A stretch of DNA of 64,000 nucleotides, from IMG/VR virus record IMGVR_UViG_3300010430_000004, positions 1-64,000 of that record. One strand, 5' to 3'. Below, in pieces: positions 1 through 64,000 of the stretch. Each line of letters begins with the position of its first letter. Position 1 is the first letter of the stretch. The translations under genes were made by a program, and so were the position numbers. This stretch comes from a virus. The notes under the pieces are model-generated. The model ran no database searches and had not been told where the DNA came from. It was given only the letters and a program-made list of their open reading frames with translations.

Positions 1-45
1 GATCCCAGTAACCTTATGAAATTTATTGATTTATTGTACCTGCCT

Positions 46-58
46 TAATCTATTTAAG
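46..58 (+). promoter_or_regulatory. Possible late promoter (motif A variant)
   Basis: TAATCTATTTAAG is a variant of the motif TAATCTTTAATATA seen upstream of many virion genes here. It lies about 70 bp before the first capsid-region gene. It matches less well than the other copies. Confidence 0.35.
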
Positions 59-70
59 TAATATTATATA

Positions 71-93
71 TTTACACGCCTATATTGTGTAAA
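71..93 (+). other. Hairpin in leader of first capsid gene
   Basis: TTTACAC (71-77) pairs with GTGTAAA (87-93) around a 9-nt loop. No U-tract follows, so it is more likely an mRNA leader stem or an operator than a terminator. Confidence 0.4.
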
Positions 94-124
94 GGTACCT
101 AACAATCATAATAAGGAGATAAAA

Positions 125-577
125 ATGATTAAATCGACTGCTAGTGCAGACGCTACTCTAAGAGATCTTAAAGAGCGTTTAGAAAGAAAGAATGCTGAAA
201 CAGCTACTCTTGACACAGTTCGTGAAGCTCGTGATGCTAATGGATGGCCTATGCTTTTCCTAAGCCTTGCTGGTGCTGAAGCTGCTGGTGACAACGTAAT
301 TGCTATTCGTATGCGTGGAATCGACATGGTTTCTAAAGACGTTTTTCAAAACGATGCTATTGCATATACGCCACATCGCATGGAAATTGCCCATGAAGAT
401 ACTGTAGCTGATGACGCTGATAAAGCTGTTGTTATTGCTGAGTGTGCTAAAACTGGTGTTGCTCTTGAGCTTAAAGCTATTGCTGCTGCGACTGCTGTAA
501 CTGAAGCATCTATGGACGCTAAAGAAGCTGACCGCGTAATTGAAAACCAAGACGAGTGGCCTACAAAAGGTAGATAA
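125..577 (+). CDS. Hypothetical capsid-region protein
   Basis: Encodes a 150-aa Ala-rich protein with no recognised domain. The ATG follows a clear AAGGAG at 114-119. It is the first gene of a three-gene unit with the scaffold-like protein and the major capsid protein, which ends at the terminator near 2.8 kb, so a structural or head-assembly role is inferred from position only. Confidence 0.7.
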   Translation: MIKSTASADATLRDLKERLERKNAETATLDTVREARDANGWPMLFLSLAGAEAAGDNVIAIRMRGIDMVSKDVFQNDAIAYTPHRMEIAHEDTVADDADKAVVIAECAKTGVALELKAIAAATAVTEASMDAKEADRVIENQDEWPTKGR

Positions 578-607
578 TTCTTAACCCAACCCAAAAAGGA
601 GTTGTTC

Positions 608-1369
608 ATGTATACAGAAGAACAAATGAATCAAATTTTGGCTCAGGTTGAGAGTGAGTTTTCTTCTCTTTTAAACAAAGCTGAAGAAGAAGCTAATGTA
701 GAAACCCCTGAAACTGAAGAAGTTGTTGAAACTGCTGAAGTTGTTGAAAACACTGAAGAAACACCTGTTTCTGAAGACGTTGAAACTGCTGAAGTTGAGA
801 CTGCTGAAGTTGAAGAGAATGTTGAATCCCACGAGTACACTGATGAAGATATCCAAGAAGTTCAAGGACTTTATGCTGATATGGACAAAAGTGAAGCTCA
901 GATCCACTACAAAGCTCTTAAAAAAGCCATTGGTGACTCGGTTTCTGAAGACGTTATTGAAACGCCTGAAGTACAAGAAGTTGCTAAGACTGAAGAGTCT
1001 GTTGAAACTGAAGTTGAAGATTTAAATAAAGCTGAAGTTCTTGCTAAAGACGAGAAAATTGCTGAACAGTCTACTAAAATCGAAAAGATGGAAAAGACTA
1101 TTGGCGACCTTGTTAACGCACTTAACTCAAGCCTTACTAAGAAAACTGCTAAAAGACGAGCAATTAATGGTTTAAACTACCAGACTATTGCTAAGACTGA
1201 AGCTGATTCTAAAGAAAATGATTTTAAATCTATGACCAAATCTGAAATCACTACTAAGCTAACTAAAGTAGCTGGTGATTCTAGTACAACCAGTCAAGAT
1301 AGACAATTAATTAACGAATTTTATTGCAATAACGGTAGTGTCGAATCAATCGGCCACTTGCTTAAATAA
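608..1369 (+). CDS. Probable capsid scaffold/prohead core protein
   Basis: About 253 aa. The first half is extremely acidic and repetitive (Val-Glu-Thr-Ala-Glu repeats); the second half is Lys-rich and predicted helical/coiled coil (about residues 140-180). Such low-complexity acidic, helical proteins directly upstream of the major capsid gene are typical prohead scaffolds. The ATG at 608 is chosen because AGGAG lies 7 nt upstream, rather than the TTG at 602. The scaffold role is inferred from composition and position. Confidence 0.65.
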   Translation: MYTEEQMNQILAQVESEFSSLLNKAEEEANVETPETEEVVETAEVVENTEETPVSEDVETAEVETAEVEENVESHEYTDEDIQEVQGLYADMDKSEAQIHYKALKKAIGDSVSEDVIETPEVQEVAKTEESVETEVEDLNKAEVLAKDEKIAEQSTKIEKMEKTIGDLVNALNSSLTKKTAKRRAINGLNYQTIAKTEADSKENDFKSMTKSEITTKLTKVAGDSSTTSQDRQLINEFYCNNGSVESIGHLLK

Positions 1370-1386
1370 CATAAAGGAGAAATATA

Positions 1387-2760
1387 ATGTTAGAAGAACT
1401 GCAAACCCTAGTGAAGGCCCTTGAAGCCGGAGCGTATAATGCAGCGCCTGGAACTTTAACGCAAGGTGCCGCACTACAAACTGAAGAATTGTCCCCAGTA
1501 ATGCAAAACGTTACTTTCGAAGACAAGCACATTAAGCTTCAAAAAGCTTTAAGTGTAAAAGAGTGTAAATCTCAACTAGTTCAATTTAACCGTCAGCTAG
1601 ACTACGGCATTTTCGGTGGGTCAGCCCAGTATGAAGGTGGAATTGGTGAAGAAGATACATCCAACTTTTCTCGAATCACAGTACCTATGAGTTTCTACTC
1701 TACTGTTCGTCGAGTTACTGTTGCTGCTAACTACATCGGAGCTTTCGATGGAGTAAAAGCTGAAGACAGAGCTGCCCATGATGCTGCTTTGAAACTTGCT
1801 GGAGATATCGAATTTGATTCATTCCGTGGACAAGACGATTACTCTAATGCTGGTGTTTTCGATGGAAACCCTCTTGCTGCTGCTAAAATGCCAAACATGA
1901 TTGGTCTTGGTGCTCAGGTTCGTCAATCTGATGCTATTAGCAACACTCAAGATCTTATGTTCAACGAGTATGGTTCAGACCAAACTGTTGTACTTGCTGC
2001 TAACGGTTCACTTACCCAATCAATCATTGAAGACTCTGCTGTTCGTTCATCTATGAACCACGGTAGTGCCGATAAAATGTACCTAGACCCAATTTCGTTA
2101 TCTCAGTATAACAAAATTGCTCACGCTAAAGAGCGTATCTTTCTTGCTGGTTCAAGCCAGGAAGCTACAGGTGCCGAGCTTCGTAAGCAATGGGTTAGTT
2201 CTGGTATGGTTGAATTAGAAGCGTCTCGTTTCCTTTCTGGTAAAACGCGTCCTGCTAGAAGCCGTGTTGGTGCTCCTGTAGCTCCTGCTGCTCCTGGTAC
2301 TGCTGCTGCTGCCAATGGTAACCTTGCTGCTGCTACTTACGTTTATTACGTAACTGCTGCCAATGAGCGTGGAGAGTCTGTTGCTTCTGCATCTGCTTCT
2401 CAAGCCGCTACTGCTGGTCAACGTATTACTTTGACTATCGCTAACGTTGGTCAAGCTAAGTATTACAACGTTTACCGTGGAGCCTCTGCTGCTACTGCCA
2501 AATTTGTTGGCCGTGTAAAAGGTGCTGCTGGTGCAAGTACTACTTTCGTAGATCTTGGAAACCGTCAGCCTGGTTCTGTAACTGGTTACTTAGTGCAATC
2601 AAACACTATGGGCCTTCATCAGTTAGCTGCTTACTCTCGTTTGAAGCTTGCTATCAGTGACTTGTCACTTCCTGAAGCTCATTTCCGTTTTCTTGCTCTT
2701 GCTGTTTACCAGCCTCGTAAGAACGTACTCATCGATAACATTACTGGTCAACTTAGCTAA
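1387..2760 (+). CDS. Major capsid protein
   Basis: A 457-aa protein with a strong AAGGAGA site, followed directly by an intrinsic terminator and preceded by a scaffold-like gene, the usual arrangement for a highly expressed major capsid protein. The N-terminal ~50 residues could be a processed leader. Residues of about 295-410 look like an inserted Ala-rich beta domain resembling FN3/Ig folds (YYVTAANERGES, YYNVYRG), perhaps surface-exposed. The assignment rests on size, context and signals; no hallmark capsid motif was verified. Confidence 0.75.
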   Translation: MLEELQTLVKALEAGAYNAAPGTLTQGAALQTEELSPVMQNVTFEDKHIKLQKALSVKECKSQLVQFNRQLDYGIFGGSAQYEGGIGEEDTSNFSRITVPMSFYSTVRRVTVAANYIGAFDGVKAEDRAAHDAALKLAGDIEFDSFRGQDDYSNAGVFDGNPLAAAKMPNMIGLGAQVRQSDAISNTQDLMFNEYGSDQTVVLAANGSLTQSIIEDSAVRSSMNHGSADKMYLDPISLSQYNKIAHAKERIFLAGSSQEATGAELRKQWVSSGMVELEASRFLSGKTRPARSRVGAPVAPAAPGTAAAANGNLAAATYVYYVTAANERGESVASASASQAATAGQRITLTIANVGQAKYYNVYRGASAATAKFVGRVKGAAGASTTFVDLGNRQPGSVTGYLVQSNTMGLHQLAAYSRLKLAISDLSLPEAHFRFLALAVYQPRKNVLIDNITGQLS

Positions 2761-2784
2761 AACTAAGTTAATCATAGTGATTAT

Positions 2785-2814
2785 AAAAGGGAGCTCTAGT
2801 GGCTCCCTTTTTTT
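2785..2814 (+). terminator. Intrinsic terminator after major capsid gene
   Basis: GGGAGC (2789-2794) pairs with GCTCCC (2802-2807), extended by flanking A and T runs, and is followed by a T-tract. The A-tract on the other side means it can also stop leftward transcription. Confidence 0.9.
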
Positions 2815-2833
2815 ATGCAAAATTTATATTATT

Positions 2834-3109
2834 TTATTTGTTGCTTTTTAGAATACCCAAATAAAGGTATTTAAACTTTTCTAACTTAGATTTCATATAA
2901 TAGATAGGGTCATCCCAGTGCCCATAAGCCCAATAAGCAGTATTATATCCACATTTTTGACACTGTGCATGGCACTCTAAAATAGTGTGTCCATCTAAGG
3001 TATCATCTACTATTGTTTTTAATTTTCTGCTTAAACAATTATGACACCTTCTAGGGCTAAAGACCAAAACTGGAAATATAAATAAATAATTTATGATTGA
3101 TTTTATCAT
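2834..3109 (-). CDS. Small Cys-rich (zinc-ribbon-like) protein
   Basis: A 91-aa protein. A hydrophobic N-terminus (about residues 5-17) is followed by two CxxC knuckles (CHNC near 22-25, CQKC near 51-54) that could bind zinc. Its start overlaps the end of the upstream gene, so it is the last member of the leftward operon starting at the AAA+ gene. Function unknown. Confidence 0.6.
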   Translation of the reverse strand: MIKSIINYLFIFPVLVFSPRRCHNCLSRKLKTIVDDTLDGHTILECHAQCQKCGYNTAYWAYGHWDDPIYYMKSKLEKFKYLYLGILKSNK

Positions 3110-3414
3110 TTTATATTTTCTGGATCTTGTTCAACCCACTCATAAGATTTACGATTTCTCATAATAATTTGGGAAGCCATATCCATAGATATTCCAGCTT
3201 TTTCTCTAGCCATGCCAAGGTTGTAACCTTTGGTATATAACCATTTTATGAAAGTTTCTTTCTGCTCTTTAGTAAGTTTAGCATATTCACTGTCTAATTC
3301 GTCTTTGCGTTTCTCTTCCCAAGACCTAGAGTCTTTGGTAGAGGCACCCATTTTTCTGAGATATGCTTCACGTTCTTTTTTGTCCAATTTAGCTCCTAAA
3401 TAACGAAGTTCCAT
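3106..3414 (-). CDS. Hypothetical basic protein, possible helix-turn-helix
   Basis: About 102 aa and rich in Lys/Glu. The C-terminal half (GYNLGMAREKAGISMDMASQ) reads like a helix-turn-helix, so DNA binding is possible. The second of two adjacent ATGs is the likelier start. It overlaps the 3' end of the 47-aa gene upstream, indicating translational coupling. Confidence 0.6.
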   Translation of the reverse strand: MELRYLGAKLDKKEREAYLRKMGASTKDSRSWEEKRKDELDSEYAKLTKEQKETFIKWLYTKGYNLGMAREKAGISMDMASQIIMRNRKSYEWVEQDPENIK

Positions 3415-3532
3415 CATGCTTGGTATATTTTACACTAGTTAACAAATTGAATTGTTCAATTTTATCAGGATTTTCATCTAATACTTCGCAAAATCTTTCA
3501 TAAGAAATTTCAACTTCTTCTTTAACAGACAT
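3389..3532 (-). CDS. Small hypothetical protein (47 aa)
   Basis: An open frame beginning with ATG at 3532 directly behind GGAGAATT, ending in TAA at 3389 and overlapping the next gene by 26 nt. The acidic N-terminus (SVKEEVEISYERFCEVLDE) and good ribosome binding site support a real gene; no function is recognised. Confidence 0.65.
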   Translation of the reverse strand: MSVKEEVEISYERFCEVLDENPDKIEQFNLLTSVKYTKHDGTSLFRS

Positions 3533-3540
3533 AATTCTCC

Positions 3541-3759
3541 TTATTGATAGATATCTCTGGAATAACATTTATATTCATATTCTTCAAGCGTACAACGCCT
3601 GATAACGGTCTTATCTTTTCTAGAATGTACACAGGTAATATTGGCTGTAGCGTCCATTTTGTAACAACCATTTAAATTTTTCTCAGGAGCTTTTACACTA
3701 ACGCATCCTGATAATAGAAACAAACAACTAAGAGCTAACTTTAACATATTTTTTCTCAT
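3541..3759 (-). CDS. Small lipoprotein
   Basis: About 72 aa. Begins MRKNMLKLALSCLFLLSGC, a signal peptide with the lipobox LSGC, so the mature protein should start at that Cys and be lipid-anchored. The mature part has five further Cys residues that may form disulfides. The start at 3759 is preferred because it places the signal sequence at the N-terminus. It overlaps the preceding gene by 32 nt. Confidence 0.7.
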   Translation of the reverse strand: MRKNMLKLALSCLFLLSGCVSVKAPEKNLNGCYKMDATANITCVHSRKDKTVIRRCTLEEYEYKCYSRDIYQ

Positions 3760-4168
3760 ATCCTGCCATTCGTAAAGCATTTTCAATTAAATCTGATAAT
3801 ACAAAGCTTTCAGGTTTTCCCTGAATTTCAGTTTCAATATCTAGAAGTGTAGAAACCAAAACATTGCTTATATACACTAAATTTTCTGTTTCGCTCTTTA
3901 AAGAATTAAGTTCACTTTTAGCTCTAAAAGCTTCTTTAAAAAGGATATCTTTTTCTTGGACCAAGGCTCTGATATATTTGTGAGGGTTGGCTTCAATATC
4001 TTTTTTTAATTTTTTAACGCCCTGATCTTTAGCAGTTAGCGCCTTTTTGTAATCTTCTCTACTAGCGTCTAGTCTATCAGGCAATTTTCCATTCTCATCA
4101 TTGGCAGCAGCTTCTACTGCCTTAAGTAAGGCATATTCAGCACGTTGGATCTCTTCTAACGTTGCCAT
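3728..4168 (-). CDS. Hypothetical helical protein
   Basis: A 146-aa, highly charged, predicted mostly helical/coiled-coil protein. Its ATG overlaps the stop region of the AAA+ ATPase gene, so the two are probably co-translated and might be partners. No recognised domain. Confidence 0.65.
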   Translation of the reverse strand: MATLEEIQRAEYALLKAVEAAANDENGKLPDRLDASREDYKKALTAKDQGVKKLKKDIEANPHKYIRALVQEKDILFKEAFRAKSELNSLKSETENLVYISNVLVSTLLDIETEIQGKPESFVLSDLIENALRMAGYEKKYVKVSS

Positions 4169-5193
4169 TATCTAACCCCTATTCCTACTCCACCTTTTTC
4201 AGAAAATCCATTATTAATTTTCTCTTTGTGGTTGAGCATTTCCTCTACTACTTCACTATAAGTTTTGCCAGTTAAACGGCTACGAATTACTATTTCTTTA
4301 ATATGGGCTATTGAGAATTTTCCATTTTCTACTTGACTACTTCTTAGAGAAGCTTTCTCATCTTCATCTAATTCACGCTTTCCAATAAATTCTGCTAATT
4401 TAATTCTTTCTTCAGCACTTGGAGGTGGAAGTTTAATCATCTCATCAAAACGTCCAGGTCTATCAGCTAAGGCGCTCAGCAGATTTGCTGGATAGTTAGT
4501 AGTAGCTATAGTAAAGGTTGGAACCTTGAAAGTAACAGAATTACCATCAAGAAGAGCAAGAAGACTAGAATCTACTGATCTGTTACCTGAAAATTCTTGT
4601 TCTCCACCGCCAATGTCTTCAATGATAAAAATTAAACGACTGCATTCTGGAGTAAACTCTGTACCAATGCTAAAGAAGGACTCAACACTACTTGACTTAA
4701 TTGCTGAAGTATTCCAATTAATTACAACAGTATTGGGGTCTTCTTTATAAAAATCTTCACAAAGAGAGTTAATTGCACTAGATTTGCCAAATCCAGGGTC
4801 AGAATATAGGAGAATGTTTCTGACCTTTGGCTGTCCCAATTCTTCATAGATTTCAAGACTATTAAAGAATTGAGTGGCTCTGCTTTTGATACTTTTTGTA
4901 TTATCTATAGATTCCAATAAGTTATGTTTTTTAAGAGTAAAGGGCTCAAGATCAACACCAGCCATTGTGGAGACCATTGTAAAAATTCCAGGCTTAATTT
5001 TGAGCTTTTTTCGCTCTTTCTTTTTCTTACCTTCTACATATTTAAATTGAGCAACATGAGTCTCTGTCTGAATAGACAAATCACTAGTGCTTAGTTCAGT
5101 CTTGGTACCGTTAATGATATCTTCGAGTAGAGTTACTTCTAAAACCTTAAAATGGTTGTCCTCTCTAGGGCCTTTTACTTCATCACTGCTCAT
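4168..5193 (-). CDS. AAA+ ATPase
   Basis: A 341-aa AAA+ protein. Walker A is SDPGFGKSS (131-139), Walker B LIFIIED (about 187-193), sensor-1 TTN (231-233) and an arginine-finger type RPGRFD (245-250). The spacing fits classical AAA+ proteins of the FtsH/Cdc48/BCS1 class rather than helicases. Residues 1-90 form a separate N-terminal domain, partly Lys-rich. The substrate is unknown; in a phage it could remodel virion, replication or host proteins. Motif B lies upstream on this strand at 5214-5226. Confidence 0.85.
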   Translation of the reverse strand: MSSDEVKGPREDNHFKVLEVTLLEDIINGTKTELSTSDLSIQTETHVAQFKYVEGKKKKERKKLKIKPGIFTMVSTMAGVDLEPFTLKKHNLLESIDNTKSIKSRATQFFNSLEIYEELGQPKVRNILLYSDPGFGKSSAINSLCEDFYKEDPNTVVINWNTSAIKSSSVESFFSIGTEFTPECSRLIFIIEDIGGGEQEFSGNRSVDSSLLALLDGNSVTFKVPTFTIATTNYPANLLSALADRPGRFDEMIKLPPPSAEERIKLAEFIGKRELDEDEKASLRSSQVENGKFSIAHIKEIVIRSRLTGKTYSEVVEEMLNHKEKINNGFSEKGGVGIGVR

Positions 5194-5213
5194 TTATTGA
5201 TCTCCTTATTTAA

Positions 5214-5226
5214 CTCATAAATATCG
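5214..5226 (-). promoter_or_regulatory. Motif B promoter-like element
   Basis: Read on the minus strand this is CGATATTTATGAG, a match to YGATAYTAWTA, followed by AAGGAG and the AAA+ ATPase start. It abuts a plus-strand motif A copy, forming a compact divergent control region. Confidence 0.5.
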
Positions 5227-5240
5227 TAATCTTTATTTTT
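5227..5240 (+). promoter_or_regulatory. Motif A late-promoter-like element
   Basis: TAATCTTTATTTTT, a match to the recurrent TAATCTTTAATATA motif, ends just before TGGAGG and the ATG at 5251. Confidence 0.55.
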
Positions 5241-5250
5241 TGGAGGAATT

Positions 5251-5430
5251 ATGAAATTACAAGAAAAGCTTACTATAGCCTTTGGATCACCAGAACTGGC
5301 TAAAGAATTAATTGAACGTTTTGAGAAAAATGACCTAGTTGGTCTAGACGAAGCTGCTCTAGCTAGTGCTCTAGGAAATACCGATATGGCTAGAAAAATC
5401 ATGGAAAGTGCAGATATTGAAGCTGCTTAA
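5251..5430 (+). CDS. Repeat protein, first reading segment (59 aa)
   Basis: Starts with ATG behind TTGGAGG and ends at TAA 5428-5430. It contains two copies of a short helical repeat (AFGSPELAKELIE and ALGNTDMARKIME). A third copy (CLSSPELAEELLK) follows immediately after the stop in the same frame. The two segments therefore look like one gene interrupted by an in-frame TAA (readthrough, re-initiation or a recent nonsense change). Function unknown. Confidence 0.7.
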   Translation: MKLQEKLTIAFGSPELAKELIERFEKNDLVGLDEAALASALGNTDMARKIMESADIEAA

Positions 5431-5775
5431 TTGGCCAACTGCCTATCCAGTCCTGAACTTGCTGAAGAGTTACTTAAGCTAAGAAAGCCTAAGAAAGCTG
5501 CCAAGAAAAAGAAAAAGAAGGAAACTGAAGAAGAAAAAGAAGCTAAAGCTGCTGCAAAGGCCGCTGCTAAAGCTGAAGCTGACGCTAAAAAAGCTGAAGC
5601 CGCTGCCAAGAAAAAGGCCGAAAAAGAAGCTAAAGCTGCTGAAAAGAAAGCTAAAGCTGCTGAAAAGGCTTTAAAGACTTTAGATGCTGATGGCGATGGT
5701 GACGTAGATGATAAAGATCTAAGTATGCTTGAAAAAGCCGCTAAAAAGATGAAAAAGATAGTCTCTAAAGACTAA
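5431..5775 (+). CDS. Repeat/Lys-Ala-rich EF-hand protein, second segment
   Basis: Continues in frame directly after the TAA at 5428. The only local initiator is TTG at 5431, without a Shine-Dalgarno sequence. It encodes about 114 aa: one more SPELAxEL repeat, a long Lys/Ala/Glu-rich helix (about 20-85) and a Ca2+-binding EF-hand/dockerin-like loop DADGDGDVDDKD near residue 90. The late-type promoter upstream suggests a virion-associated role. Whether it is made by readthrough or re-initiation is unknown. Confidence 0.6.
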   Translation: MANCLSSPELAEELLKLRKPKKAAKKKKKKETEEEKEAKAAAKAAAKAEADAKKAEAAAKKKAEKEAKAAEKKAKAAEKALKTLDADGDGDVDDKDLSMLEKAAKKMKKIVSKD

Positions 5776-6368
5776 TCGTGCCTAGTCTCTACTAATGTAG
5801 TTACGAAGTGCGTATAATTGCCTAACTTATATTCAAGCTGCAAGCTATTTTCTTGCAGCTTTTCTTTTATTTGATTCATAACAGACCATACAAAATAGAA
5901 ATTCTTAGGCATAATATCCACTGCTTGGGCTCTAAATATTCCAGTACAACTTAGTCTCATTCGTCCAGACATATCTTTGTCTAGGTAAAAATGCAATTCT
6001 CTACAGCATTTGGCACTGTCTGTATCTTCGTGGTAAAAAGGGCCACCAACAGATATGATTGCTCTTTTAGATTTGGGAAACTCAGATAAACATTCAGCGG
6101 TTATGCTAATTTTTTTATCCATCCAAGGCGAGTAGTTTCCTTGTTCTCCACCTTGATATTCACTAAATAGTTTCATTTCTTCTTTAGTTGGTTTAATATT
6201 AGTGTTTTTTTTAGCATAGGCTACTAAAGTAGCTTTATCAAAAAGCTCAGTTTCAACTGTCATTTTCTCTTCATTAACATCTACTATAGTAGATGTATAA
6301 TTTCTTATAGGAAAACTAGAGTCATTTAAATAACCAATAAGAGTTTTAGCACAATTATAAAACCTCAT
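5772..6368 (-). CDS. Thymidylate-synthase-like pyrimidine methylase
   Basis: 198 aa, shorter than bacterial ThyA (about 264 aa). From Cys121 the sequence CCRELHFYL aligns with the ThyA catalytic CHxxxQFYV block. RMRLSC...FRA...P-N then aligns with KLSCQLYQRS...P-N, keeping an Arg (146) and the Asn (156) equivalent to the residue that selects uracil over cytosine. The Asp after QRS appears replaced. It may make dTMP, or like some phage homologues a 5-hydroxymethyl-dUMP; the sequence cannot decide. Neighbours are a 2OG dioxygenase and a dTMP kinase. Confidence 0.65.
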   Translation of the reverse strand: MRFYNCAKTLIGYLNDSSFPIRNYTSTIVDVNEEKMTVETELFDKATLVAYAKKNTNIKPTKEEMKLFSEYQGGEQGNYSPWMDKKISITAECLSEFPKSKRAIISVGGPFYHEDTDSAKCCRELHFYLDKDMSGRMRLSCTGIFRAQAVDIMPKNFYFVWSVMNQIKEKLQENSLQLEYKLGNYTHFVTTLVETRHD

Positions 6369-7243
6369 TAGAAAACAGCGCCCTCTTCAGCAATTTTAGC
6401 ATATTCTCTTGGCCATTCTTCTTTATAAAATTTAAGGAGCCTTTGTTTAGCCTGCTCTGTAGTAATTTCATTAACAAAACCTGGACTGTCTAAACTTATT
6501 AATTTTCTAGTTTTTTCACTAAACGGTTCTAGGCCAATGAAATGGCAAGGATCAACGTCAAAACTTCTAATGCCTACAAAAATACGTGGCTTATCAAGAG
6601 GACGTACAAAATGTTCCAGTCTAATATTGTCGAAAATAATAAGGCTGCCTTTTTCATGGGTTGGGTGAATTTCAGTATCTGTTTTAGTGTCATAAAAACT
6701 AGTACCTTGAACATCACCAGTATTGTTGTTTTCAACATTAAAGCCGAAAATATACTGATTATATAGGGCCTCTTTAACTTTAAAAGCTTTTTCATCAGTT
6801 AGTTCATAAGACATATAATTTCCATCTCTATGCCTACGAAGAAATTTGGAAGCCCCAATATTCTCTGATTGACTATACATTTGCCAGTTTACCATTTTTC
6901 TATTATTAGATGGCACTTCATAACCAAGTAGTTTGCTTAGTACAGCGTCATGGAAACGCATCATATCTTTTAAAACAATGCCTTTGATTTTTACATTAGG
7001 AAGCTCGTTTTCTTGTCCCTCTTCAATATACATATGAGCATGGCTTTCACGAGTGTCGCTTTTCATAGAGGGATATACAGCGTTTGTTTTTAAATTTTCA
7101 GGAGTATAGTTAGCTTCGTTGTTCATTGGAATTTCTACTTTAATGGCTATCATTTCTCCAGGAGTAAGGAAGTTTTCAACCTTATAATACCCTTTTTCTT
7201 CAAGTGATTTTTTCATTTCTTCAATATTAATTCTACTAAGCAT
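6368..7243 (-). CDS. 2-oxoglutarate/Fe(II)-dependent dioxygenase
   Basis: A 291-aa protein with the double-stranded beta-helix signature: HRD (His138-x-Asp140) and distal His211 as iron ligands, and Arg220 placed to bind 2-oxoglutarate (LEHFVRPLDKPR). The general layout is prolyl-hydroxylase/PhyH-like. The substrate is unknown. Its place between a thymidylate-synthase-like gene (overlapping by 1 nt) and a dTMP kinase suggests oxidation of a nucleotide or DNA base, but a protein substrate is equally possible. Confidence 0.75.
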   Translation of the reverse strand: MLSRINIEEMKKSLEEKGYYKVENFLTPGEMIAIKVEIPMNNEANYTPENLKTNAVYPSMKSDTRESHAHMYIEEGQENELPNVKIKGIVLKDMMRFHDAVLSKLLGYEVPSNNRKMVNWQMYSQSENIGASKFLRRHRDGNYMSYELTDEKAFKVKEALYNQYIFGFNVENNNTGDVQGTSFYDTKTDTEIHPTHEKGSLIIFDNIRLEHFVRPLDKPRIFVGIRSFDVDPCHFIGLEPFSEKTRKLISLDSPGFVNEITTEQAKQRLLKFYKEEWPREYAKIAEEGAVF

Positions 7244-7251
7244 TGTTTCTC

Positions 7252-7407
7252 CTAATATATTGCAAATATTCTCTTACTGTGCAGGTTTGTCCATTTTCCT
7301 AACCAACGAGCAGTGTAAAAGTGACAGGCCAATTTTGGAAAGTCACAATGTCCTAATTGATCTTTTTGATGAAAATGCAGGATACCAAAAATAATTGGTA
7401 TTTTCAT
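7252..7407 (-). CDS. Small hypothetical protein (51 aa)
   Basis: ATG at 7407 overlaps the TAA of the dTMP kinase gene (TAATG) and has AAGGA upstream. It ends at 7252 just before the ribosome binding site of the dioxygenase gene, filling the gap exactly. It has several His, Cys and aromatic residues but no known motif. Confidence 0.6.
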   Translation of the reverse strand: MKIPIIFGILHFHQKDQLGHCDFPKLACHFYTARWLGKWTNLHSKRIFAIY

Positions 7408-8123
7408 TATGCTTCCTTTGCTACTGAGTCCGAAATAGAAATATCATATTTTTCTAGAACTTTAGCCACTTTTTCTTGGACCTCAAGAATAGAGTCATCT
7501 TCAGAAACTTCAACAACTTCCATTGTAAGATTTCTAAGAACATCATAGTCTTTTAATTGCTTTAAAAAGCTAATAACACGTTCTTGATTATCTAAGTTTT
7601 CAAGACGCTCAACAATAGGTTCACCAGTAGTTTCTGCACGTTTTCTAATACGCTCAAGTGGCCACTTAACGTCATCTGGAACCATTACAATATTTAATAC
7701 TCCAAAATCTTGATTGAGAATTTCTTCAGCATGGATAACTTTGGCATGGCACTCTGTAATTTGTTCAAGAGTCATACCTTTAGCAAGAGCATAAACTAGG
7801 TGACTAGCAATGGCTCTATCTTTCAATACCACTCCGTTTGGATTGTCTTCTAGAAATTTGCGAGCAATTTTAATACCTTCAAGATCAGTAAGAGCAAAGA
7901 GTTGTTCCTCTAATTCCACAGAATCCACTGGAAACTTGTCATGTAAAAGTACAGTTCTTAATGCCAGTTGATAGTCATCGGTTTTATCTCCACCGAGAAG
8001 TCTAGTTGAATGGATGTTTGCACCTTTAGCTTGAAGAGCCATTTTTAGTTGATTTAATTGTGTGCTTTTGCCCAAACCATCAGATCCATCAAAGCTGACA
8101 AACTTAATACTTTTCTTGCTCAT
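7407..8123 (-). CDS. tmk: Thymidylate kinase (dTMP kinase-like)
   Basis: 238 aa. N-terminal P-loop FDGSDGLGKST (about 11-21), a DR motif (KDRAIAS near 101), and overall length and order of thymidylate kinases. It would phosphorylate dTMP, or a modified dUMP from the neighbouring synthase-like enzyme, toward the triphosphate. First gene of a four-gene leftward operon. A GGAG site precedes the ATG and motif B lies at 8159-8171 on this strand. Confidence 0.85.
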   Translation of the reverse strand: MSKKSIKFVSFDGSDGLGKSTQLNQLKMALQAKGANIHSTRLLGGDKTDDYQLALRTVLLHDKFPVDSVELEEQLFALTDLEGIKIARKFLEDNPNGVVLKDRAIASHLVYALAKGMTLEQITECHAKVIHAEEILNQDFGVLNIVMVPDDVKWPLERIRKRAETTGEPIVERLENLDNQERVISFLKQLKDYDVLRNLTMEVVEVSEDDSILEVQEKVAKVLEKYDISISDSVAKEA

Positions 8124-8151
8124 ATAAATTCTCCTTTATTGAATTCTCACC

Positions 8152-8165
8152 TAATCTTTAATATA
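8152..8165 (+). promoter_or_regulatory. Motif A late-promoter-like element
   Basis: Exact TAATCTTTAATATA, about 28 bp upstream of the head/neck gene at 8194. It overlaps motif B on the other strand. Confidence 0.65.
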
Positions 8166-8171
8166 GTATCG
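8159..8171 (-). promoter_or_regulatory. Motif B promoter-like element
   Basis: Minus-strand CGATACTATATTA upstream of the dTMP kinase operon, interleaved with the plus-strand motif A copy so that the two operons diverge from one spot. Confidence 0.5.
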
Positions 8172-8193
8172 TTAATTTTGGAGAAGATGAATT

Positions 8194-8580
8194 ATGAGAT
8201 TATGGGCACAGACACTTAAAAACTATATGAATATCAACTGCTTTGAAAAAACCAGTGAATGGACTGTTAGAGAAAATGAAGAAAATCTTCTATATTTTCA
8301 ATTAGTTGATGCTGATAAGGATAATTTGCGATACATTTCTAAAGCCACTGTTCTAACTGTTGACGTTACTTTTCCAAGCATTGACGATGATTCTGAATTT
8401 ACAGTGACTGCCTCTAACCCTGATGTTGATGACAAATCTGTATTTTGCATTACCATACCTGACGATGCTACCCCTGCTTCTGGAAACTTTACAGTTTCAG
8501 TAACTGAAGATGGGAAGACTAGAAAATTTGTAGTTCTTGCTGGAATAAGCGTAGAACTTCTTAACCCTGGAAGCTGCTAA
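8194..8580 (+). CDS. Hypothetical virion protein
   Basis: A 128-aa, predicted beta-rich acidic protein. GGAG at 8181-8184 supports the ATG at 8194. First gene of the rightward late operon, overlapping the next start at 8580. Position upstream of a connector-like gene suggests a head or neck role; no motif is recognised. Confidence 0.65.
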   Translation: MRLWAQTLKNYMNINCFEKTSEWTVRENEENLLYFQLVDADKDNLRYISKATVLTVDVTFPSIDDDSEFTVTASNPDVDDKSVFCITIPDDATPASGNFTVSVTEDGKTRKFVVLAGISVELLNPGSC

Positions 8581-9410
8581 TGGCCGATTTTTCTGATAGC
8601 AAAGACTATGGAACAGCTATATACCCTGTTCATGCTAAAGAGGCAAGTGATCTATTTTCTAGAATAGAACCTATTCTTGTACCAAAAAAATTGATATCTA
8701 GGTATTTGAAAGGCATAAACCTAAACTTTAAAGATGGTTCCACCCTTGATAGTGAAGATCTAAAAGATAGAATTAATATGGCTATGAATGAATTCGAAGA
8801 GCTCACTGGTATTTTAGTAAGCCCTACAGTCATTAAACAAAAAGTGCCCTACGATAGAGCATTATATAGACAATATATGCACGTTAAATCTGAAAAAGCC
8901 CCTATAATGAGTCTATTCAGCTTTAGAATTGTGTCAGCTGGTGGAGATGAAATTTTTGAAATTCCCATAGAATGGATCGAAGCTGCTGGTTTTTCATACG
9001 GGCAAATTAACGTCATTCCACTTCTTCAAAGCTATACAAGCATGGGTGTTGCTGCTCAAGGTAGTGGTGGAATAGCACTACTTTCAATTTTAGAAAACTC
9101 TTTTCATTTTGTTCCAAGGTTTTGGGAAATAGAGTACACTACTGGGCTTTGCAACAAAGACGGTAGATTGCCAAGTATAGTGAATCAAGTAGTTGGCATG
9201 ATTGCTGCTATTGAAATTCTTAGCGAAAAAGCTGCCGATGATGCTGATACTTCAGTAAGCATTAGCAGAGATGGAGTGTCTCAATCACGTTCAGGTCCTG
9301 GAGCTGCTAAATACCAAGCAAGAATAGATAAGCTTGAGGAAAAGAAAGATAAATTGATTGAAAAACTTAAAGGTAGATTTTCTAGAAAGTATTTTGTCGG
9401 GAATTTCTAA
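8580..9410 (+). CDS. Probable head-tail connector/neck protein
   Basis: 276 aa. A helical N-terminal segment (LKDRINMAMNEFEELTGI) resembles head-completion adaptor proteins, followed by a beta-rich middle and a Lys-rich C-terminal coiled coil (LEEKKDKLIEKLKG). Overlaps its neighbours by single bases at both ends. The connector call is from architecture and place only. Confidence 0.5.
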   Translation: MADFSDSKDYGTAIYPVHAKEASDLFSRIEPILVPKKLISRYLKGINLNFKDGSTLDSEDLKDRINMAMNEFEELTGILVSPTVIKQKVPYDRALYRQYMHVKSEKAPIMSLFSFRIVSAGGDEIFEIPIEWIEAAGFSYGQINVIPLLQSYTSMGVAAQGSGGIALLSILENSFHFVPRFWEIEYTTGLCNKDGRLPSIVNQVVGMIAAIEILSEKAADDADTSVSISRDGVSQSRSGPGAAKYQARIDKLEEKKDKLIEKLKGRFSRKYFVGNF

Positions 9411-10021
9411 TGTCTCTATTTAAAAAGATGCAAAAACAAGAAATTGTCATACTTGAGAAGGGTTTTGTTAAAAACACTATAATGTCTAGTATGTTAGGTG
9501 CAGCTGCCGCCTTAAGCACTCCAGCTAACGCTGGTGATAGAGACATAGCAAGCGTACAAAAACCTAGAGCTGAAGCTCCAGCTAGTCAATTTAATAAAGA
9601 TCAGATATTAGATGCTATAAAAACTGTGGAATCCTCTGGTGGAAAAGACACGAATCACAAAGTAGTCAACTCTGGCCTCAACGCTGGAACTAGGTCTTCA
9701 TCTGCTTATGGAGTAATGCCGATTACAGCTAAGGATATTATCAGTAAGAATAAAAATCTAAAAGCCAAATATGGTCACTTGCTTGATATGAAAGGCGATG
9801 AATTTCACCAAGAATATCATAAGGATCCTGATCTGGATAGAACTATAGCTAGTCATTATTATGACAAATCTGCTAAACTTTTCGGCAATGACCCTCACAA
9901 AATAGGGTATTCTTGGCTAAATGGCAGATCAGGTGCTATGAAAGCTGTAAAGTCTGGAAAAGACATCAAAAATCATTGGCACGTTAAAAAAATAATAGAT
10001 GCTTTAAAATCTTCTAAATAA
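9410..10021 (+). CDS. Virion-associated lytic transglycosylase-like murein hydrolase
   Basis: 203 aa. After a hydrophobic signal-like stretch ending in an AxA-type site (STPANAG, about 36-42), residues ~65-190 follow the SLT/lysozyme-like fold: VESSGG supplies the likely catalytic Glu, SSAYGVMPIT matches the conserved (A/S)YGxMQ-type block, and a late Trp/Asn region (YSWLNGRSG) matches the family's closing motif. It would cut peptidoglycan during DNA entry. The signal-like N-terminus is unusual in a virion enzyme and might allow periplasmic delivery. Confidence 0.7.
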   Translation: MSLFKKMQKQEIVILEKGFVKNTIMSSMLGAAAALSTPANAGDRDIASVQKPRAEAPASQFNKDQILDAIKTVESSGGKDTNHKVVNSGLNAGTRSSSAYGVMPITAKDIISKNKNLKAKYGHLLDMKGDEFHQEYHKDPDLDRTIASHYYDKSAKLFGNDPHKIGYSWLNGRSGAMKAVKSGKDIKNHWHVKKIIDALKSSK

Positions 10022-10033
10022 CCCTTTTGGCAT

Positions 10034-10047
10034 TAATCTTTAATATA
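10034..10047 (+). promoter_or_regulatory. Motif A late-promoter-like element
   Basis: Exact TAATCTTTAATATA in the short gap before the gene at 10064. Confidence 0.65.
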
Positions 10048-10063
10048 ACCCATAGGAGTTTAT

Positions 10064-10561
10064 ATGTTGATTGACCCAAAAGAAATTGCTGACGTTTCAG
10101 ACGTTGGAACCCTTGACAGAAAAGACAAAGTCAAGATGGTTAAAACTATTGGTGGATTAAATCTAGCAGTCGGCAAAGATGGCTCTAGTAATGAAAGAAT
10201 TCTAGCCTATGCTTCCCATCCAGCTATTGTAAAGCACCAACTTAGAAAACGCTACAGTTCTCGTTTCGCTGAAACTATGCAAAAAAATGAAAGTGGAGTT
10301 TCTGAACAAGCCATTTCTTATGAAAAGAATCTTAGTCCTTTGCTTAAAAATAACGGATATGATATTTACTGCCTTAAAAAAGGCACAGAAGCAAAGTTTG
10401 TAGTTACTTGTGATAACATGGAAATTATGAGCAGCGAGATTAGTGACACTAAAGTAGAAAATGCCAATATCAAAAATAACGATAAATATAAAGAGTTTAG
10501 TCAAAATGAGGGCAAAGAAGCCTTAGTTAATTCTATTAAACAGTATATTTCAGGAGAATAA
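10064..10561 (+). CDS. Hypothetical virion-region protein
   Basis: 165 aa, charged, preceded by motif A and TAGGAG. No known domain. It lies in the head-completion cluster and ends 1 bp before the next ATG. Confidence 0.6.
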   Translation: MLIDPKEIADVSDVGTLDRKDKVKMVKTIGGLNLAVGKDGSSNERILAYASHPAIVKHQLRKRYSSRFAETMQKNESGVSEQAISYEKNLSPLLKNNGYDIYCLKKGTEAKFVVTCDNMEIMSSEISDTKVENANIKNNDKYKEFSQNEGKEALVNSIKQYISGE

Positions 10562-10562
10562 A

Positions 10563-10844
10563 ATGAAACTCAAATATCCAAGTGATTTGGAAAAAGCCCA
10601 AAAACAAACTCCAACAGCAGAGTCGGTTCACCAAGATCATATGAAAACCTCTGACAGTATGAAAGAGCATTCTTATAAGGGACACAAGATTCATACTTTT
10701 GATAAAAATGGCGATCACACATTTTCAGTAAATGGAAAAGCTGGACACTATTCTGGTGCTCAATATGAAGATGCTTGGAGCAACGATCATAAGGGAGCTT
10801 TAAAAAACGCAAAAAAACATATTAATAAAAAATTAGGAAAGTAA
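10563..10844 (+). CDS. Small basic protein with MKLKY tag and GHKI domain
   Basis: 93 aa. Opens MKLKYPSDLEKAQK, nearly identical to the starts of genes at 17447, 52321 and 55151. The rest (KGHKI...FSVNGK...HINKK) resembles the N-terminal ~60 residues of the acidic protein at 13050. Ribosome site AGGAGAATAAA. The shared tag suggests a common sorting signal, for example packaging into the capsid; this is inference. Confidence 0.65.
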   Translation: MKLKYPSDLEKAQKQTPTAESVHQDHMKTSDSMKEHSYKGHKIHTFDKNGDHTFSVNGKAGHYSGAQYEDAWSNDHKGALKNAKKHINKKLGK

Positions 10845-11743
10845 TGGCAGATAAAAAACCAAAAGGCAACCAATTACTTGCTAATCCTGATAGTGAATGG
10901 GAAGTAACTATAAACCTAGATGCAGATGAAAGGTTTGTTAACGGACAAGGTACGGACTTTGTTCATTATAAAGCTATACCTTCTTCTATTGGTGTTAAAG
11001 AACGTGGTGATTACAGAAAGGTTGACGCTGCTGATATATCTGCTACTAATGGTTTTAAATATAAAGAAGCTGGTTGTTTTACTGCTATGCTTGTTTCAAA
11101 TAGAAAAAGCAAAAATGCTATGGACGGTGGATTGTTCGATGAATCTACTGCCAGACTTATAATGCCTCGATTTTATAATAAAAATGGCGATTCTGGTGGC
11201 AAAAGAATACACCTAGCTCCAGGTGATCGCATCTATATTAAAGATGCTGACGTAGAGGTTCCTAATTGGCAGAAAATGACATATACTCCTGACAATGGTG
11301 AAGATGTTGCACAATTTCCAATAACTTGCGTAGAATATCTAGAAGATTCCCAAGGAGTAGAATATGTTGCTGGAAGGCACTTTACACTTAATAAAGATGG
11401 AAATATCAAATGGTTGGCTGGACAGAAAAATCCTGGAATAGATCCTGATACTGGAAAAGGCCGAGTATATTCATTAAGATACCTATACAATGCTCACTAT
11501 TATGTCCTTTCTATACCTAACGAACTTAGAGTAGGCAGGGTAACTGAAGGTGGAGTTAGAAAAACTGCAAGAATGCCTTACCATGCTGTTATTCAGAGAG
11601 AATACGTTTATCACCAAAAAGTTAAGTCTAAAAAACCAGAAAATATTGGAAAAGACACTAAAAGAACTAAAGAAGAGCCTGACCAAAAGCCTACTAATTA
11701 CACACCAATAAAGGTGAATATGAACATTGTGGACGATGAATAG
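10844..11743 (+). CDS. Hypothetical structural protein
   Basis: 299 aa, beta-rich, with a Lys-rich C-terminal tail (about 255-290). Overlaps the preceding stop (TAATG). Located among neck/tail completion genes; no domain is recognised. Confidence 0.6.
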   Translation: MADKKPKGNQLLANPDSEWEVTINLDADERFVNGQGTDFVHYKAIPSSIGVKERGDYRKVDAADISATNGFKYKEAGCFTAMLVSNRKSKNAMDGGLFDESTARLIMPRFYNKNGDSGGKRIHLAPGDRIYIKDADVEVPNWQKMTYTPDNGEDVAQFPITCVEYLEDSQGVEYVAGRHFTLNKDGNIKWLAGQKNPGIDPDTGKGRVYSLRYLYNAHYYVLSIPNELRVGRVTEGGVRKTARMPYHAVIQREYVYHQKVKSKKPENIGKDTKRTKEEPDQKPTNYTPIKVNMNIVDDE

Positions 11744-11750
11744 GAAAACC

Positions 11751-11764
11751 TAATCTTTAATTAA
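11751..11764 (+). promoter_or_regulatory. Motif A late-promoter-like element
   Basis: TAATCTTTAATTAA directly before the AGAGGA site of the gene at 11777. Confidence 0.6.
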
Positions 11765-11776
11765 AGAGGAAAAATT

Positions 11777-12169
11777 ATGAATAAACCAAAAAGACGGATT
11801 AAAGACATTACAGACCCTAGTTCGGTCACTATGATTCATCATAACGCTGCTACTGGTGCCCAAAAGGGTATGAGCTCTGTTCTTCCAGTACCTCAAGCCA
11901 TTAAAACTACTGATGCTCAAGCCTATGCTCTTCCTGCTGGTCTTCAAAAAATTGGAGCTGGTAAATTAGTATGGCTAACTGCTGCTGGTTATACTCTCAC
12001 AGATAGCACTGGAGAATACAAGCCTGTAACAGTTTCTGCTGCATTAGCGCCTATTGGAAGCGTAGTTTCTACTGGCTTGCATTGGGATACTATCACAGCT
12101 CCTGGTGCTTTTATTGTAGAAGATGATAGTGATGTAACTAGAGACGTTTACCCAAGTTCACAAGGGTAA
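11777..12169 (+). CDS. Hypothetical small virion protein
   Basis: 130 aa with a basic N-terminus (NKPKRRIKD) and a beta-rich Ala/Thr/Gly body. It has its own motif A promoter and an AGAGGA site, consistent with high late expression such as a decoration or minor capsid protein. Function not established. Confidence 0.6.
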   Translation: MNKPKRRIKDITDPSSVTMIHHNAATGAQKGMSSVLPVPQAIKTTDAQAYALPAGLQKIGAGKLVWLTAAGYTLTDSTGEYKPVTVSAALAPIGSVVSTGLHWDTITAPGAFIVEDDSDVTRDVYPSSQG

Positions 12170-12171
12170 CG

Positions 12172-13050
12172 ATGAAAGACTACCGTTCTATTTGCAAAAC
12201 TATTTTAGGTGACGATATATTTGAAACTCTTCAAAAGTTTGAAATATATAAGCCTAATACAAATACTGCACTAGATCCTAGAGAACTAGAAATAGCAATG
12301 CAAGTAGTACCTAGAACTATTCTTTCTTATGTTAGCAACTGCGTAGCTGGCATGAAAGCTGGAGAAGTAAGAGAATGTTCTATACCTTTTGGCGAAAATG
12401 CTAATTGGACAATAAATAAACACGGCCCAGATGATTATAACGGAGAAATTAGAGAAAATAATAAAGTAAAATATGACTTTAAATATAGAAGTATTCCAGG
12501 AATGGCAATGCTTCTTATGACTAGTTTTGAGCTTTATGATTTTAATGATTTAGAAGAGAAAAAGGAAACCGCTCCACAACCAGACACTTGCAAAATGCAA
12601 GAACTTATTGATGAGAGATTAAAGATTTATGACCTTATTAATAGTGTAGTTTCTAATAAGATGGAAGTTAGGGAAGCTAGAGAGCAATTTATCAATGAAA
12701 AACTTAACAGAATCATTGCTCAATTAGAGGTACAAAAGACTATGGAAGATAATGCCAATCAAAAGAAAGACCTTAAACTTAAACGATTCCTTGAAGCCAA
12801 GGCTAAACCAGAGCAAAAGGAATTTGAAATTTCTTTTGAAAAATCTGAAAAAGCTATATGTGGTGATTGTGGATCTTCTTTATTTGATTCTGCTGGGTGG
12901 AAGTCTGGTTGTATCTGTTCAGGAGATGACCGGAATAAAAAGGTTTGGTTGAAGAAAACAGAAGGTGGAGTAAAGCTTAAGTTTTCTAAGGGTTGGGATG
13001 AAGAGAATGTTCAGATGTTGCTTCAAAGTTTGAAAAAGGTGAGAAAATAA
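12172..13050 (+). CDS. Hypothetical protein with C-terminal zinc ribbon
   Basis: 292 aa. Central long helices (about 145-205) and a Cys cluster CGDC...CIC near residues 230-250 that could bind zinc. Ends on the start codon of the acidic protein at 13050 (TAATG). Function unknown; possibly an adaptor or internal head protein. Confidence 0.6.
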   Translation: MKDYRSICKTILGDDIFETLQKFEIYKPNTNTALDPRELEIAMQVVPRTILSYVSNCVAGMKAGEVRECSIPFGENANWTINKHGPDDYNGEIRENNKVKYDFKYRSIPGMAMLLMTSFELYDFNDLEEKKETAPQPDTCKMQELIDERLKIYDLINSVVSNKMEVREAREQFINEKLNRIIAQLEVQKTMEDNANQKKDLKLKRFLEAKAKPEQKEFEISFEKSEKAICGDCGSSLFDSAGWKSGCICSGDDRNKKVWLKKTEGGVKLKFSKGWDEENVQMLLQSLKKVRK

Positions 13051-14657
13051 TGTCAAAAAAAGATTATAGTTATATAAAAAATGCCAATATTCACCACACA
13101 GTTGATGATGTTGATCACAAGGGACATAAAATAACAACAAAAGTAATGTCTCACAAAAATGGTGGAACATACGCTCATGCCTTTATCAATGGAAAACCCC
13201 ATGGCAATGCTGAAATGAACACCGAAACTGCTCATGGCAAAGCTAGAGATCATATAGATAAGAAAACAAGTGTTAATAAATCTGAAGGTATTGACGCTCA
13301 GAATGAACAAAACCACAAAGAAATGTACAATGAAAATCCTAAACCTAGAAGCGTTACTAAGTTCGTGGCCTTTAATGCTAATAATGTTTCTTCTAAATTA
13401 GTAGACCACATCAATGCTAACGACCATGTTGGTCTTTCGCAAGCTTCTCAAAACTTACATGATGCTGCTGATGTTATTTCTAGTTGGGTAGAAAATGCTA
13501 GAGGTACAGTGGTATCACGAGCAGCTGACGAAATCATAGCTATGGTTCCAGAAGAGGCTCTTGGCTCTATTGAAGAAGTTAAAGCAAACTATAAACAACT
13601 CTCTGGACATGACCTTACTTGTGGTATTGGTGACTCTCTTGCCGATGCTGCAAACTCTCTTATTGGAAACAAAAATGGAGATGAAGCTCTTGAAGAAAAT
13701 GACGAAAATGACCAAATTGATGAAATAGATCAAGAAATGGACGAAGTAGCTGAAGATATTGCCAGTGATGGCTCTGAAGATGTTGATCAAGACGGCGTTG
13801 CTGATTCTGATGAAGAACATGGTGAGATTGATCCTGAAATGGACGATGCTAATGCTGATGGTGAAGTGGACCATGAAGAAGCTATGCAAGATGAGCAAGC
13901 TCCACCTGAAGGTGATGTTGCTGAAGAAGATTTTGTTGAAGGTGAAGCTGCTGCTTCTGAAGTAGAAGATCAAGCCGGAGAAGAAGCCGCTGAAGAATAT
14001 TCTGAAGAAGTACCCGAAATGGATGATACTCAAGAAGTTCCTGAGCATGAAGAAGGATTAAATCCTGAAGAAAAACAAATACACGATGCTACTGAGTCTG
14101 AAACTGACGAGCAAGAAATTGCTGAAGAACAAGGCTCTGAAATTGCTCAAAGAGATGAACAGGATTCTGATATGATTGAAGAGAATATGGAACAAGAGCA
14201 AGAAATGGTAGATCCAGCTCAAGAAGAAATGCCACCTGAAGGTGAAGAAATGGCAGAGGGCAACCTAGAGCCAGAAGAGCAAGAGCTTTTTGACCTATTG
14301 TCTCAAGATCTTAACGATGAACCTGAAAGCGCCACTTTACATGACGCTAAGGCTAGAATTGTTGAAACCTTAAATAACCTTAAAGCAAATAAAGATAGTA
14401 TTGAAGCTATGAAGAGTCACGACCCTGAAGCTTATGGTACTCTTATTGAATTTATTAGAAGTATGATTGATATGGCCAAACAAGTAAGATCTGAGGAGGG
14501 TGCTGAAGATATGGAAGCTGCTCCTGAAGACGATACTGAAGGGGCCTCTAGTGAAATGCCACCTGAAGGTGAAGAAATGGCAATGCCTGAAGAAACTGAA
14601 TCTGATGACGATGAGTCTGAAGAGGAGGAAGAAGAGGTAAAAAAGCCGCAGGGGTAG
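13050..14657 (+). CDS. Very acidic virion-region protein, zero-frame product
   Basis: 535 aa. Residues 1-75 carry a GHKI-type domain shared with the 10563 product. Residues ~210-420 and 480-535 are extraordinarily rich in Glu/Asp, including a Ca-binding-like DVDQDGVADSDE stretch. The gene ends at TAG 14655 inside a stem-loop, three codons after an A-AAA-AAG slippery heptamer in the correct phase. A second, -1 frameshifted product of about 609 aa with a basic tail is therefore likely. A prohead core or DNA-mimic role is possible but unproven. Confidence 0.75.
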   Translation: MSKKDYSYIKNANIHHTVDDVDHKGHKITTKVMSHKNGGTYAHAFINGKPHGNAEMNTETAHGKARDHIDKKTSVNKSEGIDAQNEQNHKEMYNENPKPRSVTKFVAFNANNVSSKLVDHINANDHVGLSQASQNLHDAADVISSWVENARGTVVSRAADEIIAMVPEEALGSIEEVKANYKQLSGHDLTCGIGDSLADAANSLIGNKNGDEALEENDENDQIDEIDQEMDEVAEDIASDGSEDVDQDGVADSDEEHGEIDPEMDDANADGEVDHEEAMQDEQAPPEGDVAEEDFVEGEAAASEVEDQAGEEAAEEYSEEVPEMDDTQEVPEHEEGLNPEEKQIHDATESETDEQEIAEEQGSEIAQRDEQDSDMIEENMEQEQEMVDPAQEEMPPEGEEMAEGNLEPEEQELFDLLSQDLNDEPESATLHDAKARIVETLNNLKANKDSIEAMKSHDPEAYGTLIEFIRSMIDMAKQVRSEEGAEDMEAAPEDDTEGASSEMPPEGEEMAMPEETESDDDESEEEEEEVKKPQG

Positions 14658-14677
14658 GTAGCAAGTCTCTCCCTACC
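14626..14677 (+). promoter_or_regulatory. Programmed -1 ribosomal frameshift signal
   Basis: Slippery heptamer A-AAA-AAG at 14639-14645 in phase with the 13050 gene. A Shine-Dalgarno-like GAGGAGG lies just upstream (about 14621-14627). A 6-nt spacer is followed by a 7-bp stem GGGTAGG (14652-14658) with CCTACCC (14672-14678). This is the same layout as the dnaX signal of E. coli. Confidence 0.8.
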
Positions 14678-14878
14678 CAGGCTACCAAACACGTTAGACG
14701 TAAACAAATGCCATACGGTGCAACCAATGCTAAGGGTAAACTTAAGTATAAAGGTTCGCAAGGAAAACGTAGAAGCATAGATGCTAAACTTGGTATGCAC
14801 ATTGATGGGGCAACTGGAGATCTTGACCACGGAAAAGCTAGACCGAGGGGCAAAAAGAAACCGTCAGAAGGCGTATAA
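14645..14878 (+). CDS. -1 frame extension of the acidic protein
   Basis: An open -1 frame of about 77 codons entered from the slippery site, ending at TAA 14876 that overlaps the next ATG (TAATG). It has no ribosome binding site of its own; the first internal ATG (14708) lacks a Shine-Dalgarno. The peptide is strongly basic (KHVRRKQ, GSQGKRRS, RPRGKKK), opposite to the acidic body. Best read as the C-terminal tail of a frameshift product of the 13050 gene. Confidence 0.7.
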   Translation, partial: AAGVGSKSLPTQATKHVRRKQMPYGATNAKGKLKYKGSQGKRRSIDAKLGMHIDGATGDLDHGKARPRGKKKPSEGV

Positions 14879-15636
14879 TGTCTGGAAAATATTTAGACCT
14901 AAATATAGATATTGCCGAATTAACTAAAGAGTTTGAAGGTATAAAATCAGAAGTAGCTGAAGCTGTTAGAAATTCAGCTGAAACTTTAGCTACCATGACT
15001 CACGCCAAGGTAAATGAGCTTGCTACTGATAAACTAAACACTCGTGCTAAACAATATAAAGAAAACGTTACTTTCGAAGAAATCCAAAAAGGAGTATGGG
15101 TGATTACCCTTTTAGAGCCTGCTATGTGGATAGAAGAAGGCCAATCCTCTTACGATATGAAAGAGACCCATCTTAGAAAAAATGCTAAAGTTGGTAAAGA
15201 TGGCAAACGCTACAAACAAATACCTTTTGATAAAGCCAAAGCACCTAGTCAACAATCAGAAAGTGCAAATAAGCTAACTGGACAAATCAAACAACATCTT
15301 AGAGCTAACAAAATACCTTTCAGAAAAATAGAAACTAATGAACATGGTTCACCACGGTTAGGTCTTTTGCATAAATTTACAGTAGATTCTGACAAACCTA
15401 GTGCTAGGTCTAAATCACCTAGCCTTCAAAACGTATCTATTTATCAAAGCAAAGATAGCACTGGCAATGTTCGTAGAGATATAATGACTTTTAGAACTAT
15501 TAGTGACAATTCAGAAAATTGGCAACATCCAGGAAATGATGCTGTGAATATATTCGATGAAGCTTATAAATGGGCTGAAAGAGAATGGGAAACCAAAATA
15601 TTGCCTGATATTCTGGACTCTTTTGATAAAAAATAA
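14878..15636 (+). CDS. Probable neck/tail completion protein
   Basis: 252 aa. An N-terminal helical segment (AVRNSAETLATMTHAKVNEL) followed by a beta sheet region with a conserved-looking WIEEGQSSYDMK resembles HK97 gp10-like neck/tail completion proteins. It is coupled to the preceding frameshift frame by TAATG. Confidence 0.45.
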   Translation: MSGKYLDLNIDIAELTKEFEGIKSEVAEAVRNSAETLATMTHAKVNELATDKLNTRAKQYKENVTFEEIQKGVWVITLLEPAMWIEEGQSSYDMKETHLRKNAKVGKDGKRYKQIPFDKAKAPSQQSESANKLTGQIKQHLRANKIPFRKIETNEHGSPRLGLLHKFTVDSDKPSARSKSPSLQNVSIYQSKDSTGNVRRDIMTFRTISDNSENWQHPGNDAVNIFDEAYKWAEREWETKILPDILDSFDKK

Positions 15637-15647
15637 TCTTTAATTAG
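15634..15647 (+). promoter_or_regulatory. Motif A late-promoter-like element
   Basis: TAATCTTTAATTAG, starting at the stop codon of the previous gene and ending next to the AGAGG site of the gene at 15656. Confidence 0.6.
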
Positions 15648-15655
15648 AGGTAAGA

Positions 15656-16651
15656 ATGACTGGAATTTTTCAAGGCGATGCATTATTCAAAAGAGTAATT
15701 GAACTTATGTTAGAAGACATACGCCATAATCCTTGGTTAATTGACCACATATTCTCTCAACTTAAAGAAAATAGCTATCTAGCTGATAAACATGGACAAA
15801 AAGAAATAGAAAACATCAAAGACTGGTTTGCTTCTAATAAGGTAAGTATCTTTATGAAAAATAGACTAGATGGTATAGAATATCCTTGTGTAATTATAAA
15901 GCTAGGCTCATCTATAGATAGAGAAGATTTAAGAACTTTAGGCGACCAAGATTTAGATATTCTTGAATTTAACCCTGAAGATATTGATCAACCAATTCCC
16001 TATATAGTTTCTCCTTTTGATATAGCATCTTATGATGATTCTACAAAAATAGTAACATTTCCTACTGGAACAACCACAGAAGATGTTGGTACTGGTATGC
16101 TTCTAGTAGATCCATCTAATGGAAATGCGTATACTATAGAATCAATAGTTGATCAAGATAAAGTTAAAATATTAGATACACTAGACATGACTGGAGTAAC
16201 TAGGGTTGGGGTATTTCCTCAATATCCTATATATAGAGCCAGAGTAGAGTCTAGAACCTTTGAACAACAATACGTTTTTGAATGTAAGGCCCATGGTGAG
16301 CCAGCATACGCTATTTGGTTGCATGATGTTGTTTTATATGGACTTATGAGATACAATGAAGCCCTTATGGAGGGAAATGGATTCCAACTAGCTGGTTTTC
16401 AAAGCATGGATATATTAAAAGATGCCACTGGTGGAGACAATGTATACATGAGAAATATTAAAATTAATGGGTTGGCCAAAATGGAGTGGGTAAAATCTCC
16501 TACTAGAATTATAGAAGTGGCTAAACTTAAAGACTCTGACTCCGAAACAGCTTCCCCTGCTGGTATAAAGATATTAGCTAATTTGCCCGACGAAATTGCC
16601 GATGAGTGCTCTTCTTGGCAGACCGTAGAAGATGAGGAAATTAGTGACTAA
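15656..16651 (+). CDS. Hypothetical tail/neck protein
   Basis: 331 aa, acidic; a helical N-terminus then a largely beta body. Own motif A and AGAGG site. Between neck-like genes and the sheath, so a tail terminator or similar role is plausible, but nothing diagnostic is visible. Confidence 0.6.
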   Translation: MTGIFQGDALFKRVIELMLEDIRHNPWLIDHIFSQLKENSYLADKHGQKEIENIKDWFASNKVSIFMKNRLDGIEYPCVIIKLGSSIDREDLRTLGDQDLDILEFNPEDIDQPIPYIVSPFDIASYDDSTKIVTFPTGTTTEDVGTGMLLVDPSNGNAYTIESIVDQDKVKILDTLDMTGVTRVGVFPQYPIYRARVESRTFEQQYVFECKAHGEPAYAIWLHDVVLYGLMRYNEALMEGNGFQLAGFQSMDILKDATGGDNVYMRNIKINGLAKMEWVKSPTRIIEVAKLKDSDSETASPAGIKILANLPDEIADECSSWQTVEDEEISD

Positions 16652-16663
16652 ATCTTTAATATT
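16650..16663 (+). promoter_or_regulatory. Motif A late-promoter-like element
   Basis: AAATCTTTAATATT overlapping the previous stop codon, followed by AGAGGAATT and the ATG at 16675. Confidence 0.55.
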
Positions 16664-16674
16664 AGAGGAATTAT

Positions 16675-17376
16675 ATGTCTAAGATTTATACCCCACAAGA
16701 AGTGGTTCAAGAGATTACAAAAAGCTTAAAATCTAAGCTTAAAGAATATGCTAGACTTAAAGGCAAGAAAGCTGTTGAAGACCTTGAAGATAATGATCAT
16801 TTGCCAGAATTAGAAACAACTCCTAGCCCTGATAAAGAGATTCTTACAAAAGCCAAAATAGACACTGTTAAATATGGAAAAGAAAAAGGTGGAGATTCTT
16901 CTATCGCTGCTAGAGCAATGAAACACAATGATAGACAAGATAGAGCCCATGATCTTGGACAAGCTGATAAGAAAAGATTTGAAACATCTGCTGAAAGACT
17001 CAAATCTAAAAAAATAAGCAATGCTGCTAAACCTCTAGACAAATCTAACTATGGTCCCAAAGGTGGAGGCCAATATTCTCAAGCAGATAATGAACGTAGA
17101 AAAAATAGCATTCATGGTAATGTAGGTGATATAAGTAGTGAATATTCTTCAGTAAAAATGAAAACTGGAGCCAATGCTTCTGGTGGACAAGGTAAAACTA
17201 AGTTCAATGAAGATATGAAAAAACTTAAAGCTAAAAATAAAAAGCAACCAGTTACCTCTATGAAAGACATGAGTCCTGAAAAGAAGGCAAAACTAAAAGA
17301 ACTATATGAAACTAAAGTAAAAAAGAGCGAAAAACTCAAAAACTTGTTGACTAAAATTAAAGAAAAAGGTAATTAA
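16675..17376 (+). CDS. Basic hypothetical protein, probable internal virion protein
   Basis: 233 aa, Lys-rich, low-complexity and predicted largely disordered or helical. Own motif A promoter. Such soluble basic proteins in late operons are often packaged with DNA, but this is inference. Confidence 0.55.
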   Translation: MSKIYTPQEVVQEITKSLKSKLKEYARLKGKKAVEDLEDNDHLPELETTPSPDKEILTKAKIDTVKYGKEKGGDSSIAARAMKHNDRQDRAHDLGQADKKRFETSAERLKSKKISNAAKPLDKSNYGPKGGGQYSQADNERRKNSIHGNVGDISSEYSSVKMKTGANASGGQGKTKFNEDMKKLKAKNKKQPVTSMKDMSPEKKAKLKELYETKVKKSEKLKNLLTKIKEKGN

Positions 17377-17417
17377 TTGAAATTATTAGAGATTTTTATT
17401 TGCGAAGTTTGTAGTAA

Positions 17418-17431
17418 TAATCTTTATTTAA
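17418..17431 (+). promoter_or_regulatory. Motif A late-promoter-like element
   Basis: TAATCTTTATTTAA upstream of TCGGAG and the ATG at 17447. Confidence 0.6.
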
Positions 17432-17446
17432 ATATCGGAGTTTAAT

Positions 17447-18274
17447 ATGAAACTTAAATACGGAAGTGACCTTGAAAAGAAGGCACCAAATTCAAGCTTT
17501 GAATACGACCATCCGCAACACGGAAAGTTGGAAGTAAATGCTCGCGTTGCTCCTAATAGTGGCAAAGTAAAGCTAAAAAGCGTAGGTGTTAAGGACGATA
17601 TCCATATTGGGGTAAAAGAGGCTGGTATTTCTAAAGAGCACAAGAAAGCTATGAGAGAAAAAGCTTCAAAAACTGGTATAACAAAGTGTGGTGATATGAG
17701 TACTAAAAAGACAGAAAAATCTGAAAAAATGGAAAAATCTGAAAGAGATGTAGCTGTTGCTATTCTTGATAAAGTTAGAGAACTTGCTAAGGGCCATAAC
17801 AGCTCCCATGTTGTTGAAGAAGGTAAAAAAATTACTCCTTCTGATTCAGAGCGTGTATCTGAATCCAAAGTTGACGGTTCTGAGTCTGATGATGTTGAAA
17901 CTACTCATGCAGATGACAAAAAGAACAGCGAAGATTCTAATAGAACTGAGCGTTTTGAAGACCAACGTCATCCTGAAGTACGTGGATTAGATAAAGATAA
18001 GACTAAAAAGAAAAAAGATTCTGAAGACGATGATGAAGATGAAGACAGCAAAGATAAGTCTAAGAATATGGAAAAGAATGAAAAAGTAGCTCAAGCTATG
18101 GTTGATAAATCTAAAGAAATTTCTGCTAAGAAACAAAAAGACCAAAAAGCTAAAGAAGCTAAAAATATGAAGATTGTTGACAAGGTTATTAAAGAACACC
18201 CTGTAACAAAATCTGAAAAACCTCTTGTCGCTTTTCTTAAAAAAAGAGAAGCTAAAATAAAAGGTGATCAGTAA
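17447..18274 (+). CDS. Highly charged protein with MKLKY tag
   Basis: 275 aa. Opens MKLKYGSDLEKK, the tag shared with genes at 10563, 52321 and 55151. The body alternates acidic and basic low-complexity stretches. An internal duplication is visible (EKMEKSERDVAVAILDKVREL against KNMEKNEKVAQAMVDKSKEI). Likely an internal or scaffold-associated virion component; function unknown. Confidence 0.6.
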   Translation: MKLKYGSDLEKKAPNSSFEYDHPQHGKLEVNARVAPNSGKVKLKSVGVKDDIHIGVKEAGISKEHKKAMREKASKTGITKCGDMSTKKTEKSEKMEKSERDVAVAILDKVRELAKGHNSSHVVEEGKKITPSDSERVSESKVDGSESDDVETTHADDKKNSEDSNRTERFEDQRHPEVRGLDKDKTKKKKDSEDDDEDEDSKDKSKNMEKNEKVAQAMVDKSKEISAKKQKDQKAKEAKNMKIVDKVIKEHPVTKSEKPLVAFLKKREAKIKGDQ

Positions 18275-18561
18275 TGGCCACTAAAAAAGATAAGAAAACC
18301 TCAGATATCCAGAAAAAACTGGAAGAGGCTAAACAAATGAGACTAGAACAGGCTGAAAAGCTTGGCAAGGCTAGTCCAAAAAAAGAAGAAGATGCTAAGG
18401 AAGCTTGGGATCTTTTTTGGATACAGAATAGAAAAGCCTATGGAGAATCAAAAGAGATCGGTAAGATCCTCTGGTTACACCTCAAGGCGATTGGGTGTAA
18501 TAAACCAGAAAAGTTTGAAGAAGGTATCAAGAACTTTGGTATAAATAAAGGAGATAAATAA
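18274..18561 (+). CDS. Small hypothetical protein
   Basis: 95 aa, basic helical N-terminus then a Trp-rich segment (AWDLFWIQNRKAYGES). Overlaps the stop of the 17447 gene (TAATG) and the sheath start, so it is translated with both. Confidence 0.6.
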   Translation: MATKKDKKTSDIQKKLEEAKQMRLEQAEKLGKASPKKEEDAKEAWDLFWIQNRKAYGESKEIGKILWLHLKAIGCNKPEKFEEGIKNFGINKGDK

Positions 18562-20699
18562 TGGCTCAAAGATTAGTAACAGACAGTCTGAATACTGTAA
18601 CGCCTGGTGCTTATCCTGATGTACAAGTTAGAAGCCAACCTGTAGGAATTGCCTCTGGTGGAGCTATCGTGATCATTGGTGAAGGTAACAGCGGTGAAAG
18701 ATATGATGAACAAGATGTTAAAAACGAATTTTACACACCGGATCAGTTCGATCGTGTAGAAGCTAAATATGGTGCTGGAAGTAATATTACAGACTCTATG
18801 GATGCTTTAACAGCGCCTGCTAATGACACTGAAATTCAGGGTTCAATCAGCAGAGTTTACATTCTTAAGACCAACAAGTCTGAGAAAGCAACAGCTGCTT
18901 TGGCTACTGCTTATGGTAACTTTAATGCCATTCGATCAGGTACTCCTGGAAATGAAATTAACTCTAAAATTACTCAAAGCCAAGCAGAAATTGCTCCTGT
19001 ATCTACTGGAACAGTTATTCCTGCTTTTGGTGCTGCCCTTGATGGTGCTGAGTTTGTTTTGAGACTTAACGGTGGATCTGAAACTACTATTACTCTTGGA
19101 GTTGGTGGACACGCAGATATGACTACTTTGCTTGCTGAAATTAATCCTCAACTTCCTGCTGGAATCACAGCTACTGAAGGTGCTACTTCTAACACTATGG
19201 TTCTTACCATGGATGCTGATGCTACTGCCCATCAAAAAGGTTGGGGCAAAAGCTTTGAAACTTCTGGTCTCAACGCTGATCTAGTTGCTCTTGGCTTAAC
19301 TGCTGGAACTACTAAGTCTTCTGCTGAAGCTGAAATTGAAGTTTCTATTGTTCGTCAAAGTACAAATACTAATGAAACTATCGAAGTCGAAAGCCCAATA
19401 GCTCTTGAGCTTGGTTATGAAGGTACTACTGGTTCTGCCACTACTACTGCTACCCAAATCTCTACTACCGTTACTGGTGGAGCTGGTGCTAACTTAGTTG
19501 CTACTTTTGCTGATTTTAAAACTCTTGGTGAGCTTGTTGATTATATCAACTCTCAAACAGGGTACACAGCTTCAACTCCAGCTGCTCAACGCCAAAGACC
19601 TAGTTCTGAACTAGACGCTACCACTACTGGTATTGCTTCTACTAACTCTGCTGCTAAAACTGGTAGATTTAAAAGAAACGTTGCTGATTTTACAGCTGCT
19701 ATAAGCACTTCTGCTGTTATCGCTCCTGAAGTAACTGCTGCTGAAGGTCTTCCAGATGCTACCGCTAATAGGTTCTACCTTACTGGTGGAGCTAAAGGTG
19801 CCACTACTGGTGCAGATATCAACAAAGCTATCGCTAAAGCTGAAAGCATTAAAGTTAACTTTGTTGTACCTCTATTTTCTAGAGATGCTTCTGACGATAT
19901 CACTGATAGCTTAACAGACTCAGCGTCTACTTATACTATTGATGCTATCCATGCTGATGTTAAAAGCCACGTACTTAAAATGAGTACTATTAAACTTAAA
20001 AGAAACCGTATTGCTTGCTTAAGCTTTAAAGGTGAATTCTTAGACAGTATTGAAAAAGCTGGTGCCCTTGGGACTTTCAGAGCAATCATCACTGTTCAGG
20101 ATATTGACCGAACTAGCCAAGGTGCAGTTAAAACTTTCCATCCTTGGATGGGAGCTACTGTAGCTGCTGGAATGCAATCTGCTGGATTTTACAAAGCCAT
20201 TTTTGGTAAATTTGCCAATGTTATCGCTTTCAGAGATCCTTCTGGATTTGATTCTGGTAATCCTGGTGATGTTGAAAGAGCCCTTGAGTCTGGATTATTC
20301 GTAATGCAAGATTCTGGTGACGGTCCTGAGTGGATCTCTGACCAAACTACTTACGGTCTTGACACTAACTTTGTTTACAACAGCTTACAAGCCGTTTACA
20401 TCTCTGATAGATTGGCCATTGACCTTTCTGACAGTGTTGAAAGACGCTTCAAAGGTAAGTCGCTTGCTGATATTGACGGTGGAACTGTTATTTCTTTTGT
20501 TCAACAAAAGATGGAAGAGTATAAGCGTATTAAGATGATTGCTGCTTCTGACGATGCACCTTTAGGTTTCAAAAACCTTAAGATCAAAGTCCGTGGGCCA
20601 ATCCTTGAGATTAGCATTGAAGTTAAACTAGCCACTGCTATTTACTTCATCCCACTTAACATTAACATTAGCCAAGTAGAGCTAAACGCTGCTGCGTAA
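18561..20699 (+). CDS. Tail sheath protein
   Basis: 712 aa. The N-terminal PGAYPDVQVRSQPV and C-terminal region (YKRIKMIAASDDAPLG...ISIEVKLATAIYFIPLNI) match the fixed-core and C-terminal domains of contractile tail sheaths. Residues ~110-380 form a large Thr/Ala-rich inserted domain, presumably exposed. Immediately followed by the tube gene, the standard myovirus pair. Site AAAGGAG precedes the ATG. Confidence 0.9.
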   Translation: MAQRLVTDSLNTVTPGAYPDVQVRSQPVGIASGGAIVIIGEGNSGERYDEQDVKNEFYTPDQFDRVEAKYGAGSNITDSMDALTAPANDTEIQGSISRVYILKTNKSEKATAALATAYGNFNAIRSGTPGNEINSKITQSQAEIAPVSTGTVIPAFGAALDGAEFVLRLNGGSETTITLGVGGHADMTTLLAEINPQLPAGITATEGATSNTMVLTMDADATAHQKGWGKSFETSGLNADLVALGLTAGTTKSSAEAEIEVSIVRQSTNTNETIEVESPIALELGYEGTTGSATTTATQISTTVTGGAGANLVATFADFKTLGELVDYINSQTGYTASTPAAQRQRPSSELDATTTGIASTNSAAKTGRFKRNVADFTAAISTSAVIAPEVTAAEGLPDATANRFYLTGGAKGATTGADINKAIAKAESIKVNFVVPLFSRDASDDITDSLTDSASTYTIDAIHADVKSHVLKMSTIKLKRNRIACLSFKGEFLDSIEKAGALGTFRAIITVQDIDRTSQGAVKTFHPWMGATVAAGMQSAGFYKAIFGKFANVIAFRDPSGFDSGNPGDVERALESGLFVMQDSGDGPEWISDQTTYGLDTNFVYNSLQAVYISDRLAIDLSDSVERRFKGKSLADIDGGTVISFVQQKMEEYKRIKMIAASDDAPLGFKNLKIKVRGPILEISIEVKLATAIYFIPLNINISQVELNAAA

Positions 20700-20720
20700 T
20701 TGAATTAAAGGAGATTAGAT

Positions 20721-21170
20721 ATGGCACAAACTATGACAGGCGCAAGAGCAAAGGTTTTCGTAGATGACGTTTTAGTCGCTATCTACGAATCTTGTAGCTA
20801 CGGCGCTAATATTGGAGTAGAACCTATTCACACACTAGGTCGCTTCAGCGCACACGAAATTGCTCCTACTAGCTATGAAGCAGTAGTAGTAAACTGTGCT
20901 GGATTTAGAATTGTAGGAAATGGTGTTCACACTTTACCAAAAGTTCCAAAGGTACAAGATTTACTTAACCTTGAGAACGTTAAACTTTCTGTTTCTGACA
21001 GACAGACAGGTGAGAACATTATGACTGTAACTGGTTGTGTAGGCAATGCTTACAACACCAATCTACAAGCTAGAGCCACTACTCGTGTTCAAGTTACTTA
21101 TACTGGCACTATCCTTAGTGATGAGGACGGTGGACAGTCTGAAGGTAATGAAGCTGTAGAATTACCGTAA
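20721..21170 (+). CDS. Tail tube protein
   Basis: 149 aa, the typical size for the inner tube of contractile tails, directly downstream of the sheath with a strong AAGGAG site, and followed by an intrinsic terminator. Beta-rich with central features (ETHTLGRFSAHEI-like) reminiscent of FII/tube folds. Polymerises inside the sheath. Confidence 0.85.
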   Translation: MAQTMTGARAKVFVDDVLVAIYESCSYGANIGVEPIHTLGRFSAHEIAPTSYEAVVVNCAGFRIVGNGVHTLPKVPKVQDLLNLENVKLSVSDRQTGENIMTVTGCVGNAYNTNLQARATTRVQVTYTGTILSDEDGGQSEGNEAVELP

Positions 21171-21195
21171 TAGTAATAATATCATTAAAACTATT

Positions 21196-21225
21196 AAAAA
21201 GGGACGGCTTGCTGTCCCTTTTTTT
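21196..21225 (+). terminator. Intrinsic terminator after tail tube gene
   Basis: GGGAC (21201-21205) pairs with GTCCC (21214-21218), flanked by A and T runs and followed by seven T. Same design as the terminator after the capsid gene. Confidence 0.9.
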
Positions 21226-21235
21226 ATTTAAAAGG

Positions 21236-21249
21236 TAATCTTTAATATA
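21236..21249 (+). promoter_or_regulatory. Motif A abutting a start codon
   Basis: Exact TAATCTTTAATATA whose last A is the A of the ATG of the following gene. No ribosome binding site fits between, so a leaderless message is possible. Confidence 0.6.
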
Positions 21250-21884
21250 TGGCGCTAGAAGATAGATGGTTAGAAGTAACCCCTCAAAATTTTATACAAA
21301 ATGGTATGTCTAATGGCTATATCTTCTTGAAAACTGTGAAAGGTTTCAAGATTAGACAAGTAGTTACCATTAAAGCCTCTGGATTACCTGATTTGGATCT
21401 AGACGTTATAAATGTATATCCTGATCACCTTATAGTTGGCAGATTTGCTAATAAAGATAGAGTGGATATAAGTGACTATACCATAGCCTTAAGTGCTACA
21501 GTTGAAGCCAAAGAGCAAGTTAAGAAATATATAACAGATAAAGACTTACTTAGTCATGTATATGAGGTAGAGCCTATCAATGCTATTAGAACTGCTGGAG
21601 TTGACGAAAATGGAGCTTATGGAACTTCTCTTAAAGTTGAAGTAGATGGAAAGCCTACTAAAGTCACTGGTTTTAGTTGTCCCGATGGCTCAACTGCTGC
21701 TGATGTTAGAGTTGTCCATGATGGTTTTACTAAAGCTTGGGATGATATTGAAGTAACCGCTAGGCGTGGTGATGGCCAGCCAGCAGAAATAACTACTAGA
21801 AAAGGTGGAATAGATGTTCAAGTTGGAACCCTTGACTACTTTGCTGACGGTGAATTTCAAAGACTGAGAGTTGTAGATGCCTAA
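21249..21884 (+). CDS. Hypothetical tail/fibre-region protein
   Basis: 211 aa, beta-rich. ATG at 21249 overlaps motif A and lacks a Shine-Dalgarno. It overlaps the next gene by 8 nt. Sits between the tube and the fibres; possibly a baseplate or fibre attachment protein. Confidence 0.55.
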   Translation: MALEDRWLEVTPQNFIQNGMSNGYIFLKTVKGFKIRQVVTIKASGLPDLDLDVINVYPDHLIVGRFANKDRVDISDYTIALSATVEAKEQVKKYITDKDLLSHVYEVEPINAIRTAGVDENGAYGTSLKVEVDGKPTKVTGFSCPDGSTAADVRVVHDGFTKAWDDIEVTARRGDGQPAEITTRKGGIDVQVGTLDYFADGEFQRLRVVDA

Positions 21885-22101
21885 GACTAAACTAAAAATT
21901 AATCCATTACCAAAAATATTCGATCTTGTTCAAGAAGACAACAGACCTTTTCCACCTTTTACTGAGTACTATTGTGGAACATTGGAAGAGCTGGCTGCTC
22001 ATCCTGATAGAAACAACAAACTAAATGCCTGTACTTTGCCAGCTACTAAGACTAAGCAAGTTATGGATTTTGGTACTTTAGATGATTTGTGTGAGGACTA
22101 A
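21877..22101 (+). CDS. Small hypothetical fibre-region protein
   Basis: 74 aa, Pro/Lys-rich N-terminus, no motif. Overlaps the previous gene and is followed at once by the ATG of the fibre gene at 22102, indicating one translational unit. Confidence 0.6.
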   Translation: MPKTKLKINPLPKIFDLVQEDNRPFPPFTEYYCGTLEELAAHPDRNNKLNACTLPATKTKQVMDFGTLDDLCED

Positions 22102-23370
22102 ATGAGTTGCGTAACTAGAATACAATTTTTAAGAGGAACATCTGCTCAAAGACTAGCATTTACACCTTTAGATGGAGAGCTTGTTTGGGATACAGATTCC
22201 AAAGAAATGTACGTTGGAGATGGCACCACTCTTGGTGGATTGCCTCTATCAAATTTAACAAATGAACAAATCCAAGATATTGTTGGTGCCCTTATAGGTG
22301 ATTCGTCCACTATTGACGTTACTTATAACGATGCTGGTGACGTTTTAACTATGGATGTTATCACTACTGCTTTAGATCACGATGATTTAATGAACTCTGG
22401 TACAAATACTCATGCTCAAATTGATGCCCACTTAGCTAGCACAGCTAATCCACACACAGTTACTATTACTCAGGCAATAAATGCTGATGGTGGAACTGAC
22501 ATTACTGTTACTGAATTAGAAACTCTTACGGATGGATCTGAAGCTAGTTCTCTGCATCACCACGATAGCAGATACTATACTGAAAGTGAGATTGATGGCC
22601 AACAACTTATTCAAGATAATGCTATTGCTCAAAATGCTTCTGATATCTCTACCGAGATAACTAATAGAACCAATGCAGATATAGTCCTGCAAAACCAAAT
22701 AACAAGCAATGACAACGACATTCTTACTAACGCTAACGCTATTGCTCAAAATGCTTCTGATTTAACTGATCACGAAAATGATACAGGAAATCCTCATTCA
22801 GTCACATTTACCCAAGCAGTAACTGCTGATGCTGGCACTGATATTACTGCTGCTGAAGCTGAGACTCTTACAGATACTTCTGATGCCAGCTCCTTACATA
22901 ACCATGACACTCAATATAAAAAAGCCTATTGGCAAGGTGGACAAGCAGCTGACCAAACAGCGATTGCTGCTGCTGGTGCCAACATGACTATTGTTCAGAG
23001 AAAAAATAGTGATGCTACTATTTTTGTTCTAGCCACTAATGAACTTACCATTAGTAAAACAGCAGATTTTAAATTTGAAATAGAAGTTTCTGGAGATACA
23101 GAAACTGGTGCTCGTGAAACCCTAGTAGCTAAACTTCAAAGAGATACTGGTGGAGGCTTTGTAGATTTACCATTAACTGAAGGTAAAAGCTATGGCTATT
23201 CTTATCATAGAAACAATGCTTCTGGAGAAGACACTAATTGCATTACAGTAATAGTTTCAGTAACCTCTGGTGATAAATTTAGAGTTGTTTTGGCTTGTCC
23301 AACCAGTGCCACTGCGCCTGGTGTTAAAACCATTGCCCTTGGTACTGGTATTATTGTGGAGGAAAAGTAA
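22102..23370 (+). CDS. Tail fibre/receptor-binding protein
   Basis: 422 aa. Residues ~5-45 (IQFLRGTSAQR...DGELVWDTDSKEMYVGDG) match the Mtd-type N-terminal fibre domain found in many phage tail fibres. The middle has DHENDxxNPHxVT-type repeats forming a trimeric shaft, and the C-terminal ~130 residues form a beta-rich tip. Probably contacts the host surface. Overlaps the next fibre gene by 1 nt. Confidence 0.85.
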   Translation: MSCVTRIQFLRGTSAQRLAFTPLDGELVWDTDSKEMYVGDGTTLGGLPLSNLTNEQIQDIVGALIGDSSTIDVTYNDAGDVLTMDVITTALDHDDLMNSGTNTHAQIDAHLASTANPHTVTITQAINADGGTDITVTELETLTDGSEASSLHHHDSRYYTESEIDGQQLIQDNAIAQNASDISTEITNRTNADIVLQNQITSNDNDILTNANAIAQNASDLTDHENDTGNPHSVTFTQAVTADAGTDITAAEAETLTDTSDASSLHNHDTQYKKAYWQGGQAADQTAIAAAGANMTIVQRKNSDATIFVLATNELTISKTADFKFEIEVSGDTETGARETLVAKLQRDTGGGFVDLPLTEGKSYGYSYHRNNASGEDTNCITVIVSVTSGDKFRVVLACPTSATAPGVKTIALGTGIIVEEK

Positions 23371-25772
23371 TGTCTGTTACTTTAAAAGCCTATAGAGATG
23401 CTGATGGCGTAATAATTAAATATGTTGAGGGTGGAGAAGAAGAGTTAAGAGCAGCTTCAGATGTTTCTTTAACTAGAATTCCTGCTGAAGATAAAATAGT
23501 CTCTAATGATGAATTAACTAACGAAACCCCTGTAACCGTAAGCCAAGTAACTGGTTTTAATGCAGCTGCTTCAGCAGCGGCTCCTGTCCAACAAGTTGCT
23601 GGAAAAACTGGCAACGTTACCTTGGTAAAAGGAGACGTTGGTTTAGGTAACGTAGATAATACTTCTGACACCGATAAGCCAGTTTCTGATGATCAGCAAA
23701 CAGCACTTGATTTAAAATATGATGCTTCAAATCCATCAAATTATGTCAATGCTGCCCAAGCAGGCTCTTCAGCTCCTGTTCAAGATGTAGCTGGAAAAAC
23801 TGGCAATGTAGTTTTAAACAAAAATGATGTTGGTTTAAACAACGTAGATAATACTAGTGACGTTAATAAACCTGTAAGCACCGCTACTCAGAATGCTCTT
23901 AACTTAAAATATGATGCTTCAAACCCCAATGGATATCAAACGTCTGCTCAAGTACAAGCCATTGTTGATACTGTTATTGATGCTGCTCCTGGAACTTTAG
24001 ATACCCTTAACGAGCTTGCTGCTGCATTGGGTGATGATCCAAACTTTGCCACTACAATAACTAATCAAATAAACGATGTTCAAAGTAATTTAGATGACCA
24101 TGAAAATGATGCAGCCAACCCTCATTCAGTAACTAAAGCTCAAGTAGGTCTAGGTAATGCTGATAACACTAGTGACGCTAATAAGCCTGTAAGTACAGCC
24201 CAACAAACAGCTCTTAACTTAAAGTATGATGCAAGTAATCCAGCCAATTACGTCAACGCTGCTGGTGCATCAGCTGCTGCACCTGTGCAAAGTGTAGCTG
24301 GAAAAACTGGAGCTGTTGCTTTAGTAAAAGCAGATGTTGGCTTAGGAAATGTAGACAATACTAGTGATTTAAATAAACCAGTTTCAACTGCTACTCAGAA
24401 TGCTTTAAATCTTAAATATGACGCAAGTAATCCTAATGGCTATGAAACGCCTGCTCAATTAAACACCAGAGATTCTAACAATAGAAATAGATCAAATCAC
24501 ACAGGCACTCAATTAGCCTCTACTATTTCTAATTTTGCCGCTACTGTTAGAAGTACAGTTCTTACTGGTTTAGTAACAAGCACTAATGCAATTATAACAG
24601 CAACAGATACTTTACTCGTTGCTCTTGGTAAACTTCAAGCACAAATTACAGCAAACTTAACTACTGCAAACAATCACATAGGCAGTACAAGCAACCCTCA
24701 CTCGGTTACTAAGGCTCAAGTTGGGTTAGGAAATGCTGATAATACCAGTGACGTTAATAAGCCAATTTCAACTGCTACCCAAAATGCTCTTAACTTGAAA
24801 GCTAATTCTGCTGACGTATATACTCAGGCCCAATTAAATGCTGGCCAATTAGATACTAGGTACTATACTGAAACTGAAATTGACGCTGCTCAACTTATTC
24901 AAGATAATGCTATTGCCTTAAATACTGCTAAAGTAAGCGCCGATGGTTCTGTAGGCACTCATAATGATTTTGATCTTACAGGGGTTGCTACTGGAGATCA
25001 ATTTGCTTGGGATGGAACTAAAATAGCACCAGTGTCTATTTTAAACGGCTTTACATTATTTCCTATATGGGCCGAAGAAAGTGGTGGAGCTACTAATGGA
25101 AGTCAGCAATATTCTTTTGGTAATGGTGCTACAGGTAATATTGGTATTCCATTAGCCACAGATTGTGAATTGTTTGCTGTATCAATGCAAGCAGAGGCTT
25201 TTGGTACAAGTATCTCAATAGATTATGAAAAAAATGGCGTAGCAGTTCATACAGAAACTTTCAATGGAGGCCAAGGAACTGTGGCAATCACTGCTATCCC
25301 TTTTGTTTTTGGAGATTTAATTACATTTAGAACAAACACAGAAGTCGGCACATATTCCGATATCAGAGTAATTGCTTGGTTTAGAGTAAAAGCTAACGCA
25401 GTATTCCCTACCCCAGATAGAAGTCGAGTAACTAACACTGCGGTTGCCTTTTCAGCTACTTCTTGGCAAAATATTCCAGGAATGAGTACCACTGTTACTG
25501 TAACAGATACTGGGACAGTGGATGGAACAGTTAACTATTCTGCTGCTAGATCTGGTGGAACAAATGCTGAAGCAGAATTTAGAGTGGTTATTGATGGAAA
25601 TAACGGATTTTCATTCCCCGATACGCTTTCAACTTTTAACGATAACGGCTCATCAGCGCATAGTGTCAGCAGCTTGCCAGCAGGGACCTACACTGTAACA
25701 GCTCAATGCCAAACAACACAACCAATAACCATAGCTGCCATAGTACTAACCGCTGTAGGAGTAGAGGATTAA
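23370..25772 (+). CDS. Long repetitive tail fibre protein
   Basis: 800 aa. Carries at least five copies of a unit around VGLGNVDNTSD...KPVSTATQNAL and repeated AGKTGNV blocks, the classic phage fibre shaft repeat, then a beta-rich C-terminal domain from about residue 560. Coupled to the previous fibre gene. Acts in adsorption. Confidence 0.88.
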   Translation: MSVTLKAYRDADGVIIKYVEGGEEELRAASDVSLTRIPAEDKIVSNDELTNETPVTVSQVTGFNAAASAAAPVQQVAGKTGNVTLVKGDVGLGNVDNTSDTDKPVSDDQQTALDLKYDASNPSNYVNAAQAGSSAPVQDVAGKTGNVVLNKNDVGLNNVDNTSDVNKPVSTATQNALNLKYDASNPNGYQTSAQVQAIVDTVIDAAPGTLDTLNELAAALGDDPNFATTITNQINDVQSNLDDHENDAANPHSVTKAQVGLGNADNTSDANKPVSTAQQTALNLKYDASNPANYVNAAGASAAAPVQSVAGKTGAVALVKADVGLGNVDNTSDLNKPVSTATQNALNLKYDASNPNGYETPAQLNTRDSNNRNRSNHTGTQLASTISNFAATVRSTVLTGLVTSTNAIITATDTLLVALGKLQAQITANLTTANNHIGSTSNPHSVTKAQVGLGNADNTSDVNKPISTATQNALNLKANSADVYTQAQLNAGQLDTRYYTETEIDAAQLIQDNAIALNTAKVSADGSVGTHNDFDLTGVATGDQFAWDGTKIAPVSILNGFTLFPIWAEESGGATNGSQQYSFGNGATGNIGIPLATDCELFAVSMQAEAFGTSISIDYEKNGVAVHTETFNGGQGTVAITAIPFVFGDLITFRTNTEVGTYSDIRVIAWFRVKANAVFPTPDRSRVTNTAVAFSATSWQNIPGMSTTVTVTDTGTVDGTVNYSAARSGGTNAEAEFRVVIDGNNGFSFPDTLSTFNDNGSSAHSVSSLPAGTYTVTAQCQTTQPITIAAIVLTAVGVED

Positions 25773-25773
25773 C

Positions 25774-26619
25774 ATGGACAAAAAATATACCATACCCAAA
25801 TTTAACCAAAACACTTTTCTTAAAGACGCTTCAGATAGCCTAAAAACTAAAGTTTATGCTATGACGTATAAAGGTGGAGAGCTAAGGGTTTATTATTCTC
25901 CAGCTTTAAACGCTCAAGAACAAGCAGAGTTAGACGTTGTTGTAGCTAATCACGATGGAACCCCTACCTCTAAGTTGAGAATATACAGGGTTTTACCAGA
26001 AATCCTTGAGCCTTTAATTTCCGATTTTACTATTCTTGGTTTTAGAAAAATTTCACCAAGTTATGAGCGTGGTAGAAAAACTAGAGCAGTTTATATGTGT
26101 GTGGAAAAGGATGAAATTATTGTTGAAAAGATTTTTAGTGACGTTTTTGATGAAAACAATAACTTAACTGGAACAGAGATAACTTTTAATTGGTATGATG
26201 AAGATGGCAATATAGGTTTAAGTAAAAAAGAACTTGCTAGATCATACAATAAGTATGAAGCTGAAACTGAAATGAGAAAAAGAAGAGAAAGACAAATAGA
26301 TTATTTAGTTGCTGGTGCTAAGGGTACTCCGATTGAGCCTAGTCTAAATGCTGTATTTTCTAAATTTTACAACGAAGTTATGCTTTATAAAGATCAAGGC
26401 GATGCTGCTCCATTAGGAAAAGCTTTGGATTCTGTTAAATACACTCCAAACGTTATTCCAGGAAGTGTTGAAGAGACCAACAACAATTTGTGGGCCATTC
26501 TTAACCAAGTGCCTTTGCCTAGAGTAGATGATCCTGAAAAATTTATTTATGTTATTCAATCAATAAAATACCAAATAGGGCTGTTAACTTTAGAGGAAAT
26601 AGATAGTGCCAACTCCTGA
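25774..26619 (+). CDS. Fibre-associated hypothetical protein
   Basis: 281 aa, mixed alpha/beta, charged. Starts 2 nt after the fibre stop. Position suggests a fibre chaperone or baseplate-to-fibre adaptor; no motif supports a particular role. Confidence 0.55.
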   Translation: MDKKYTIPKFNQNTFLKDASDSLKTKVYAMTYKGGELRVYYSPALNAQEQAELDVVVANHDGTPTSKLRIYRVLPEILEPLISDFTILGFRKISPSYERGRKTRAVYMCVEKDEIIVEKIFSDVFDENNNLTGTEITFNWYDEDGNIGLSKKELARSYNKYEAETEMRKRRERQIDYLVAGAKGTPIEPSLNAVFSKFYNEVMLYKDQGDAAPLGKALDSVKYTPNVIPGSVEETNNNLWAILNQVPLPRVDDPEKFIYVIQSIKYQIGLLTLEEIDSANS

Positions 26620-26899
26620 ACGTAAAGACTATTGTGGCCCATACTGGATGCCTTCTTTTATGAGAAAGTGGTTAAGCTCAAAATTTAACGCTTCTTGTAA
26701 AATACACGATAGAGATTACGAAAAAGGAATACCCCAAGAAAAGGCCGATTTTAGATTTATACAACATCTATATAGACAATCTAAGGGTAGATTTTTCTGG
26801 GAAGTTGTAGCTTGTATATTCTTTTTAATGGTTAGGGCTGGTGGAAAAATTTCCTGGAAAAAAGCCCAAGAAGAATCTAAAGACTCAAATTCAAATTAA
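26606..26899 (+). CDS. Phospholipase A2-like small protein
   Basis: 97 aa from GTG with GAGGAAAT upstream. CGPYWMP near the start and CKIHDRDYEKG (about 31-41) match the Cys...C-x-x-HDxxY signature of bacterial/viral PLA2-like proteins, where His-Asp are catalytic. A hydrophobic segment (WEVVACIFFLMV, about 72-83) could anchor it. Might alter membranes at entry or lysis. It converges on, and overlaps, the minus-strand gene. Confidence 0.6.
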   Translation: MPTPERKDYCGPYWMPSFMRKWLSSKFNASCKIHDRDYEKGIPQEKADFRFIQHLYRQSKGRFFWEVVACIFFLMVRAGGKISWKKAQEESKDSNSN

Positions 26900-27851
26900 T
26901 AAAGTAATTAGTGCCATCTTTGTTCCAACCAATGCCAGGACCAATATAAGTGTTGGTCAATAGCTTTGGATAAAATCTATAACTAAACGGTATAAAGTTA
27001 ACCCCTACATCACTAAAGTCTGTGTTAGCATCTACTCCAAATTGTAAAAACTTATAATCTAGATCATTTCTGGAGTTTCCATAACCAGAGGTACTAAAGT
27101 TGAGGGTTGGCCTAACAAAACTTTTACCAGAACCCAGACCAGCATTAATACCCATATTAGTATGTGGTGCCCACCATAAAATTTTCTTATCTTCTATCTT
27201 TTCAGTAGGGTCAATAATGGCTGTTCCACCAATAATTTTCAGTGGATATTTTTTATCTTGCCAACTAGAATATCCGTCTATTCTTTTAGCTAATGGGCTT
27301 CTTTCTTTCTTTATTAAAAAAGCCTTGGAAAAAACCCTAACGTGTCCTGTCTTCTCATCTACTGTTTGTAAGGTATTGACCTCTATCTCAAAGGCATAGT
27401 TTCTTTTGTAGGTCCTGCCATCGTTTTTAATCATTATGTAGCCTACTGCTGGAGAGTCTGGCCCTGCTAGGCGTAGCTCGTTTAAGACATAGTTTCTTGT
27501 TCTTTTCTTAGTCTCAAAATAATAGTCTGGTCCATTTTGCTTTTCTACATGGCGACCAATAAGGTACGTGGCATCACTAAGCAGCTTAATTTTCTCATCT
27601 TTTTCTTTATTTACTTCTGCAAATCTCTTCTTTGCCTCTATTGCTAAGTCTTTCTGGGTGCGATAGTCGCTTTCTAATTTTGCAGTATATTTAGTAAGTT
27701 GCTCATATTTTGTCTTAGTTCCTATAAGTTCAGCATATTTAACTTTCTCTTGACTATCTCTCCAAAGCGAATAGCCAAATAGTACTATGCCTACAACTGT
27801 AACCAATATCAGTAAATTACTGAAATACTTAGAAAAAATGTCCTTAATCAT
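26877..27851 (-). CDS. Membrane-anchored coiled-coil protein with beta-barrel-like C-terminus
   Basis: 324 aa. A transmembrane segment (NLLILVTVVGIVLFGYSLW, about 12-30), a coiled coil (about 38-90), then a beta-rich C-terminal third with alternating aromatic strands ending ...YFINLNLSL, like outer membrane barrel strands. An envelope-spanning, spanin-like role could fit but is unproven. Motif B on this strand lies upstream. Confidence 0.55.
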   Translation of the reverse strand: MIKDIFSKYFSNLLILVTVVGIVLFGYSLWRDSQEKVKYAELIGTKTKYEQLTKYTAKLESDYRTQKDLAIEAKKRFAEVNKEKDEKIKLLSDATYLIGRHVEKQNGPDYYFETKKRTRNYVLNELRLAGPDSPAVGYIMIKNDGRTYKRNYAFEIEVNTLQTVDEKTGHVRVFSKAFLIKKERSPLAKRIDGYSSWQDKKYPLKIIGGTAIIDPTEKIEDKKILWWAPHTNMGINAGLGSGKSFVRPTLNFSTSGYGNSRNDLDYKFLQFGVDANTDFSDVGVNFIPFSYRFYPKLLTNTYIGPGIGWNKDGTNYFINLNLSL

Positions 27852-27877
27852 CAGAGTCTCCTAACCTATTGGCATTA

Positions 27878-27891
27878 CTATAATAATATCG
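27878..27891 (-). promoter_or_regulatory. Motif B promoter-like element
   Basis: Minus-strand CGATATTATTATAG, about 30 bp upstream of the membrane protein gene starting at 27851. Confidence 0.5.
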
Positions 27892-27902
27892 CCAAACTGT
27901 GG

Positions 27903-27916
27903 TAATCTTTATTAAA
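27903..27916 (+). promoter_or_regulatory. Motif A late-promoter-like element
   Basis: TAATCTTTATTAAA, plus strand, just before the gene at 27937. It faces away from the motif B copy 12 bp to its left. Confidence 0.55.
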
Positions 27917-27936
27917 AGGACTTTTGTGGGATCATT

Positions 27937-28251
27937 ATGAGTATAGAAGACGTTAAAGCTGATGTAAAAACTATAGGTACAAAATTAGACGATTTTCATG
28001 TGAGAATCGCCAATATTGAAGCATTGCTAGAAGTCTATAACAGCCTCTTAGAAGTTCACATAGAAGGGGTAAAAGAGAACAAAAGAAGAAATGACCTTCT
28101 TGAACAAAAGCACAACATGGAAGTTCTCAAATTCGAAAAAACCATGGCCCCTATTGAATCTCATGTAAAAATTGTAAACTTTACATTTAGATATATGTTC
28201 TTACCAATCACAATAGCTGTTGCTATTTTTTGGATAAAAACAAACTTTTAA
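27937..28251 (+). CDS. XhlA-like coiled-coil/TM protein (possible holin accessory)
   Basis: 104 aa. An N-terminal coiled coil (IEDVKADVKTIGTKLDDF...) and a single C-terminal transmembrane helix (MFLPITIAVAIFWI) match the layout of XhlA-type lysis accessory proteins. Next to two other envelope-active candidates (26606 and 26877). The lysis role is inferred from layout. Confidence 0.55.
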   Translation: MSIEDVKADVKTIGTKLDDFHVRIANIEALLEVYNSLLEVHIEGVKENKRRNDLLEQKHNMEVLKFEKTMAPIESHVKIVNFTFRYMFLPITIAVAIFWIKTNF

Positions 28252-28691
28252 TCATCGCTTTCATCTAAATCAGAATAGTCTTTAACGACAACATTATCTT
28301 TGGCCTTTTTCTCAGGCTCATCCTTTTTAATCTTAACTTTCTTACCATCCACAATAGTATAACCCTTTTTAGCGAGTTCTCTAAGGTTTTCAGCAACAGC
28401 TTCTTCATCTGCTTTGCGTATTCTTTCAGCGTGTTCTTTAGAGCCTTCAGGATTAATAGTATTATCTATGATATCTGGGATTGTATCAAAATCAATATTG
28501 TCCACATCATCTTCATAGTAATGCTGAAGAAGCCACATTACTGGCATCTTTTCAACTTTAGCCAAATCCATGCTAAAATTCTTTGATATTTGACGACACA
28601 TTCTTCTATACATAAATGGTGCATTTTCTTCAATAGCATCAGAAAGTGCTTTTAATTTGGCTAGTCTGTATATAGAAAAATTATCGCTCAT
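28248..28691 (-). CDS. Hypothetical acidic/basic tail protein of early operon
   Basis: 147 aa with a helical N-terminus and a very charged C-terminus (KIKKDEPEKKAKDN...SDLDESDD). Last gene of the leftward operon that begins at the UvsW-like helicase. Unknown function. Confidence 0.6.
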   Translation of the reverse strand: MSDNFSIYRLAKLKALSDAIEENAPFMYRRMCRQISKNFSMDLAKVEKMPVMWLLQHYYEDDVDNIDFDTIPDIIDNTINPEGSKEHAERIRKADEEAVAENLRELAKKGYTIVDGKKVKIKKDEPEKKAKDNVVVKDYSDLDESDD

Positions 28692-28693
28692 AG

Positions 28694-29209
28694 TTACTCA
28701 GGTAAATTTACGTCAGAGTCTTGATCAGCTTCAGCTTCTTTAATTTCTTTATCTTTAGCTGCTTCTTCCATTTGTCTCTTAATAAACTCTTCTCGTTGTT
28801 TGGCTATTTTATCTTTGGTTTTTTCATATTCAGCTTTCATCATTTTTTCATATTCAATTTCAGCTTTTTCGCACATCTTGTTTATATGAAGAATAACATT
28901 GTAGTCTCGTAAATGACTGCCATTTAAAGCAGCACCATCAGTAGACCAAAATGGACCCCATTTGTTTAATCTATATTTAAGTTGAATAAGAGCATAAGCC
29001 ACTTCATCAGGATCAGTCAATACTCTATTGGCTATGCCAATGGTGCTGACGAAATCTTTGTGAGCATTAACATAATCAATGGCACTTAGCACACAACTAC
29101 ACTCAAAGTCGCCTATATAAGTTTGCATAGTTTTATTGCCAACCATATTAACGCTAAACTTAGCTGTTCCATCACTATTTACTGTTAAACTTGTTCCTTC
29201 AAGACTCAT
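28694..29209 (-). CDS. Hypothetical protein
   Basis: 171 aa: a beta-rich N-terminal domain then a long C-terminal helix (EKAEIEYEKMMKAEYEKTKDK...). Overlaps the upstream zinc-ribbon gene by 4 nt. Unknown. Confidence 0.6.
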   Translation of the reverse strand: MSLEGTSLTVNSDGTAKFSVNMVGNKTMQTYIGDFECSCVLSAIDYVNAHKDFVSTIGIANRVLTDPDEVAYALIQLKYRLNKWGPFWSTDGAALNGSHLRDYNVILHINKMCEKAEIEYEKMMKAEYEKTKDKIAKQREEFIKRQMEEAAKDKEIKEAEADQDSDVNLPE

Positions 29210-29436
29210 TTTTTACCTCTGTGATATTCCTCATAGCTTTTACCTTCAAGTATCCAAGGTTTATTCTTGGCTTCTTGCTTCCATTCTTTTTCATCTAGTT
29301 TGGATATAGCATCATAGTTACACTTCTCACAAACAATGCCTCTATATCTAGGTGTTTTATATTCACCATGCCAACCACAATTTACGCACCAATAATACTT
29401 AGTAGCATCATTGTCGGTTTTAGACATTGAATCCAT
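29206..29436 (-). CDS. Zinc-ribbon protein
   Basis: 76 aa. Two CxxC pairs, CVNCGWHGEYK and CEKCN, make a rubredoxin/zinc-ribbon knuckle. Internal ATG at codon 4 is an alternative start. It overlaps both neighbours. Possibly a small transcription or replication accessory protein. Confidence 0.65.
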   Translation of the reverse strand: MDSMSKTDNDATKYYWCVNCGWHGEYKTPRYRGIVCEKCNYDAISKLDEKEWKQEAKNKPWILEGKSYEEYHRGKK

Positions 29437-29710
29437 TTTCTTTGGCTTCTTTCTTGCCTAAGAAGGTTCCACCACTAGATGGATCTCCTTCTTTGCCTCT
29501 AGTTCTTTTATAACCTATTTGTGGATAGCTGATAAAAGAACCTTTAGGTACTTCTATTTGATAGACCACTCCACCAGCATCTTGGAACATAGAGCCAACC
29601 CCAATATCTTGCATAAGCTGATCAAACTCTTCTTGAGTATCTTTTAACACTTGCTTGGCAGCTTCACGCTTTTCAGCTAACTCTAAGAACTTGTTTTCTA
29701 AATCTGACAT
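29420..29710 (-). CDS. Hypothetical protein
   Basis: 96 aa: N-terminal coiled coil (LENKFLELAEKREAAKQVLKD), then a small beta region. GGAG precedes the ATG. Follows the helicase gene by 8 nt. Confidence 0.6.
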   Translation of the reverse strand: MSDLENKFLELAEKREAAKQVLKDTQEEFDQLMQDIGVGSMFQDAGGVVYQIEVPKGSFISYPQIGYKRTRGKEGDPSSGGTFLGKKEAKENGFNV

Positions 29711-29718
29711 ATACTCTC

Positions 29719-30732
29719 CTATGCTACATAGTTTTTAAGTGTTTTAAGGCTCATTAATCCAATAATATCGTGCAGCAGTTTAACGTCCTTATTCCATTTG
29801 TCATTGGTGGATACTCTAATAAAGAATTTTCCAAGACCTTCTGGGTGGATTCTGAGAAGTCTAGAAAAATATTGATTAACAGTATCAAGATTGTTTGACC
29901 CTTTAAGGTCAATAAGAGCAGTGATTCTGCCTTCGTTAAAACCTAGAATACCACGATTAACCACTATTAAACATCTATAATCGTTTTTGGTTTTAAACAG
30001 TTTAATCTGTTCGCCAGACTCATCATTGTCACTGGTAGAAAGTGCTGTTTTAAAACCTTTCTTCTCCATATAGCCTTTAGTAATTTTAGCTTGCATAATA
30101 GATTTGCAAACTATCATAACCTTATCAAGCACAGCGCCTTTGGCTTGAAGCTTTTGAAAAGAATAATCTAAACCAAGAGCAGTGGATTTGTTTGGTACTC
30201 TAACCATATCAAGGTCTACTGGAGCATATACGTTTCTTTTAAGCATTTGCTCACCAGATACATAGACGCATTTAATATTTCTGTCTTTGTTGAATTTTCC
30301 AGGAGAACCAGTAAGCAACAGGATTTGAGGATTGTGCTTCTTGATAATTTCTTGCTCCATATCAGCTAGAAAATATTCATGGGCCTCATCTATGATAAGA
30401 TAATCAATTCTGTCTACATTTTTGCTGTTAAAATAGTGAGGAAGACCTACAGAAACTTGTTTGCCTTCTCCAAGCTCACCGTATTGAAACTGATTAACAA
30501 TAGTTTCATCAAGAAGCTCCATGAACTGATCCTTAAGAACGTTTTGTCCATGAGCAAGAAATACTATTTTTTTGGATCTATCTTGGGCAAGGTCAACAAT
30601 TACATCTTTAGCCATGAATGACTTTCCACTACCAGTGGCAGCGCCTAAGAGTACAGTCTTGTTTCCTTTTCTTAAAAGTTCAAGGATCTGATCGACTGCT
30701 ATTTTTTGGTAACTATAATCTGCTAAGTTCAT
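29719..30732 (-). CDS. SF2 DNA/RNA helicase (UvsW-like)
   Basis: 337 aa. Walker A GAATGSGKS (30-38), DEAH at 115-118, motif III TGSPG (about 140) and motif VI QYFSRLLRIHPEG near 295. Short for the family, with no extra N-terminal DNA-binding domain. Probably unwinds branched replication/recombination intermediates. The ATG lies 6 nt after a TATATT -10 box with no ribosome site, so its mRNA may be leaderless. Confidence 0.85.
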   Translation of the reverse strand: MNLADYSYQKIAVDQILELLRKGNKTVLLGAATGSGKSFMAKDVIVDLAQDRSKKIVFLAHGQNVLKDQFMELLDETIVNQFQYGELGEGKQVSVGLPHYFNSKNVDRIDYLIIDEAHEYFLADMEQEIIKKHNPQILLLTGSPGKFNKDRNIKCVYVSGEQMLKRNVYAPVDLDMVRVPNKSTALGLDYSFQKLQAKGAVLDKVMIVCKSIMQAKITKGYMEKKGFKTALSTSDNDESGEQIKLFKTKNDYRCLIVVNRGILGFNEGRITALIDLKGSNNLDTVNQYFSRLLRIHPEGLGKFFIRVSTNDKWNKDVKLLHDIIGLMSLKTLKNYVA

Positions 30733-30738
30733 ATATCT

Positions 30739-30796
30739 AATATAACATGGATTGTTAAAAAATGCAAATTTATTTACATAAATGACTCAAAATGAG
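30739..30796 (-). promoter_or_regulatory. Early promoter, single-operator type
   Basis: Minus strand: palindrome CTCAAAATGAG (30786-30796), 18 bp, TTGCAT (30767-30762), exactly 17 bp, TATATT (30744-30739). Drives the helicase operon. The palindrome is a likely binding site for a phage regulator. Confidence 0.75.
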
Positions 30797-30797
30797 A

Positions 30798-31376
30798 TTA
30801 TTTTTTTACAATATCCCAAGATTTATGAGGAACTATGCTAATTGAACACACTTCGTCAATGATGTTAAGTTCTTTTGCCTTTTTAGAGGACATCCATAAA
30901 TCATGGCCTTTAGTGTTATCACTAATCATTTGCCTTACTTCATTGGCGTTTTTCTTACCAACAGATTTGGCGAATTGTTTCATTAAGTTTTTGTTAAGCA
31001 TTTTAAAGTTCTTTACTCGATCTTCAACATCTTTAATGTCACCAACAGCTCCACCAATGGCTTCGTGTATGTGAATGTTAGCATTCGGAGAGGCGTACCT
31101 CATTCCTGGACTTCCTGCTATGGCTAATAGAAAAGCTCCAGCTGAACAAGCCTTACTTGAAGTGTATGTAACTATAGGGTTAGGCATAGAGTAGAGCCTA
31201 TCAAGCAACATATTTAATCCAGTAACTGGTCCACCAGGACTATCGATTTGTATTAGAACTGGCTGGGTCTCTGGATAAGCATATTGGATATCATCAAGAT
31301 CATTGAGATATTTTTCAATAGCTTCTTCTGAAAATTTCCTAACAATTAATTTTGGTCTGGTTTTATCTGCTGCCAT
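30798..31376 (-). CDS. ClpP-like serine protease
   Basis: 192 aa. IDSPGGPV (44-51), nucleophile Ser78 in SKACSAGAFLL, His104 in IHIHEAIGG and Asp159 in GHDLWMS correspond to the ClpP triad and neighbouring blocks. In phages such proteases usually sit by the capsid genes; here it lies between helicase genes in the early arm, starting 1 bp after the DnaB-like stop. It may act on host or replication proteins rather than the prohead. Confidence 0.85.
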   Translation of the reverse strand: MAADKTRPKLIVRKFSEEAIEKYLNDLDDIQYAYPETQPVLIQIDSPGGPVTGLNMLLDRLYSMPNPIVTYTSSKACSAGAFLLAIAGSPGMRYASPNANIHIHEAIGGAVGDIKDVEDRVKNFKMLNKNLMKQFAKSVGKKNANEVRQMISDNTKGHDLWMSSKKAKELNIIDEVCSISIVPHKSWDIVKK

Positions 31377-32411
31377 CTATTCCTCATCCTTCATTAAGTT
31401 CTCTATATATTGATCAGTATCAATACTATCTAGCTTTCCTTTGTTAAATTTAAAAATATGCTCATCTTTTCCAGAATACCAACGAGAAGCGTAAATATCT
31501 ACTACAGTAGTGCCCATTTTTTTGTCTTTAGTCAACTCAAAAATACCAGTACCAAAGTTTGTTGCTAGTTTTCTACCCTCCATTCTTTCTTTAAGCGGAG
31601 CAGGGTTCTTTTTGCTCTTAAACATACACTGTGCAAACAGCGTTATACAAGGCATACCTTTCATTTTCTTAGCACTATCTAAGAAATACCATAAAGGCTC
31701 TTGAGCTTGCCAATCAGAAGTATAATTTGCTTTGGTAGCCCTATGTACTTTTGTAATATAATCAAAAATAATCATTTCAAAGCCTTGCCCAGCAGCTCCT
31801 CTTATAATTTTCTCAACAATGTCAGCATCTTTAGTGTCTGCTTCTTCTTCTGAAATAACAGTAACATATTCAGCTACTATTTTCCTTTGATTGTGAATCT
31901 TTTCAGTTTCTTCTATAGTAGTCTTACCAAGAATATGGGAGTTATAATTAATGCCTAAGTCAATACAAGCTATGCGGCCCAATACATCTTTTTTCAGTTC
32001 CTCATTAGTTATAAACAAAACCTTTCTTTGTTCACGATAAAGTCCCCATGCAATATTTGCAGCAAAAGTAGATTTACCTTGTTTTTGAGCAGCTAGAAAA
32101 CAATAAAGTTGGTTACGAGCAACTTTACAGTGCTCTTGAAATAATTTGTCAATGAATGGTCTGTTTAGTAGCGCGTCTTCTCTCGCCTCGTTGTCCAAAA
32201 TAAAATCATCGTCACCATCATAGGCTTGATTAAAGAGTTTCACAGGGTCCAAACTCTCAAGACTCTCAAGGCCTCTGTTCATTGTCTTATTTCGTTCATT
32301 CTCTCTTTTAATTCTATTAATTCTATTTTGCTCATCAAGATTTTGGATAGCTGTTTCTTCTTCTACAAGCGTTTCCAATTCTTTGCCAAATTTTTCCTTA
32401 GCATCACTCAC
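31377..32411 (-). CDS. Replicative DNA helicase, DnaB-type RecA core
   Basis: 344 aa. A RecA-like core with Walker A AAQKQGKST (107-115) and a Walker B-type MIIFDY near 215, plus a DnaB-like arrangement of conserved blocks. The N-terminal region is a short coiled segment instead of the full DnaB N-domain. Hexameric fork helicase. Overlaps the organiser-like gene upstream by 8 nt, the usual helicase/loader pairing. Confidence 0.8.
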   Translation of the reverse strand: MSDAKEKFGKELETLVEEETAIQNLDEQNRINRIKRENERNKTMNRGLESLESLDPVKLFNQAYDGDDDFILDNEAREDALLNRPFIDKLFQEHCKVARNQLYCFLAAQKQGKSTFAANIAWGLYREQRKVLFITNEELKKDVLGRIACIDLGINYNSHILGKTTIEETEKIHNQRKIVAEYVTVISEEEADTKDADIVEKIIRGAAGQGFEMIIFDYITKVHRATKANYTSDWQAQEPLWYFLDSAKKMKGMPCITLFAQCMFKSKKNPAPLKERMEGRKLATNFGTGIFELTKDKKMGTTVVDIYASRWYSGKDEHIFKFNKGKLDSIDTDQYIENLMKDEE

Positions 32412-33360
32412 TGATGGCCTCTTCTTTAGCTTTCCGTTTCTTGTATCTTGCTATCATTTCTTTTCTCATAAGGTCAGTATGTTCATTCTCAAAGTCATCT
32501 TCATCTTTAGGCTCAGGCTCTTGTATGTCAAGATCTTTAGCAAACCATTCACCTAGCAATGATTCAAATTTTTCTTCAATATTTTCTTTGTATTCTTTTT
32601 GAGCTTTAGTTTTTTGTTTCTTGCCAAAGTAATGAGTGACTAGTGTACTGACTGTAAATATGTCATTGTCAAAGTCGTCGCAATTTAAAGCGGCAGTTTC
32701 TATAATAGCTGATAGCAATCCAAAATTAACGCTTTCGCTTGCTGGAAATCTACCATTTAGCATTTCTTTAAAACTTATTTTGTTGGTTTTTGTCTCGACT
32801 TCTTGCTTGACTGGATTTGCTTTGATAGCAGTGTCTTTAGCTTTAGTGTCTTCAAACTTATTATTATCGTTATTCTTGTTATTAAGGAATTGTTCTAATT
32901 GTTTTGTTTGTTCGTTTATATCAACCTTCATATATTCTAGAATTTCAGGCAATGCTATTTTAAGGCCCAAGGGCTTTCTGCTAGTTTTGTCATTGTCAAA
33001 AATTATCTCAAAGATACCAGAATCAGTGGCCTTTTTGATAACATCTTTATATTGATTGCTACTAAAAGCCTTGCCTTGTTCAAAGGTATAATTTTGATCA
33101 CTTCTTATCAGATTTTGCAATGAAGTTCTAGTAACTGCAAAACACACCTTATTTTGGTGAATGGCACTATTTAGCATTGTAGCTAGTGCCCTGCTTATAG
33201 GATCGTAGCCAAAACTCTCGTTGTTTAGGTCGTCATATAAGTCCTGAGACATCTGCCAGTGAGGATGTATCAAGTCTTCTGGCTGAATAACCTTGGTTGT
33301 TTTCAATATAATTAATTCGTTTTTGGTTGCCAATATCTTTTTCATTAGCAGACTTGCCAT
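32404..33360 (-). CDS. Candidate replication organiser / helicase loader
   Basis: 318 aa. Residues 1-150 look like a winged-helix DNA-binding domain (RALATMLNSAIHQN..., QYKDVIKKATDSGIFEII), then a Lys/Asn-rich linker and a C-terminal helical domain that could recruit the helicase encoded next door. Tandem 12-bp repeats lie just upstream of the gene. Assignment from layout and context; no family was verified. Confidence 0.55.
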   Translation of the reverse strand: MASLLMKKILATKNELIILKTTKVIQPEDLIHPHWQMSQDLYDDLNNESFGYDPISRALATMLNSAIHQNKVCFAVTRTSLQNLIRSDQNYTFEQGKAFSSNQYKDVIKKATDSGIFEIIFDNDKTSRKPLGLKIALPEILEYMKVDINEQTKQLEQFLNNKNNDNNKFEDTKAKDTAIKANPVKQEVETKTNKISFKEMLNGRFPASESVNFGLLSAIIETAALNCDDFDNDIFTVSTLVTHYFGKKQKTKAQKEYKENIEEKFESLLGEWFAKDLDIQEPEPKDEDDFENEHTDLMRKEMIARYKKRKAKEEAISE

Positions 33361-33422
33361 TATTTTCTCCTAAATACTTAAAACCAGTAAAGAAACCAGG
33401 AATATACTAAAATTTCTGTACG

Positions 33423-33436
33423 CTTTAATAATATCG
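33423..33436 (-). promoter_or_regulatory. Motif B promoter-like element
   Basis: Minus-strand CGATATTATTAAAG about 65 bp upstream of the replication organiser candidate, directly next to the tandem repeats. Confidence 0.5.
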
Positions 33437-33443
33437 CAAAACC

Positions 33444-33517
33444 CTATACCGAATACTATACCGAATACTATACCGAATACTATACACAGAATAAGAATAA
33501 GAATAAGAATAAGAATT
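33444..33517. repeat. Tandem repeats, possible iterons
   Basis: Three perfect head-to-tail copies of CTATACCGAATA (33444-33479), a partial fourth, then four copies of AGAATA (33488-33511). They lie in the gap upstream of the replication organiser and helicase genes, so they may mark an origin. Confidence 0.7.
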
Positions 33518-34019
33518 ATTCAAAATACCCATTCTCTTCTAAATACTCCCTTTCAGGGGTTATGAAATTTTCTCTATAAGCCTTTTTAACACGATCATCA
33601 GAATAATCATTGTCACTATCCCACTTCATTTGAGGTCTGTATTTCTTCATAAGCTTTTTACCAGAGCTATCGGCGCATTGTTCAGCCTTGAGTCCATATC
33701 TAATAGTAGCAAAGGCCCTGTCAACTTCATCTATATAAGATTGACTCTTAGATGCTGAACTCTCGTATTTATAGTACTTTCCATCTACATAATTTCTATG
33801 ATGACCAAGCTCATGGAAGAAATCTTGCCAAACGTGCATGGCCAGCTGACTAAGATTGATTTGAACAAGCCTATCACAATTATAGATACCACTGCAAAGC
33901 TTTTTAACTGGTTGTATATTTAACCTATAGCCAAACTCAATCAGTGCTATGTGTCTCATTTGTCTGATAATTGAGATGTTCTTTTCTTTGCTTCTCCAGT
34001 AATTGTCATATAATCCCAT
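33516..34019 (-). CDS. HELGH metallopeptidase-like protein
   Basis: 167 aa. HELGHH (His69-Glu-Leu-Gly-His73) is the zinc-binding HExxH motif of gluzincin/metzincin-type peptidases. No signal peptide is seen, so it would act in the cytoplasm. Coupled to the 52-aa gene upstream by TAATG. The first of three HELGH proteins in the window; the others look exported. Confidence 0.65.
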   Translation of the reverse strand: MGLYDNYWRSKEKNISIIRQMRHIALIEFGYRLNIQPVKKLCSGIYNCDRLVQINLSQLAMHVWQDFFHELGHHRNYVDGKYYKYESSASKSQSYIDEVDRAFATIRYGLKAEQCADSSGKKLMKKYRPQMKWDSDNDYSDDRVKKAYRENFITPEREYLEENGYFE

Positions 34020-34177
34020 TATTGTCCTTTGTTGTATTTGTATAATTCTAATCCACAGCTAATGTAACAAAACAAAGCAAGATAAATGAATTTAGGCTCC
34101 ATAGGTATTAGAACAAATACGTTTAAATTGCCACATAAAAACATGACTATAGCTAAATGTATTCTCATGCTTTTCAT
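34019..34177 (-). CDS. Small membrane protein (52 aa)
   Basis: ATG at 34177, stop overlapping the next ATG (TAATG). Two hydrophobic segments (LAIVMFLCGNLNVFVLI and FIYLALFCYISCG). An AGGA lies upstream. Unknown function. Confidence 0.55.
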   Translation of the reverse strand: MKSMRIHLAIVMFLCGNLNVFVLIPMEPKFIYLALFCYISCGLELYKYNKGQ

Positions 34178-34181
34178 AACA

Positions 34182-34394
34182 CTATCCTGTTTGCTTTATA
34201 AATATTGTAATTAGACCAAACAAAATATAAATCCTGTTACCATAGCCTGCCTTTCCAATAACATTACTATAATATTGTTGGTAGCCTATTAAACCGTAAA
34301 GTATTTGCCAGTCTTCGTCACACCTATCTGTATAAATAGAGGTTACGTTTTCTTTAAAAATTCTAGCTTTAGTTTGTAATTTTGTTTCAGTCAT
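34182..34394 (-). CDS. Small protein with C-terminal membrane segment
   Basis: 70 aa; a polar N-terminus then a hydrophobic tail (IYILFGLITIFI). Start overlaps the stop of the 46-aa gene (ATGA). Confidence 0.55.
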   Translation of the reverse strand: MTETKLQTKARIFKENVTSIYTDRCDEDWQILYGLIGYQQYYSNVIGKAGYGNRIYILFGLITIFIKQTG

Positions 34395-34531
34395 AGTTCT
34401 CTTAACCTCTTTCTTAGTTCTTCAAGTATTTTCTCAAATCTCTTAAACTTATCTTCTACTTCAACTCGTTTAGCACTGGTTCCACATCTACCTTTATTGT
34501 CGGTAATTTCTGTGTGTAGTAAAATAAACAT
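34391..34531 (-). CDS. Small charged protein (46 aa)
   Basis: Open from ATG 34531 to TGA 34391, which overlaps the next start. It lies in the same frame as, and 13 codons beyond, the TAA of the gene at 34571. The sequence across that stop (IERLEREIN...FILLHTEI) resembles the segment before it, so it could be the rest of an interrupted gene. Confidence 0.5.
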   Translation of the reverse strand: MFILLHTEITDNKGRCGTSAKRVEVEDKFKRFEKILEELRKRLREL

Positions 34532-34570
34532 TTCAAGGCTATTGATTTCTCTCTCAAGCCTTTCAATGTC

Positions 34571-34861
34571 TTAGTCTTTACTAGTTTTCTTCCCAACACC
34601 AATAACCTCACTTATTTCGTTTAATATAAATTTGTTCTTGCTTAAGAGATTTTCTAGTTTTTTAATATTCTCTTTTAACTCATAAAGCTCTTTATCTTTC
34701 TTATAGTCATTGTATATCTTATACATAGAAGTTTTGCCCATTTTTTTAGGAAAGCAAATCAGCCTAGTTTTAGGTTTGCTTTCAAAGGCTTCAATCATTA
34801 ATAACTGATAGTCATGTAGTTTATATCCCAGATGCTTTTCAGAAAATTCTTTAAAACTCAT
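34571..34861 (-). CDS. Hypothetical P-loop-like protein
   Basis: 96 aa. Opens MSFKEFSEKHLGYKLHDYQLLMIEA, then FPKKMGKTSMYKI, which resembles a Walker A. The Q/DYQ plus GKT layout recalls phage terminase or SF2 N-termini, but the rest is a short coiled coil, so it may be a remnant. In-frame open sequence continues after its TAA. Confidence 0.5.
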   Translation of the reverse strand: MSFKEFSEKHLGYKLHDYQLLMIEAFESKPKTRLICFPKKMGKTSMYKIYNDYKKDKELYELKENIKKLENLLSKNKFILNEISEVIGVGKKTSKD

Positions 34862-34992
34862 ACAATAACAACCTTAAATCCAGCTTTATTTAGTTCAGTT
34901 AGCTGTTTGTTAGAGATTTTAGTAACCCTAACAGTTTTGGTTTTCAATGCTTCTTTAATTTTTCTAGGTAAATCCATATAGATAACGTTCAT
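34858..34992 (-). CDS. Small hypothetical protein (44 aa)
   Basis: ATG at 34992 behind GTAGGAGATAAAACA; TGA overlaps the next ATG (ATGA). Opens MNVIYMDLPRKIKEAL, similar in style to MNVLWINTKEVL of the gene at 36485. Function unknown. Confidence 0.65.
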   Translation of the reverse strand: MNVIYMDLPRKIKEALKTKTVRVTKISNKQLTELNKAGFKVVIV

Positions 34993-35003
34993 TGTTTTAT
35001 CTC

Positions 35004-35555
35004 CTACTGTTTTACTTCTTTAAATCTAGATGGACAGTTATCAGCGTGTAAAGCGTCTTTAATTGTTTTCTGTCCACAAGTACACTTTGGATGATGTTCT
35101 TTAAAAAAGAACTTTTTAAGTTTATCAGCCTCAGTTTCCTCTGTTTCTTCTTCTGCTTCTTTGATCATTTCCTTAATTTCTTGCTTCTTAACCTCATTTT
35201 CAAGATCTGTTAATGATGATCCTGTAGGCAATGTTACAGTGTTCCAACGATTGGTGTTTGTTTTACTTTCAAGGTGTTTGTCAAGATCTTTCACTTTGCT
35301 GGTCACTATACTGTTTAGGTCTTGACTAAACTCAATAACAACTTCTGGTATATTTATTTGTCCACCAACGTCTTTAAAGTCATCATGTTCAAGATAGAAA
35401 TAATAAGTCCCTATCCTAGTAGGGTCATGCTCAATCATTACCAATTTAATGTCCTTTGGTAATTGAGAGAGAATATTCCTATAGGCATAGTGATTTAAAG
35501 GCCATTTATTTGCGTTAAGCCCTACATTATTAATTGCTATCTTGATTTGCCTCAT
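35004..35555 (-). CDS. Hypothetical protein with C-terminal Cys cluster
   Basis: 183 aa, acidic helical linker (about 125-155) and a C-terminal possible zinc site (CTCGQKT...HADNC). Overlaps the upstream gene by 4 nt. Unknown. Confidence 0.6.
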   Translation of the reverse strand: MRQIKIAINNVGLNANKWPLNHYAYRNILSQLPKDIKLVMIEHDPTRIGTYYFYLEHDDFKDVGGQINIPEVVIEFSQDLNSIVTSKVKDLDKHLESKTNTNRWNTVTLPTGSSLTDLENEVKKQEIKEMIKEAEEETEETEADKLKKFFFKEHHPKCTCGQKTIKDALHADNCPSRFKEVKQ

Positions 35556-36091
35556 CCTACTTGCTCTTCTTTTTGAATAGTAGGGTTTGATGGATAAATT
35601 CTACCCATAGGGTTTAGCCTTGGCACTCTAAATTGTTTAGCTTCATTATTAAGCAAGAAACCAGTTTTAATTTTTTCAGTTACTGCTAATTCAGTGCCAT
35701 CTAAAAGATAAACTGTTCTGCCTATTTCAAAAGGCTCATTAATCCACTCTACATTATATGGAGCATAACTTCTAATGCTTGTCTTGTCCACTACAGAATC
35801 TTTAAGTTCAATATCCCAACCAATAATTTTGGCAGCGTCCATGAATAATTTAAGGTCTCCATCTTCTTCTAAGAAGACGCGAGTAGAGTTTATAAAGCTA
35901 AATGGGCTTATTAAATCTTTGATGCCAGTGGCTACGATGTCTTCGTGAGGCACACTCACCCAGCCATGTCCAGGGTCTTGAGTATAAGTATATTTCTTTT
36001 TAATTTTAGTTTTGATTTTTAATTCTGTGACATTTTGTCCGAATTCTTGTCCAGCTAATGGTTTATTTTGAGTTCCGATTGGTAAGTTCAT
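35552..36091 (-). CDS. Hypothetical protein of single-operator operon
   Basis: 179 aa from ATG 36091, chosen because CCAAGGAG precedes it and because further upstream codons fall inside the promoter. Mixed alpha/beta, no motif. Confidence 0.6.
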   Translation of the reverse strand: MNLPIGTQNKPLAGQEFGQNVTELKIKTKIKKKYTYTQDPGHGWVSVPHEDIVATGIKDLISPFSFINSTRVFLEEDGDLKLFMDAAKIIGWDIELKDSVVDKTSIRSYAPYNVEWINEPFEIGRTVYLLDGTELAVTEKIKTGFLLNNEAKQFRVPRLNPMGRIYPSNPTIQKEEQVG

Positions 36092-36112
36092 CTTGGCTCC
36101 TTGGTTAATTTT

Positions 36113-36169
36113 AATATAACATAGATTGTTAAAAAATGCTAGTAAAATTTTAAAACGTCTCAAAATGAG
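36113..36169 (-). promoter_or_regulatory. Early promoter, single-operator type
   Basis: Minus strand: CTCAAAATGAG (36159-36169), 17 bp, TAGCAT (36141-36136), 17 bp, TATATT (36118-36113). Same spacing as the other four of its kind. Confidence 0.75.
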
Positions 36170-36170
36170 A

Positions 36171-36485
36171 TTAGGCAGCAATTTCAATTATTTGTGTGTC
36201 TTCTAGTTGTTCTTCTTTTTGTTTTAAATTGTTTTTGAATAATCTTAAAAGTATGTCTACATCCATGCCACAAGTTTCTAGTGTAATATCCCAAACGCAT
36301 TTATCTAAATGTATCATACACTTATTATTTCTAAAACCACGGTATTTAAAAGCAAAGGTCATTTTATCAAAGCCAATAATTTCCATCATTAGCTCTAAGG
36401 CCTTGCCTTCGTTGTGGTAAAACCTTTTTTCTCTTCCTTCAATTATTATTAAAACTTCTTTAGTATTTATCCACAAAACGTTCAT
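36171..36485 (-). CDS. Hypothetical protein
   Basis: About 104 aa from ATG 36485, whose GGAGG overlaps an alternative upstream ATG. It ends right at the operator of the next promoter. Contains scattered Cys residues; unknown. Confidence 0.6.
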   Translation of the reverse strand: MNVLWINTKEVLIIIEGREKRFYHNEGKALELMMEIIGFDKMTFAFKYRGFRNNKCMIHLDKCVWDITLETCGMDVDILLRLFKNNLKQKEEQLEDTQIIEIAA

Positions 36486-36527
36486 ATTGGCCTCCAAAAT
36501 AAAAGGGCACTATGTGCCCCATACTGT

Positions 36528-37145
36528 TTAGAAATTAAGTCCACCATTAAGGTAAGCAGATCCTTGCATATGAATTTGTCCACCAATGCTATAACGTTGT
36601 TTTTTACCAAAACGTCTTTGATACATAAGACCCATATCAAATTCTTCATCAGTTTCAGCACGATAACTGCCAGTAGCTTCTTTGACTTTTAATTTAGTAG
36701 GTGTAATGCCAACAACTAAACTAATAGTGTTTTTCTTAGAAATGTCACGGTCAACATATTCTGTACGAATGACTACAGGTTTAATTTTCTTTTTGCTCTT
36801 AACCACTTTAATTCTGTTTTGGTTTCTTGGTACAATTTTAAATTTGTCACCATCAAGCTCAACAGTTTTTCCATCCTTAGTAGTGCGAACAATTTTGGAG
36901 TCTTTAAACACTTCAGGTGTTTCTTCTTTTACATAATGCTTTTCTACATCACTTGTATCTACATTACATACTCCAGTTTTATCTAAAATACACTCAGTAA
37001 ACTCTCTGCTATCTTCATCCATGATCTGATCTAATTCAAAAAGAAGCTCAGTATCAGCCTTGGCATTGACAGCAAAGGCCATAGTTAGTAGAATAATAAC
37101 TGCTAGTGTGTTTAGTACTTTTAGTGTTTTGTTAAAGTTCATCAT
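36528..37145 (-). CDS. Exported beta-rich (outer-membrane-like) protein
   Basis: About 205 aa. Signal peptide (LNTLAVIILLTMAFAVNAKA) with AKA cleavage, a basic middle, and a C-terminal beta region with short strands ending ...GSAYLNGGLNF, where the terminal Phe is typical of outer-membrane proteins. AGGAG supports the start. A phage protein sent to the host envelope in the early arm; it might alter receptors or block superinfection (inference). Confidence 0.6.
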   Translation of the reverse strand: MMNFNKTLKVLNTLAVIILLTMAFAVNAKADTELLFELDQIMDEDSREFTECILDKTGVCNVDTSDVEKHYVKEETPEVFKDSKIVRTTKDGKTVELDGDKFKIVPRNQNRIKVVKSKKKIKPVVIRTEYVDRDISKKNTISLVVGITPTKLKVKEATGSYRAETDEEFDMGLMYQRRFGKKQRYSIGGQIHMQGSAYLNGGLNF

Positions 37146-37171
37146 TTTATTTCTCCTATTTAAGTTCATTA

Positions 37172-38332
37172 TTAGTTAAAGTCCAAAACTTTTATAATCA
37201 TAGATGAGTATTCGCCTTCTATAGTAACTTGCAAGTCATCTACCCAACAAATCTCACCTTGCTCATCATTGCTGTTCTCACCAGAAGCAATGTTGTTACA
37301 ATAAGCAAATCGTCCACCACCACTATGATGACAGTCATCATTATTGTAAACATCTGCATGGTCACCTTCATTTTCAACATAAAGACCTGGAGCAATATTA
37401 TAGCATTGGCCAGTAACAGGGGTCAAAACAGTAGACAAGATAACAGCATCAGTACCGTTAGTACCATTAGTTCCATTAGTTCCATTAGTTCCATCAGTAC
37501 CGTTAGTTCCATTTGTTCCATCTTTGCCGTCTTTACCGTCTTTGCCGTTTTCAATAACAAGCTCAGATCCGTCATCACAAACAAGTTTATTGCCTTTTAA
37601 AGTACAGGATTTGCCATCAGTGCCGTTAGTTCCATTTGTACCGTTAGTGCCATCAGTGCCGTTAGTTCCATTTGTACCGTTAGTGCCATCCACACCGTCT
37701 TTACCATCTTTACCGTTAACACCGTTAGTACCGTTAGTGCCATCAGTACCATTTGTGCCGTTGTTTCCTGTATCACCTTTAATATTTGTTTGAAGAACCC
37801 AAACTCCAGCGATTCTTTTAAATACGTCATTGGTATTGGTATTGATAAAGGTATCTCCATCTTTGCCGTCAACACCGTCAACAGGATCTACTGGACCATA
37901 AAGAACTTCAGAACCATCAGCACCATTTAAACCATTAGTACCGTCAACACCATTAGTACCGTTAGTACCGTTTGTTCCAGCAATTCCTTGAATGCCCTGA
38001 GTACCTTGAATGCCCTGAACACCTTGCTTGCCTTGAGCACCAGTAGCGCCTTTAGGTCCGGTTGCTCCTGTAGCACCTGTTGCTCCTGTAGCTCCAGTGT
38101 TTCCTTTGTCGCCTTTTGCTCCATCCACACCGTTAGTACCATTTAAACCGTTAGCTCCATCAACACCATTGTTAATGTCGGCTGTTGTTCCATCTTGACA
38201 TTCAATAGTTCCACCATTAGCGGTGTCTACTACAGTACAAGAGTCTCCTTTAGCTGTTCTAAACTCAACTGATTCATTGGCTCCACAAGCAGTTAATGCC
38301 AGCATCCCCAAAACAATTAATAAATTTTTCAT
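37172..38332 (-). CDS. Collagen-like lipoprotein
   Basis: 386 aa. Signal peptide with lipobox LTAC (Cys16), then long runs of Gly-X-Y triplets (GTNGTNGVDG, GATGATGATG) broken by short globular inserts, and a C-terminal ~85-residue domain. It should be a lipid-anchored trimeric rod in the host envelope. Driven by its own single-operator early promoter. Confidence 0.85.
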   Translation of the reverse strand: MKNLLIVLGMLALTACGANESVEFRTAKGDSCTVVDTANGGTIECQDGTTADINNGVDGANGLNGTNGVDGAKGDKGNTGATGATGATGATGPKGATGAQGKQGVQGIQGTQGIQGIAGTNGTNGTNGVDGTNGLNGADGSEVLYGPVDPVDGVDGKDGDTFINTNTNDVFKRIAGVWVLQTNIKGDTGNNGTNGTDGTNGTNGVNGKDGKDGVDGTNGTNGTNGTDGTNGTNGTNGTDGKSCTLKGNKLVCDDGSELVIENGKDGKDGKDGTNGTNGTDGTNGTNGTNGTNGTDAVILSTVLTPVTGQCYNIAPGLYVENEGDHADVYNNDDCHHSGGGRFAYCNNIASGENSNDEQGEICWVDDLQVTIEGEYSSMIIKVLDFN

Positions 38333-38354
38333 AATATTCTCCTTTGTTTATTTT

Positions 38355-38412
38355 AATATAACTTATTTTTTTAAAAAATGCAATTAAATTTTTACAAATG
38401 TATCAAAACGAG
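38355..38412 (-). promoter_or_regulatory. Early promoter, single-operator type
   Basis: Minus strand: variant palindrome CTCGTTTTGAT (38412-38402), 18 bp, TTGCAT (38383-38378), 17 bp, TATATT (38360-38355), upstream of the collagen-like lipoprotein. Confidence 0.7.
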
Positions 38413-38416
38413 TCGA

Positions 38417-38632
38417 TTAATGATAACTTTCGAAATCGTCTTCAACATCGTCTTCAATTAAACTTTCTTCGAATCTATTATATATTTCCCTTTCTTGCAT
38501 AATACGAACAAGGTCTTCAACTGTACTTAGCCAAGTCTCATCGTATTCTAACATTGGATCGTCTATTAACATATCTTCATGCTTTTTTAAAGCATCTAGC
38601 AGTTCATTATTTGTTAGGGCTTCTAAGCGCAT
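38417..38632 (-). CDS. Small acidic hypothetical protein
   Basis: 71 aa, very acidic (IEDDVEDDFE at the C-terminus). Overlaps the upstream gene by 10 nt. Confidence 0.6.
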   Translation of the reverse strand: MRLEALTNNELLDALKKHEDMLIDDPMLEYDETWLSTVEDLVRIMQEREIYNRFEESLIEDDVEDDFESYH

Positions 38633-39084
38633 TGTGATTTCTCCTTTTTACGTTCATTATATTGTTTAAGTTCTTCAGCATTTGCTTCAATAAGCATAGC
38701 ACAATCTGCTTGGTCTTTGCCTATATAGTTGATTACCCTTGTTTGTGTATTTTTCCATTTTCCTTCTCCATTACACCAATCTCTCATTTGAAGAAAATAA
38801 AGCATAGAGTTGTAGTTCATGTTTAGTTCCACAGCCAAAGCAACATGATCAGGAGTGTTTCCTTTTTGACTAAGACCACTATCAAGAACAGCAAATACTT
38901 CTTGGTCTTCATACTTTCTCTTTTTATAGCTCTTAAGCTGCTCAATAAGACTCAATACATCTCCAAGGTCTTTGTTGGCTCTTTGTATTCTATCTTGCAT
39001 TGTTGGAATGTTAGCCAATGGCTTTAAACTGTCAACAAGGTCTTCAGCTTTCTCTAATTTCTTTTTCAAATAATTTGGTGTCAT
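38623..39084 (-). CDS. Hypothetical protein with possible helix-turn-helix
   Basis: 153 aa. Helical; residues ~75-100 (HVALAVELNMNYNSMLYFLQ) read like a helix-turn-helix, making it one candidate reader of the palindromes. AAGGAG precedes the ATG. Speculative. Confidence 0.55.
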   Translation of the reverse strand: MTPNYLKKKLEKAEDLVDSLKPLANIPTMQDRIQRANKDLGDVLSLIEQLKSYKKRKYEDQEVFAVLDSGLSQKGNTPDHVALAVELNMNYNSMLYFLQMRDWCNGEGKWKNTQTRVINYIGKDQADCAMLIEANAEELKQYNERKKEKSQCA

Positions 39085-39105
39085 CAGTGCTCCTTAGTTA
39101 ACTCC

Positions 39106-39163
39106 AATATACCACGTTTTTGTAAAAAAAGCTACTATTTTTTTACAAACGTTTCATTTTGAG
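39106..39163 (-). promoter_or_regulatory. Early promoter, single-operator type
   Basis: Minus strand: CTCAAAATGAA (39163-39153), 18 bp, TAGCTT (39134-39129), 17 bp, TATATT (39111-39106). Confidence 0.7.
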
Positions 39164-39455
39164 AATCTATAATTGTTTCAAGATCTTTACGATTAAGAGG
39201 GCCAATTCCAATTCTGTTTGGTCTACCAAGATCTACCCACAATTTAAAGTCTTCTATGCTTGGAGTGCTGTAAGGGCTCCAGTCCATTGACTCTTCTTTA
39301 AACACTGTACGCATATCAAGCCTATGACTAGTCTCAGTATCCCATTGAAGCATTTGCACCTTAACTATGTGAAATATTTTGATGTTATCGTCTTCATAGT
39401 CTTTTTCAGGCAAATACTGAACGCCTTTATAAGTAAATTGATCAAATAGTTTCAT
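39135..39455 (-). CDS. Hypothetical protein
   Basis: About 106 aa from ATG 39455, inside the end of the lipoprotein gene, with GGAG 10 nt upstream. Its 3' end runs through the next promoter region. Unknown. Confidence 0.55.
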   Translation of the reverse strand: MKLFDQFTYKGVQYLPEKDYEDDNIKIFHIVKVQMLQWDTETSHRLDMRTVFKEESMDWSPYSTPSIEDFKLWVDLGRPNRIGIGPLNRKDLETIIDSQNETFVKK

Positions 39456-39942
39456 GTTCAACTCCGCAACCAATTACTTGGTTTTCTTGGTTAAGATAAA
39501 CAGCTCTATTATCTATTAGACTATCCATATAATAATCAAGGTTTAATTCATAATAGGGATCGTAGCCAAAGGCATAACTATTCATTATACTAACTGGCTT
39601 TGTATTCTCTTTATTATTATTGTGTGCAAGGCCAAAGTGACAATGACCAAGCTCATGGAAAATTAATTGATGAATAGCATAATAGTTGTGTTTATTGTTT
39701 TCAAAAAATTCAATGTCTATTACCACTCTGTAGTCTTTGCCATAATAGCATCTGCCAATGACATTGCCATCGTTTATTTCTGCAAATTCAACGCTTACTC
39801 CTATAGAAGTGTTATAAACACTTTCAAATTCTTCAACATAGTCTTGAAGTTCATACTCAATGAACGGCTTTCCCATGGCTTTAAAAGATGCGTTGTCACA
39901 CCCCATGAAGCAAAAAGAAAGCAAGATAAGTAACAATTTCAT
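39442..39942 (-). CDS. Lipoprotein HELGH metallopeptidase
   Basis: 166 aa. Signal peptide and lipobox (CFMGC, Cys15), then IFHELGHCHFGLAH with zinc ligands His96 and His100 and a third likely His107. Lipid-anchored, periplasmic or surface zinc peptidase. Related in motif to the 62381 product. Start coupled to the upstream gene (TAATG). Confidence 0.75.
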   Translation of the reverse strand: MKLLLILLSFCFMGCDNASFKAMGKPFIEYELQDYVEEFESVYNTSIGVSVEFAEINDGNVIGRCYYGKDYRVVIDIEFFENNKHNYYAIHQLIFHELGHCHFGLAHNNNKENTKPVSIMNSYAFGYDPYYELNLDYYMDSLIDNRAVYLNQENQVIGCGVEHETI

Positions 39943-40295
39943 TAAACTGCCTTAAGAACGTTAAGGTGAGCTTCAGCAACAATAACACAATCTACTGGAC
40001 CAAGGCCAACTATAAACTTGATACCATTGTGCTCATAGCCATGCAAAGTGCCTTCACCATTATCATAGACAAGAGTCATTTCAGCTGTGTCAATATGGTC
40101 TCTAATAATCTCATATTCACTAAGGTCTTCACTAGTAACCATAGCTAACTTAGTTAGAGAGTCGCCTAAATAACCAATAGACTTGCTCCATTCCTGAAAT
40201 TGTTCATCTTCAAGTAAACAGCCATCTTCTTTTTCAAAAAGATAAGGTTCAACTTTTTCTGCTCTGATTCCCTCTAAAACTTTTTCGAAATTCAT
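39942..40295 (-). CDS. Hypothetical protein
   Basis: 117 aa, acidic, no motif. AAGGAG precedes the ATG, directly behind a single-operator early promoter. Confidence 0.6.
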   Translation of the reverse strand: MNFEKVLEGIRAEKVEPYLFEKEDGCLLEDEQFQEWSKSIGYLGDSLTKLAMVTSEDLSEYEIIRDHIDTAEMTLVYDNGEGTLHGYEHNGIKFIVGLGPVDCVIVAEAHLNVLKAV

Positions 40296-40316
40296 ACAAT
40301 CTCCTTGGTTAATTTT

Positions 40317-40374
40317 AGTATAACACGTTTTTGTAAAAAAAGCAAACTTTTTTGTAAAACTGTCTCATTTCGAG
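40317..40374 (-). promoter_or_regulatory. Early promoter, single-operator type
   Basis: Minus strand: CTCGAAATGAG (40374-40364), 18 bp, TTGCTT (40345-40340), 17 bp, TATACT (40322-40317), the best sigma-70 match of the set. Confidence 0.78.
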
Positions 40375-40377
40375 ACG

Positions 40378-41409
40378 TTAGGCCGCATTTATCCAGCTTG
40401 GAGAGAAATCAATCAATTTATAAGTGCCATCAAGGTAAACAACATTTCTCTCGTGAACATCTTGATGATAAATACCTGTTGACTCTTCAAGTGTTTCTTT
40501 AAGCTCTTCCATTACGCTTTCTACTTCATATTCACATAAGTCAGCCTCTTCAACGGTAATGCCACAATGCTCCATAAAAATAACAGCCACCCAGCCATGT
40601 GAAGTTTTGATTGCATGAGCACCATAGCCATAAGGTGTAACACCGCTTGATTCAGCTTGTTTGATGATCTCAAACTCTCTCTTAGCGTCATTAAAAGCCT
40701 CAGTATCTCTAAGAGCTGTTGAGCTACTCTTGATGTTGGCTAGGTTGTGGTGACGAGTGCCATTGATAATTAACTTAGCTCCTACACCCATGTAATGGGT
40801 ATAAAGGCTATATGAACCAACACTGCAATCGTTGTCTTCATCAATACCATTTTCAATATAGTCGCCAAGCTTTTTGTCAAGAGCATCAATTAGTTGACGC
40901 TTTACGAAAGTTTTCAGTGCCTTTTTCTTTGGTGGAATTCCAGGCTTAGTAACTCCACTGCAATAAGAGATAGGTGCTCCATTGAACGGTACGTTTGGTA
41001 CATAGATAAAGTAAGAACCATCTTTGCTGACTACTTTATACATAGGTCTATAGTGTCCATAGTTTCCTGTATGATTGATGTCTTTGAGACCACACCAAAC
41101 AAAGTGGCTAAAGTTGGAGATAATAGCCCTGTGATCGTCAGTAAATGGGTTGTCTTTTTGTTTTCTAGGTTTACCGTTTAGTCTGAAAGCGTATTTGTTT
41201 AACCACTCAATGCCAAGCTTTGTTTGCTCAGGAGTGATGTCGATACCTTTCTTAAGCTGGTGCTTTATGAGCGTAATAAGTTCAAATCTATCAGAGTCGT
41301 GATTTCTCTCTTCTTCTCTTTTCATGCGACAAACCTGATCTATTTGAGTCTTTATGAAAAGGTTAGCTTTAAGGGCATCTCTGTATCTCTTGATAGTTTG
41401 CTTAGTCAT
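40378..41409 (-). CDS. Protein-kinase-fold protein
   Basis: 343-344 aa. The C-terminal 30 residues carry a kinase catalytic core: HQDVHERN (Asp318, Asn323; canonical HRDxxxxN) and LIDFS (Asp335; canonical DFG). A hinge-like VIFMEHCG lies about 50 residues upstream. The N-terminal ~200 residues match nothing known to me. The chain ends soon after DFS, so the usual C-lobe is missing. May phosphorylate host proteins, or be a small-molecule or pseudo-kinase. The second ATG fits the AGGAG spacing better. Confidence 0.6.
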   Translation of the reverse strand: MTKQTIKRYRDALKANLFIKTQIDQVCRMKREEERNHDSDRFELITLIKHQLKKGIDITPEQTKLGIEWLNKYAFRLNGKPRKQKDNPFTDDHRAIISNFSHFVWCGLKDINHTGNYGHYRPMYKVVSKDGSYFIYVPNVPFNGAPISYCSGVTKPGIPPKKKALKTFVKRQLIDALDKKLGDYIENGIDEDNDCSVGSYSLYTHYMGVGAKLIINGTRHHNLANIKSSSTALRDTEAFNDAKREFEIIKQAESSGVTPYGYGAHAIKTSHGWVAVIFMEHCGITVEEADLCEYEVESVMEELKETLEESTGIYHQDVHERNVVYLDGTYKLIDFSPSWINAA

Positions 41410-41441
41410 CATTTCTCCTTGCTAGTTTAACTTACAAATTA

Positions 41442-41521
41442 CCTATCGGTGGCTTGTAAAAAAACTTATGCCTCAATTCGAGAAAAATGCAAATTTTTTG
41501 AAAAAACTTTCTCAAAATGAG
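41442..41521 (-). promoter_or_regulatory. Two-operator promoter with sigma-28-like elements
   Basis: Minus strand: outer palindrome CTCATTTTGAG (41521-41511), TTGCAT (41493-41488), inner palindrome CTCGAATTGAG (41482-41472), then ATAAGTTT, 11 bp, ACCGATAG (sigma-28 consensus TAAAGTTT-N11-GCCGATAA). Drives the kinase-like gene. Confidence 0.7.
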
Positions 41522-41530
41522 ACAGGCTAT

Positions 41531-41719
41531 TCAATTAATAAGCTTTTCAAGCAAATCCTTGTTTTTGGCTATAGCACTACACATTACAGTGTTGCAAATG
41601 TTTGTATTTTCTACATTTCTGTCTATACGCTTGTTGGTTCGGTAAAGCCATAACAGGCAACTGATTATAAGTATACCATGTACAGCAACAAAAGCTATAA
41701 ATAAGTCTGTATGGTTCAT
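41531..41719 (-). CDS. Small membrane protein
   Basis: 62 aa with an N-terminal transmembrane helix (LFIAFVAVHGILIISCLLWLY). Overlaps the upstream stop by 4 nt. Confidence 0.6.
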   Translation of the reverse strand: MNHTDLFIAFVAVHGILIISCLLWLYRTNKRIDRNVENTNICNTVMCSAIAKNKDLLEKLIN

Positions 41720-41922
41720 GTGTTCTCCTTTAGAAAATAAATCTCAATGTTACTTAAACAGTCTTGGTCTGCTAAATTCTTAACAGTTTCCAATACTTGC
41801 GTCTGTTCTTCAGTCAGTGTGTTGTTAACCCACAGTTTTCCAACAGCCTCAATAAAACCTTGGTTGCTAGAATTGTCTTCATAGATCTTCAATAAACGTT
41901 TGTTAAATATAGAGTTTTTCAT
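41716..41922 (-). CDS. Small hypothetical protein
   Basis: 68 aa, helical. ATG overlaps the stop of the 58-aa gene (TGATG). Confidence 0.6.
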   Translation of the reverse strand: MKNSIFNKRLLKIYEDNSSNQGFIEAVGKLWVNNTLTEEQTQVLETVKNLADQDCLSNIEIYFLKENT

Positions 41923-42098
41923 CAGTGAGCCTTTACTGGTTCATAAACTTCATAGCTATCATAGCCACTTAGCGCGTTAAAAAAGTCAATTAGATCATCA
42001 CACGTCTCGAAATGATACGTGTTAACTTTTCCATTAGTCACGGTTGCTAGTGTCCAATAGATTGACGCTTCTTTTTCCATCTCTAGTAAGCTCTTCAT
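41922..42098 (-). CDS. Small hypothetical protein (58 aa)
   Basis: ATG at 42098 behind GGAGAGTAT, TGA at 41922-41924 overlapping the next ATG. Mixed sequence with several aromatic residues; no motif. Confidence 0.65.
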   Translation of the reverse strand: MKSLLEMEKEASIYWTLATVTNGKVNTYHFETCDDLIDFFNALSGYDSYEVYEPVKAH

Positions 42099-42106
42099 AT
42101 ACTCTC

Positions 42107-42334
42107 CTATGCTACTTTCTTGTTAGTGTTCAATTTCTCGACAAAAATGTCAGCAACTGCTTGTTCACCATAAGTTGCTATCATATTGCTTAATTGTAGT
42201 CTAATAGCCTCTTTTGGATGAGCCATGAAATACTCAATGTTCAGGGCATGAGGTCTGGTAACAGTGTCATCAAACAGTTCTGCTTCAGCTTTCTTATCTA
42301 ATGCTTTGGTTTTATTCATCTTAATCGGTTTCAT
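42107..42334 (-). CDS. Small basic hypothetical protein
   Basis: 75 aa with a Lys-rich N-terminus. AAGGAG precedes the ATG. Unknown. Confidence 0.6.
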   Translation of the reverse strand: MKPIKMNKTKALDKKAEAELFDDTVTRPHALNIEYFMAHPKEAIRLQLSNMIATYGEQAVADIFVEKLNTNKKVA

Positions 42335-42343
42335 AAATTCTCC

Positions 42344-42661
42344 TTAGAAAATAAGCACATAGCCGTGCTGTGATAAGTTAGTGATATCTGTTAAGTTTTC
42401 CATGTGACTTTCAGCAATCGTTTTGAGTTCACATAAACCCAATCGTCCACAAGAAAGCTGATACTCGTTGTAATTGTCGTCTTCATCGTAAAAGCAGAAA
42501 GCGATAGTGCTCTCGTCTCCATTGTCTTTGTTATAAAGAGTGATACCTACCGAGAATTCTATACCACTCATGTCTGCTCCATCACAGGCCAAGTTGCAAT
42601 CAAGGGCATGGGTATTAAAAGGTTGGCTGCTCCATTCACTGTCCATTGTAGTTGCTGTCAT
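42344..42661 (-). CDS. Small acidic hypothetical protein
   Basis: 105 aa, acidic, beta-rich. Directly downstream of a two-operator promoter with AAAGGAG. Confidence 0.6.
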   Translation of the reverse strand: MTATTMDSEWSSQPFNTHALDCNLACDGADMSGIEFSVGITLYNKDNGDESTIAFCFYDEDDNYNEYQLSCGRLGLCELKTIAESHMENLTDITNLSQHGYVLIF

Positions 42662-42692
42662 TTTTCTCTCCTTTAGTTTTCCTTACAAATTA

Positions 42693-42771
42693 CTCATCGG
42701 TCAACTTTCAAAAAACTTATGCCTCAATTCGAGATTTTTCAAAAAAAGTTAAAAAACTTTCTCGTTTTGAT
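42693..42771 (-). promoter_or_regulatory. Two-operator promoter with sigma-28-like elements
   Basis: Minus strand: outer palindrome variant ATCAAAACGAG (42771-42761), TTGAAA, inner CTCGAATTGAG (42733-42723), then ATAAGTTT, 11 bp, ACCGATGA. Confidence 0.68.
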
Positions 42772-42776
42772 ACGCT

Positions 42777-43304
42777 TTAGCTTGCTTCTTGCTCACTAGC
42801 TATCTGTTGGAGTTCGTCTAAGAGGCTATCCACGTCTAGGATGCTGACCCATCTGTCATAGCTCATGTTTAGGTAAAGCCAACCATCGTCACTGATATAG
42901 CCATCATCGACTTCTCGTTGTACCGTCTTCTTTTCGTCTTCAGTTAAGGCTTTAAAAGCGTCATGCAATTCGTCTTCTGGTTGGATTTCTACTTCACCCA
43001 AAGTCATGCCATAAACCTCATTGCTTTGATAGAAAACACCCTCACTAAAGCGCACAGTGCAATGCTTGTGAATGAGAGTAAGGGCTTCATCGTTTTCAAT
43101 ACCACACTTTTCTAAAAGCTTAGCGATATCATGGCTTTCCTCAGAATCAACGTTTTGTAGCGCCTCAATAACAGTGTCAATAGCCTCACCATAGCCATGG
43201 CTTTCTACAAAGTCAGCTGTACCGTTGTCTGGATTGTTTGTGTAGTACTCTGTACCCCATTCACACTCATTCATGTACTTTTCGATAATTTGCTTAACAG
43301 TCAT
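42777..43304 (-). CDS. Acidic hypothetical protein
   Basis: About 175 aa, acidic throughout, from ATG 43304 with GGAGAGTAT upstream; an upstream ATG would place the ribosome site inside the gene. High acidity recalls phage anti-host or DNA-mimic proteins, but nothing specific is seen. Confidence 0.6.
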   Translation of the reverse strand: MTVKQIIEKYMNECEWGTEYYTNNPDNGTADFVESHGYGEAIDTVIEALQNVDSEESHDIAKLLEKCGIENDEALTLIHKHCTVRFSEGVFYQSNEVYGMTLGEVEIQPEDELHDAFKALTEDEKKTVQREVDDGYISDDGWLYLNMSYDRWVSILDVDSLLDELQQIASEQEAS

Positions 43305-43327
43305 ATACTCTCCTTTGGTCATATTTT

Positions 43328-43405
43328 CTTATCGGTGGGTCTACAAAAAACTTATGTCTCAATATGAGAATTTTGAAAAAAGTTAAAAAACTTTCTCAAA
43401 ATGAG
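43328..43405 (-). promoter_or_regulatory. Two-operator promoter with sigma-28-like elements
   Basis: Minus strand: outer CTCATTTTGAG (43405-43395), TTCAAA, inner CTCATATTGAG (43368-43358), then ATAAGTTT, 11 bp, ACCGATAA (7 of 8 to the sigma-28 -10 element). Confidence 0.72.
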
Positions 43406-43693
43406 TCAGTCAATGTCAAGGTTGCGTTGTTCAATGTCATCATGGTAATCTCCAGCCATCAGCCACAACACCTTGATCTGTAAGTCAGCCTCATCCATGT
43501 CAGTTAGCTCATCCAGCGTCCACGCTCCAGTGTCTCTCAAATACTCTACCATCAACGGTCTCTCGGGAAAGTCCACCTTTTCAGAGTAGTCAACACAGTC
43601 TTGGTAACAATCACCTGCATGGTAACAAGCCTCTAATGCTTCAATGCTGATCTCCATTTCAAAGTAACTAGTCGTCATTATTATAGTTTCCAC
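43406..43693 (-). CDS. Acidic hypothetical protein
   Basis: 95 aa, acidic. The GTG at 43693 has GGAG 6-7 nt upstream and is preferred to the ATG five codons later. Unknown. Confidence 0.6.
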   Translation of the reverse strand: METIIMTTSYFEMEISIEALEACYHAGDCYQDCVDYSEKVDFPERPLMVEYLRDTGAWTLDELTDMDEADLQIKVLWLMAGDYHDDIEQRNLDID

Positions 43694-43745
43694 AAATCTC
43701 TCCTATCTATTTAGTATTGCTCAAGAATCGCACGTTCTCTTGGTC

Positions 43746-43934
43746 TCACAGATGATTCTCAAAATCGCTAGTCACTAGGTTCAACATTTCTATCAAGGTT
43801 TCTGTGTCATAGATCACTCCACGATCAATGGCACGAATAATAGCAGCATTATCAGCTACCACTTTTTCTTCAGTGCTATGGCACACAATCAAATTGGCTA
43901 GTTGTCTGATTGCTTTTCTTAAAACGTTGTTCAT
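43746..43934 (-). CDS. Small hypothetical protein
   Basis: 62 aa, helical, ATG overlaps the upstream stop by 1 nt (TAATG). Unknown. Confidence 0.6.
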   Translation of the reverse strand: MNNVLRKAIRQLANLIVCHSTEEKVVADNAAIIRAIDRGVIYDTETLIEMLNLVTSDFENHL

Positions 43935-44215
43935 TATCCTTCTCCTAGCAGTTCAGCTACAGTGCTCATAAAGTCTACTGGAACTGTGATTTCGATACTG
44001 TCTATTTCACAAAAATCTAACTCAAGAAAGTCACCATTGTCACTCTCAACGTCACTAACCTCTACTACGTGTCCACCTATAGAGGTCATTGGGTATTTCA
44101 TGCCTTTAGACAAAGCAGTGGCATCTGGACAAAGATCTTCACTCCATAGATAGTCGATAACGTTTTCTATTCTATTCATTCCAATCTCTTCTAGTGTCAT
44201 TCTTAGTGTAATCAT
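43934..44215 (-). CDS. Acidic hypothetical protein, first gene of leftward arm
   Basis: 93 aa, acidic (DVESDNGDFLELDFCEID). TAAGGAGCACTG precedes the ATG. It is the first gene left of the divergence region, behind the outermost two-operator promoter, so probably among the earliest expressed. Confidence 0.6.
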   Translation of the reverse strand: MITLRMTLEEIGMNRIENVIDYLWSEDLCPDATALSKGMKYPMTSIGGHVVEVSDVESDNGDFLELDFCEIDSIEITVPVDFMSTVAELLGEG

Positions 44216-44235
44216 CAGTGCTCCTTAGTTAATTT

Positions 44236-44314
44236 CTTATCGGTCAACTACTAAAAAACTTATGACTCATTTTGAGAAAGTTGCAAAAAATATAAAAAAC
44301 TTTCTCGAAATGAG
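44236..44314 (-). promoter_or_regulatory. Two-operator promoter with sigma-28-like elements
   Basis: Minus strand: outer CTCATTTCGAG (44314-44304), TTGCAA, inner CTCAAAATGAG (44276-44266), then ATAAGTTT, 11 bp, ACCGATAA. Start point of the leftward arm. Confidence 0.72.
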
Positions 44315-45230
44315 TCGTGACTGATCGGGACAAGAATAGCGTCCTGATACGTCCTGATTAGGTCTATAGGGTATTACATAGCCACCTATATGCCTCTTAG
44401 AGGCAGACCTACGTGGCTAGAATAGGGGCATGAAACTATATGATTTTGCAACAGATTCGGGTATATACGCGCAGTTGCTGAGAGCTGTTAAGAGTGTGCT
44501 ACTATGGGGTTTGGAGCGCCCCATTGCGAACAGCCCCAACTGCCCAGAAAAACTGACAGTGGCCCATACAGGCAGACAGACAGCCAATCAAACAATGACC
44601 CTATCATACAGCCACCTAACAGACAGCCACCCAGTTAGCTATGGCAAAATGCTAGAAATTTGTATAATTTCGCGTATTTATAAAAATTTTGTGTGTGTTT
44701 TTTCCAGAAAAAGTTGCAGAGCTTGAGAAGCGTGAAAAATGTCGCCTAACTTATCGAAATCATTACAGATCTATTTTGTTTTGCCTATTTACGCGTAGGT
44801 TTTGCCCTAGAGGGAGCATGAGTTTTGTACGTGGCTCTGATAAAGTGGCTGATTGGAGTCGGCTAGTTGTGTCGCCTTTGTTGCCTGTCTGTTGTGGTCG
44901 TCTCTTTGTTGTGGCCTATAAGAAAAGCCTAGAGTCAAAGGCCCCTTGCTAGCTGTGGTAAGGGTTCAACCTTCTTTTCCATGCAGAGAAAAGGCCCCTG
45001 GGGGGTTGTCTGAGCTTTCCACCACTGACGAGGGACCCGTTGGATCCTTCTGACACAGTGGTTCGCCTCATGCAGTGTAACCATGAAAGTCCAGAAAAAT
45101 AGGTACCCCCTTACCATAGAAAACGGAAAAGGGTACCTCAAGGAATCCTGCAAAAAAGGAATCCTATACTGGAGTCCCGATACTAAAGTAGTGGACCATG
45201 GAGTCCCCAACCCTCTTAAAAGGAGAACAC
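44315..45230. other. Long GC-richer non-coding divergence region
   Basis: About 0.9 kb with no convincing gene between the leftward and rightward arms. It holds a 7+5 bp nested hairpin (TAGCCAC 44379-44385 / GTGGCTA 44413-44419 around GCCTC/GAGGC), repeated CAGACAGCCA-like and ACAGCCACC blocks (about 44570-44640), a direct repeat AAAGGCCCCT (44937, 44990), a stem ACCACTG/CAGTGGT (45021-45062) and a stem GGTACCC/GGGTACC (45102-45137). Structured RNA or an origin is possible. Confidence 0.5.
45178..45190 (+). promoter_or_regulatory. Motif B promoter-like element
   Basis: CGATACTAAAGTA, between two GGAGTCC copies, 40 bp before the first gene of the rightward arm. Confidence 0.45.
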
Positions 45231-45581
45231 ATGAAAGCCAGTATCGAAGGTACTATCAGAAATAATGGTAAAACTACCAGCCTAATATTCAAACTCTTAT
45301 CAATGGCAATGGCCAACCCTGGAACCCCTCAAAACATATTTACTGAAAGTGACGTTTATGCGAGAAATAAGGGAATGTTGAATCATGCTAAAAGAATCAT
45401 AAATACCCTAAACCTAGACATAGAAGTAGATCTAGTCAAAACCAACGATCCTGACGGTCGCCTAGCACTAGTCATGACTTCACGGTACTATGGCAAGTTC
45501 CAAGCAGAAAGTGGAATGTTCGATATCAAAGGTTACATGGAAGATGGCAAGCCTATTCTTGGCAAGTTTACCAAGTTCTAA
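45231..45581 (+). CDS. Hypothetical protein, first gene of the RNA-rich arm
   Basis: 116 aa from ATG 45231 behind AAAAGGAGAACAC. Alpha/beta, basic. It reads MKASIEGTIRNNGKTTSLIFKLL at the start; no domain is recognised. Confidence 0.65.
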   Translation: MKASIEGTIRNNGKTTSLIFKLLSMAMANPGTPQNIFTESDVYARNKGMLNHAKRIINTLNLDIEVDLVKTNDPDGRLALVMTSRYYGKFQAESGMFDIKGYMEDGKPILGKFTKF

Positions 45582-45586
45582 ATTCA

Positions 45587-45599
45587 CGATACTAGTAAA
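45587..45599 (+). promoter_or_regulatory. Motif B element before structured RNA
   Basis: CGATACTAGTAAA directly before the GCTGGG helix of the structured element at 45601. Confidence 0.45.
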
Positions 45600-45600
45600 C

Positions 45601-45777
45601 GCTGGGCAAACCATTTGTGCTCGACAGAGTATTGCTTTCGGCTAAATAGCGATAGATACGGAAAGCTCATAGAGGATAAGACCCTTGATTATTGAATAGT
45701 GTACTCTAATGGTCCCTTACGCATTATCTGTCTGTTCTGGATAGTGGTAATTACTGAGTAACCCAGCACTTTTTTTG
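45601..45777 (+). ncRNA. Structured RNA element closed by a 6-bp helix
   Basis: GCTGGG (45601-45606) pairs with CCCAGC (45762-45767) across about 155 nt, followed by seven T. Inner hairpins include ATTGCT/AGCGAT and TTATC/GATAG. It fills the gap between two small genes; no known RNA family is recognised. Confidence 0.45.
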
Positions 45778-45785
45778 GAGAATAT

Positions 45786-45995
45786 ATGAGAACAAAAATA
45801 AAACATAAATTATTGTTAGAAGTTGAAATAGAGTGCCCTCTTGATAGTGATCACCCTGAACTTCATATAACAAAAGAAGAAGTTGCCGAATCATTGCTTG
45901 GTTCGGGTACTTATGCGGTTTGTGGAGACAATCCTAAAAAATATACAGCATTTATGTCTATCAAAAAAGTAACAGAAATAGATAAAGAATCATAA
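45786..45995 (+). CDS. Small hypothetical protein
   Basis: 69 aa, TTGGAG upstream of the ATG, stop overlaps the next ATG (TAATG). Unknown. Confidence 0.6.
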   Translation: MRTKIKHKLLLEVEIECPLDSDHPELHITKEEVAESLLGSGTYAVCGDNPKKYTAFMSIKKVTEIDKES

Positions 45996-46207
45996 TGGCT
46001 ATTAGAAAGCTGTTTAATTGGATGAATCAATACTACGTTCCAGGCTGTAGTGGAAAATGGAGCCATGATTGTCCTGTATGTAAAAAGCCAGATATGATGG
46101 GCACTGCTAGTTGGGACTATGATAAAAAGGATTATTACATAACTGAACATTGCAAATGTGGATATGTTTACCGAGGCATGAGAAAAGACAAGGATGATAA
46201 TGAGTAA
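45995..46207 (+). CDS. Small zinc-ribbon protein
   Basis: 70 aa. CPVC and CKC motifs about 30 residues apart (DCPVCKK ... EHCKCGYVYRG) suggest one zinc ribbon. Translationally coupled to both neighbours. Confidence 0.65.
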   Translation: MAIRKLFNWMNQYYVPGCSGKWSHDCPVCKKPDMMGTASWDYDKKDYYITEHCKCGYVYRGMRKDKDDNE

Positions 46208-46433
46208 GCTTTCAGATATGATTAGAAAAGGTGAAAGATATGGCATTCAAGCCTGTAATCGTTGCGATTACCCTTCTCTGGTCAGAGCTAATACTTGTGC
46301 TGCTTGTGGATCATGGGATATTGAAGCCAACTTCTATGGAACTACTCAATACAAAAAGCATTTAGATGAAGATCCAATAGTGAGACAAAAAGCCAATGCC
46401 ATTAAATGGCTAAGAACTAGAACACTGAAATGA
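46200..46433 (+). CDS. Small zinc-ribbon protein
   Basis: 77 aa from ATG 46200 (AAGGA upstream). CNRCDYP and CAACGSWD form a four-Cys ribbon like those of ribosomal L37Ae or nucleic-acid-binding proteins. Second of two adjacent zinc-ribbon genes. Confidence 0.65.
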   Translation: MSKLSDMIRKGERYGIQACNRCDYPSLVRANTCAACGSWDIEANFYGTTQYKKHLDEDPIVRQKANAIKWLRTRTLK

Positions 46434-46437
46434 ATAT

Positions 46438-46460
46438 TCATGGGCGTGGAGTCCATGAAA
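46438..46460 (+). other. Hairpin before ribosome binding site
   Basis: TTCATGG pairs with CCATGAA around the 9-nt loop GCGTGGAGT, about 25 nt before the GGAGG of the next gene. Confidence 0.5.
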
Positions 46461-46485
46461 CAATTAAACAACCGTGGAGGTTAAT

Positions 46486-46911
46486 ATGCAAGCAGATGAC
46501 GCTATCAAGTTATCAAACAAAGCCAAAGAATTATACGATAAAATACTAGATCTATCACTTGTAGATTTTTTGAAAAGAATAGATAAAGATGTTTCGTCCA
46601 ATGCAAATAGGGGTTTTACTAGTTGTATGGTTGATTTGTCTTTTTTGATAAATAATACTAGTATTCTTTTTGAAGCTCTCCAGCCGCTAAACAACCCTAG
46701 CGAGCGAGATGCTATTATGAATAAACTCAAAAAGAGAGTAAAAGACAAATTACCTGTAGGGTGGAGTAGCGATTTTCTAATGACTCCTGGATTTAGGAAA
46801 TTAAAGAAAAACCTGGAACAACACTACAAAGAGTCTGGATTTCAAGTATCTAATGATTATAACAATCCACATACCAAATTTTTAATTAAGTGGCAGAAAC
46901 AGGAACCTTGA
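46486..46911 (+). CDS. Hypothetical helical protein
   Basis: 141 aa from ATG 46486 behind GTGGAGGTTAAT. Predicted helical N-terminus, basic C-terminus. Unknown. Confidence 0.6.
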   Translation: MQADDAIKLSNKAKELYDKILDLSLVDFLKRIDKDVSSNANRGFTSCMVDLSFLINNTSILFEALQPLNNPSERDAIMNKLKKRVKDKLPVGWSSDFLMTPGFRKLKKNLEQHYKESGFQVSNDYNNPHTKFLIKWQKQEP

Positions 46912-46921
46912 TATTTATCTT
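46909..46921 (+). promoter_or_regulatory. Motif B variant before structured RNA
   Basis: TGATATTTATCTT at the stop codon of the previous gene and the start of the 370-nt structured gap. Confidence 0.4.
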
Positions 46922-47281
46922 TGTAGTTGGGAGCTAAGTATCAACGCACTCCAAACCATACATTTTGAATATGTAGCTACTGTGTGTTGGTCGTTGAGAA
47001 GACCAGTGACCCATCTAAACAAAAGTCTCTCATGTACGGTTTGGTCCGTTTAATGATCCGTTTCAACGCACAGGACGCATGGTTATTTTATGATATTAAA
47101 GAATTGAACATTGAAAGCGTGGGTCACTCAGGGTAGCTGACATAGTGACATCTGGCTGTCCACCTTTTTACGCCTGATGAGGATTACCGAAACATAGAAA
47201 TATGTCGCGTGGAGTCTCCCCAGGACAGGAATAACTGGAGACCTAGGCTACCCACTCTTTGAATGTTCAATTAGAGGAATT
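46922..47281 (+). ncRNA. Structured RNA gap containing a hammerhead ribozyme
   Basis: About 360 nt without a gene. The first half has hairpins GGAG/CTCC (from 46930) and TGGTC/GACCA (about 46988-47007). The second half is enclosed by a near-perfect helix of about 21 bp, 47104-47124 with 47250-47270 (TTGAACATT/AATGTTCAA, AAAG/CTTT, GTGGGT/ACCCAC). Inside lie the stem GTCACT/AGTGAC and the hammerhead at 47156-47228. Confidence 0.6.
47156..47228 (+). ncRNA. Type I hammerhead self-cleaving ribozyme
   Basis: The core is complete: CTGATGA (47174-47180), short stem II GG-ATTA-CC, GAAA (47189-47192), stem III ACATA/TATGT capped by GAAA, then GTC with predicted cleavage after C47206. Stem I is ACGC (47170-47173)/GCGT (47207-47210), an internal loop, and CTGTCC (47156-47161)/GGACAG (47223-47228). 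Stem II has only 2 bp, which may lower activity. Cleavage would free a 5'-OH leader about 75 nt before the next gene. Confidence 0.8.
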
Positions 47282-47596
47282 ATGGATAAAGACTTTCTTG
47301 AACAGCTACAATTAATCATTTTTAATAAGGTTCGTCTAGAACCAGTAGGTTATACAGTCAAAATTTTGATGCCCTCTTCAATGTACGACCAGTGTATTGA
47401 CCATTTCACTGCACTGGGTATAAAACCGTATATAGGAAAATTGGAACTGTCTGGACAAAGCGGCCCCCATTATAGTTATGTAGTTTTGATAAATCCAGAC
47501 GCTGATGAAGTGGACCAACACGCAGTATCTGAAGCTGTAATGATTCCAGCTAAACTGGACGGTTTGGGTCCTATACTAGAATACGTCCATATCTAA
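47282..47596 (+). CDS. Hypothetical protein downstream of hammerhead
   Basis: 104 aa, AGAGGAATT before the ATG. Alpha/beta, no motif. Its message would be the 3' product of hammerhead cleavage. Confidence 0.6.
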   Translation: MDKDFLEQLQLIIFNKVRLEPVGYTVKILMPSSMYDQCIDHFTALGIKPYIGKLELSGQSGPHYSYVVLINPDADEVDQHAVSEAVMIPAKLDGLGPILEYVHI

Positions 47597-47599
47597 TTT

Positions 47600-47614
47600 C
47601 GATATTAATATTTA
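47600..47614 (+). promoter_or_regulatory. Motif B element before structured RNA
   Basis: CGATATTAATATTTA, ending 2 nt before the three-way-junction RNA at 47617. Confidence 0.5.
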
Positions 47615-47616
47615 TT

Positions 47617-47681
47617 CAAGGCATCCTAGAGTCGCGATAGGATGGTGGGAGTAAACCGCACGAAAGGCCCACTTCACCTTG
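47617..47681 (+). ncRNA. Compact three-way-junction RNA
   Basis: P1 CAAGG/CCTTG (47617-47621/47677-47681), P2 CATCCT/AGGATG (47622-47627/47639-47644), P3 GTGGG/CCCAC (47645-47649/47668-47672). There are no unpaired bases between P1, P2 and P3 and 4 nt before P1 closes. It ends about 10 nt before the GGAG of the next gene. No known family. Confidence 0.6.
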
Positions 47682-47697
47682 GATGTTTGGAGAATAT

Positions 47698-47901
47698 ATG
47701 ACAAAATATAAAAACATTTCTATTAGAATTCCAGCACATACAACCAACAATGGCAAAATCATAGGTTTATATTTTAATTTTCCTACCAAGTTTCATATAG
47801 AAAAAACAAAACTGCCATCTTCTACCAGATATATACTAGACCTAGCTATTCTTGGTTTTGGAATTTATATAAATATTGTCAGAGGTCTTGATGCCACATA
47901 A
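47698..47901 (+). CDS. Small hypothetical protein
   Basis: 67 aa from ATG 47698 (TTTGGAG upstream). Beta-rich with a hydrophobic C-terminus. Overlaps the next gene by 11 nt. Confidence 0.6.
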   Translation: MTKYKNISIRIPAHTTNNGKIIGLYFNFPTKFHIEKTKLPSSTRYILDLAILGFGIYINIVRGLDAT

Positions 47902-48136
47902 AAATTATACTTGTTGTGACAGGAATATTTGTGAATGTGGAGAAAAAGAACACCGTACTCATGGCAGTCAAAAAGTAAAAATTGACATTAGAGAAGCGAC
48001 TAAAAAAATTGAATTAGCTTTCCATATAGAACAAAAATACCCCCAATTATCTCTTATAGAAATTAACAGAATAGTGGCAGGAATCCTAAAAGGCAATGTT
48101 CAGCTTTTAGATAAAAAGTCTGATATTAAAAAATAA
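47891..48136 (+). CDS. Small Cys/His-rich protein
   Basis: 81 aa from ATG 47891 (AGAGG upstream). N-terminal CCDRNICECGEKEHRTH could bind zinc; the rest is helical. Confidence 0.6.
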   Translation: MPHKNYTCCDRNICECGEKEHRTHGSQKVKIDIREATKKIELAFHIEQKYPQLSLIEINRIVAGILKGNVQLLDKKSDIKK

Positions 48137-48209
48137 GTAGTAACTCAAGAGTAGAGTGCCATACCGAAAGAAGTATGAGGTGTGTCAGGTGCGAGTCCGG
48201 CCTACTTAG
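48134..48209 (+). ncRNA. tRNA-like structure (degenerate)
   Basis: Acceptor-type stem TAAGTAG (48134-48140)/CTACTTA (48202-48208) with discriminator G, D-arm ACTC/GAGT, anticodon-type arm CATAC/GTATG with an 8-nt loop CGAAAGAA, and a T-arm-like GCGAGTCC with a bulged stem. There is no U33 and the loop is too long, so it is probably a tRNA mimic or decayed tRNA. It starts at the stop codon of the previous gene. Confidence 0.55.
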
Positions 48210-48302
48210 ATGTTATCGTCGGGTGATTCAGAAATGAATCAAGGGAAGCAAGATAATCAGCTCAGTCTCTGTAGACACTAAACTCAGGGTTCTTGTAACA
48301 TC
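48209..48302 (+). ncRNA. Second structured RNA with 7-bp closing helix
   Basis: GATGTTA (48209-48215) pairs with TAACATC (48296-48302). Inside are hairpins TGATTC/GAATCA (about 48223-48241) and GTCT/AGAC (about 48265-48276). Tandem with the tRNA-like fold; tRNA-sized, but no T-loop. Confidence 0.45.
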
Positions 48303-48314
48303 GTTTTAAATTTA

Positions 48315-48345
48315 ACACCGAAACTAGTCCGGTGTAATTGACTAG
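48315..48345 (+). promoter_or_regulatory. H-type pseudoknot before a ribosome binding site
   Basis: Stem 1 ACACCG (48315-48320)/CGGTGT (48330-48335); stem 2 CTAGTC (48324-48329)/GACTAG (48340-48345); loops AAA, none and AATT. All 12 pairs are Watson-Crick. AAGGAG of the next gene lies 8 nt downstream, so it probably controls translation. Confidence 0.75.
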
Positions 48346-48364
48346 CCCAGATAAGGAGAAAATT

Positions 48365-48745
48365 ATGGCAGCGCCATTTATAATCAAATATGGTATAGAT
48401 GATTCCAATGGAACTCTTGGAGTTATAGAAACTAAAAAATCCAGAAAAGGAAATTATTACGAAAGAATCAATATTGGTTCTGGATGGGAATATAATCACC
48501 ACTACGAAAAAGATAAGGTATTTATTAACGATGGTTATCAATATGCTTATGCTGCCATAGTTGATTGGCTTTTAGGCAGAGATGATGAAATAGTTTATGA
48601 TCTTGATCTTAACACTGCTCCACCATTTCTTAAGGTTGAAAAAAGTAGTTGTTTTGTATATATCTCAGTAATAGACTTTGATGGTTTTGATATTGATGAA
48701 TTTCACAAATGGACAGAAAACAAAGTAATGGTAAGAGTTTGGTAA
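48365..48745 (+). CDS. Hypothetical protein under pseudoknot leader
   Basis: 126 aa from ATG 48365, chosen for ATAAGGAGAAAATT upstream. Beta-rich, many aromatic residues. Its leader carries the pseudoknot at 48315-48345. Unknown function. Confidence 0.6.
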   Translation: MAAPFIIKYGIDDSNGTLGVIETKKSRKGNYYERINIGSGWEYNHHYEKDKVFINDGYQYAYAAIVDWLLGRDDEIVYDLDLNTAPPFLKVEKSSCFVYISVIDFDGFDIDEFHKWTENKVMVRVW

Positions 48746-48758
48746 CGATATTAATAAA
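48746..48758 (+). promoter_or_regulatory. Motif B element before structured RNA
   Basis: CGATATTAATAAA directly after the stop codon, 20 bp before a second pseudoknot. Confidence 0.5.
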
Positions 48759-48777
48759 CGGATATGCAGTCCACCGC

Positions 48778-48824
48778 GTATGATGCGTAGCTGGTCTTCT
48801 TTAAAGAATCATACTCTTGCCAGC
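48778..48824 (+). promoter_or_regulatory. Second pseudoknot leader
   Basis: GTATGAT (48778-48784) pairs with ATCATAC (48808-48814), and GCTGG (48790-48794) with CCAGC (48820-48824) in crossing order. A TTCTTTAAAGAA hairpin sits in the middle loop. AGGAG follows about 10 nt later. Confidence 0.6.
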
Positions 48825-48842
48825 GATTTTTTAGGAGAATTT

Positions 48843-49097
48843 ATGGAATTTTGGGTAACTCTTATTGGAGTACATAATTTACACGTAGATGGAGTAAAAG
48901 AAGCATTAGAAGCTAACTGTACTCATGTATTGAATGATTATTATATTTTTGAAGGTTCTCTTGAATATCTTGAAAATCATTACGGAGTAGAATTTTCTAG
49001 TCTTGGCGAAGGTGCGGTTCCATCTCTAGGAGATATGGATCAAGGTGCTCTTATTCATCTTTGCTTTGAAGTTTTTGGAATAGATGTGACTATATGA
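48843..49097 (+). CDS. Small acidic hypothetical protein
   Basis: 84 aa from ATG 48843 (TAGGAGAATTT upstream). Longer upstream frames run through the pseudoknot and are rejected. Acidic, unknown function. Confidence 0.6.
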   Translation: MEFWVTLIGVHNLHVDGVKEALEANCTHVLNDYYIFEGSLEYLENHYGVEFSSLGEGAVPSLGDMDQGALIHLCFEVFGIDVTI

Positions 49098-49201
49098 GTG
49101 CTTCCCTTTTTATTTTTATACTAGCAGTGATTGTACCACACGAAGCAGACACTATTGTTTGGTTTGCTTGGTTCATTTCACTTTTTATTGATTTTGAGTA
49201 G
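49094..49201 (+). CDS. Tiny membrane protein (35 aa)
   Basis: ATG at 49094 overlaps the stop of the previous gene (ATGA) and TAG at 49199 lies next to the GGAG of the Tat-type gene. Two hydrophobic stretches (LFIFILAVIV, IVWFAWFISLFI). Confidence 0.55.
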   Translation: MSASLFIFILAVIVPHEADTIVWFAWFISLFIDFE

Positions 49202-49209
49202 GAGAATTT

Positions 49210-49917
49210 ATGAACAGAAGAGATCTTTTAAAAACCGGAGCAGCACTTTCTGCCGTTGCATTTTTGCCTTTTTATAAAAGCAAAACAAAACCAAAGTGGG
49301 CAAAGGCTGATCATATTAAAACTTTAGATAGTTGTCTTTATCAGTATAATAAAAGAATAACCAAAGATCTTCCACCTGTTTATTACAAATGGGGAAAGAA
49401 ACTAAACGCATCAATAGATGCCAACACTACTACTTATATCAGGCAAATTTCTATAGAAATGGCAGCGCCCAATGTTACCAAACAAAATATCATAAATGAA
49501 ATTAAAGAAAAATGGAACGATGACTCTGCAATCTTAACTACTATTGGTGCAGAAGGGGCTTTTATCGATTTGGATACTGAAACCTTTAGAGCTCATAGAG
49601 ATATAGCTTCCCTTAAAAGATCCTTAAAACAAAACAGAGAATACGAAGATTCGAAAAGCATGACAGAATATAAGGAATGTATTATTGATAAAAATCCTCA
49701 GTATTCTAGAAAGTGGAGAGAATGGTACACTGAAAATAAAAGGCACATCCATGTATTGCCTGTGGGAGAAAAATCTATAATCAAAGAGTCTTATAAAACA
49801 AGCAATAGATTTTGTATAGACTCTTTTGCTAATCAAAACATTGCCGCCAGAGACAAGACTATTCAGGATATAAAAAATAAAGAAATTAACCCACTTTATT
49901 ATAGGTCCCTTATATGA
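49210..49917 (+). CDS. Exported protein with Tat-like signal
   Basis: 235 aa. N-terminus NRRDLLKTGAALSAVAFLPF fits a twin-arginine signal (RRxLLK plus a mild hydrophobic core). The remainder is charged and mostly helical with two Cys. Function unknown. TAGGAG precedes the ATG; its stop overlaps the next gene. Confidence 0.6.
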   Translation: MNRRDLLKTGAALSAVAFLPFYKSKTKPKWAKADHIKTLDSCLYQYNKRITKDLPPVYYKWGKKLNASIDANTTTYIRQISIEMAAPNVTKQNIINEIKEKWNDDSAILTTIGAEGAFIDLDTETFRAHRDIASLKRSLKQNREYEDSKSMTEYKECIIDKNPQYSRKWREWYTENKRHIHVLPVGEKSIIKESYKTSNRFCIDSFANQNIAARDKTIQDIKNKEINPLYYRSLI

Positions 49918-50240
49918 AGAAAAGAAAAGCACCTAAAGTTATAGCTGGGGCTCGTGGGTTGTTTGTTAAAGACGGAGTGACTCATGGGTATGCTGTTGGT
50001 GTATCTGTGGTAGCTAACTATGCCAACATCTCTTTTGGTACCGTCAGGGTAGTAAAAGGTCTGGTAGAAAAGTTTACCGAACTCCAAGAATGCGAATTAC
50101 AAATCTTGGACCCTGCCACTAATGAAATAATACACAAATTAGACCTTAAAGATTATAAACCCTATATTACAGCTAATGATGGTTTATTTACTTGCCAAAT
50201 ACCGCTGAAGGTTGATAAGGAAAAAGATGAAGATAATTAA
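49914..50240 (+). CDS. Hypothetical protein
   Basis: 108 aa, beta-rich with a basic N-terminus (KKRKAPKV). Overlaps both neighbours, indicating coupled translation. Confidence 0.6.
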   Translation: MKKRKAPKVIAGARGLFVKDGVTHGYAVGVSVVANYANISFGTVRVVKGLVEKFTELQECELQILDPATNEIIHKLDLKDYKPYITANDGLFTCQIPLKVDKEKDEDN

Positions 50241-50703
50241 AGCGCCAGCAACATTAAAAATTGAAGGACCTTCTGTATTCCTTGCAGGAAGCATAGAAAT
50301 GGGCAACGCTGTTGATTGGCAAAGTTCCATTACAGACTCTATAGAAGAATCTGGATTGTTCTGCACAGTATTGAATCCTAGAAGGGAAGACTGGGATTCT
50401 TCATGGTTGCAGAGTATAGAAGATCCACAATTCAAACAACAAGTAAGTTGGGAATTAAATGCTTTGGAAAAAGCAAAAGTAGTAGCTATGTATTTCGCGC
50501 CAGGGACAAAGAGCCCTATATCTTTGCTTGAGTTGGGCCTATACGCTGAAAGTGGCAAAATGATAGTGTGCTGCCCTCACGGTTTTTGGAGAAAAGGAAA
50601 TGTAGACGTAGTGTGCGAAAGGTATGGAATTCCAGTTGTCGAAACGCTCGAAGAACTGGCCGATGATATAATTGCTGAATTAGAACATTACGCCCGATAT
50701 TAA
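50227..50703 (+). CDS. Nucleoside 2-deoxyribosyltransferase-like protein
   Basis: 158 aa. FLAGSI (18-23), a Trp/Asp-rich middle (NPRREDWDSSW), and SLLELGLYAESGK with the likely catalytic Glu102 match the 2-deoxyribosyltransferase fold, which cleaves N-glycosidic bonds of (deoxy)nucleosides. May salvage or edit nucleotide pools, or act on NAD-like or nucleotide signals in defence conflicts. Confidence 0.75.
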   Translation: MKIIKAPATLKIEGPSVFLAGSIEMGNAVDWQSSITDSIEESGLFCTVLNPRREDWDSSWLQSIEDPQFKQQVSWELNALEKAKVVAMYFAPGTKSPISLLELGLYAESGKMIVCCPHGFWRKGNVDVVCERYGIPVVETLEELADDIIAELEHYARY

Positions 50704-50709
50704 TATTTA
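50695..50709 (+). promoter_or_regulatory. Motif B element before structured RNA
   Basis: CGATATTAATATTTA, identical over 15 bases to the copy at 47600, just before the closed helix at 50714. Confidence 0.55.
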
Positions 50710-50713
50710 ATAT

Positions 50714-50786
50714 ACCCTAAAGCCTGAGCTCAAGTGGCCAAATGCTGATGGAAAATCCCACAATCATTCAAATGCCCAATTAGGGT
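50714..50786 (+). ncRNA. tRNA-sized structured leader
   Basis: ACCCTAA (50714-50720) pairs with TTAGGGT (50780-50786), a 7-bp closing helix over 59 nt with inner hairpin TGATGG...TCC...ATCA and repeated CAAATGC. GGAGG of the next gene follows 2 nt later, so folding could affect initiation. Confidence 0.5.
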
Positions 50787-50796
50787 GGAGGTTGCC

Positions 50797-51438
50797 ATGA
50801 GCAAAAAAATAGAAGAATTCAAATACAGTTTTATAGTAGATATCATTACTCTTAAAGAATTCATTGAGAGAGTAGAAATTAAAGAGTTTGATGATTTATT
50901 TTATGCGTATAATGCGCAAGTATCAACGCCAGATTTTTCTGCTTTTTTAGAAGATGTAAATGATTATCCAGAAGAAGAAACTCACTATAAAAAGAAAGTG
51001 ACCTCAATGGTTAAAGCTAATGAAGAAAAGCTTTTTCTTAATTATGTTCTTAACAATGGCGAACATAGCTTTAAATGGAAAGTACCTATACAAGATTTTT
51101 ATGAAGACTTGGGCATAGATCACATGATGAACTTTGGCATGGCAAAATGTATAGTAAAGCTTGGCGCTAGAAGATATATGGTTGCTGACCCCTGCGATTT
51201 TGCCAGACTTCATGGAAAAAGAGGAAAAGGAGTCGTTGCTTATCATCACAATAGGCTTCTTATTAGAGAAATGATGCCTATAACTGAAAAGGAAGCTATT
51301 CGTAGGGCTAAAAAAATTATAGGAAGAAAACCCACAAAAGAAATGATCAAAAATTTAGAAGCAGCAGGTGAGGTCATTGAAAAAGCAAATGAACTTGTCA
51401 AAAAAATAAAAATTTCCAAAAATGACGATACTAAATAA
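50797..51438 (+). CDS. Hypothetical protein
   Basis: 213 aa from ATG 50797 behind GGTGGAGGTTGCC. Acidic N-terminal half, basic helical C-terminus (RRAKKIIGRKPTKEMIKNLEAAGEVIEKANEL). Unknown. Confidence 0.6.
   Translation: MSKKIEEFKYSFIVDIITLKEFIERVEIKEFDDLFYAYNAQVSTPDFSAFLEDVNDYPEEETHYKKKVTSMVKANEEKLFLNYVLNNGEHSFKWKVPIQDFYEDLGIDHMMNFGMAKCIVKLGARRYMVADPCDFARLHGKRGKGVVAYHHNRLLIREMMPITEKEAIRRAKKIIGRKPTKEMIKNLEAAGEVIEKANELVKKIKISKNDDTK
51426..51438 (+). promoter_or_regulatory. Motif B element before structured RNA
   Basis: CGATACTAAATAA at the end of the previous coding region, 5 nt before the closed helix at 51443. Confidence 0.45.
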
Positions 51439-51442
51439 GTAC

Positions 51443-51514
51443 ATCTATGCTATCTTACCCTGGAAAGGCGTATTGAATCATTCTGCGGATTCTGTAGGAA
51501 AGTAAGTCATAGAT
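51443..51514 (+). ncRNA. tRNA-sized structured RNA upstream of tRNA
   Basis: ATCTATG (51443-51449)/CATAGAT (51508-51514), CTTAC/GTAAG (51454-51458/51502-51506) and GAATC/GATTC (51475-51479/51488-51492) make an extended fold. No T-loop, so not an ordinary tRNA. Confidence 0.5.
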
Positions 51515-51530
51515 AGGGAGTAATTGCCCT

Positions 51531-51599
51531 GGAAAAGTAGTTTAATTGGTTAAAACCCCCTCGTTGAGGGGAATGTCGGTTCGAGTCCGGCCTTTTCCG
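51531..51599 (+). tRNA. tRNA-Asn(GTT)-like gene
   Basis: Acceptor GGAAAAG/CTTTTCC, D-arm GTTT/AAAC with a GG-containing loop, anticodon arm CCCC/GGGG with loop TCGTTGA (anticodon GTT), and T-arm GTCGG-TTCGAGT-CCGGC. Odd points: only 69 nt, a 4-bp anticodon stem and C instead of U at position 33. Probably a compact phage tRNA or a tRNA-derived element. Confidence 0.7.
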
Positions 51600-51617
51600 A
51601 TTTTTTTAGGAGAATTT

Positions 51618-51806
51618 ATGGAAAACATAGACAAATTATTTATATATTTCCTTATACAAACGTTCGTAGCGGCTGGAATTATGACTATATTTAAAGTTAT
51701 AGGCGTAGCACCAGAAAATTTAGATATGAATATGATATTTGCCATTGCTGTTGGAACAGGCGTGTTCTGGAGCGTTAAGTACCATCTTGGGCAAAATGGA
51801 AAATAA
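51618..51806 (+). CDS. Small two-helix membrane protein
   Basis: 62 aa from ATG 51618 (TTAGGAGAATTT). Two transmembrane segments (LFIYFLIQTFVAAGIMTIF and MIFAIAVGTGVFW) with short loops; holin-like size, but far from the lysis candidates. Confidence 0.55.
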   Translation: MENIDKLFIYFLIQTFVAAGIMTIFKVIGVAPENLDMNMIFAIAVGTGVFWSVKYHLGQNGK

Positions 51807-51981
51807 AGAAAAGAAAAATAAAAGATCCAAATATATTGGAAGGTTTGATGCTCTATCTGACGAGTATTCAAAAGTAAACAGAAGAAGAAGCCGAACATTA
51901 ACAGCAGACAATACAAGTACCCAGGGTCAACACTATAATGGGCACACATCAACTTCTGGTGGAAAAATGAGCACAAAATGA
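51796..51981 (+). CDS. Small basic hypothetical protein
   Basis: 61 aa from ATG 51796 inside the previous gene's end. Lys/Arg-rich N-terminus and a Ser/Thr/His-rich tail. The ribosome site is weak, so it probably relies on coupling. Confidence 0.5.
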   Translation: MENKEKKNKRSKYIGRFDALSDEYSKVNRRRSRTLTADNTSTQGQHYNGHTSTSGGKMSTK

Positions 51982-52310
51982 ATATTAGGTTTAACCCAAA
52001 AGGTTTGACAGAATCTTTTTCGGTAATATCTGTAGATTTTAGAAAAGATTCACCTAGAAGTTTTTGTCCTCACATGGGAAAGGTAAACTGGTTCAATTTA
52101 TATATAACCAATATATTATCTATACAAGACATGGGAAAATATAGAGAAATAAAAACAGATACGAGTGCTTCTGGAAATAGCCCCTATAGGCATCTTGTAA
52201 CTATAGGAGTTGGAAAAATGGATTCTAATGGAAGGCTTATATTCTTTGCACAAAACTCCCTACAAGACCTGATAGAGCAGTTAAAAAATTCAGGAGCAGA
52301 ACTGTATTAA
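51978..52310 (+). CDS. Hypothetical protein
   Basis: 110 aa; ATG overlaps the upstream stop (ATGA). Basic, beta-rich. Its stop codon is part of motif A for the next gene. Confidence 0.6.
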   Translation: MNIRFNPKGLTESFSVISVDFRKDSPRSFCPHMGKVNWFNLYITNILSIQDMGKYREIKTDTSASGNSPYRHLVTIGVGKMDSNGRLIFFAQNSLQDLIEQLKNSGAELY

Positions 52311-52321
52311 TCTTAAATATA
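52308..52321 (+). promoter_or_regulatory. Motif A abutting a start codon
   Basis: TAATCTTAAATATA, whose last A is the A of the ATG at 52321, as at 21249 and 55151. Confidence 0.55.
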
Positions 52322-52521
52322 TGAAATTAAAGTATTTGTCTGATTTGAAAAAAAATCAAAAAATTACACAAGGCTTAGAGAATCCTCACCAGCCTAAAAA
52401 GAACAGCATGGGACACAAATCTGGTGGACAGATCCTTCGCTACGGTTCAGATATATTTGCTAAACCTAAATCTAAGGTACCAAATAGCAAAATCGCCAGC
52501 AGATCTAAAAAAGACTACTAA
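52321..52521 (+). CDS. Small basic protein with MKLKY tag
   Basis: 66 aa. Opens MKLKYLSDLKKNQK and later repeats the idea (ILRYGSDIF). Strongly basic. Late motif A, no ribosome binding site. Member of the four-gene tag family, presumed virion-associated. Confidence 0.65.
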   Translation: MKLKYLSDLKKNQKITQGLENPHQPKKNSMGHKSGGQILRYGSDIFAKPKSKVPNSKIASRSKKDY

Positions 52522-52525
52522 CACC

Positions 52526-52643
52526 TGATATTAAATTTTGAAGGAAAAAAGACTGTGAGCTAGTATCCTTTAGGGTGTGGCCCGTACCGACTTTTTCTTA
52601 TAGTTTTCTCACAGCTATAGGAAGGGCGCTTTTAGGAGATCTT
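52526..52643 (+). ncRNA. Structured gap with motif B variant
   Basis: Begins with TGATATTAAATTT. CTGTGAG (52553-52559) pairs with CTCACAG (52608-52614); an alternative pairing joins GAAAAAAG and CTTTTTC. Ends at TTAGGAG of the next gene. No known family. Confidence 0.4.
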
Positions 52644-52787
52644 ATGAAAACTTTTCTTAATGTTTTAGGTATAATAGGGGCTTTAGTTGCTCTTGTTCTT
52701 TTTATGAGCTGGATGGTAAGCTGTACCTGTGAAAGTGCTGGAACTTCAACTGTAGTTGTCGGTGGGCAAACTCACAGATGTCATTAG
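52644..52787 (+). CDS. Small membrane protein/lipoprotein-like (47 aa)
   Basis: ATG 52644 behind TTTAGGAGATCTT. One transmembrane helix (VLGIIGALVALVLFMSWM) followed by VSCTC, which could be a lipobox. The end overlaps the aminotransferase start. Confidence 0.6.
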   Translation: MKTFLNVLGIIGALVALVLFMSWMVSCTCESAGTSTVVVGGQTHRCH

Positions 52788-53725
52788 AACAAATAAACCT
52801 TGGCTGGGGCAATCCGTATTTTCTTTTACAAATATTGAATGGAAGTATACTTCCAAAATTTATGAATTTTGAAGCCAGCGAATTAAGTTATCCTCCGAAA
52901 GATGGGTTAGAGGAGTTGAGAAACCTAACCAAACAGGTAATCAAAGAAACTACTGGCCTTGATTATGATCATATTATAATTACCAATGGCGCTACATCTG
53001 CTATTAATACTATTCTTAGATACGAAAAACCAAAATATGTATACACCCATGAATATGGTTATCCTCTTTATGATAAAATTATAAAAGGCAATAAAATGGT
53101 TAGAGTAAATGATCTTACTAGACCTAGACAACAAGATTGCATTGATTTAATAGATAGCCCAAGCAACCCTACTGGTAAACAAGTATTGTTTGCTCACGGT
53201 AATAATTCTATATGGGATGCTGTATATCATAGTTCAATATACACTTATAATTTAAACCTTTTCCCAAAAAATCACAAATATTATGTAGGCTCTTATAGTA
53301 AGTTATTGGGTCTAGCAGGATGCAGAGTAGGATTTATTGCTATAAACGACCCTTTCCTTCGAGATGAATTGTATTTTGAAAATTGGAAAGACTTAGCTGG
53401 AGTTTCTGCTCTTAGCCAAAAATTTTTAATAAACGTTTTAAAAGAAATAGACCTTCCAATGTTCTTAAAAAGTGGAGAAAAAAGCCTAAATTACAACAGA
53501 GAAGAATTCCAAAAAATAGAGCATTTATTCGGCAATCAATTAGTCAATGAAATTGGTATGTTTTATTGTGCTAAATGCGATGATAGGCTTTTCAAATTCT
53601 TAGATAAATGCAATATTCAATACGTTAAATTAGATAGTGAGACTATACGATTATCTATGGGTCACGAAAATGAAATAACAAAATCTGCCATTAGCAGAAT
53701 CAACCAAATGGACAAAATAAAATGA
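52778..53725 (+). CDS. PLP-dependent fold-type I aminotransferase
   Basis: 315 aa. SPSNPTG (127-133), DAVY (147-150), Schiff-base Lys175 in SYSKLLGLAGCRVGF and Arg183 mark the class I/II aminotransferase family, closest in style to histidinol-phosphate or threonine-phosphate enzymes. Shorter than the usual 350-400 aa. Substrate unknown. First of four overlapping genes with a membrane protein and a cupin, suggesting a small pathway. Metabolic aminotransferases are rare in phages. Confidence 0.85.
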   Translation: MSLEQINLGWGNPYFLLQILNGSILPKFMNFEASELSYPPKDGLEELRNLTKQVIKETTGLDYDHIIITNGATSAINTILRYEKPKYVYTHEYGYPLYDKIIKGNKMVRVNDLTRPRQQDCIDLIDSPSNPTGKQVLFAHGNNSIWDAVYHSSIYTYNLNLFPKNHKYYVGSYSKLLGLAGCRVGFIAINDPFLRDELYFENWKDLAGVSALSQKFLINVLKEIDLPMFLKSGEKSLNYNREEFQKIEHLFGNQLVNEIGMFYCAKCDDRLFKFLDKCNIQYVKLDSETIRLSMGHENEITKSAISRINQMDKIK

Positions 53726-54048
53726 TAGCTGTTTGTTTTATAGTTGGACTTTTAGTATATAGTGGCTTAGCTTACATTTCCTATGAAGATTCTATCAAAA
53801 ATTCTTGGTATTTTTATTATCTAGGAATAGGTATAGCAATAGTGGCAAACTTTGCATGGTTAACCATTGCCAAAACTGTTCCTGAAAATTCAAAAATATT
53901 GATATATGGATCTATATGGGATGCTATGATTTTGTTTACTTTTATAACTATACCTTTTATATTTTTTGAAATGAAATTAACCACAAAAGACTGGATTGGC
54001 CTTTCTTTGATAATATTAGGTATACTAATTGTGAAGGTTTTAAAATAA
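53722..54048 (+). CDS. Four-helix membrane protein, SMR/DMT-like
   Basis: 108 aa with four hydrophobic helices filling the chain, the size and layout of small multidrug resistance/DMT half-transporters. Overlaps the aminotransferase stop by 4 nt. It could export or import the pathway's compound, or be a flippase half. Confidence 0.6.
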   Translation: MIAVCFIVGLLVYSGLAYISYEDSIKNSWYFYYLGIGIAIVANFAWLTIAKTVPENSKILIYGSIWDAMILFTFITIPFIFFEMKLTTKDWIGLSLIILGILIVKVLK

Positions 54049-54275
54049 TGAAAGATAAATTAAAAGAAGTAGAAAAAAATATCAAAGAATTAGTAGATAA
54101 AGCTGATTTGGAAATAGAAGAACAAATAGACAAATATTACAATGGTGCCGGATACTCTCACAATGTTATCAGCCTGATACTTAGCAATTTAGCCAAAAAG
54201 GTAGGAACTCATTACGCTAATGATTTGGTTCGTAAGCATGAGCTAGAAGAGATCTTTGGAATACCGGAGGCATGA
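54048..54275 (+). CDS. Small helical protein
   Basis: 75 aa, acidic helix at the N-terminus. TAATG overlap with the transporter-like gene; overlaps the cupin gene start. Unknown. Confidence 0.6.
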   Translation: MKDKLKEVEKNIKELVDKADLEIEEQIDKYYNGAGYSHNVISLILSNLAKKVGTHYANDLVRKHELEEIFGIPEA

Positions 54276-54850
54276 TGAATAAAATAATTAAATTTGTATG
54301 CGATCAGTTGGTAAAATGGTGCATTAAAAATAATAGAGTTTATAAAATTACAGGTGGGCCAGCAGGAGAAACTGTTTATCTTGTAAGGTATATTGTCCAC
54401 AAAAGTAAATTTGGTTGCATATATATACATAGATTTATGAGAAGTGACGCTGATGACCCACATGATCATCCTTGGAATTTTTGGACATACGTAGTCTCAG
54501 GTGGATATACTGAAATTTTTTACGATAAAACAAAACAAGTTACTGAAGCAGGCACTAGATCTGATGGTATAAGGTATTCTATTTTCCATGCTCTGTGGGT
54601 GGAAAAGTTCAATAAAAGAAAACCAGGTTCTATTGCTTATCGCAAAGCTACTGATATTCATCAGGTTGTTGTTGATAAATCCAGAAATATGGATGAAATC
54701 GAAGAAGCCCCCTATACAATATGTTTAATGGGGCCTAGACGAAGAGATTGGGGTTTTTGGCTGAAACCTTTGAAAGGTACTGGTTTTTTAGATTGGAGAG
54801 AATATTTATCAATAACTCCAGAAGATGAGAGAATTGAAGGGTCTGAGTAA
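54272..54850 (+). CDS. Cupin-like protein
   Basis: 192 aa. DPHDHPWNFWTYVVSGGYTE (about 68-87) fits cupin motif 1 (metal-binding His pairs) and PGSIAYRKATDIHQV (about 127-141) motif 2. Small-molecule isomerase, epimerase or oxygenase functions are possible. Last gene of the aminotransferase operon; the second ATG (54275) fits the GGAGG spacing better. Confidence 0.65.
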   Translation: MMNKIIKFVCDQLVKWCIKNNRVYKITGGPAGETVYLVRYIVHKSKFGCIYIHRFMRSDADDPHDHPWNFWTYVVSGGYTEIFYDKTKQVTEAGTRSDGIRYSIFHALWVEKFNKRKPGSIAYRKATDIHQVVVDKSRNMDEIEEAPYTICLMGPRRRDWGFWLKPLKGTGFLDWREYLSITPEDERIEGSE

Positions 54851-54851
54851 A

Positions 54852-55151
54852 TTACTTTTTTTCGTATAATCCACTAAAGAAAGCGCCAAGATCATCACCG
54901 TATGTTCTGTTTTCTTCAGCATCTTGGGGTACACAAATAGCAGGGTCCATATCAGGTGTTTCAGGAACCCACTCGGTTTTTCTTATAATATTACAGTCAT
55001 TATTTTCTTGTTTTTTCCAGATTTTCCTATGAATTATACCATTTATAGACATTCTTTGAGGTACAAACTTAGGCGCAACTGCTTCTTCATAAGCTTTTTG
55101 CTCATTTTTCTTTATTTGTTCCATTAATTCGCCAGGATATAACAATTTCAT
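54852..55151 (-). CDS. Hypothetical protein with MKLLY tag
   Basis: 99 aa. Opens MKLLYPGELMEQIKKNEQ, resembling the MKLKYxSDLEK starts of three plus-strand genes. The ATG is the last base set of a minus-strand motif A (TAATCTTAAATATA), with no ribosome site. A longer upstream frame overlaps the divergent promoter and is rejected. Confidence 0.65.
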   Translation of the reverse strand: MKLLYPGELMEQIKKNEQKAYEEAVAPKFVPQRMSINGIIHRKIWKKQENNDCNIIRKTEWVPETPDMDPAICVPQDAEENRTYGDDLGAFFSGLYEKK

Positions 55152-55164
55152 ATATTTAAGATTA
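55151..55164 (-). promoter_or_regulatory. Motif A abutting a start codon
   Basis: Minus-strand TAATCTTAAATATA ending in the A of the ATG at 55151; same arrangement as at 52308-52321. Confidence 0.55.
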
Positions 55165-55185
55165 TTACAAATATGGCAATTATCA

Positions 55186-55199
55186 AAATCTTTAATATT
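55186..55199 (+). promoter_or_regulatory. Motif A late-promoter-like element
   Basis: AAATCTTTAATATT directly before GAGG and the tape measure ATG; divergent from the copy at 55151-55164. Confidence 0.6.
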
Positions 55200-55209
55200 T
55201 GAGGTATTG

Positions 55210-57618
55210 ATGGAAAAGAAGATTAAAGTTAGCGCAAAATTTGACATGGCAGAGTTTGACCGTGATCTGGATAGGATGAAGGACAAACTCAAAGAAATGT
55301 ACGCGCCTAGCAACCAGGCTAGACAAACAGCTCAAACAGCTCAAAGAGCCCAGTCGCAAGGCTTGGCACCGTCAGGATTTGCCCAACAAGCTCAGGGTCT
55401 ATATAAAGCTACAGCCAATCAAGATATGCAACAGCTTGATAATTATATAAAAAAACAAGCAACTTCAAACTCAGGTATCAATAAGGCCCTCGAAAACAGA
55501 ACCAAGCAACTAAAAGAACTTAAAAAAGAATATTCAGACATTATAAAGCTTGGTGAAGAGGATCTTAAACTTAAACAACAGATAGCAAAGACTGAAGCTT
55601 CAGTTAGCAGACTTAGAGAAGTAAATAATCAGAAAAATGTAAATATAAACGCTGCAATGGATGCTAGACAAGAAATTGCCAGTGGATTGCCTCAAAAAAG
55701 AGAACAAGAACGTTTATCTGGAATGAGAAGGCTAGGTACTGCTTACCAACACGGTGGAATCGGTGGAATGGGCAAGTCTGCTTTCAGGATGATGAAACAA
55801 AATCCATTCGGAGTGGCTTCAGGGGCAGCAGCACTAGTTGGCGCTGGAATTAACTTAGCTGTTCCAATAATGAGACAAGAAGACTCTGCTGAGAGAAGAA
55901 CATTAGGCGCTCAAGGTAGAGCCGTGTCAAATGCTGGTTTTATGCAAGAAAACGTTATGCAGGGCAATGGTCAAACCAATATGTTTTGGATGGGCGAGAA
56001 CAATAAGGCAATGCAAAGTGCCATAAAAGAGATGAAAGAGCAACGCAAAACAGACAACTGGAAAGTTGGAGGTGCCGCCGCCGCCGTTACTGGTGGATTA
56101 GGTATGGCAGCTACAGGTGTCGGTGCCCTTCCAGGTCTAGCATTATCAGCTGGTGGAGCCGCTTATGCTGGTTATAATTTTGTATCTGATGAAAACATGA
56201 GAAACAAAATGCTTGGTGGAATGGGCTTTAGTGGTCGTAGACAAAGATATGAATCTGGTCTTGTTGAAGGTGCCATGAGCAACTACAAAGAAAACCTTGA
56301 AAATGAAAAAAGACTGAACCCATTTAAAAGAATGGGCGAACAATACTATGATAGAAATGGTATGAGAAATTTAAAAGCTCAAAGACAGACAGGGCTCGAT
56401 GATGAAGGTATGTACGGAGAAGGTGGATTCTTAAAAAATATCCTTGGAAGTGGTTTTACTCAAGAACAAGGTATGAGCATGATGAATCAAATATCTGCTA
56501 GTGGCGGCTCAACTAGAATGTCTCAGGATCCAACCCAAGCATTAAAATATGTAAGACAAATGAACCTAACAAATGCTGGATCAGTAATGGGCAAACTCTC
56601 AGGCACTATGGGAGGCGCTGGAGAAACAGATCAAGCTACTATTAAAATATTAGCTGAAGGTATGAAACAAGGCTTAAACTCATCTGATTTTGCTGAAGAA
56701 CAACGCAAATTTGCTTCTACCGTTTCTCAGATGGTTTTTAGATCAGGGACTCAAGATGTTGAAGGTGCTCAAGGTATTGCTAAAAACTTTGCTTCTTATC
56801 TAAACGATAAAACTAGCCGTGGAATCCAAGGGGCTGAAGGTGCATACGGAATCCAACAAGGTATAAGCTCAACTAGTGGTGGAATACGAGGGGCTATTCA
56901 AGCTTCATCTATTATGAACAGTTCTTCATTGGGCAAAATGAGCCATGATCAACGCTTATCTTTTATGGATCTTAGCGAAGAAGACATTGCTGCTGGTGGA
57001 GCTGAAATAGAATCAATGGCAAAAGCAGCTGGAGTTTCAGTTGAAGAGTTTAAAAAAGAAGCAATGAAAGTCAAACGAAATGCTGTTGGCCTAAGATCTA
57101 GCACTGATGGCTATAAAGCCAAATATCAAGAAGCGATGGCTTCTGGAGATGAAGAAGGCGCTAGAGATATTATGGGTAATTATATATCTGCCTTAGCTGC
57201 TGAAGATAAAACCTTCAAAGGAAAAGGAAGATCAGAAAGAGAAGCTTTTGCCAAATCAAATTTATCAGCTACAGGTGCAGCAGCAGACGATACTGGAGTT
57301 TTAAAAGAATTAACTAAAGACTCTACTGGTAGAATAGGCGATGATACAGAAAAGTCTAGAGCAAGATCACAAGAAATTGCCCTCGATGAATTTACTAAAG
57401 TAAAAGATGAGTTACAACAAGCAGCTGAAAATGCTAGTAACATGAGTGCAGCAATGATGGAAGCACTTCAAGGTTTGGCAAATGCTGTTAAACAAGAAGG
57501 TACACAATCAGTCGAAGAGTTTGGCAAAAATCTAAAACTACTAAATGAAGAACTTAGAAAATCAAACCAATCTTCTGGATACCAACAACAGCCTACTGGT
57601 GGGAAAAGGGGTAATTAA
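55210..57618 (+). CDS. Tail tape measure protein
   Basis: 802 aa. Long helical/coiled-coil chain (about 20-170), a Gly/Ala-rich central hydrophobic part (about 195-215 and 285-325: AAAVTGGLGMAATGVGALPGLAL), and helical C-terminus. Fits the tape measure that sets tail length and enters the envelope. ATG 55210 is preferred over TTG 55207 because GAGG lies 5 nt upstream. Followed by hub and spike genes. Confidence 0.8.
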   Translation: MEKKIKVSAKFDMAEFDRDLDRMKDKLKEMYAPSNQARQTAQTAQRAQSQGLAPSGFAQQAQGLYKATANQDMQQLDNYIKKQATSNSGINKALENRTKQLKELKKEYSDIIKLGEEDLKLKQQIAKTEASVSRLREVNNQKNVNINAAMDARQEIASGLPQKREQERLSGMRRLGTAYQHGGIGGMGKSAFRMMKQNPFGVASGAAALVGAGINLAVPIMRQEDSAERRTLGAQGRAVSNAGFMQENVMQGNGQTNMFWMGENNKAMQSAIKEMKEQRKTDNWKVGGAAAAVTGGLGMAATGVGALPGLALSAGGAAYAGYNFVSDENMRNKMLGGMGFSGRRQRYESGLVEGAMSNYKENLENEKRLNPFKRMGEQYYDRNGMRNLKAQRQTGLDDEGMYGEGGFLKNILGSGFTQEQGMSMMNQISASGGSTRMSQDPTQALKYVRQMNLTNAGSVMGKLSGTMGGAGETDQATIKILAEGMKQGLNSSDFAEEQRKFASTVSQMVFRSGTQDVEGAQGIAKNFASYLNDKTSRGIQGAEGAYGIQQGISSTSGGIRGAIQASSIMNSSSLGKMSHDQRLSFMDLSEEDIAAGGAEIESMAKAAGVSVEEFKKEAMKVKRNAVGLRSSTDGYKAKYQEAMASGDEEGARDIMGNYISALAAEDKTFKGKGRSEREAFAKSNLSATGAAADDTGVLKELTKDSTGRIGDDTEKSRARSQEIALDEFTKVKDELQQAAENASNMSAAMMEALQGLANAVKQEGTQSVEEFGKNLKLLNEELRKSNQSSGYQQQPTGGKRGN

Positions 57619-59447
57619 TGAGTAAGGCTTATACTTACAACATTACTCAAAACTCAAAGACTCCAGATGGACAATTTGATAGTCATCAAGTTAGTGCAGG
57701 GTGTGTCCTTACTTTTCTTAGATGGGAAAATAGAGACCCATTAAGATACCCTCAACTAGACCCTAAAAAAACCAGAGAGCCCCTTGTAGTAGAAAATGAC
57801 TGTGTTCAATTATCAGTTTCTGAAACTAAAGACGGATTAACTGGTTCAGTTCAGGCTACTTTACTTTCAGGCGATATAAACTATAGAACAGCCATAGCTC
57901 CTGGAGATTTTCTATTCGTAAATATCCTAAATTGGACAGAATCTACTGATAGAAAAATTACAACAGCAAAAACAGTTGCTGCTCGTGCTAGAAATTTACA
58001 GCCAATAAATAGATTCGGAGATGGATTTAAGGGTTTATACAAAGTACAAAATGTTAGAAAAGGCTTAAGAACGAACCCAGATGGAACCAAACAACTTGTT
58101 TATTTTATAAATGCTTTTTCTTTTACTGAATTTAATAATAAAATGTATTTTAATCCTTTCCTTCTAACTGCTGGTGATGCTTCAAATGATTTGCTATTTG
58201 TTTCTAGAATATCTGATCAATGGCAAAAAATAGTAAGCAACAAATCTGAAAAAAATATTCAAAACATTATAAAGTTATTCATCACAGCCTTTCTCGGAGA
58301 GGGCCTTTCAGATGAGGGCAAAAAAGTTAAAGGTATACTTAAATCACCCAATGATCTTTTCTTTATGCCACAAGAAGTTGGGAAACTTTTAGGTCTTCCA
58401 TCTGTTAAAAAAGCAGCAGACATATATAATTATTTAATGGGTATTCAAAAATACTCAAACACTTCTGGCAAGGCTACTCCACAGAATGGTTTAAATCCAA
58501 CAATAGGAAAAGTTTCTGGAAGATTTTTCGAAACCGCTGCAGGACAAATTGATGGCATATCCATTGTAAAGCCAGAGTATTGGAATCAAAAACAAGTATT
58601 TTCTATTATAAGGGAATATCTGAATAGCGTACTAAATGAATGTTACACTACTCACAGAGTAGATCCAAATGGTAGAGTAATGCCAACTATGGTATTCAGA
58701 CAAAAACCCTTTACTACTGAACATTATAATGGCCCACTATCTTCTAAGGCCACTAGATTCTTTAATTTACCTAGATGGAAGGTAGACCCCTCAATGATTC
58801 TTGGTGATTTAAATCTTGGAGCTGAAGAGGCCGCTAGGATTAATTTTGTACAAGTATTTGGGCGATCTATCGTTATTAATGTAGAAGGAAATATTTCTGA
58901 TCAAATAGCAAAGGGCAACTATGTTTTTGATCAAGCAGATATACAAAGAAATGGTTTGAAGCCGTATATAGCTACAAGTAATTTTGATTTTCCAGAAAAC
59001 AGAGATCCTAAAGGTACCAAAGCTCCACAGTGGACAAAATTAATAGCAGATATGCTTATAGGTGGACACCTTAAAGAAAACGGATCGATACCTTTAGTTG
59101 GCATTACAGAGCCTATTCCAGTAGGTGACAATATGGAACTTGATGGCATTGTATATCACATGGAAGCTGTAACTCATACTTATTTTATTGACCCTGAAGG
59201 TTTTAAAACTTTTAGAACAAATGTTCAAGTTTCTAATGGGGTAGATCTTAGAAGCAATGCTACTGCTCCTTTTTATCCCGAAATGGAACATACAGACGCA
59301 TTTACCCAAAAACTAGAAGATGCTGTTAGAAATAAATTATTGCCAGGATTTTCTGATACACAAAATATTCCAGGAAGAACTGAAGGCGAAGAAATCAAAG
59401 AAACTGGTCAAAAAAGCTTTGACCCTTTAAATAGGAAAAAACGATGA
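57618..59447 (+). CDS. Baseplate hub protein (gpD-like)
   Basis: 609 aa, beta-rich, located between tape measure and spike and overlapping both by 1-4 nt. The order matches hub proteins of the gp27/gpD class. No single motif proves it. Confidence 0.6.
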   Translation: MSKAYTYNITQNSKTPDGQFDSHQVSAGCVLTFLRWENRDPLRYPQLDPKKTREPLVVENDCVQLSVSETKDGLTGSVQATLLSGDINYRTAIAPGDFLFVNILNWTESTDRKITTAKTVAARARNLQPINRFGDGFKGLYKVQNVRKGLRTNPDGTKQLVYFINAFSFTEFNNKMYFNPFLLTAGDASNDLLFVSRISDQWQKIVSNKSEKNIQNIIKLFITAFLGEGLSDEGKKVKGILKSPNDLFFMPQEVGKLLGLPSVKKAADIYNYLMGIQKYSNTSGKATPQNGLNPTIGKVSGRFFETAAGQIDGISIVKPEYWNQKQVFSIIREYLNSVLNECYTTHRVDPNGRVMPTMVFRQKPFTTEHYNGPLSSKATRFFNLPRWKVDPSMILGDLNLGAEEAARINFVQVFGRSIVINVEGNISDQIAKGNYVFDQADIQRNGLKPYIATSNFDFPENRDPKGTKAPQWTKLIADMLIGGHLKENGSIPLVGITEPIPVGDNMELDGIVYHMEAVTHTYFIDPEGFKTFRTNVQVSNGVDLRSNATAPFYPEMEHTDAFTQKLEDAVRNKLLPGFSDTQNIPGRTEGEEIKETGQKSFDPLNRKKR

Positions 59448-60499
59448 ATTTACCAGGCGGTTCAGTATTAAATTCGGCACTTCTTAGCCAAGAAGATGCT
59501 GAAATGGTTTCGGCTCACAATGCCACCTACAAAAACTTTGGTTTAAAGGCTGGCATTGTCACTAAGGTCTATGAATCTGATGATGAGTCCAATCTTTCAA
59601 AACTAGGCCCAGAATATGATGTTCTAGTTATTGAACAAGATGCCGATAGGAGTATTTCTGCTATCCAATATAAAAATTGTATAATGGCAGATACCTTTGG
59701 TTCTATTGCTGATTTTTTTGAATATAAATTAAGAGCCCAAACAAAAGAAGAGGGTGATTCTGGAAGAAACCCTGAAAAACAAAACGGTGCTATTGTTCTA
59801 ATGCTTTGCCTTGATGGGGCTTCAGAAAAAGGGATTATTCTTAAAGCACTAAAACATCCATCTAGAAAAGAAACTCTTGATAAAGATAAAGATATTCATA
59901 TGCAAGGGGAGTTTAATGGTTTAAATGTTACCGTGGATAAAGATGGCGCATTTAAATTAACATTTAAAGGCCCTAGAGACAATGATGGCGAGTATTCTAA
60001 AAAGGACAAAGAAGCTGGAACTTTTCTAGAAATAGATAAGGCTGGTAATGTAGCCCTAGATATGAATAACGACAAAGAGACTTCTGTAAAAGTTAGCAAA
60101 GAAGACGAAAAAATAACAACTACTTCTGAAAAAGAAACAGAAATAAATGCTGGAAAAGATATTACAGCAAAATCCAAAGAAAGTATAAATCTGGAAGCTG
60201 GAAAAGATTTCGCGTTTGCTGCTGGTGGAAAGGCCAACTTTAAAGCCGATAGCAAGTTCGATATAGAGTCTGGTGGAGATCTTAGTATGAAAGCGGCAAG
60301 TCTTAAAGCTACTATAGATGGACAGATTCAATTTCAAGGGTCACAAATAACCCTGCAAGGAATGACTTTTTTAGGAAGCGCAGGGGGCACACCAGCTTTA
60401 ATTGGAACGACTCAATTCTTAGGGACAGGAAACGTTGGGGCACCAGTAATCTCTTTGGCTATCGGTCCTTTTAGTAGCCAAGTCTTTGTTGCACCATAG
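59444..60499 (+). CDS. Tail spike (gp5/VgrG-like) protein
   Basis: 351 aa. An OB-fold-like N-terminal region, then a C-terminal run of short repeating strands (EINAGKDITAKSKESINLEAGKD..., residues ~225-300), the signature of the triple-stranded beta-helix needle in gp5/VgrG spikes, and a Gly-rich tip. No lysozyme domain. Pierces the outer membrane on contraction. Confidence 0.8.
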   Translation: MNLPGGSVLNSALLSQEDAEMVSAHNATYKNFGLKAGIVTKVYESDDESNLSKLGPEYDVLVIEQDADRSISAIQYKNCIMADTFGSIADFFEYKLRAQTKEEGDSGRNPEKQNGAIVLMLCLDGASEKGIILKALKHPSRKETLDKDKDIHMQGEFNGLNVTVDKDGAFKLTFKGPRDNDGEYSKKDKEAGTFLEIDKAGNVALDMNNDKETSVKVSKEDEKITTTSEKETEINAGKDITAKSKESINLEAGKDFAFAAGGKANFKADSKFDIESGGDLSMKAASLKATIDGQIQFQGSQITLQGMTFLGSAGGTPALIGTTQFLGTGNVGAPVISLAIGPFSSQVFVAP

Positions 60500-60500
60500 G

Positions 60501-60725
60501 ATGCCTGTGAAACAGTTGTATATCAGATATATAGTTTTAATGGAAGGCAGCATGGTCAAGGTAGGCCAAGAATACCATTGGAGCGTTGACGAAGTTAAAC
60601 ATATTAAACAAGGACTAGAAAACAAAATAGAAGCTAAAATAGAAAGAGAAACCAATGAAATCCGACAAGCCATGTACGAATTGCAACTTGGGTCATTAGA
60701 AATACAAGAGGTAACTTTCCATTGA
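60501..60725 (+). CDS. Small helical baseplate-region protein
   Basis: 74 aa from ATG 60501, two bases after the spike stop. Helical, charged. Unknown. Confidence 0.5.
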   Translation: MPVKQLYIRYIVLMEGSMVKVGQEYHWSVDEVKHIKQGLENKIEAKIERETNEIRQAMYELQLGSLEIQEVTFH

Positions 60726-61039
60726 GTAGAGGCAATATAAGAGCATTATGTGAATTTTTTGAAATGAACCCCAAAGATTTTGGGCTTGAGGACGAAGAGT
60801 ATTCTACAAAAGATGTGTTAAAATATGGTTCCGTAAATTGTAACGTAGACATTTCTAAAAAAGTAACTATACCTATAGCACTTAGTAGAAAATATAAATT
60901 TTACAATAAGATGGAAAGTCAAAGATATATGCGTGATATGGGCACTCAATCTAACGCTATATATGCAGATGAAGCTTATGAATACAATGAGAAGGCAAAT
61001 GAATACAATATAGTCCCAGAAGACTATGGATCTGATTGA
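60722..61039 (+). CDS. Hypothetical baseplate-region protein
   Basis: 105 aa, probably from TTG 60722 (AGAGG about 10 nt upstream), overlapping the previous stop. Mixed sequence with a Tyr-rich end. Confidence 0.55.
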   Translation: MSRGNIRALCEFFEMNPKDFGLEDEEYSTKDVLKYGSVNCNVDISKKVTIPIALSRKYKFYNKMESQRYMRDMGTQSNAIYADEAYEYNEKANEYNIVPEDYGSD

Positions 61040-61040
61040 T

Positions 61041-61054
61041 CGATATTATATTTA
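61041..61054 (+). promoter_or_regulatory. Motif B promoter-like element
   Basis: CGATATTATATTTA immediately before TTGGAG and the ATG at 61066; here no structured RNA intervenes. Confidence 0.5.
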
Positions 61055-61065
61055 TTGGAGAATAG

Positions 61066-62388
61066 ATGGCACTTAGTAAAGATGAAAGAATAGCAATATC
61101 AAAAAAAATAGTTAGTATTCCTATAGAGAATAAGAACTCTGATAATACTACTAAACAACTTGAAGCTGTTCTTGTTGACGCTCAAACTAAGGATACTTCT
61201 AATAAGGGCCTAATTGAAAGGCTTGACCCAAAAATAAATAGTTATCAAAATGAAAAAGAAATTTTAGACGGTGCCACTCTTTTAGAGTTGTCTGAGCAAA
61301 ACATTGTAGACGCTGCTAATAAAAAATTACAAAACTTTTTCTTTCCAAATGATTCTACAGTTCCACTTCCAAGTGTACCAGATGGGATTTGGAAAAACTT
61401 TCAATCATTTTCAGGCACTGTTGCTATTGGTAGAAAATACACAGAAGACAATGATACCCAAGACAATGAACAACAGGCAATAGTTGATATATTAGCTTTA
61501 ATAGCTACAGCTGAATCTAATACAGATGTAACCAGGGTTACAGGAGAATCCTGTACTACCGAGCCTATTCCACCTCCACCAACAGATACAGTAGATGATG
61601 ATCCTGTCATACAACAGCTACTAGTAGATTTAAAAGCTAGAGTAGACAATTTGCAAAGCTTTCATGTTTTACAAAAAGCGGCAATTAGTGGAAATCCAGA
61701 CACTGACTCTGGCAATCAAGTAGAGAATCAAACAGCTGATGATGATATAGACAATAATATAACACCAGCATTAACTACTTGGGAAGCATATCAAGACTTT
61801 GACCCTCAAGGTGGAACAAGTTGTACATCTTTTAATTCTATAGATATAAATACTTTAGCAGACACTAAATTAAAACCAGCAATGCTTTCTGCTCTAAAAA
61901 CAGCAATTCAAACAAGGCAGACTTTTGTAGCTACTAGGGTATCGCAAATAGCAGGCAATCTAGGTGGAGTCACCCAAGCAGCAAACGGAGATATAAACGC
62001 CACTACTGGTTTTTATGGTGAACGTTTTAGACTTATAGAGCTTAGGTTGAATTTAATGAATGGCTCTTTAAATACGGTTACAGGGCTTACTAAAGCCATT
62101 GATGCCCAAGGGCAAGCAAAGAAAAGCAATGAAAATGCTGCAATAGCCTATTCTAGTGTTATCTCTGTTTCCTCTATAACGTCCAAAACAAACGGTTCAC
62201 GATATGTCAATGTCAAAGATGCTTCAATATTTTCTATAAAAGACGTTGTATATATTAAAGCGGTAGGAAAGCCGGAAATACAAACCAGCATAGTTGGTAA
62301 GGTTGGGAATAGACTAGAAGTAGCTAAGAATATCACCCAAGGTTATAATCTGGAAAATTTAGGAAGAGTATATAAAGATCTTACTTAG
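61066..62388 (+). CDS. Hypothetical structural/baseplate protein
   Basis: 440 aa, acidic, with a helical N-terminal half, a Pro-rich break (EPIPPPPTD near 167) and a small C-terminal beta domain. Own motif B and TTGGAG. Likely baseplate-associated by position. Confidence 0.55.
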   Translation: MALSKDERIAISKKIVSIPIENKNSDNTTKQLEAVLVDAQTKDTSNKGLIERLDPKINSYQNEKEILDGATLLELSEQNIVDAANKKLQNFFFPNDSTVPLPSVPDGIWKNFQSFSGTVAIGRKYTEDNDTQDNEQQAIVDILALIATAESNTDVTRVTGESCTTEPIPPPPTDTVDDDPVIQQLLVDLKARVDNLQSFHVLQKAAISGNPDTDSGNQVENQTADDDIDNNITPALTTWEAYQDFDPQGGTSCTSFNSIDINTLADTKLKPAMLSALKTAIQTRQTFVATRVSQIAGNLGGVTQAANGDINATTGFYGERFRLIELRLNLMNGSLNTVTGLTKAIDAQGQAKKSNENAAIAYSSVISVSSITSKTNGSRYVNVKDASIFSIKDVVYIKAVGKPEIQTSIVGKVGNRLEVAKNITQGYNLENLGRVYKDLT

Positions 62389-63202
62389 TAGGACCACAAA
62401 GCACTCTGTGCATTCTGTGTCCACTTTTAATAAATTGCCTAACACACTTTAAACCAGTCTGCTCTTCACATCTATCGTTATCTTTTACCCATTTAAGTTG
62501 ATCATTGTCGTGCTTTGTCCATGGCAATTCAGTAAGGTTCTTTTTCTTAGTTTCTGGACAATCACTGTCTTCTTCATTTTCTATTTTGGATGCCATAGAT
62601 TTTAGAATATTTCTAGCATTTGTATTTTTTATATTATACTTACTAGGGTTAAAAAGCTCTTCCATATAATATTTTCTGTGTTTCTTTAAACATTTATCAC
62701 TAAACATATAAGGGTGCATAATACTTGCTGGGCATCCATCTTTTAAATAGCCCTTTTTTTCAAAAACACCTAAGCTAAATAGAAAATTTTCAATTTTGTA
62801 TTCAATAGTTCCATCATCTTCTTTTATATCTGTATGGCCCCTAAATAAAGTACAATGACCAAGCTCATGGAAAATTAAAGCTTCCCTACCAGTCTCGCTC
62901 AACCACTTCCAATAGTAATCATCAATGGTTACTCTTTTAAAAAAATATTCACACAAGCCAACTGTGCTAGAATCATCTTCAGGATCAGAATATCCCAAGG
63001 TGCCGAAAACTGTATGATTTCTTATTTTAAGCCAAGGTCTTTTGCTTAATTTTAAAAATTTATCAATATGGGGAATAAACTCTTGATCTGCATAAAAGAT
63101 AGGTGTTACCTTTTTCATGCTAGGGGTAACTGTTACTGTAGAGCAACAAGGGCCAACTGCGAATACTAAAAAAATATAAAGTAAGACTCTTCTCATAACC
63201 AT
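62381..63202 (-). CDS. Exported HELGHC metallopeptidase
   Basis: 273 aa. N-terminal signal (RRVLLYIFLVFAVGPCC) that may be a lipoprotein signal, then LIFHELGHCTLFRGH with zinc ligands HExxH plus a third His at the same distance as in the 39442 product. Several Cys pairs in the C-terminal half. Late-region counterpart of the early lipoprotein; it may degrade host or prey envelope proteins. A TGATATTAAT motif-B-like string precedes the start. Confidence 0.7.
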   Translation of the reverse strand: MVMRRVLLYIFLVFAVGPCCSTVTVTPSMKKVTPIFYADQEFIPHIDKFLKLSKRPWLKIRNHTVFGTLGYSDPEDDSSTVGLCEYFFKRVTIDDYYWKWLSETGREALIFHELGHCTLFRGHTDIKEDDGTIEYKIENFLFSLGVFEKKGYLKDGCPASIMHPYMFSDKCLKKHRKYYMEELFNPSKYNIKNTNARNILKSMASKIENEEDSDCPETKKKNLTELPWTKHDNDQLKWVKDNDRCEEQTGLKCVRQFIKSGHRMHRVLCGPTK

Positions 63203-63207
63203 TAATA

Positions 63208-63567
63208 TCAGGCCATTGTGTAAGTTACTTTAATAGTTTCAGCTCCTGGATTGATTATTTCAAAACTAGTGATTGTTAATTTAGACAAAAAACTAGCCTT
63301 TAATTTGCTAGATCCTGCAAGTAGACGTTTAACACTAACAGCACCAAGGCCGTTAATGTCAATATCAAAGTCAGAATCACTTTCTATATAAATGAGTTTA
63401 TCTTCAGCAGTTCCTGTAAAAATAACAGAACTTGTAGCTGTAGCTAATTCTAATGTCTCTTTCTTAATGTCGCCTGCATCAGCGCCGCTCACTCCTTGGC
63501 ATATTTGGACTTTATCACAGTCAGTGTTGGTGAGTTCGATGTTCAGACTAATTTTGGCTTTTGACAT
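63208..63567 (-). CDS. Hypothetical beta-rich protein
   Basis: 119 aa, beta-rich Ser/Thr/Ile-type composition like small virion proteins. GGGGTAA upstream of the ATG. Behind a minus-strand motif A, so late expressed. Confidence 0.6.
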   Translation of the reverse strand: MSKAKISLNIELTNTDCDKVQICQGVSGADAGDIKKETLELATATSSVIFTGTAEDKLIYIESDSDFDIDINGLGAVSVKRLLAGSSKLKASFLSKLTITSFEIINPGAETIKVTYTMA

Positions 63568-63588
63568 TTATTTACCCCATTTAGCATA

Positions 63589-63602
63589 AAAATTAAAGAT
63601 TA
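63589..63602 (-). promoter_or_regulatory. Motif A late-promoter-like element (minus strand)
   Basis: Minus-strand TAATCTTTAATTTT upstream of the gene starting at 63567. Confidence 0.55.
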
Positions 63603-63619
63603 ATATTTGCTCCACGTCA

Positions 63620-63633
63620 AAATCTTTATATAG
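63620..63633 (+). promoter_or_regulatory. Motif A late-promoter-like element
   Basis: AAATCTTTATATAG before AGAGG and the ATG at 63644; divergent from the minus-strand copy 20 bp away. Confidence 0.55.
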
Positions 63634-63643
63634 AGGTAACTAA

Positions 63644-64000
63644 ATGAGCTTTTTTGATGACGTACTAGCTGAAGGTAGAAAGGCACTATCTTCTCTAAAA
63701 GATAGGCAAGCAGACACTCCTGGAAGTGGTGGCAAGCCAACTGTGCCTTGGGGCTCTACAAATCCTGGAGAAGTTTTCTTCAAAGCTCCTGAAATTAAAG
63801 GAGAAAACTGGAATAAGTTTTTCCCATATAGATTAATGGTTATCGACATTAGAAACAATACACCTATTAGTTCAGGCTCTGCTGTAAGAAAGAGCATAGA
63901 ATCTCAAGAAGTTGACGGTAGAACCACCATAACTGTACAACCTATGGGAAATACTTGGGTTTATACCTTTCCTATATCTCCTCAAAGACTTAATATTTCT
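63644..64000 (+). CDS. Partial baseplate-region protein
   Basis: At least 119 residues, running off the right edge. Begins MSFFDDVLAEGRKALSSLK. The readable part ends VYTFPISPQRLN, a phrase typical of phage tail/baseplate proteins that bind the tail tube, though this is weak evidence. Confidence 0.6.
   Translation, partial: MSFFDDVLAEGRKALSSLKDRQADTPGSGGKPTVPWGSTNPGEVFFKAPEIKGENWNKFFPYRLMVIDIRNNTPISSGSAVRKSIESQEVDGRTTITVQPMGNTWVYTFPISPQRLNIS

Follow-up and report, generated by a model that had tools for sequence, protein, structure and literature searches.

Predicted sigma-28 (FliA)-type promoters with upstream operator palindromes in the leftward gene arm of a phage related to Myxococcus phage Mx1

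Four leftward promoters (F1 to F4) were predicted in a 64,000-nt window of a large tailed phage (the whole stretch of DNA analysed, positions 1 to 64,000 of IMG/VR virus record IMGVR_UViG_3300010430_000004), and their assignment to the sigma-28 (FliA) type is well supported at the level of sequence by an exact 11-bp spacer, by near-perfect promoter clusters in related phages and by the improbability of a phage-encoded sigma factor as their reader. A preliminary description had proposed that the phage starts its early arm from the host flagellar sigma factor; the promoter type is upheld here, and recognition by host FliA is advanced as the probable consequence.

All four sites carried the pattern exactly as first described (ATAAGTTT-N11-ACCGATAA/AA/GA/AG), with 8-base -10 elements ACCGATAA, ACCGATAA, ACCGATGA and ACCGATAG in the order F1 to F4 (Table 1). 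The core ATAAGTTT-N11-ACCGAT occurred as four exact minus-strand copies, and a search of the 168,536-bp virus record with two mismatches allowed gave no further site. Against the E. coli consensus TAAAGTTT-N11-GCCGATAA, F1 to F4 matched at 13, 13, 12 and 12 of 16 positions with the spacer exact, a weaker fit than that of the sites in related phages. A matrix built only from the relatives' sites, themselves first located using a pattern derived from the F1-F4 finding, ranked F1 to F4 first to fourth in the genome at 23.0 to 25.3 bits; the next site scored 18.6 bits and the best sites in shuffled sequences 11.9 to 15.7 bits. The boxes are not a product of chance. The whole unit belongs to a family of 77-nt repeats with 68-81% identity, so the four copies share descent and, being homologous, are not four independent observations. 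Within the units CATAAGTTTTTT and ACCGAT were invariant, and the other 8 of the 11 spacer columns all varied. A co-oriented Shine-Dalgarno sequence and start codon followed each site at a distance of ~20-30 nt.

F1 to F4 resemble bacterial FliA class 3 promoters in having two boxes, in the sequences of those boxes, in the 11-bp spacer and in their position 5' of genes. They differ in lying in phage genomes before phage genes, in a -35 element that begins ATAAG and a -10 element that begins ACCGAT, and in the two palindromic operator sites that accompany each promoter.

Table 1. Predicted promoters, operator palindromes and downstream genes of the leftward arm (window positions)
Feature	Position	Strand	Remarks
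Promoter F1, sigma-28-type, ATAAGTTT-N11-ACCGATAA	44237..44263 (to ACCGAT: 44239-44263)	(-)	matrix 25.0 bits
F1 inner operator, CTC-N5-GAG	44266..44276		centre near -41 of inferred start
F1 outer operator	44304..44314		centre near -79
F1 genes	43406..44215	(-)	small proteins of 93, 62 and 95 aa; 95-aa protein matches phrog_14450 (unknown function)
Promoter F2, sigma-28-type, ATAAGTTT-N11-ACCGATAA	43329..43355 (to ACCGAT: 43331-43355)	(-)	matrix 25.0 bits
F2 inner operator	43358..43368
F2 outer operator	43395..43405
F2 gene	42777..43304	(-)	175 aa; 181 aa with upstream ATG at 43322
Promoter F3, sigma-28-type, ATAAGTTT-N11-ACCGATGA	42694..42720 (to ACCGAT: 42696-42720)	(-)	matrix 23.0 bits
F3 inner operator	42723..42733
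F3 outer operator, imperfect (CTCGTTTTGAT)	42761..42771		repeat family D3
F3 genes	41531..42661	(-)	105, 75, 58, 68 and 62 aa
Promoter F4, sigma-28-type, ATAAGTTT-N11-ACCGATAG	41443..41469 (to ACCGAT: 41445-41469)	(-)	matrix 25.3 bits
F4 inner operator	41472..41482
F4 outer operator	41511..41521
F4 gene	40378..41412	(-)	344 aa, kinase-like C-terminus (HQDVHERN...IDFSPSW motif by eye; weak kinase PHROG match)
Sigma-70-type extended -10, TTGCTT-N17-TATACT	40317..40345	(-)	same operator at 40364-40374, centre near -59
Sigma-70-type, TAGCTT-N17-TATATT	39106..39134	(-)	imperfect operator upstream
Sigma-70-type, TTGCAT-N17-TATATT	38355..38383	(-)	imperfect operator upstream
Sigma-70-type, TAGCAT-N17-TATATT	36113..36141	(-)	operator at 36159-36169
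Sigma-70-type, TTGCAT-N17-TATATT	30739..30767	(-)	upstream of helicase gene; operator at 30786-30796

F1 to F4 are the origin-proximal promoters of a leftward arm of small genes. The kinase-like protein behind F4 had no relatives in IMG/VR, the strict promoter pattern gave no match there, and neither 24 kb of sequence (megablast) nor two window proteins (tblastn) matched the phage collection. The origin-proximal position, and a coding strand of the arm on which the motif AATCTTWA was not found in promoter position, make the proposed early role plausible, and expression from these promoters may be early.

Same-strand clusters of near-perfect FliA promoters were present in six related uncultured phages (G015, G043, G033, G027, G053 and G068), upstream of small, unrelated genes. 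The best sites of these relatives matched the E. coli consensus at 14-16 of 16 positions, a G015 site being TAAAGTTT-N11-GCCGATAA throughout (16/16). Spacer length in the relatives peaked sharply at 11 bp, in three of them no permuted consensus equalled the observed count, and over 27 records the exact pattern gave 13 matches versus 2 for the reversed control. Unbiased 8-mer counts recovered the boxes independently of any pattern, GCCGATAA/CGATAAGT in G043 and CTAAAGTT/TAAAGTTT in G033. Many of the sites lay 18-48 nt 5' of start codons of genes without homologues in the other phages of the comparison.

The phage itself encodes a sigma-70-family protein (record 96788-97840, outside the window; PHROG sigma match 2.4e-6), homologous to the "putative RNA polymerase sigma factor" of phage Mx1 and with distant profile matches to the FliA structures 1rp3 and 6pmi, and F1 to F4 could on these grounds be middle or late promoters of that protein. 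We consider this unlikely. In 8 of 8 aligned phages the protein comprises regions 2-3 only and ends where region 4 starts, and so is without the part that reads the -35 element; a split sigma factor, with region 4 supplied by the next gene, was rejected, as that gene does not provide it. No FliA homologue or sigma region 4 scored above the cut-off in the phage, and a region 4 match in G015 (E=1e-4, 19.8 bits) fell below it. Promoter presence also fails to track the sigma lineage: mapped onto the sigma tree, the clusters required 7 changes for seven carriers, at least 5 of them forced by well-supported branches. The sigma protein of G027, which has clusters, is 88% identical to that of G044, which has none, one of these two records being partial, and 72% identical to that of G002, in which no site rose above shuffled sequences. 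Because some relatives' records are partial, absence of a cluster may reflect missing sequence.

Structural genes of the present phage are preceded by AATCTTWA and not by the F1-F4 boxes, and in seven phages, some with FliA clusters and some without, the motif ranked among the leading upstream 8-mers. The phage sigma protein probably pairs with this motif. Phage late sigma factors of the T4 gp55 and SPO1 type act at late promoters that consist of a -10 element only; the likeness lies in a sigma protein without region 4 and in a short AT-rich motif before structural genes. F1 to F4 differ from that class in their strong -35 box, and AATCTTWA differs from the T4 element TATAAATA. Host sigma-28 is the best candidate reader of F1 to F4, because the phage sigma lacks region 4, structural genes use AATCTTWA, and the presence of the clusters changes from one close relative to the next. 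The gene after the sigma gene has, by eye, the look of a GroES-type co-chaperonin in most of the phages.

The preliminary description had also described the promoters as capped by operators, with a repressor site touching the -35 element. The palindromes are real and over-represented (12 versus 1.1 in shuffles), and the gap from inner palindrome to -35 element was 2 bp at all four sites; repression does not follow, since activation fits equally. At F1 to F4 the palindromes have their centres near -41 and -79, and sigma-70-type promoters farther along the arm carry the palindrome near -59, an arrangement that suits an activator as well as a repressor. The sigma-70-type promoters form a class (TTGCTT/TAGCAT-N17-TATACT/TATATT) clearly distinct from F1 to F4.

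Class II activators sit near -41. The position of the inner palindrome, together with its presence at genuine sigma-70-type promoters, would therefore suit a reading of F1 to F4 as sigma-70 promoters whose core elements are poor and which are activated from the abutting palindrome, their resemblance to FliA promoters being accidental. By inspection, no TATAAT-like -10 element with a -35 element at a usable spacing (16-18 nt) was found upstream of the four F genes, and the same -10 octamer and exact 11-bp spacer occur in G015 and G068 at promoters that have no palindrome, so that an accidental likeness is distinctly improbable. That F1 to F4 are binding sites for a DNA-binding protein, such as a phage repressor, with no promoter role, as their location in repeats bearing paired palindromes might suggest, is very hard to credit for directional, two-box, intergenic elements that always stand 5' of a same-strand ribosome-binding site and start codon, and whose boxes recur in relatives without palindromes.

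CTC-N5-GAG belongs to the palindrome GTCTCA-N3-TGAGAC, which forms dense arrays in the early regions of relatives. About 50 sites (12 fixed positions, ≤2 mismatches) were counted at 135-146 kb of G027, with similar arrays in G044 and G047; in the window the operator sites were at promoters only. The arrays recall the stoperators, or dispersed operators, of mycobacteriophage L5 in that one short operator-like site is repeated dozens of times in a single region, inside genes as well as in the gaps between them. They are unlike them in that GTCTCA-N3-TGAGAC is a symmetric 15-bp palindrome and the L5 site is asymmetric, and no repressor or sign of lysogeny was identified for the arrays. Phyletic profiling returned no protein that tracks the operators and no convincing candidate for binding them, and no regulator was recognised among the scanned proteins of the arm.

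As a whole we favour, at a probability of roughly 0.7, the following account. Host RNA polymerase with sigma-28 would initiate at F1 to F4 and transcribe, at the origin-proximal end of the arm, four leftward operons that encode small phage-specific proteins and the kinase-like protein. A protein binding GTCTCA-N3-TGAGAC (here mostly CTC-N5-GAG) would occupy both upstream sites and modulate these promoters, and would act from near -59 on the sigma-70-type extended -10 promoters farther along. The arm would thus use two host holoenzymes (sigma-28 and sigma-70), and the structural genes the phage's own region-4-less sigma behind AATCTTWA.

Phages normally begin with the housekeeping sigma factor of the host, and no report of a phage using FliA promoters was found in the open-licence literature. 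Given FliA-like clusters in this phage and at least six relatives, part of the early genes may run only in a motile host. A broader proposal, which we offer tentatively and hold to be somewhat short of even odds, is that large myoviruses of one family make part of their early programme depend on the motility sigma factor of the host (in predators, that of the attack phase), FliA promoters having been gained repeatedly before unrelated takeover genes. This dependence would be coupled to a conserved regulatory system, that of GTCTCA-N3-TGAGAC, by which this region of the genome is also marked. If so, a part of the phage programme would run or not according to host lifestyle, swimming or attack phase. 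The link of FliA to attack-phase expression in Bdellovibrio, noted in the preliminary description, agrees with publications (PMC3627812, PMC5430801). The latter used reporter fusions of Bdellovibrio promoters in E. coli with and without fliA, and the attack-phase consensus TTAAG-N16-CCGATA has the same boxes as the phage sites (PMC3627812).

FliA-type promoter clusters, present in seven or more phages of a single group and repeatedly changing hands, yield a code of promoter classes (sigma-28, sigma-70, phage sigma) that can be tested across a large set of uncultured phages. A Bdellovibrio host, with which the preliminary description found its idea to fit, gained no support from the analysis. 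By capsid protein the nearest named relative is phage Mx1 (OR576727), which infects Myxococcus; it falls in the same group (capsid 52% over 100% of length, sigma-like protein 32%) and differs in having neither FliA-type promoters nor AATCTTWA enrichment. The promoters also give a clue to host assignment, in that hosts of the FliA-bearing members should be flagellated. In one genome scan, the sole cellular assembly with a related capsid gene (65%), on a single contig that may be a binning error, was a Planctomycetaceae MAG, which encodes a FliA scoring above the cut-off.

At each of the four leftward sites (F1–F4), a CTC-N5-GAG palindrome is followed by 2 bp, ATAAGTTT, 11 bp and ACCGAT, extended by AA, AA, GA or AG. 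The 11-bp spacing and constant palindrome distance given in the preliminary description were recovered as exact matches, unique in the 168,536-bp record. A second palindrome lies 37–39 bp farther upstream at each site, and each site is followed by a ribosome-binding site and start codon. As members of a single 77-nt repeat family, the four copies share descent; within this family CATAAGTTTTTT and ACCGAT are invariant and the remaining eight spacer columns all vary, a sign of selection acting on a pair of boxes kept a fixed distance apart.

Relatives were collected by a capsid-protein search (54 IMG/VR loci) and a sigma-like-protein search (80 more), and the records behind these loci were scanned. 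Same-strand clusters of FliA-type promoters were found in six related phage records (G043, G027, G033, G015, G053 and G068). Several of these promoters match 14–16 of the 16 positions of TAAAGTTT-N11-GCCGATAA; one, at position 42670 of G015, is perfect, and four TAAAGTTT-N11-(A/T)CCGATAA sites fall in 4.5 kb of G068. Spacer lengths of the matches peak at 11, none of 100 permuted consensuses equalled the observed count in G043, G033 or G015, and an exact short pattern gave 13 matches against 2 with the reversed control (27 records). A matrix built from four relatives, with the window genome excluded from training, placed the window's four sites at ranks 1–4, and unbiased upstream 8-mer counts yielded both boxes in G043 and G033. 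Among three FliA-poor relatives scanned, the matrix found nothing exceeding shuffles in G002 and Mx1 (a Myxococcus phage, the nearest named relative) and a single site of 21.9 bits in G006. Judged from sequence, the four sites are real, non-random sigma-28-type promoters that recur across a phage group.

The phage encodes a sigma-like protein. In each of the eight phages aligned, its match to the SigA, RpoD and FliA structures covers regions 2–3 and breaks off within the first residues of region 4. Region 4 is not supplied by the next gene, and region 4 and FliA searches of the phage returned no match above cut-off. That next gene resembles a GroES-type co-chaperonin in most of the eight phages. 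Mapped on the phage sigma tree, the FliA-type clusters take seven changes for seven carriers, at least five being forced by well-supported branches; the sigma proteins of G027, with a cluster, and G044, without one (partial record, 87 kb), are 88% identical. By these comparisons the clusters do not track the phage sigma; from this, from the missing region 4 and from the separate AATCTTWA motif described next, we infer that cellular sigma-28 is the best reader of the four sites. Use of host FliA is likely, and early timing is plausible. A natural candidate site for the phage sigma would be AATCTTWA, a pairing that we also infer; it is among the top-enriched upstream 8-mers in G000, G043, G027, G033, G015, G002 and G006, and here lies 12–41 nt ahead of structural and other rightward genes (e.g. 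8194, 10064, 15656, 16675, 17447, 21249, 55210, 63644). The AATCTTTA(A/T) motif, which seven relatives share, is probably a late promoter of this sigma.

The operator palindrome, GTCTCA-N3-TGAGAC, has the relaxed form CTC(A/G)WWW(T/C)GAG, with 12 copies in the record versus ~1 in shuffles, 10 of them intergenic at 30–44 kb. When as many as 2 mismatches in 12 positions are allowed, the full form occurs ~50 times in G027, confined to 135–146 kb (locus L107), 37 times in the first 5 kb of G044 (L231) and ~60 times in 48–60 kb of G047 (L238); a smaller cluster in G053 (97–104 kb, L229) lies beside FliA promoters. At one mismatch or fewer these four records hold 3–19 copies, versus 0–2 for the reversed control. 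The 15-bp palindromes form dense arrays of about one per 150–250 bp, in and between genes of one region and almost absent elsewhere, and resemble dispersed operators or partition sites. FliA promoters lacking operator clusters (G015, G033, G043, G068) and the reverse (G044, G047) indicate that the two are separable. In G043 a distinct palindrome, TTGCAA..TTGCA, adjoins three FliA promoters. A search by phyletic pattern among the phages found no binding protein for the palindrome.

Many genes to the left of the FliA-type sites and in the rightward 110–155 kb region lie behind sigma-70-type promoters reading T(T/A)GC(A/T)T-N17-TATATT/TATACT, most of which have an extended -10. In the set at 30–40 kb the operator palindrome is present as well, with its centre near -59, and those at 110–155 kb mostly lack it (one exception near 143.3 kb); at FliA-type promoters the centres lie near -41 and -79 (hand-counted, assuming a start 7 nt past the -10 box). 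The suggested repressor touching the -35 is possible, but an activator would fit at least equally well, given the palindrome centres near -59 and -35 boxes that depart from consensus.

The genes that follow FliA-type promoters are small; few have a family match, and they are non-homologous between the phages compared, as expected of fast-changing takeover genes. The protein of the window's last operon is possibly an early host-modifying kinase. In G033, a CheY-like receiver in this position is suggestive of interference with chemotaxis, and another such gene encodes an AAA ATPase.

Coordinates of features in the window, the full record and one relative
Feature	Position	Strand	Description
Second palindrome, imperfect copy	42761–42771
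Last operon of the window	40378–41412	-	344-aa protein, kinase-like C-terminal motif; only weak kinase PHROG match
CheY-like receiver gene, G033	154392–154754 (locus L116)		Directly behind FliA-type promoter; Response_reg 7e-18
Phage sigma-like protein	record 96788–97840, outside window (locus L010:13788–14840)	+	350 aa; homologue of Mx1 'putative RNA polymerase sigma factor'
AATCTTTA(A/T) motif	5228, 8153, 10035, 11752, 15635, 16651, 17419, 21237, 27904, 55187, 63621		12–41 nt before start codons, mostly structural-region genes
Aminotransferase class I/II, then small membrane protein	52778–54048	+	Membrane protein an EamA-type transporter half by reading

The record, of which the window is bases 1–64000, has 36% G+C and, since it encodes a tail sheath protein, is assigned to a myovirus. 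Full-length identity of the major capsid protein to the homologue in Mx1, whose host is Myxococcus, is 52%; SPO1-like phages are more distant. Only one cellular assembly contained a related capsid gene, on a contig of a Planctomycetaceae MAG; FliA is present in that assembly, though binning errors occur often. The link between FliA and Bdellovibrio attack-phase expression, stated in the preliminary description, is borne out by the motif TTAAG...CCGATA in 92 of 140 mapped attack-phase promoters (PMC3627812); deletion of fliA was not achievable there (PMC5430801). The TTAAGTTT...GCCGATAA boxes of G043 resemble this form, so a Bdellovibrio-like host is possible for that relative and no further.

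Within the window, 44220–49200 has few convincing genes; to the right of the divergent point, inverted segments of the GGACTCC/GTGGAGTC type recur. The only Rfam family identified was the tRNA at 51531. The aminotransferase and small membrane protein may form an auxiliary metabolic pair.
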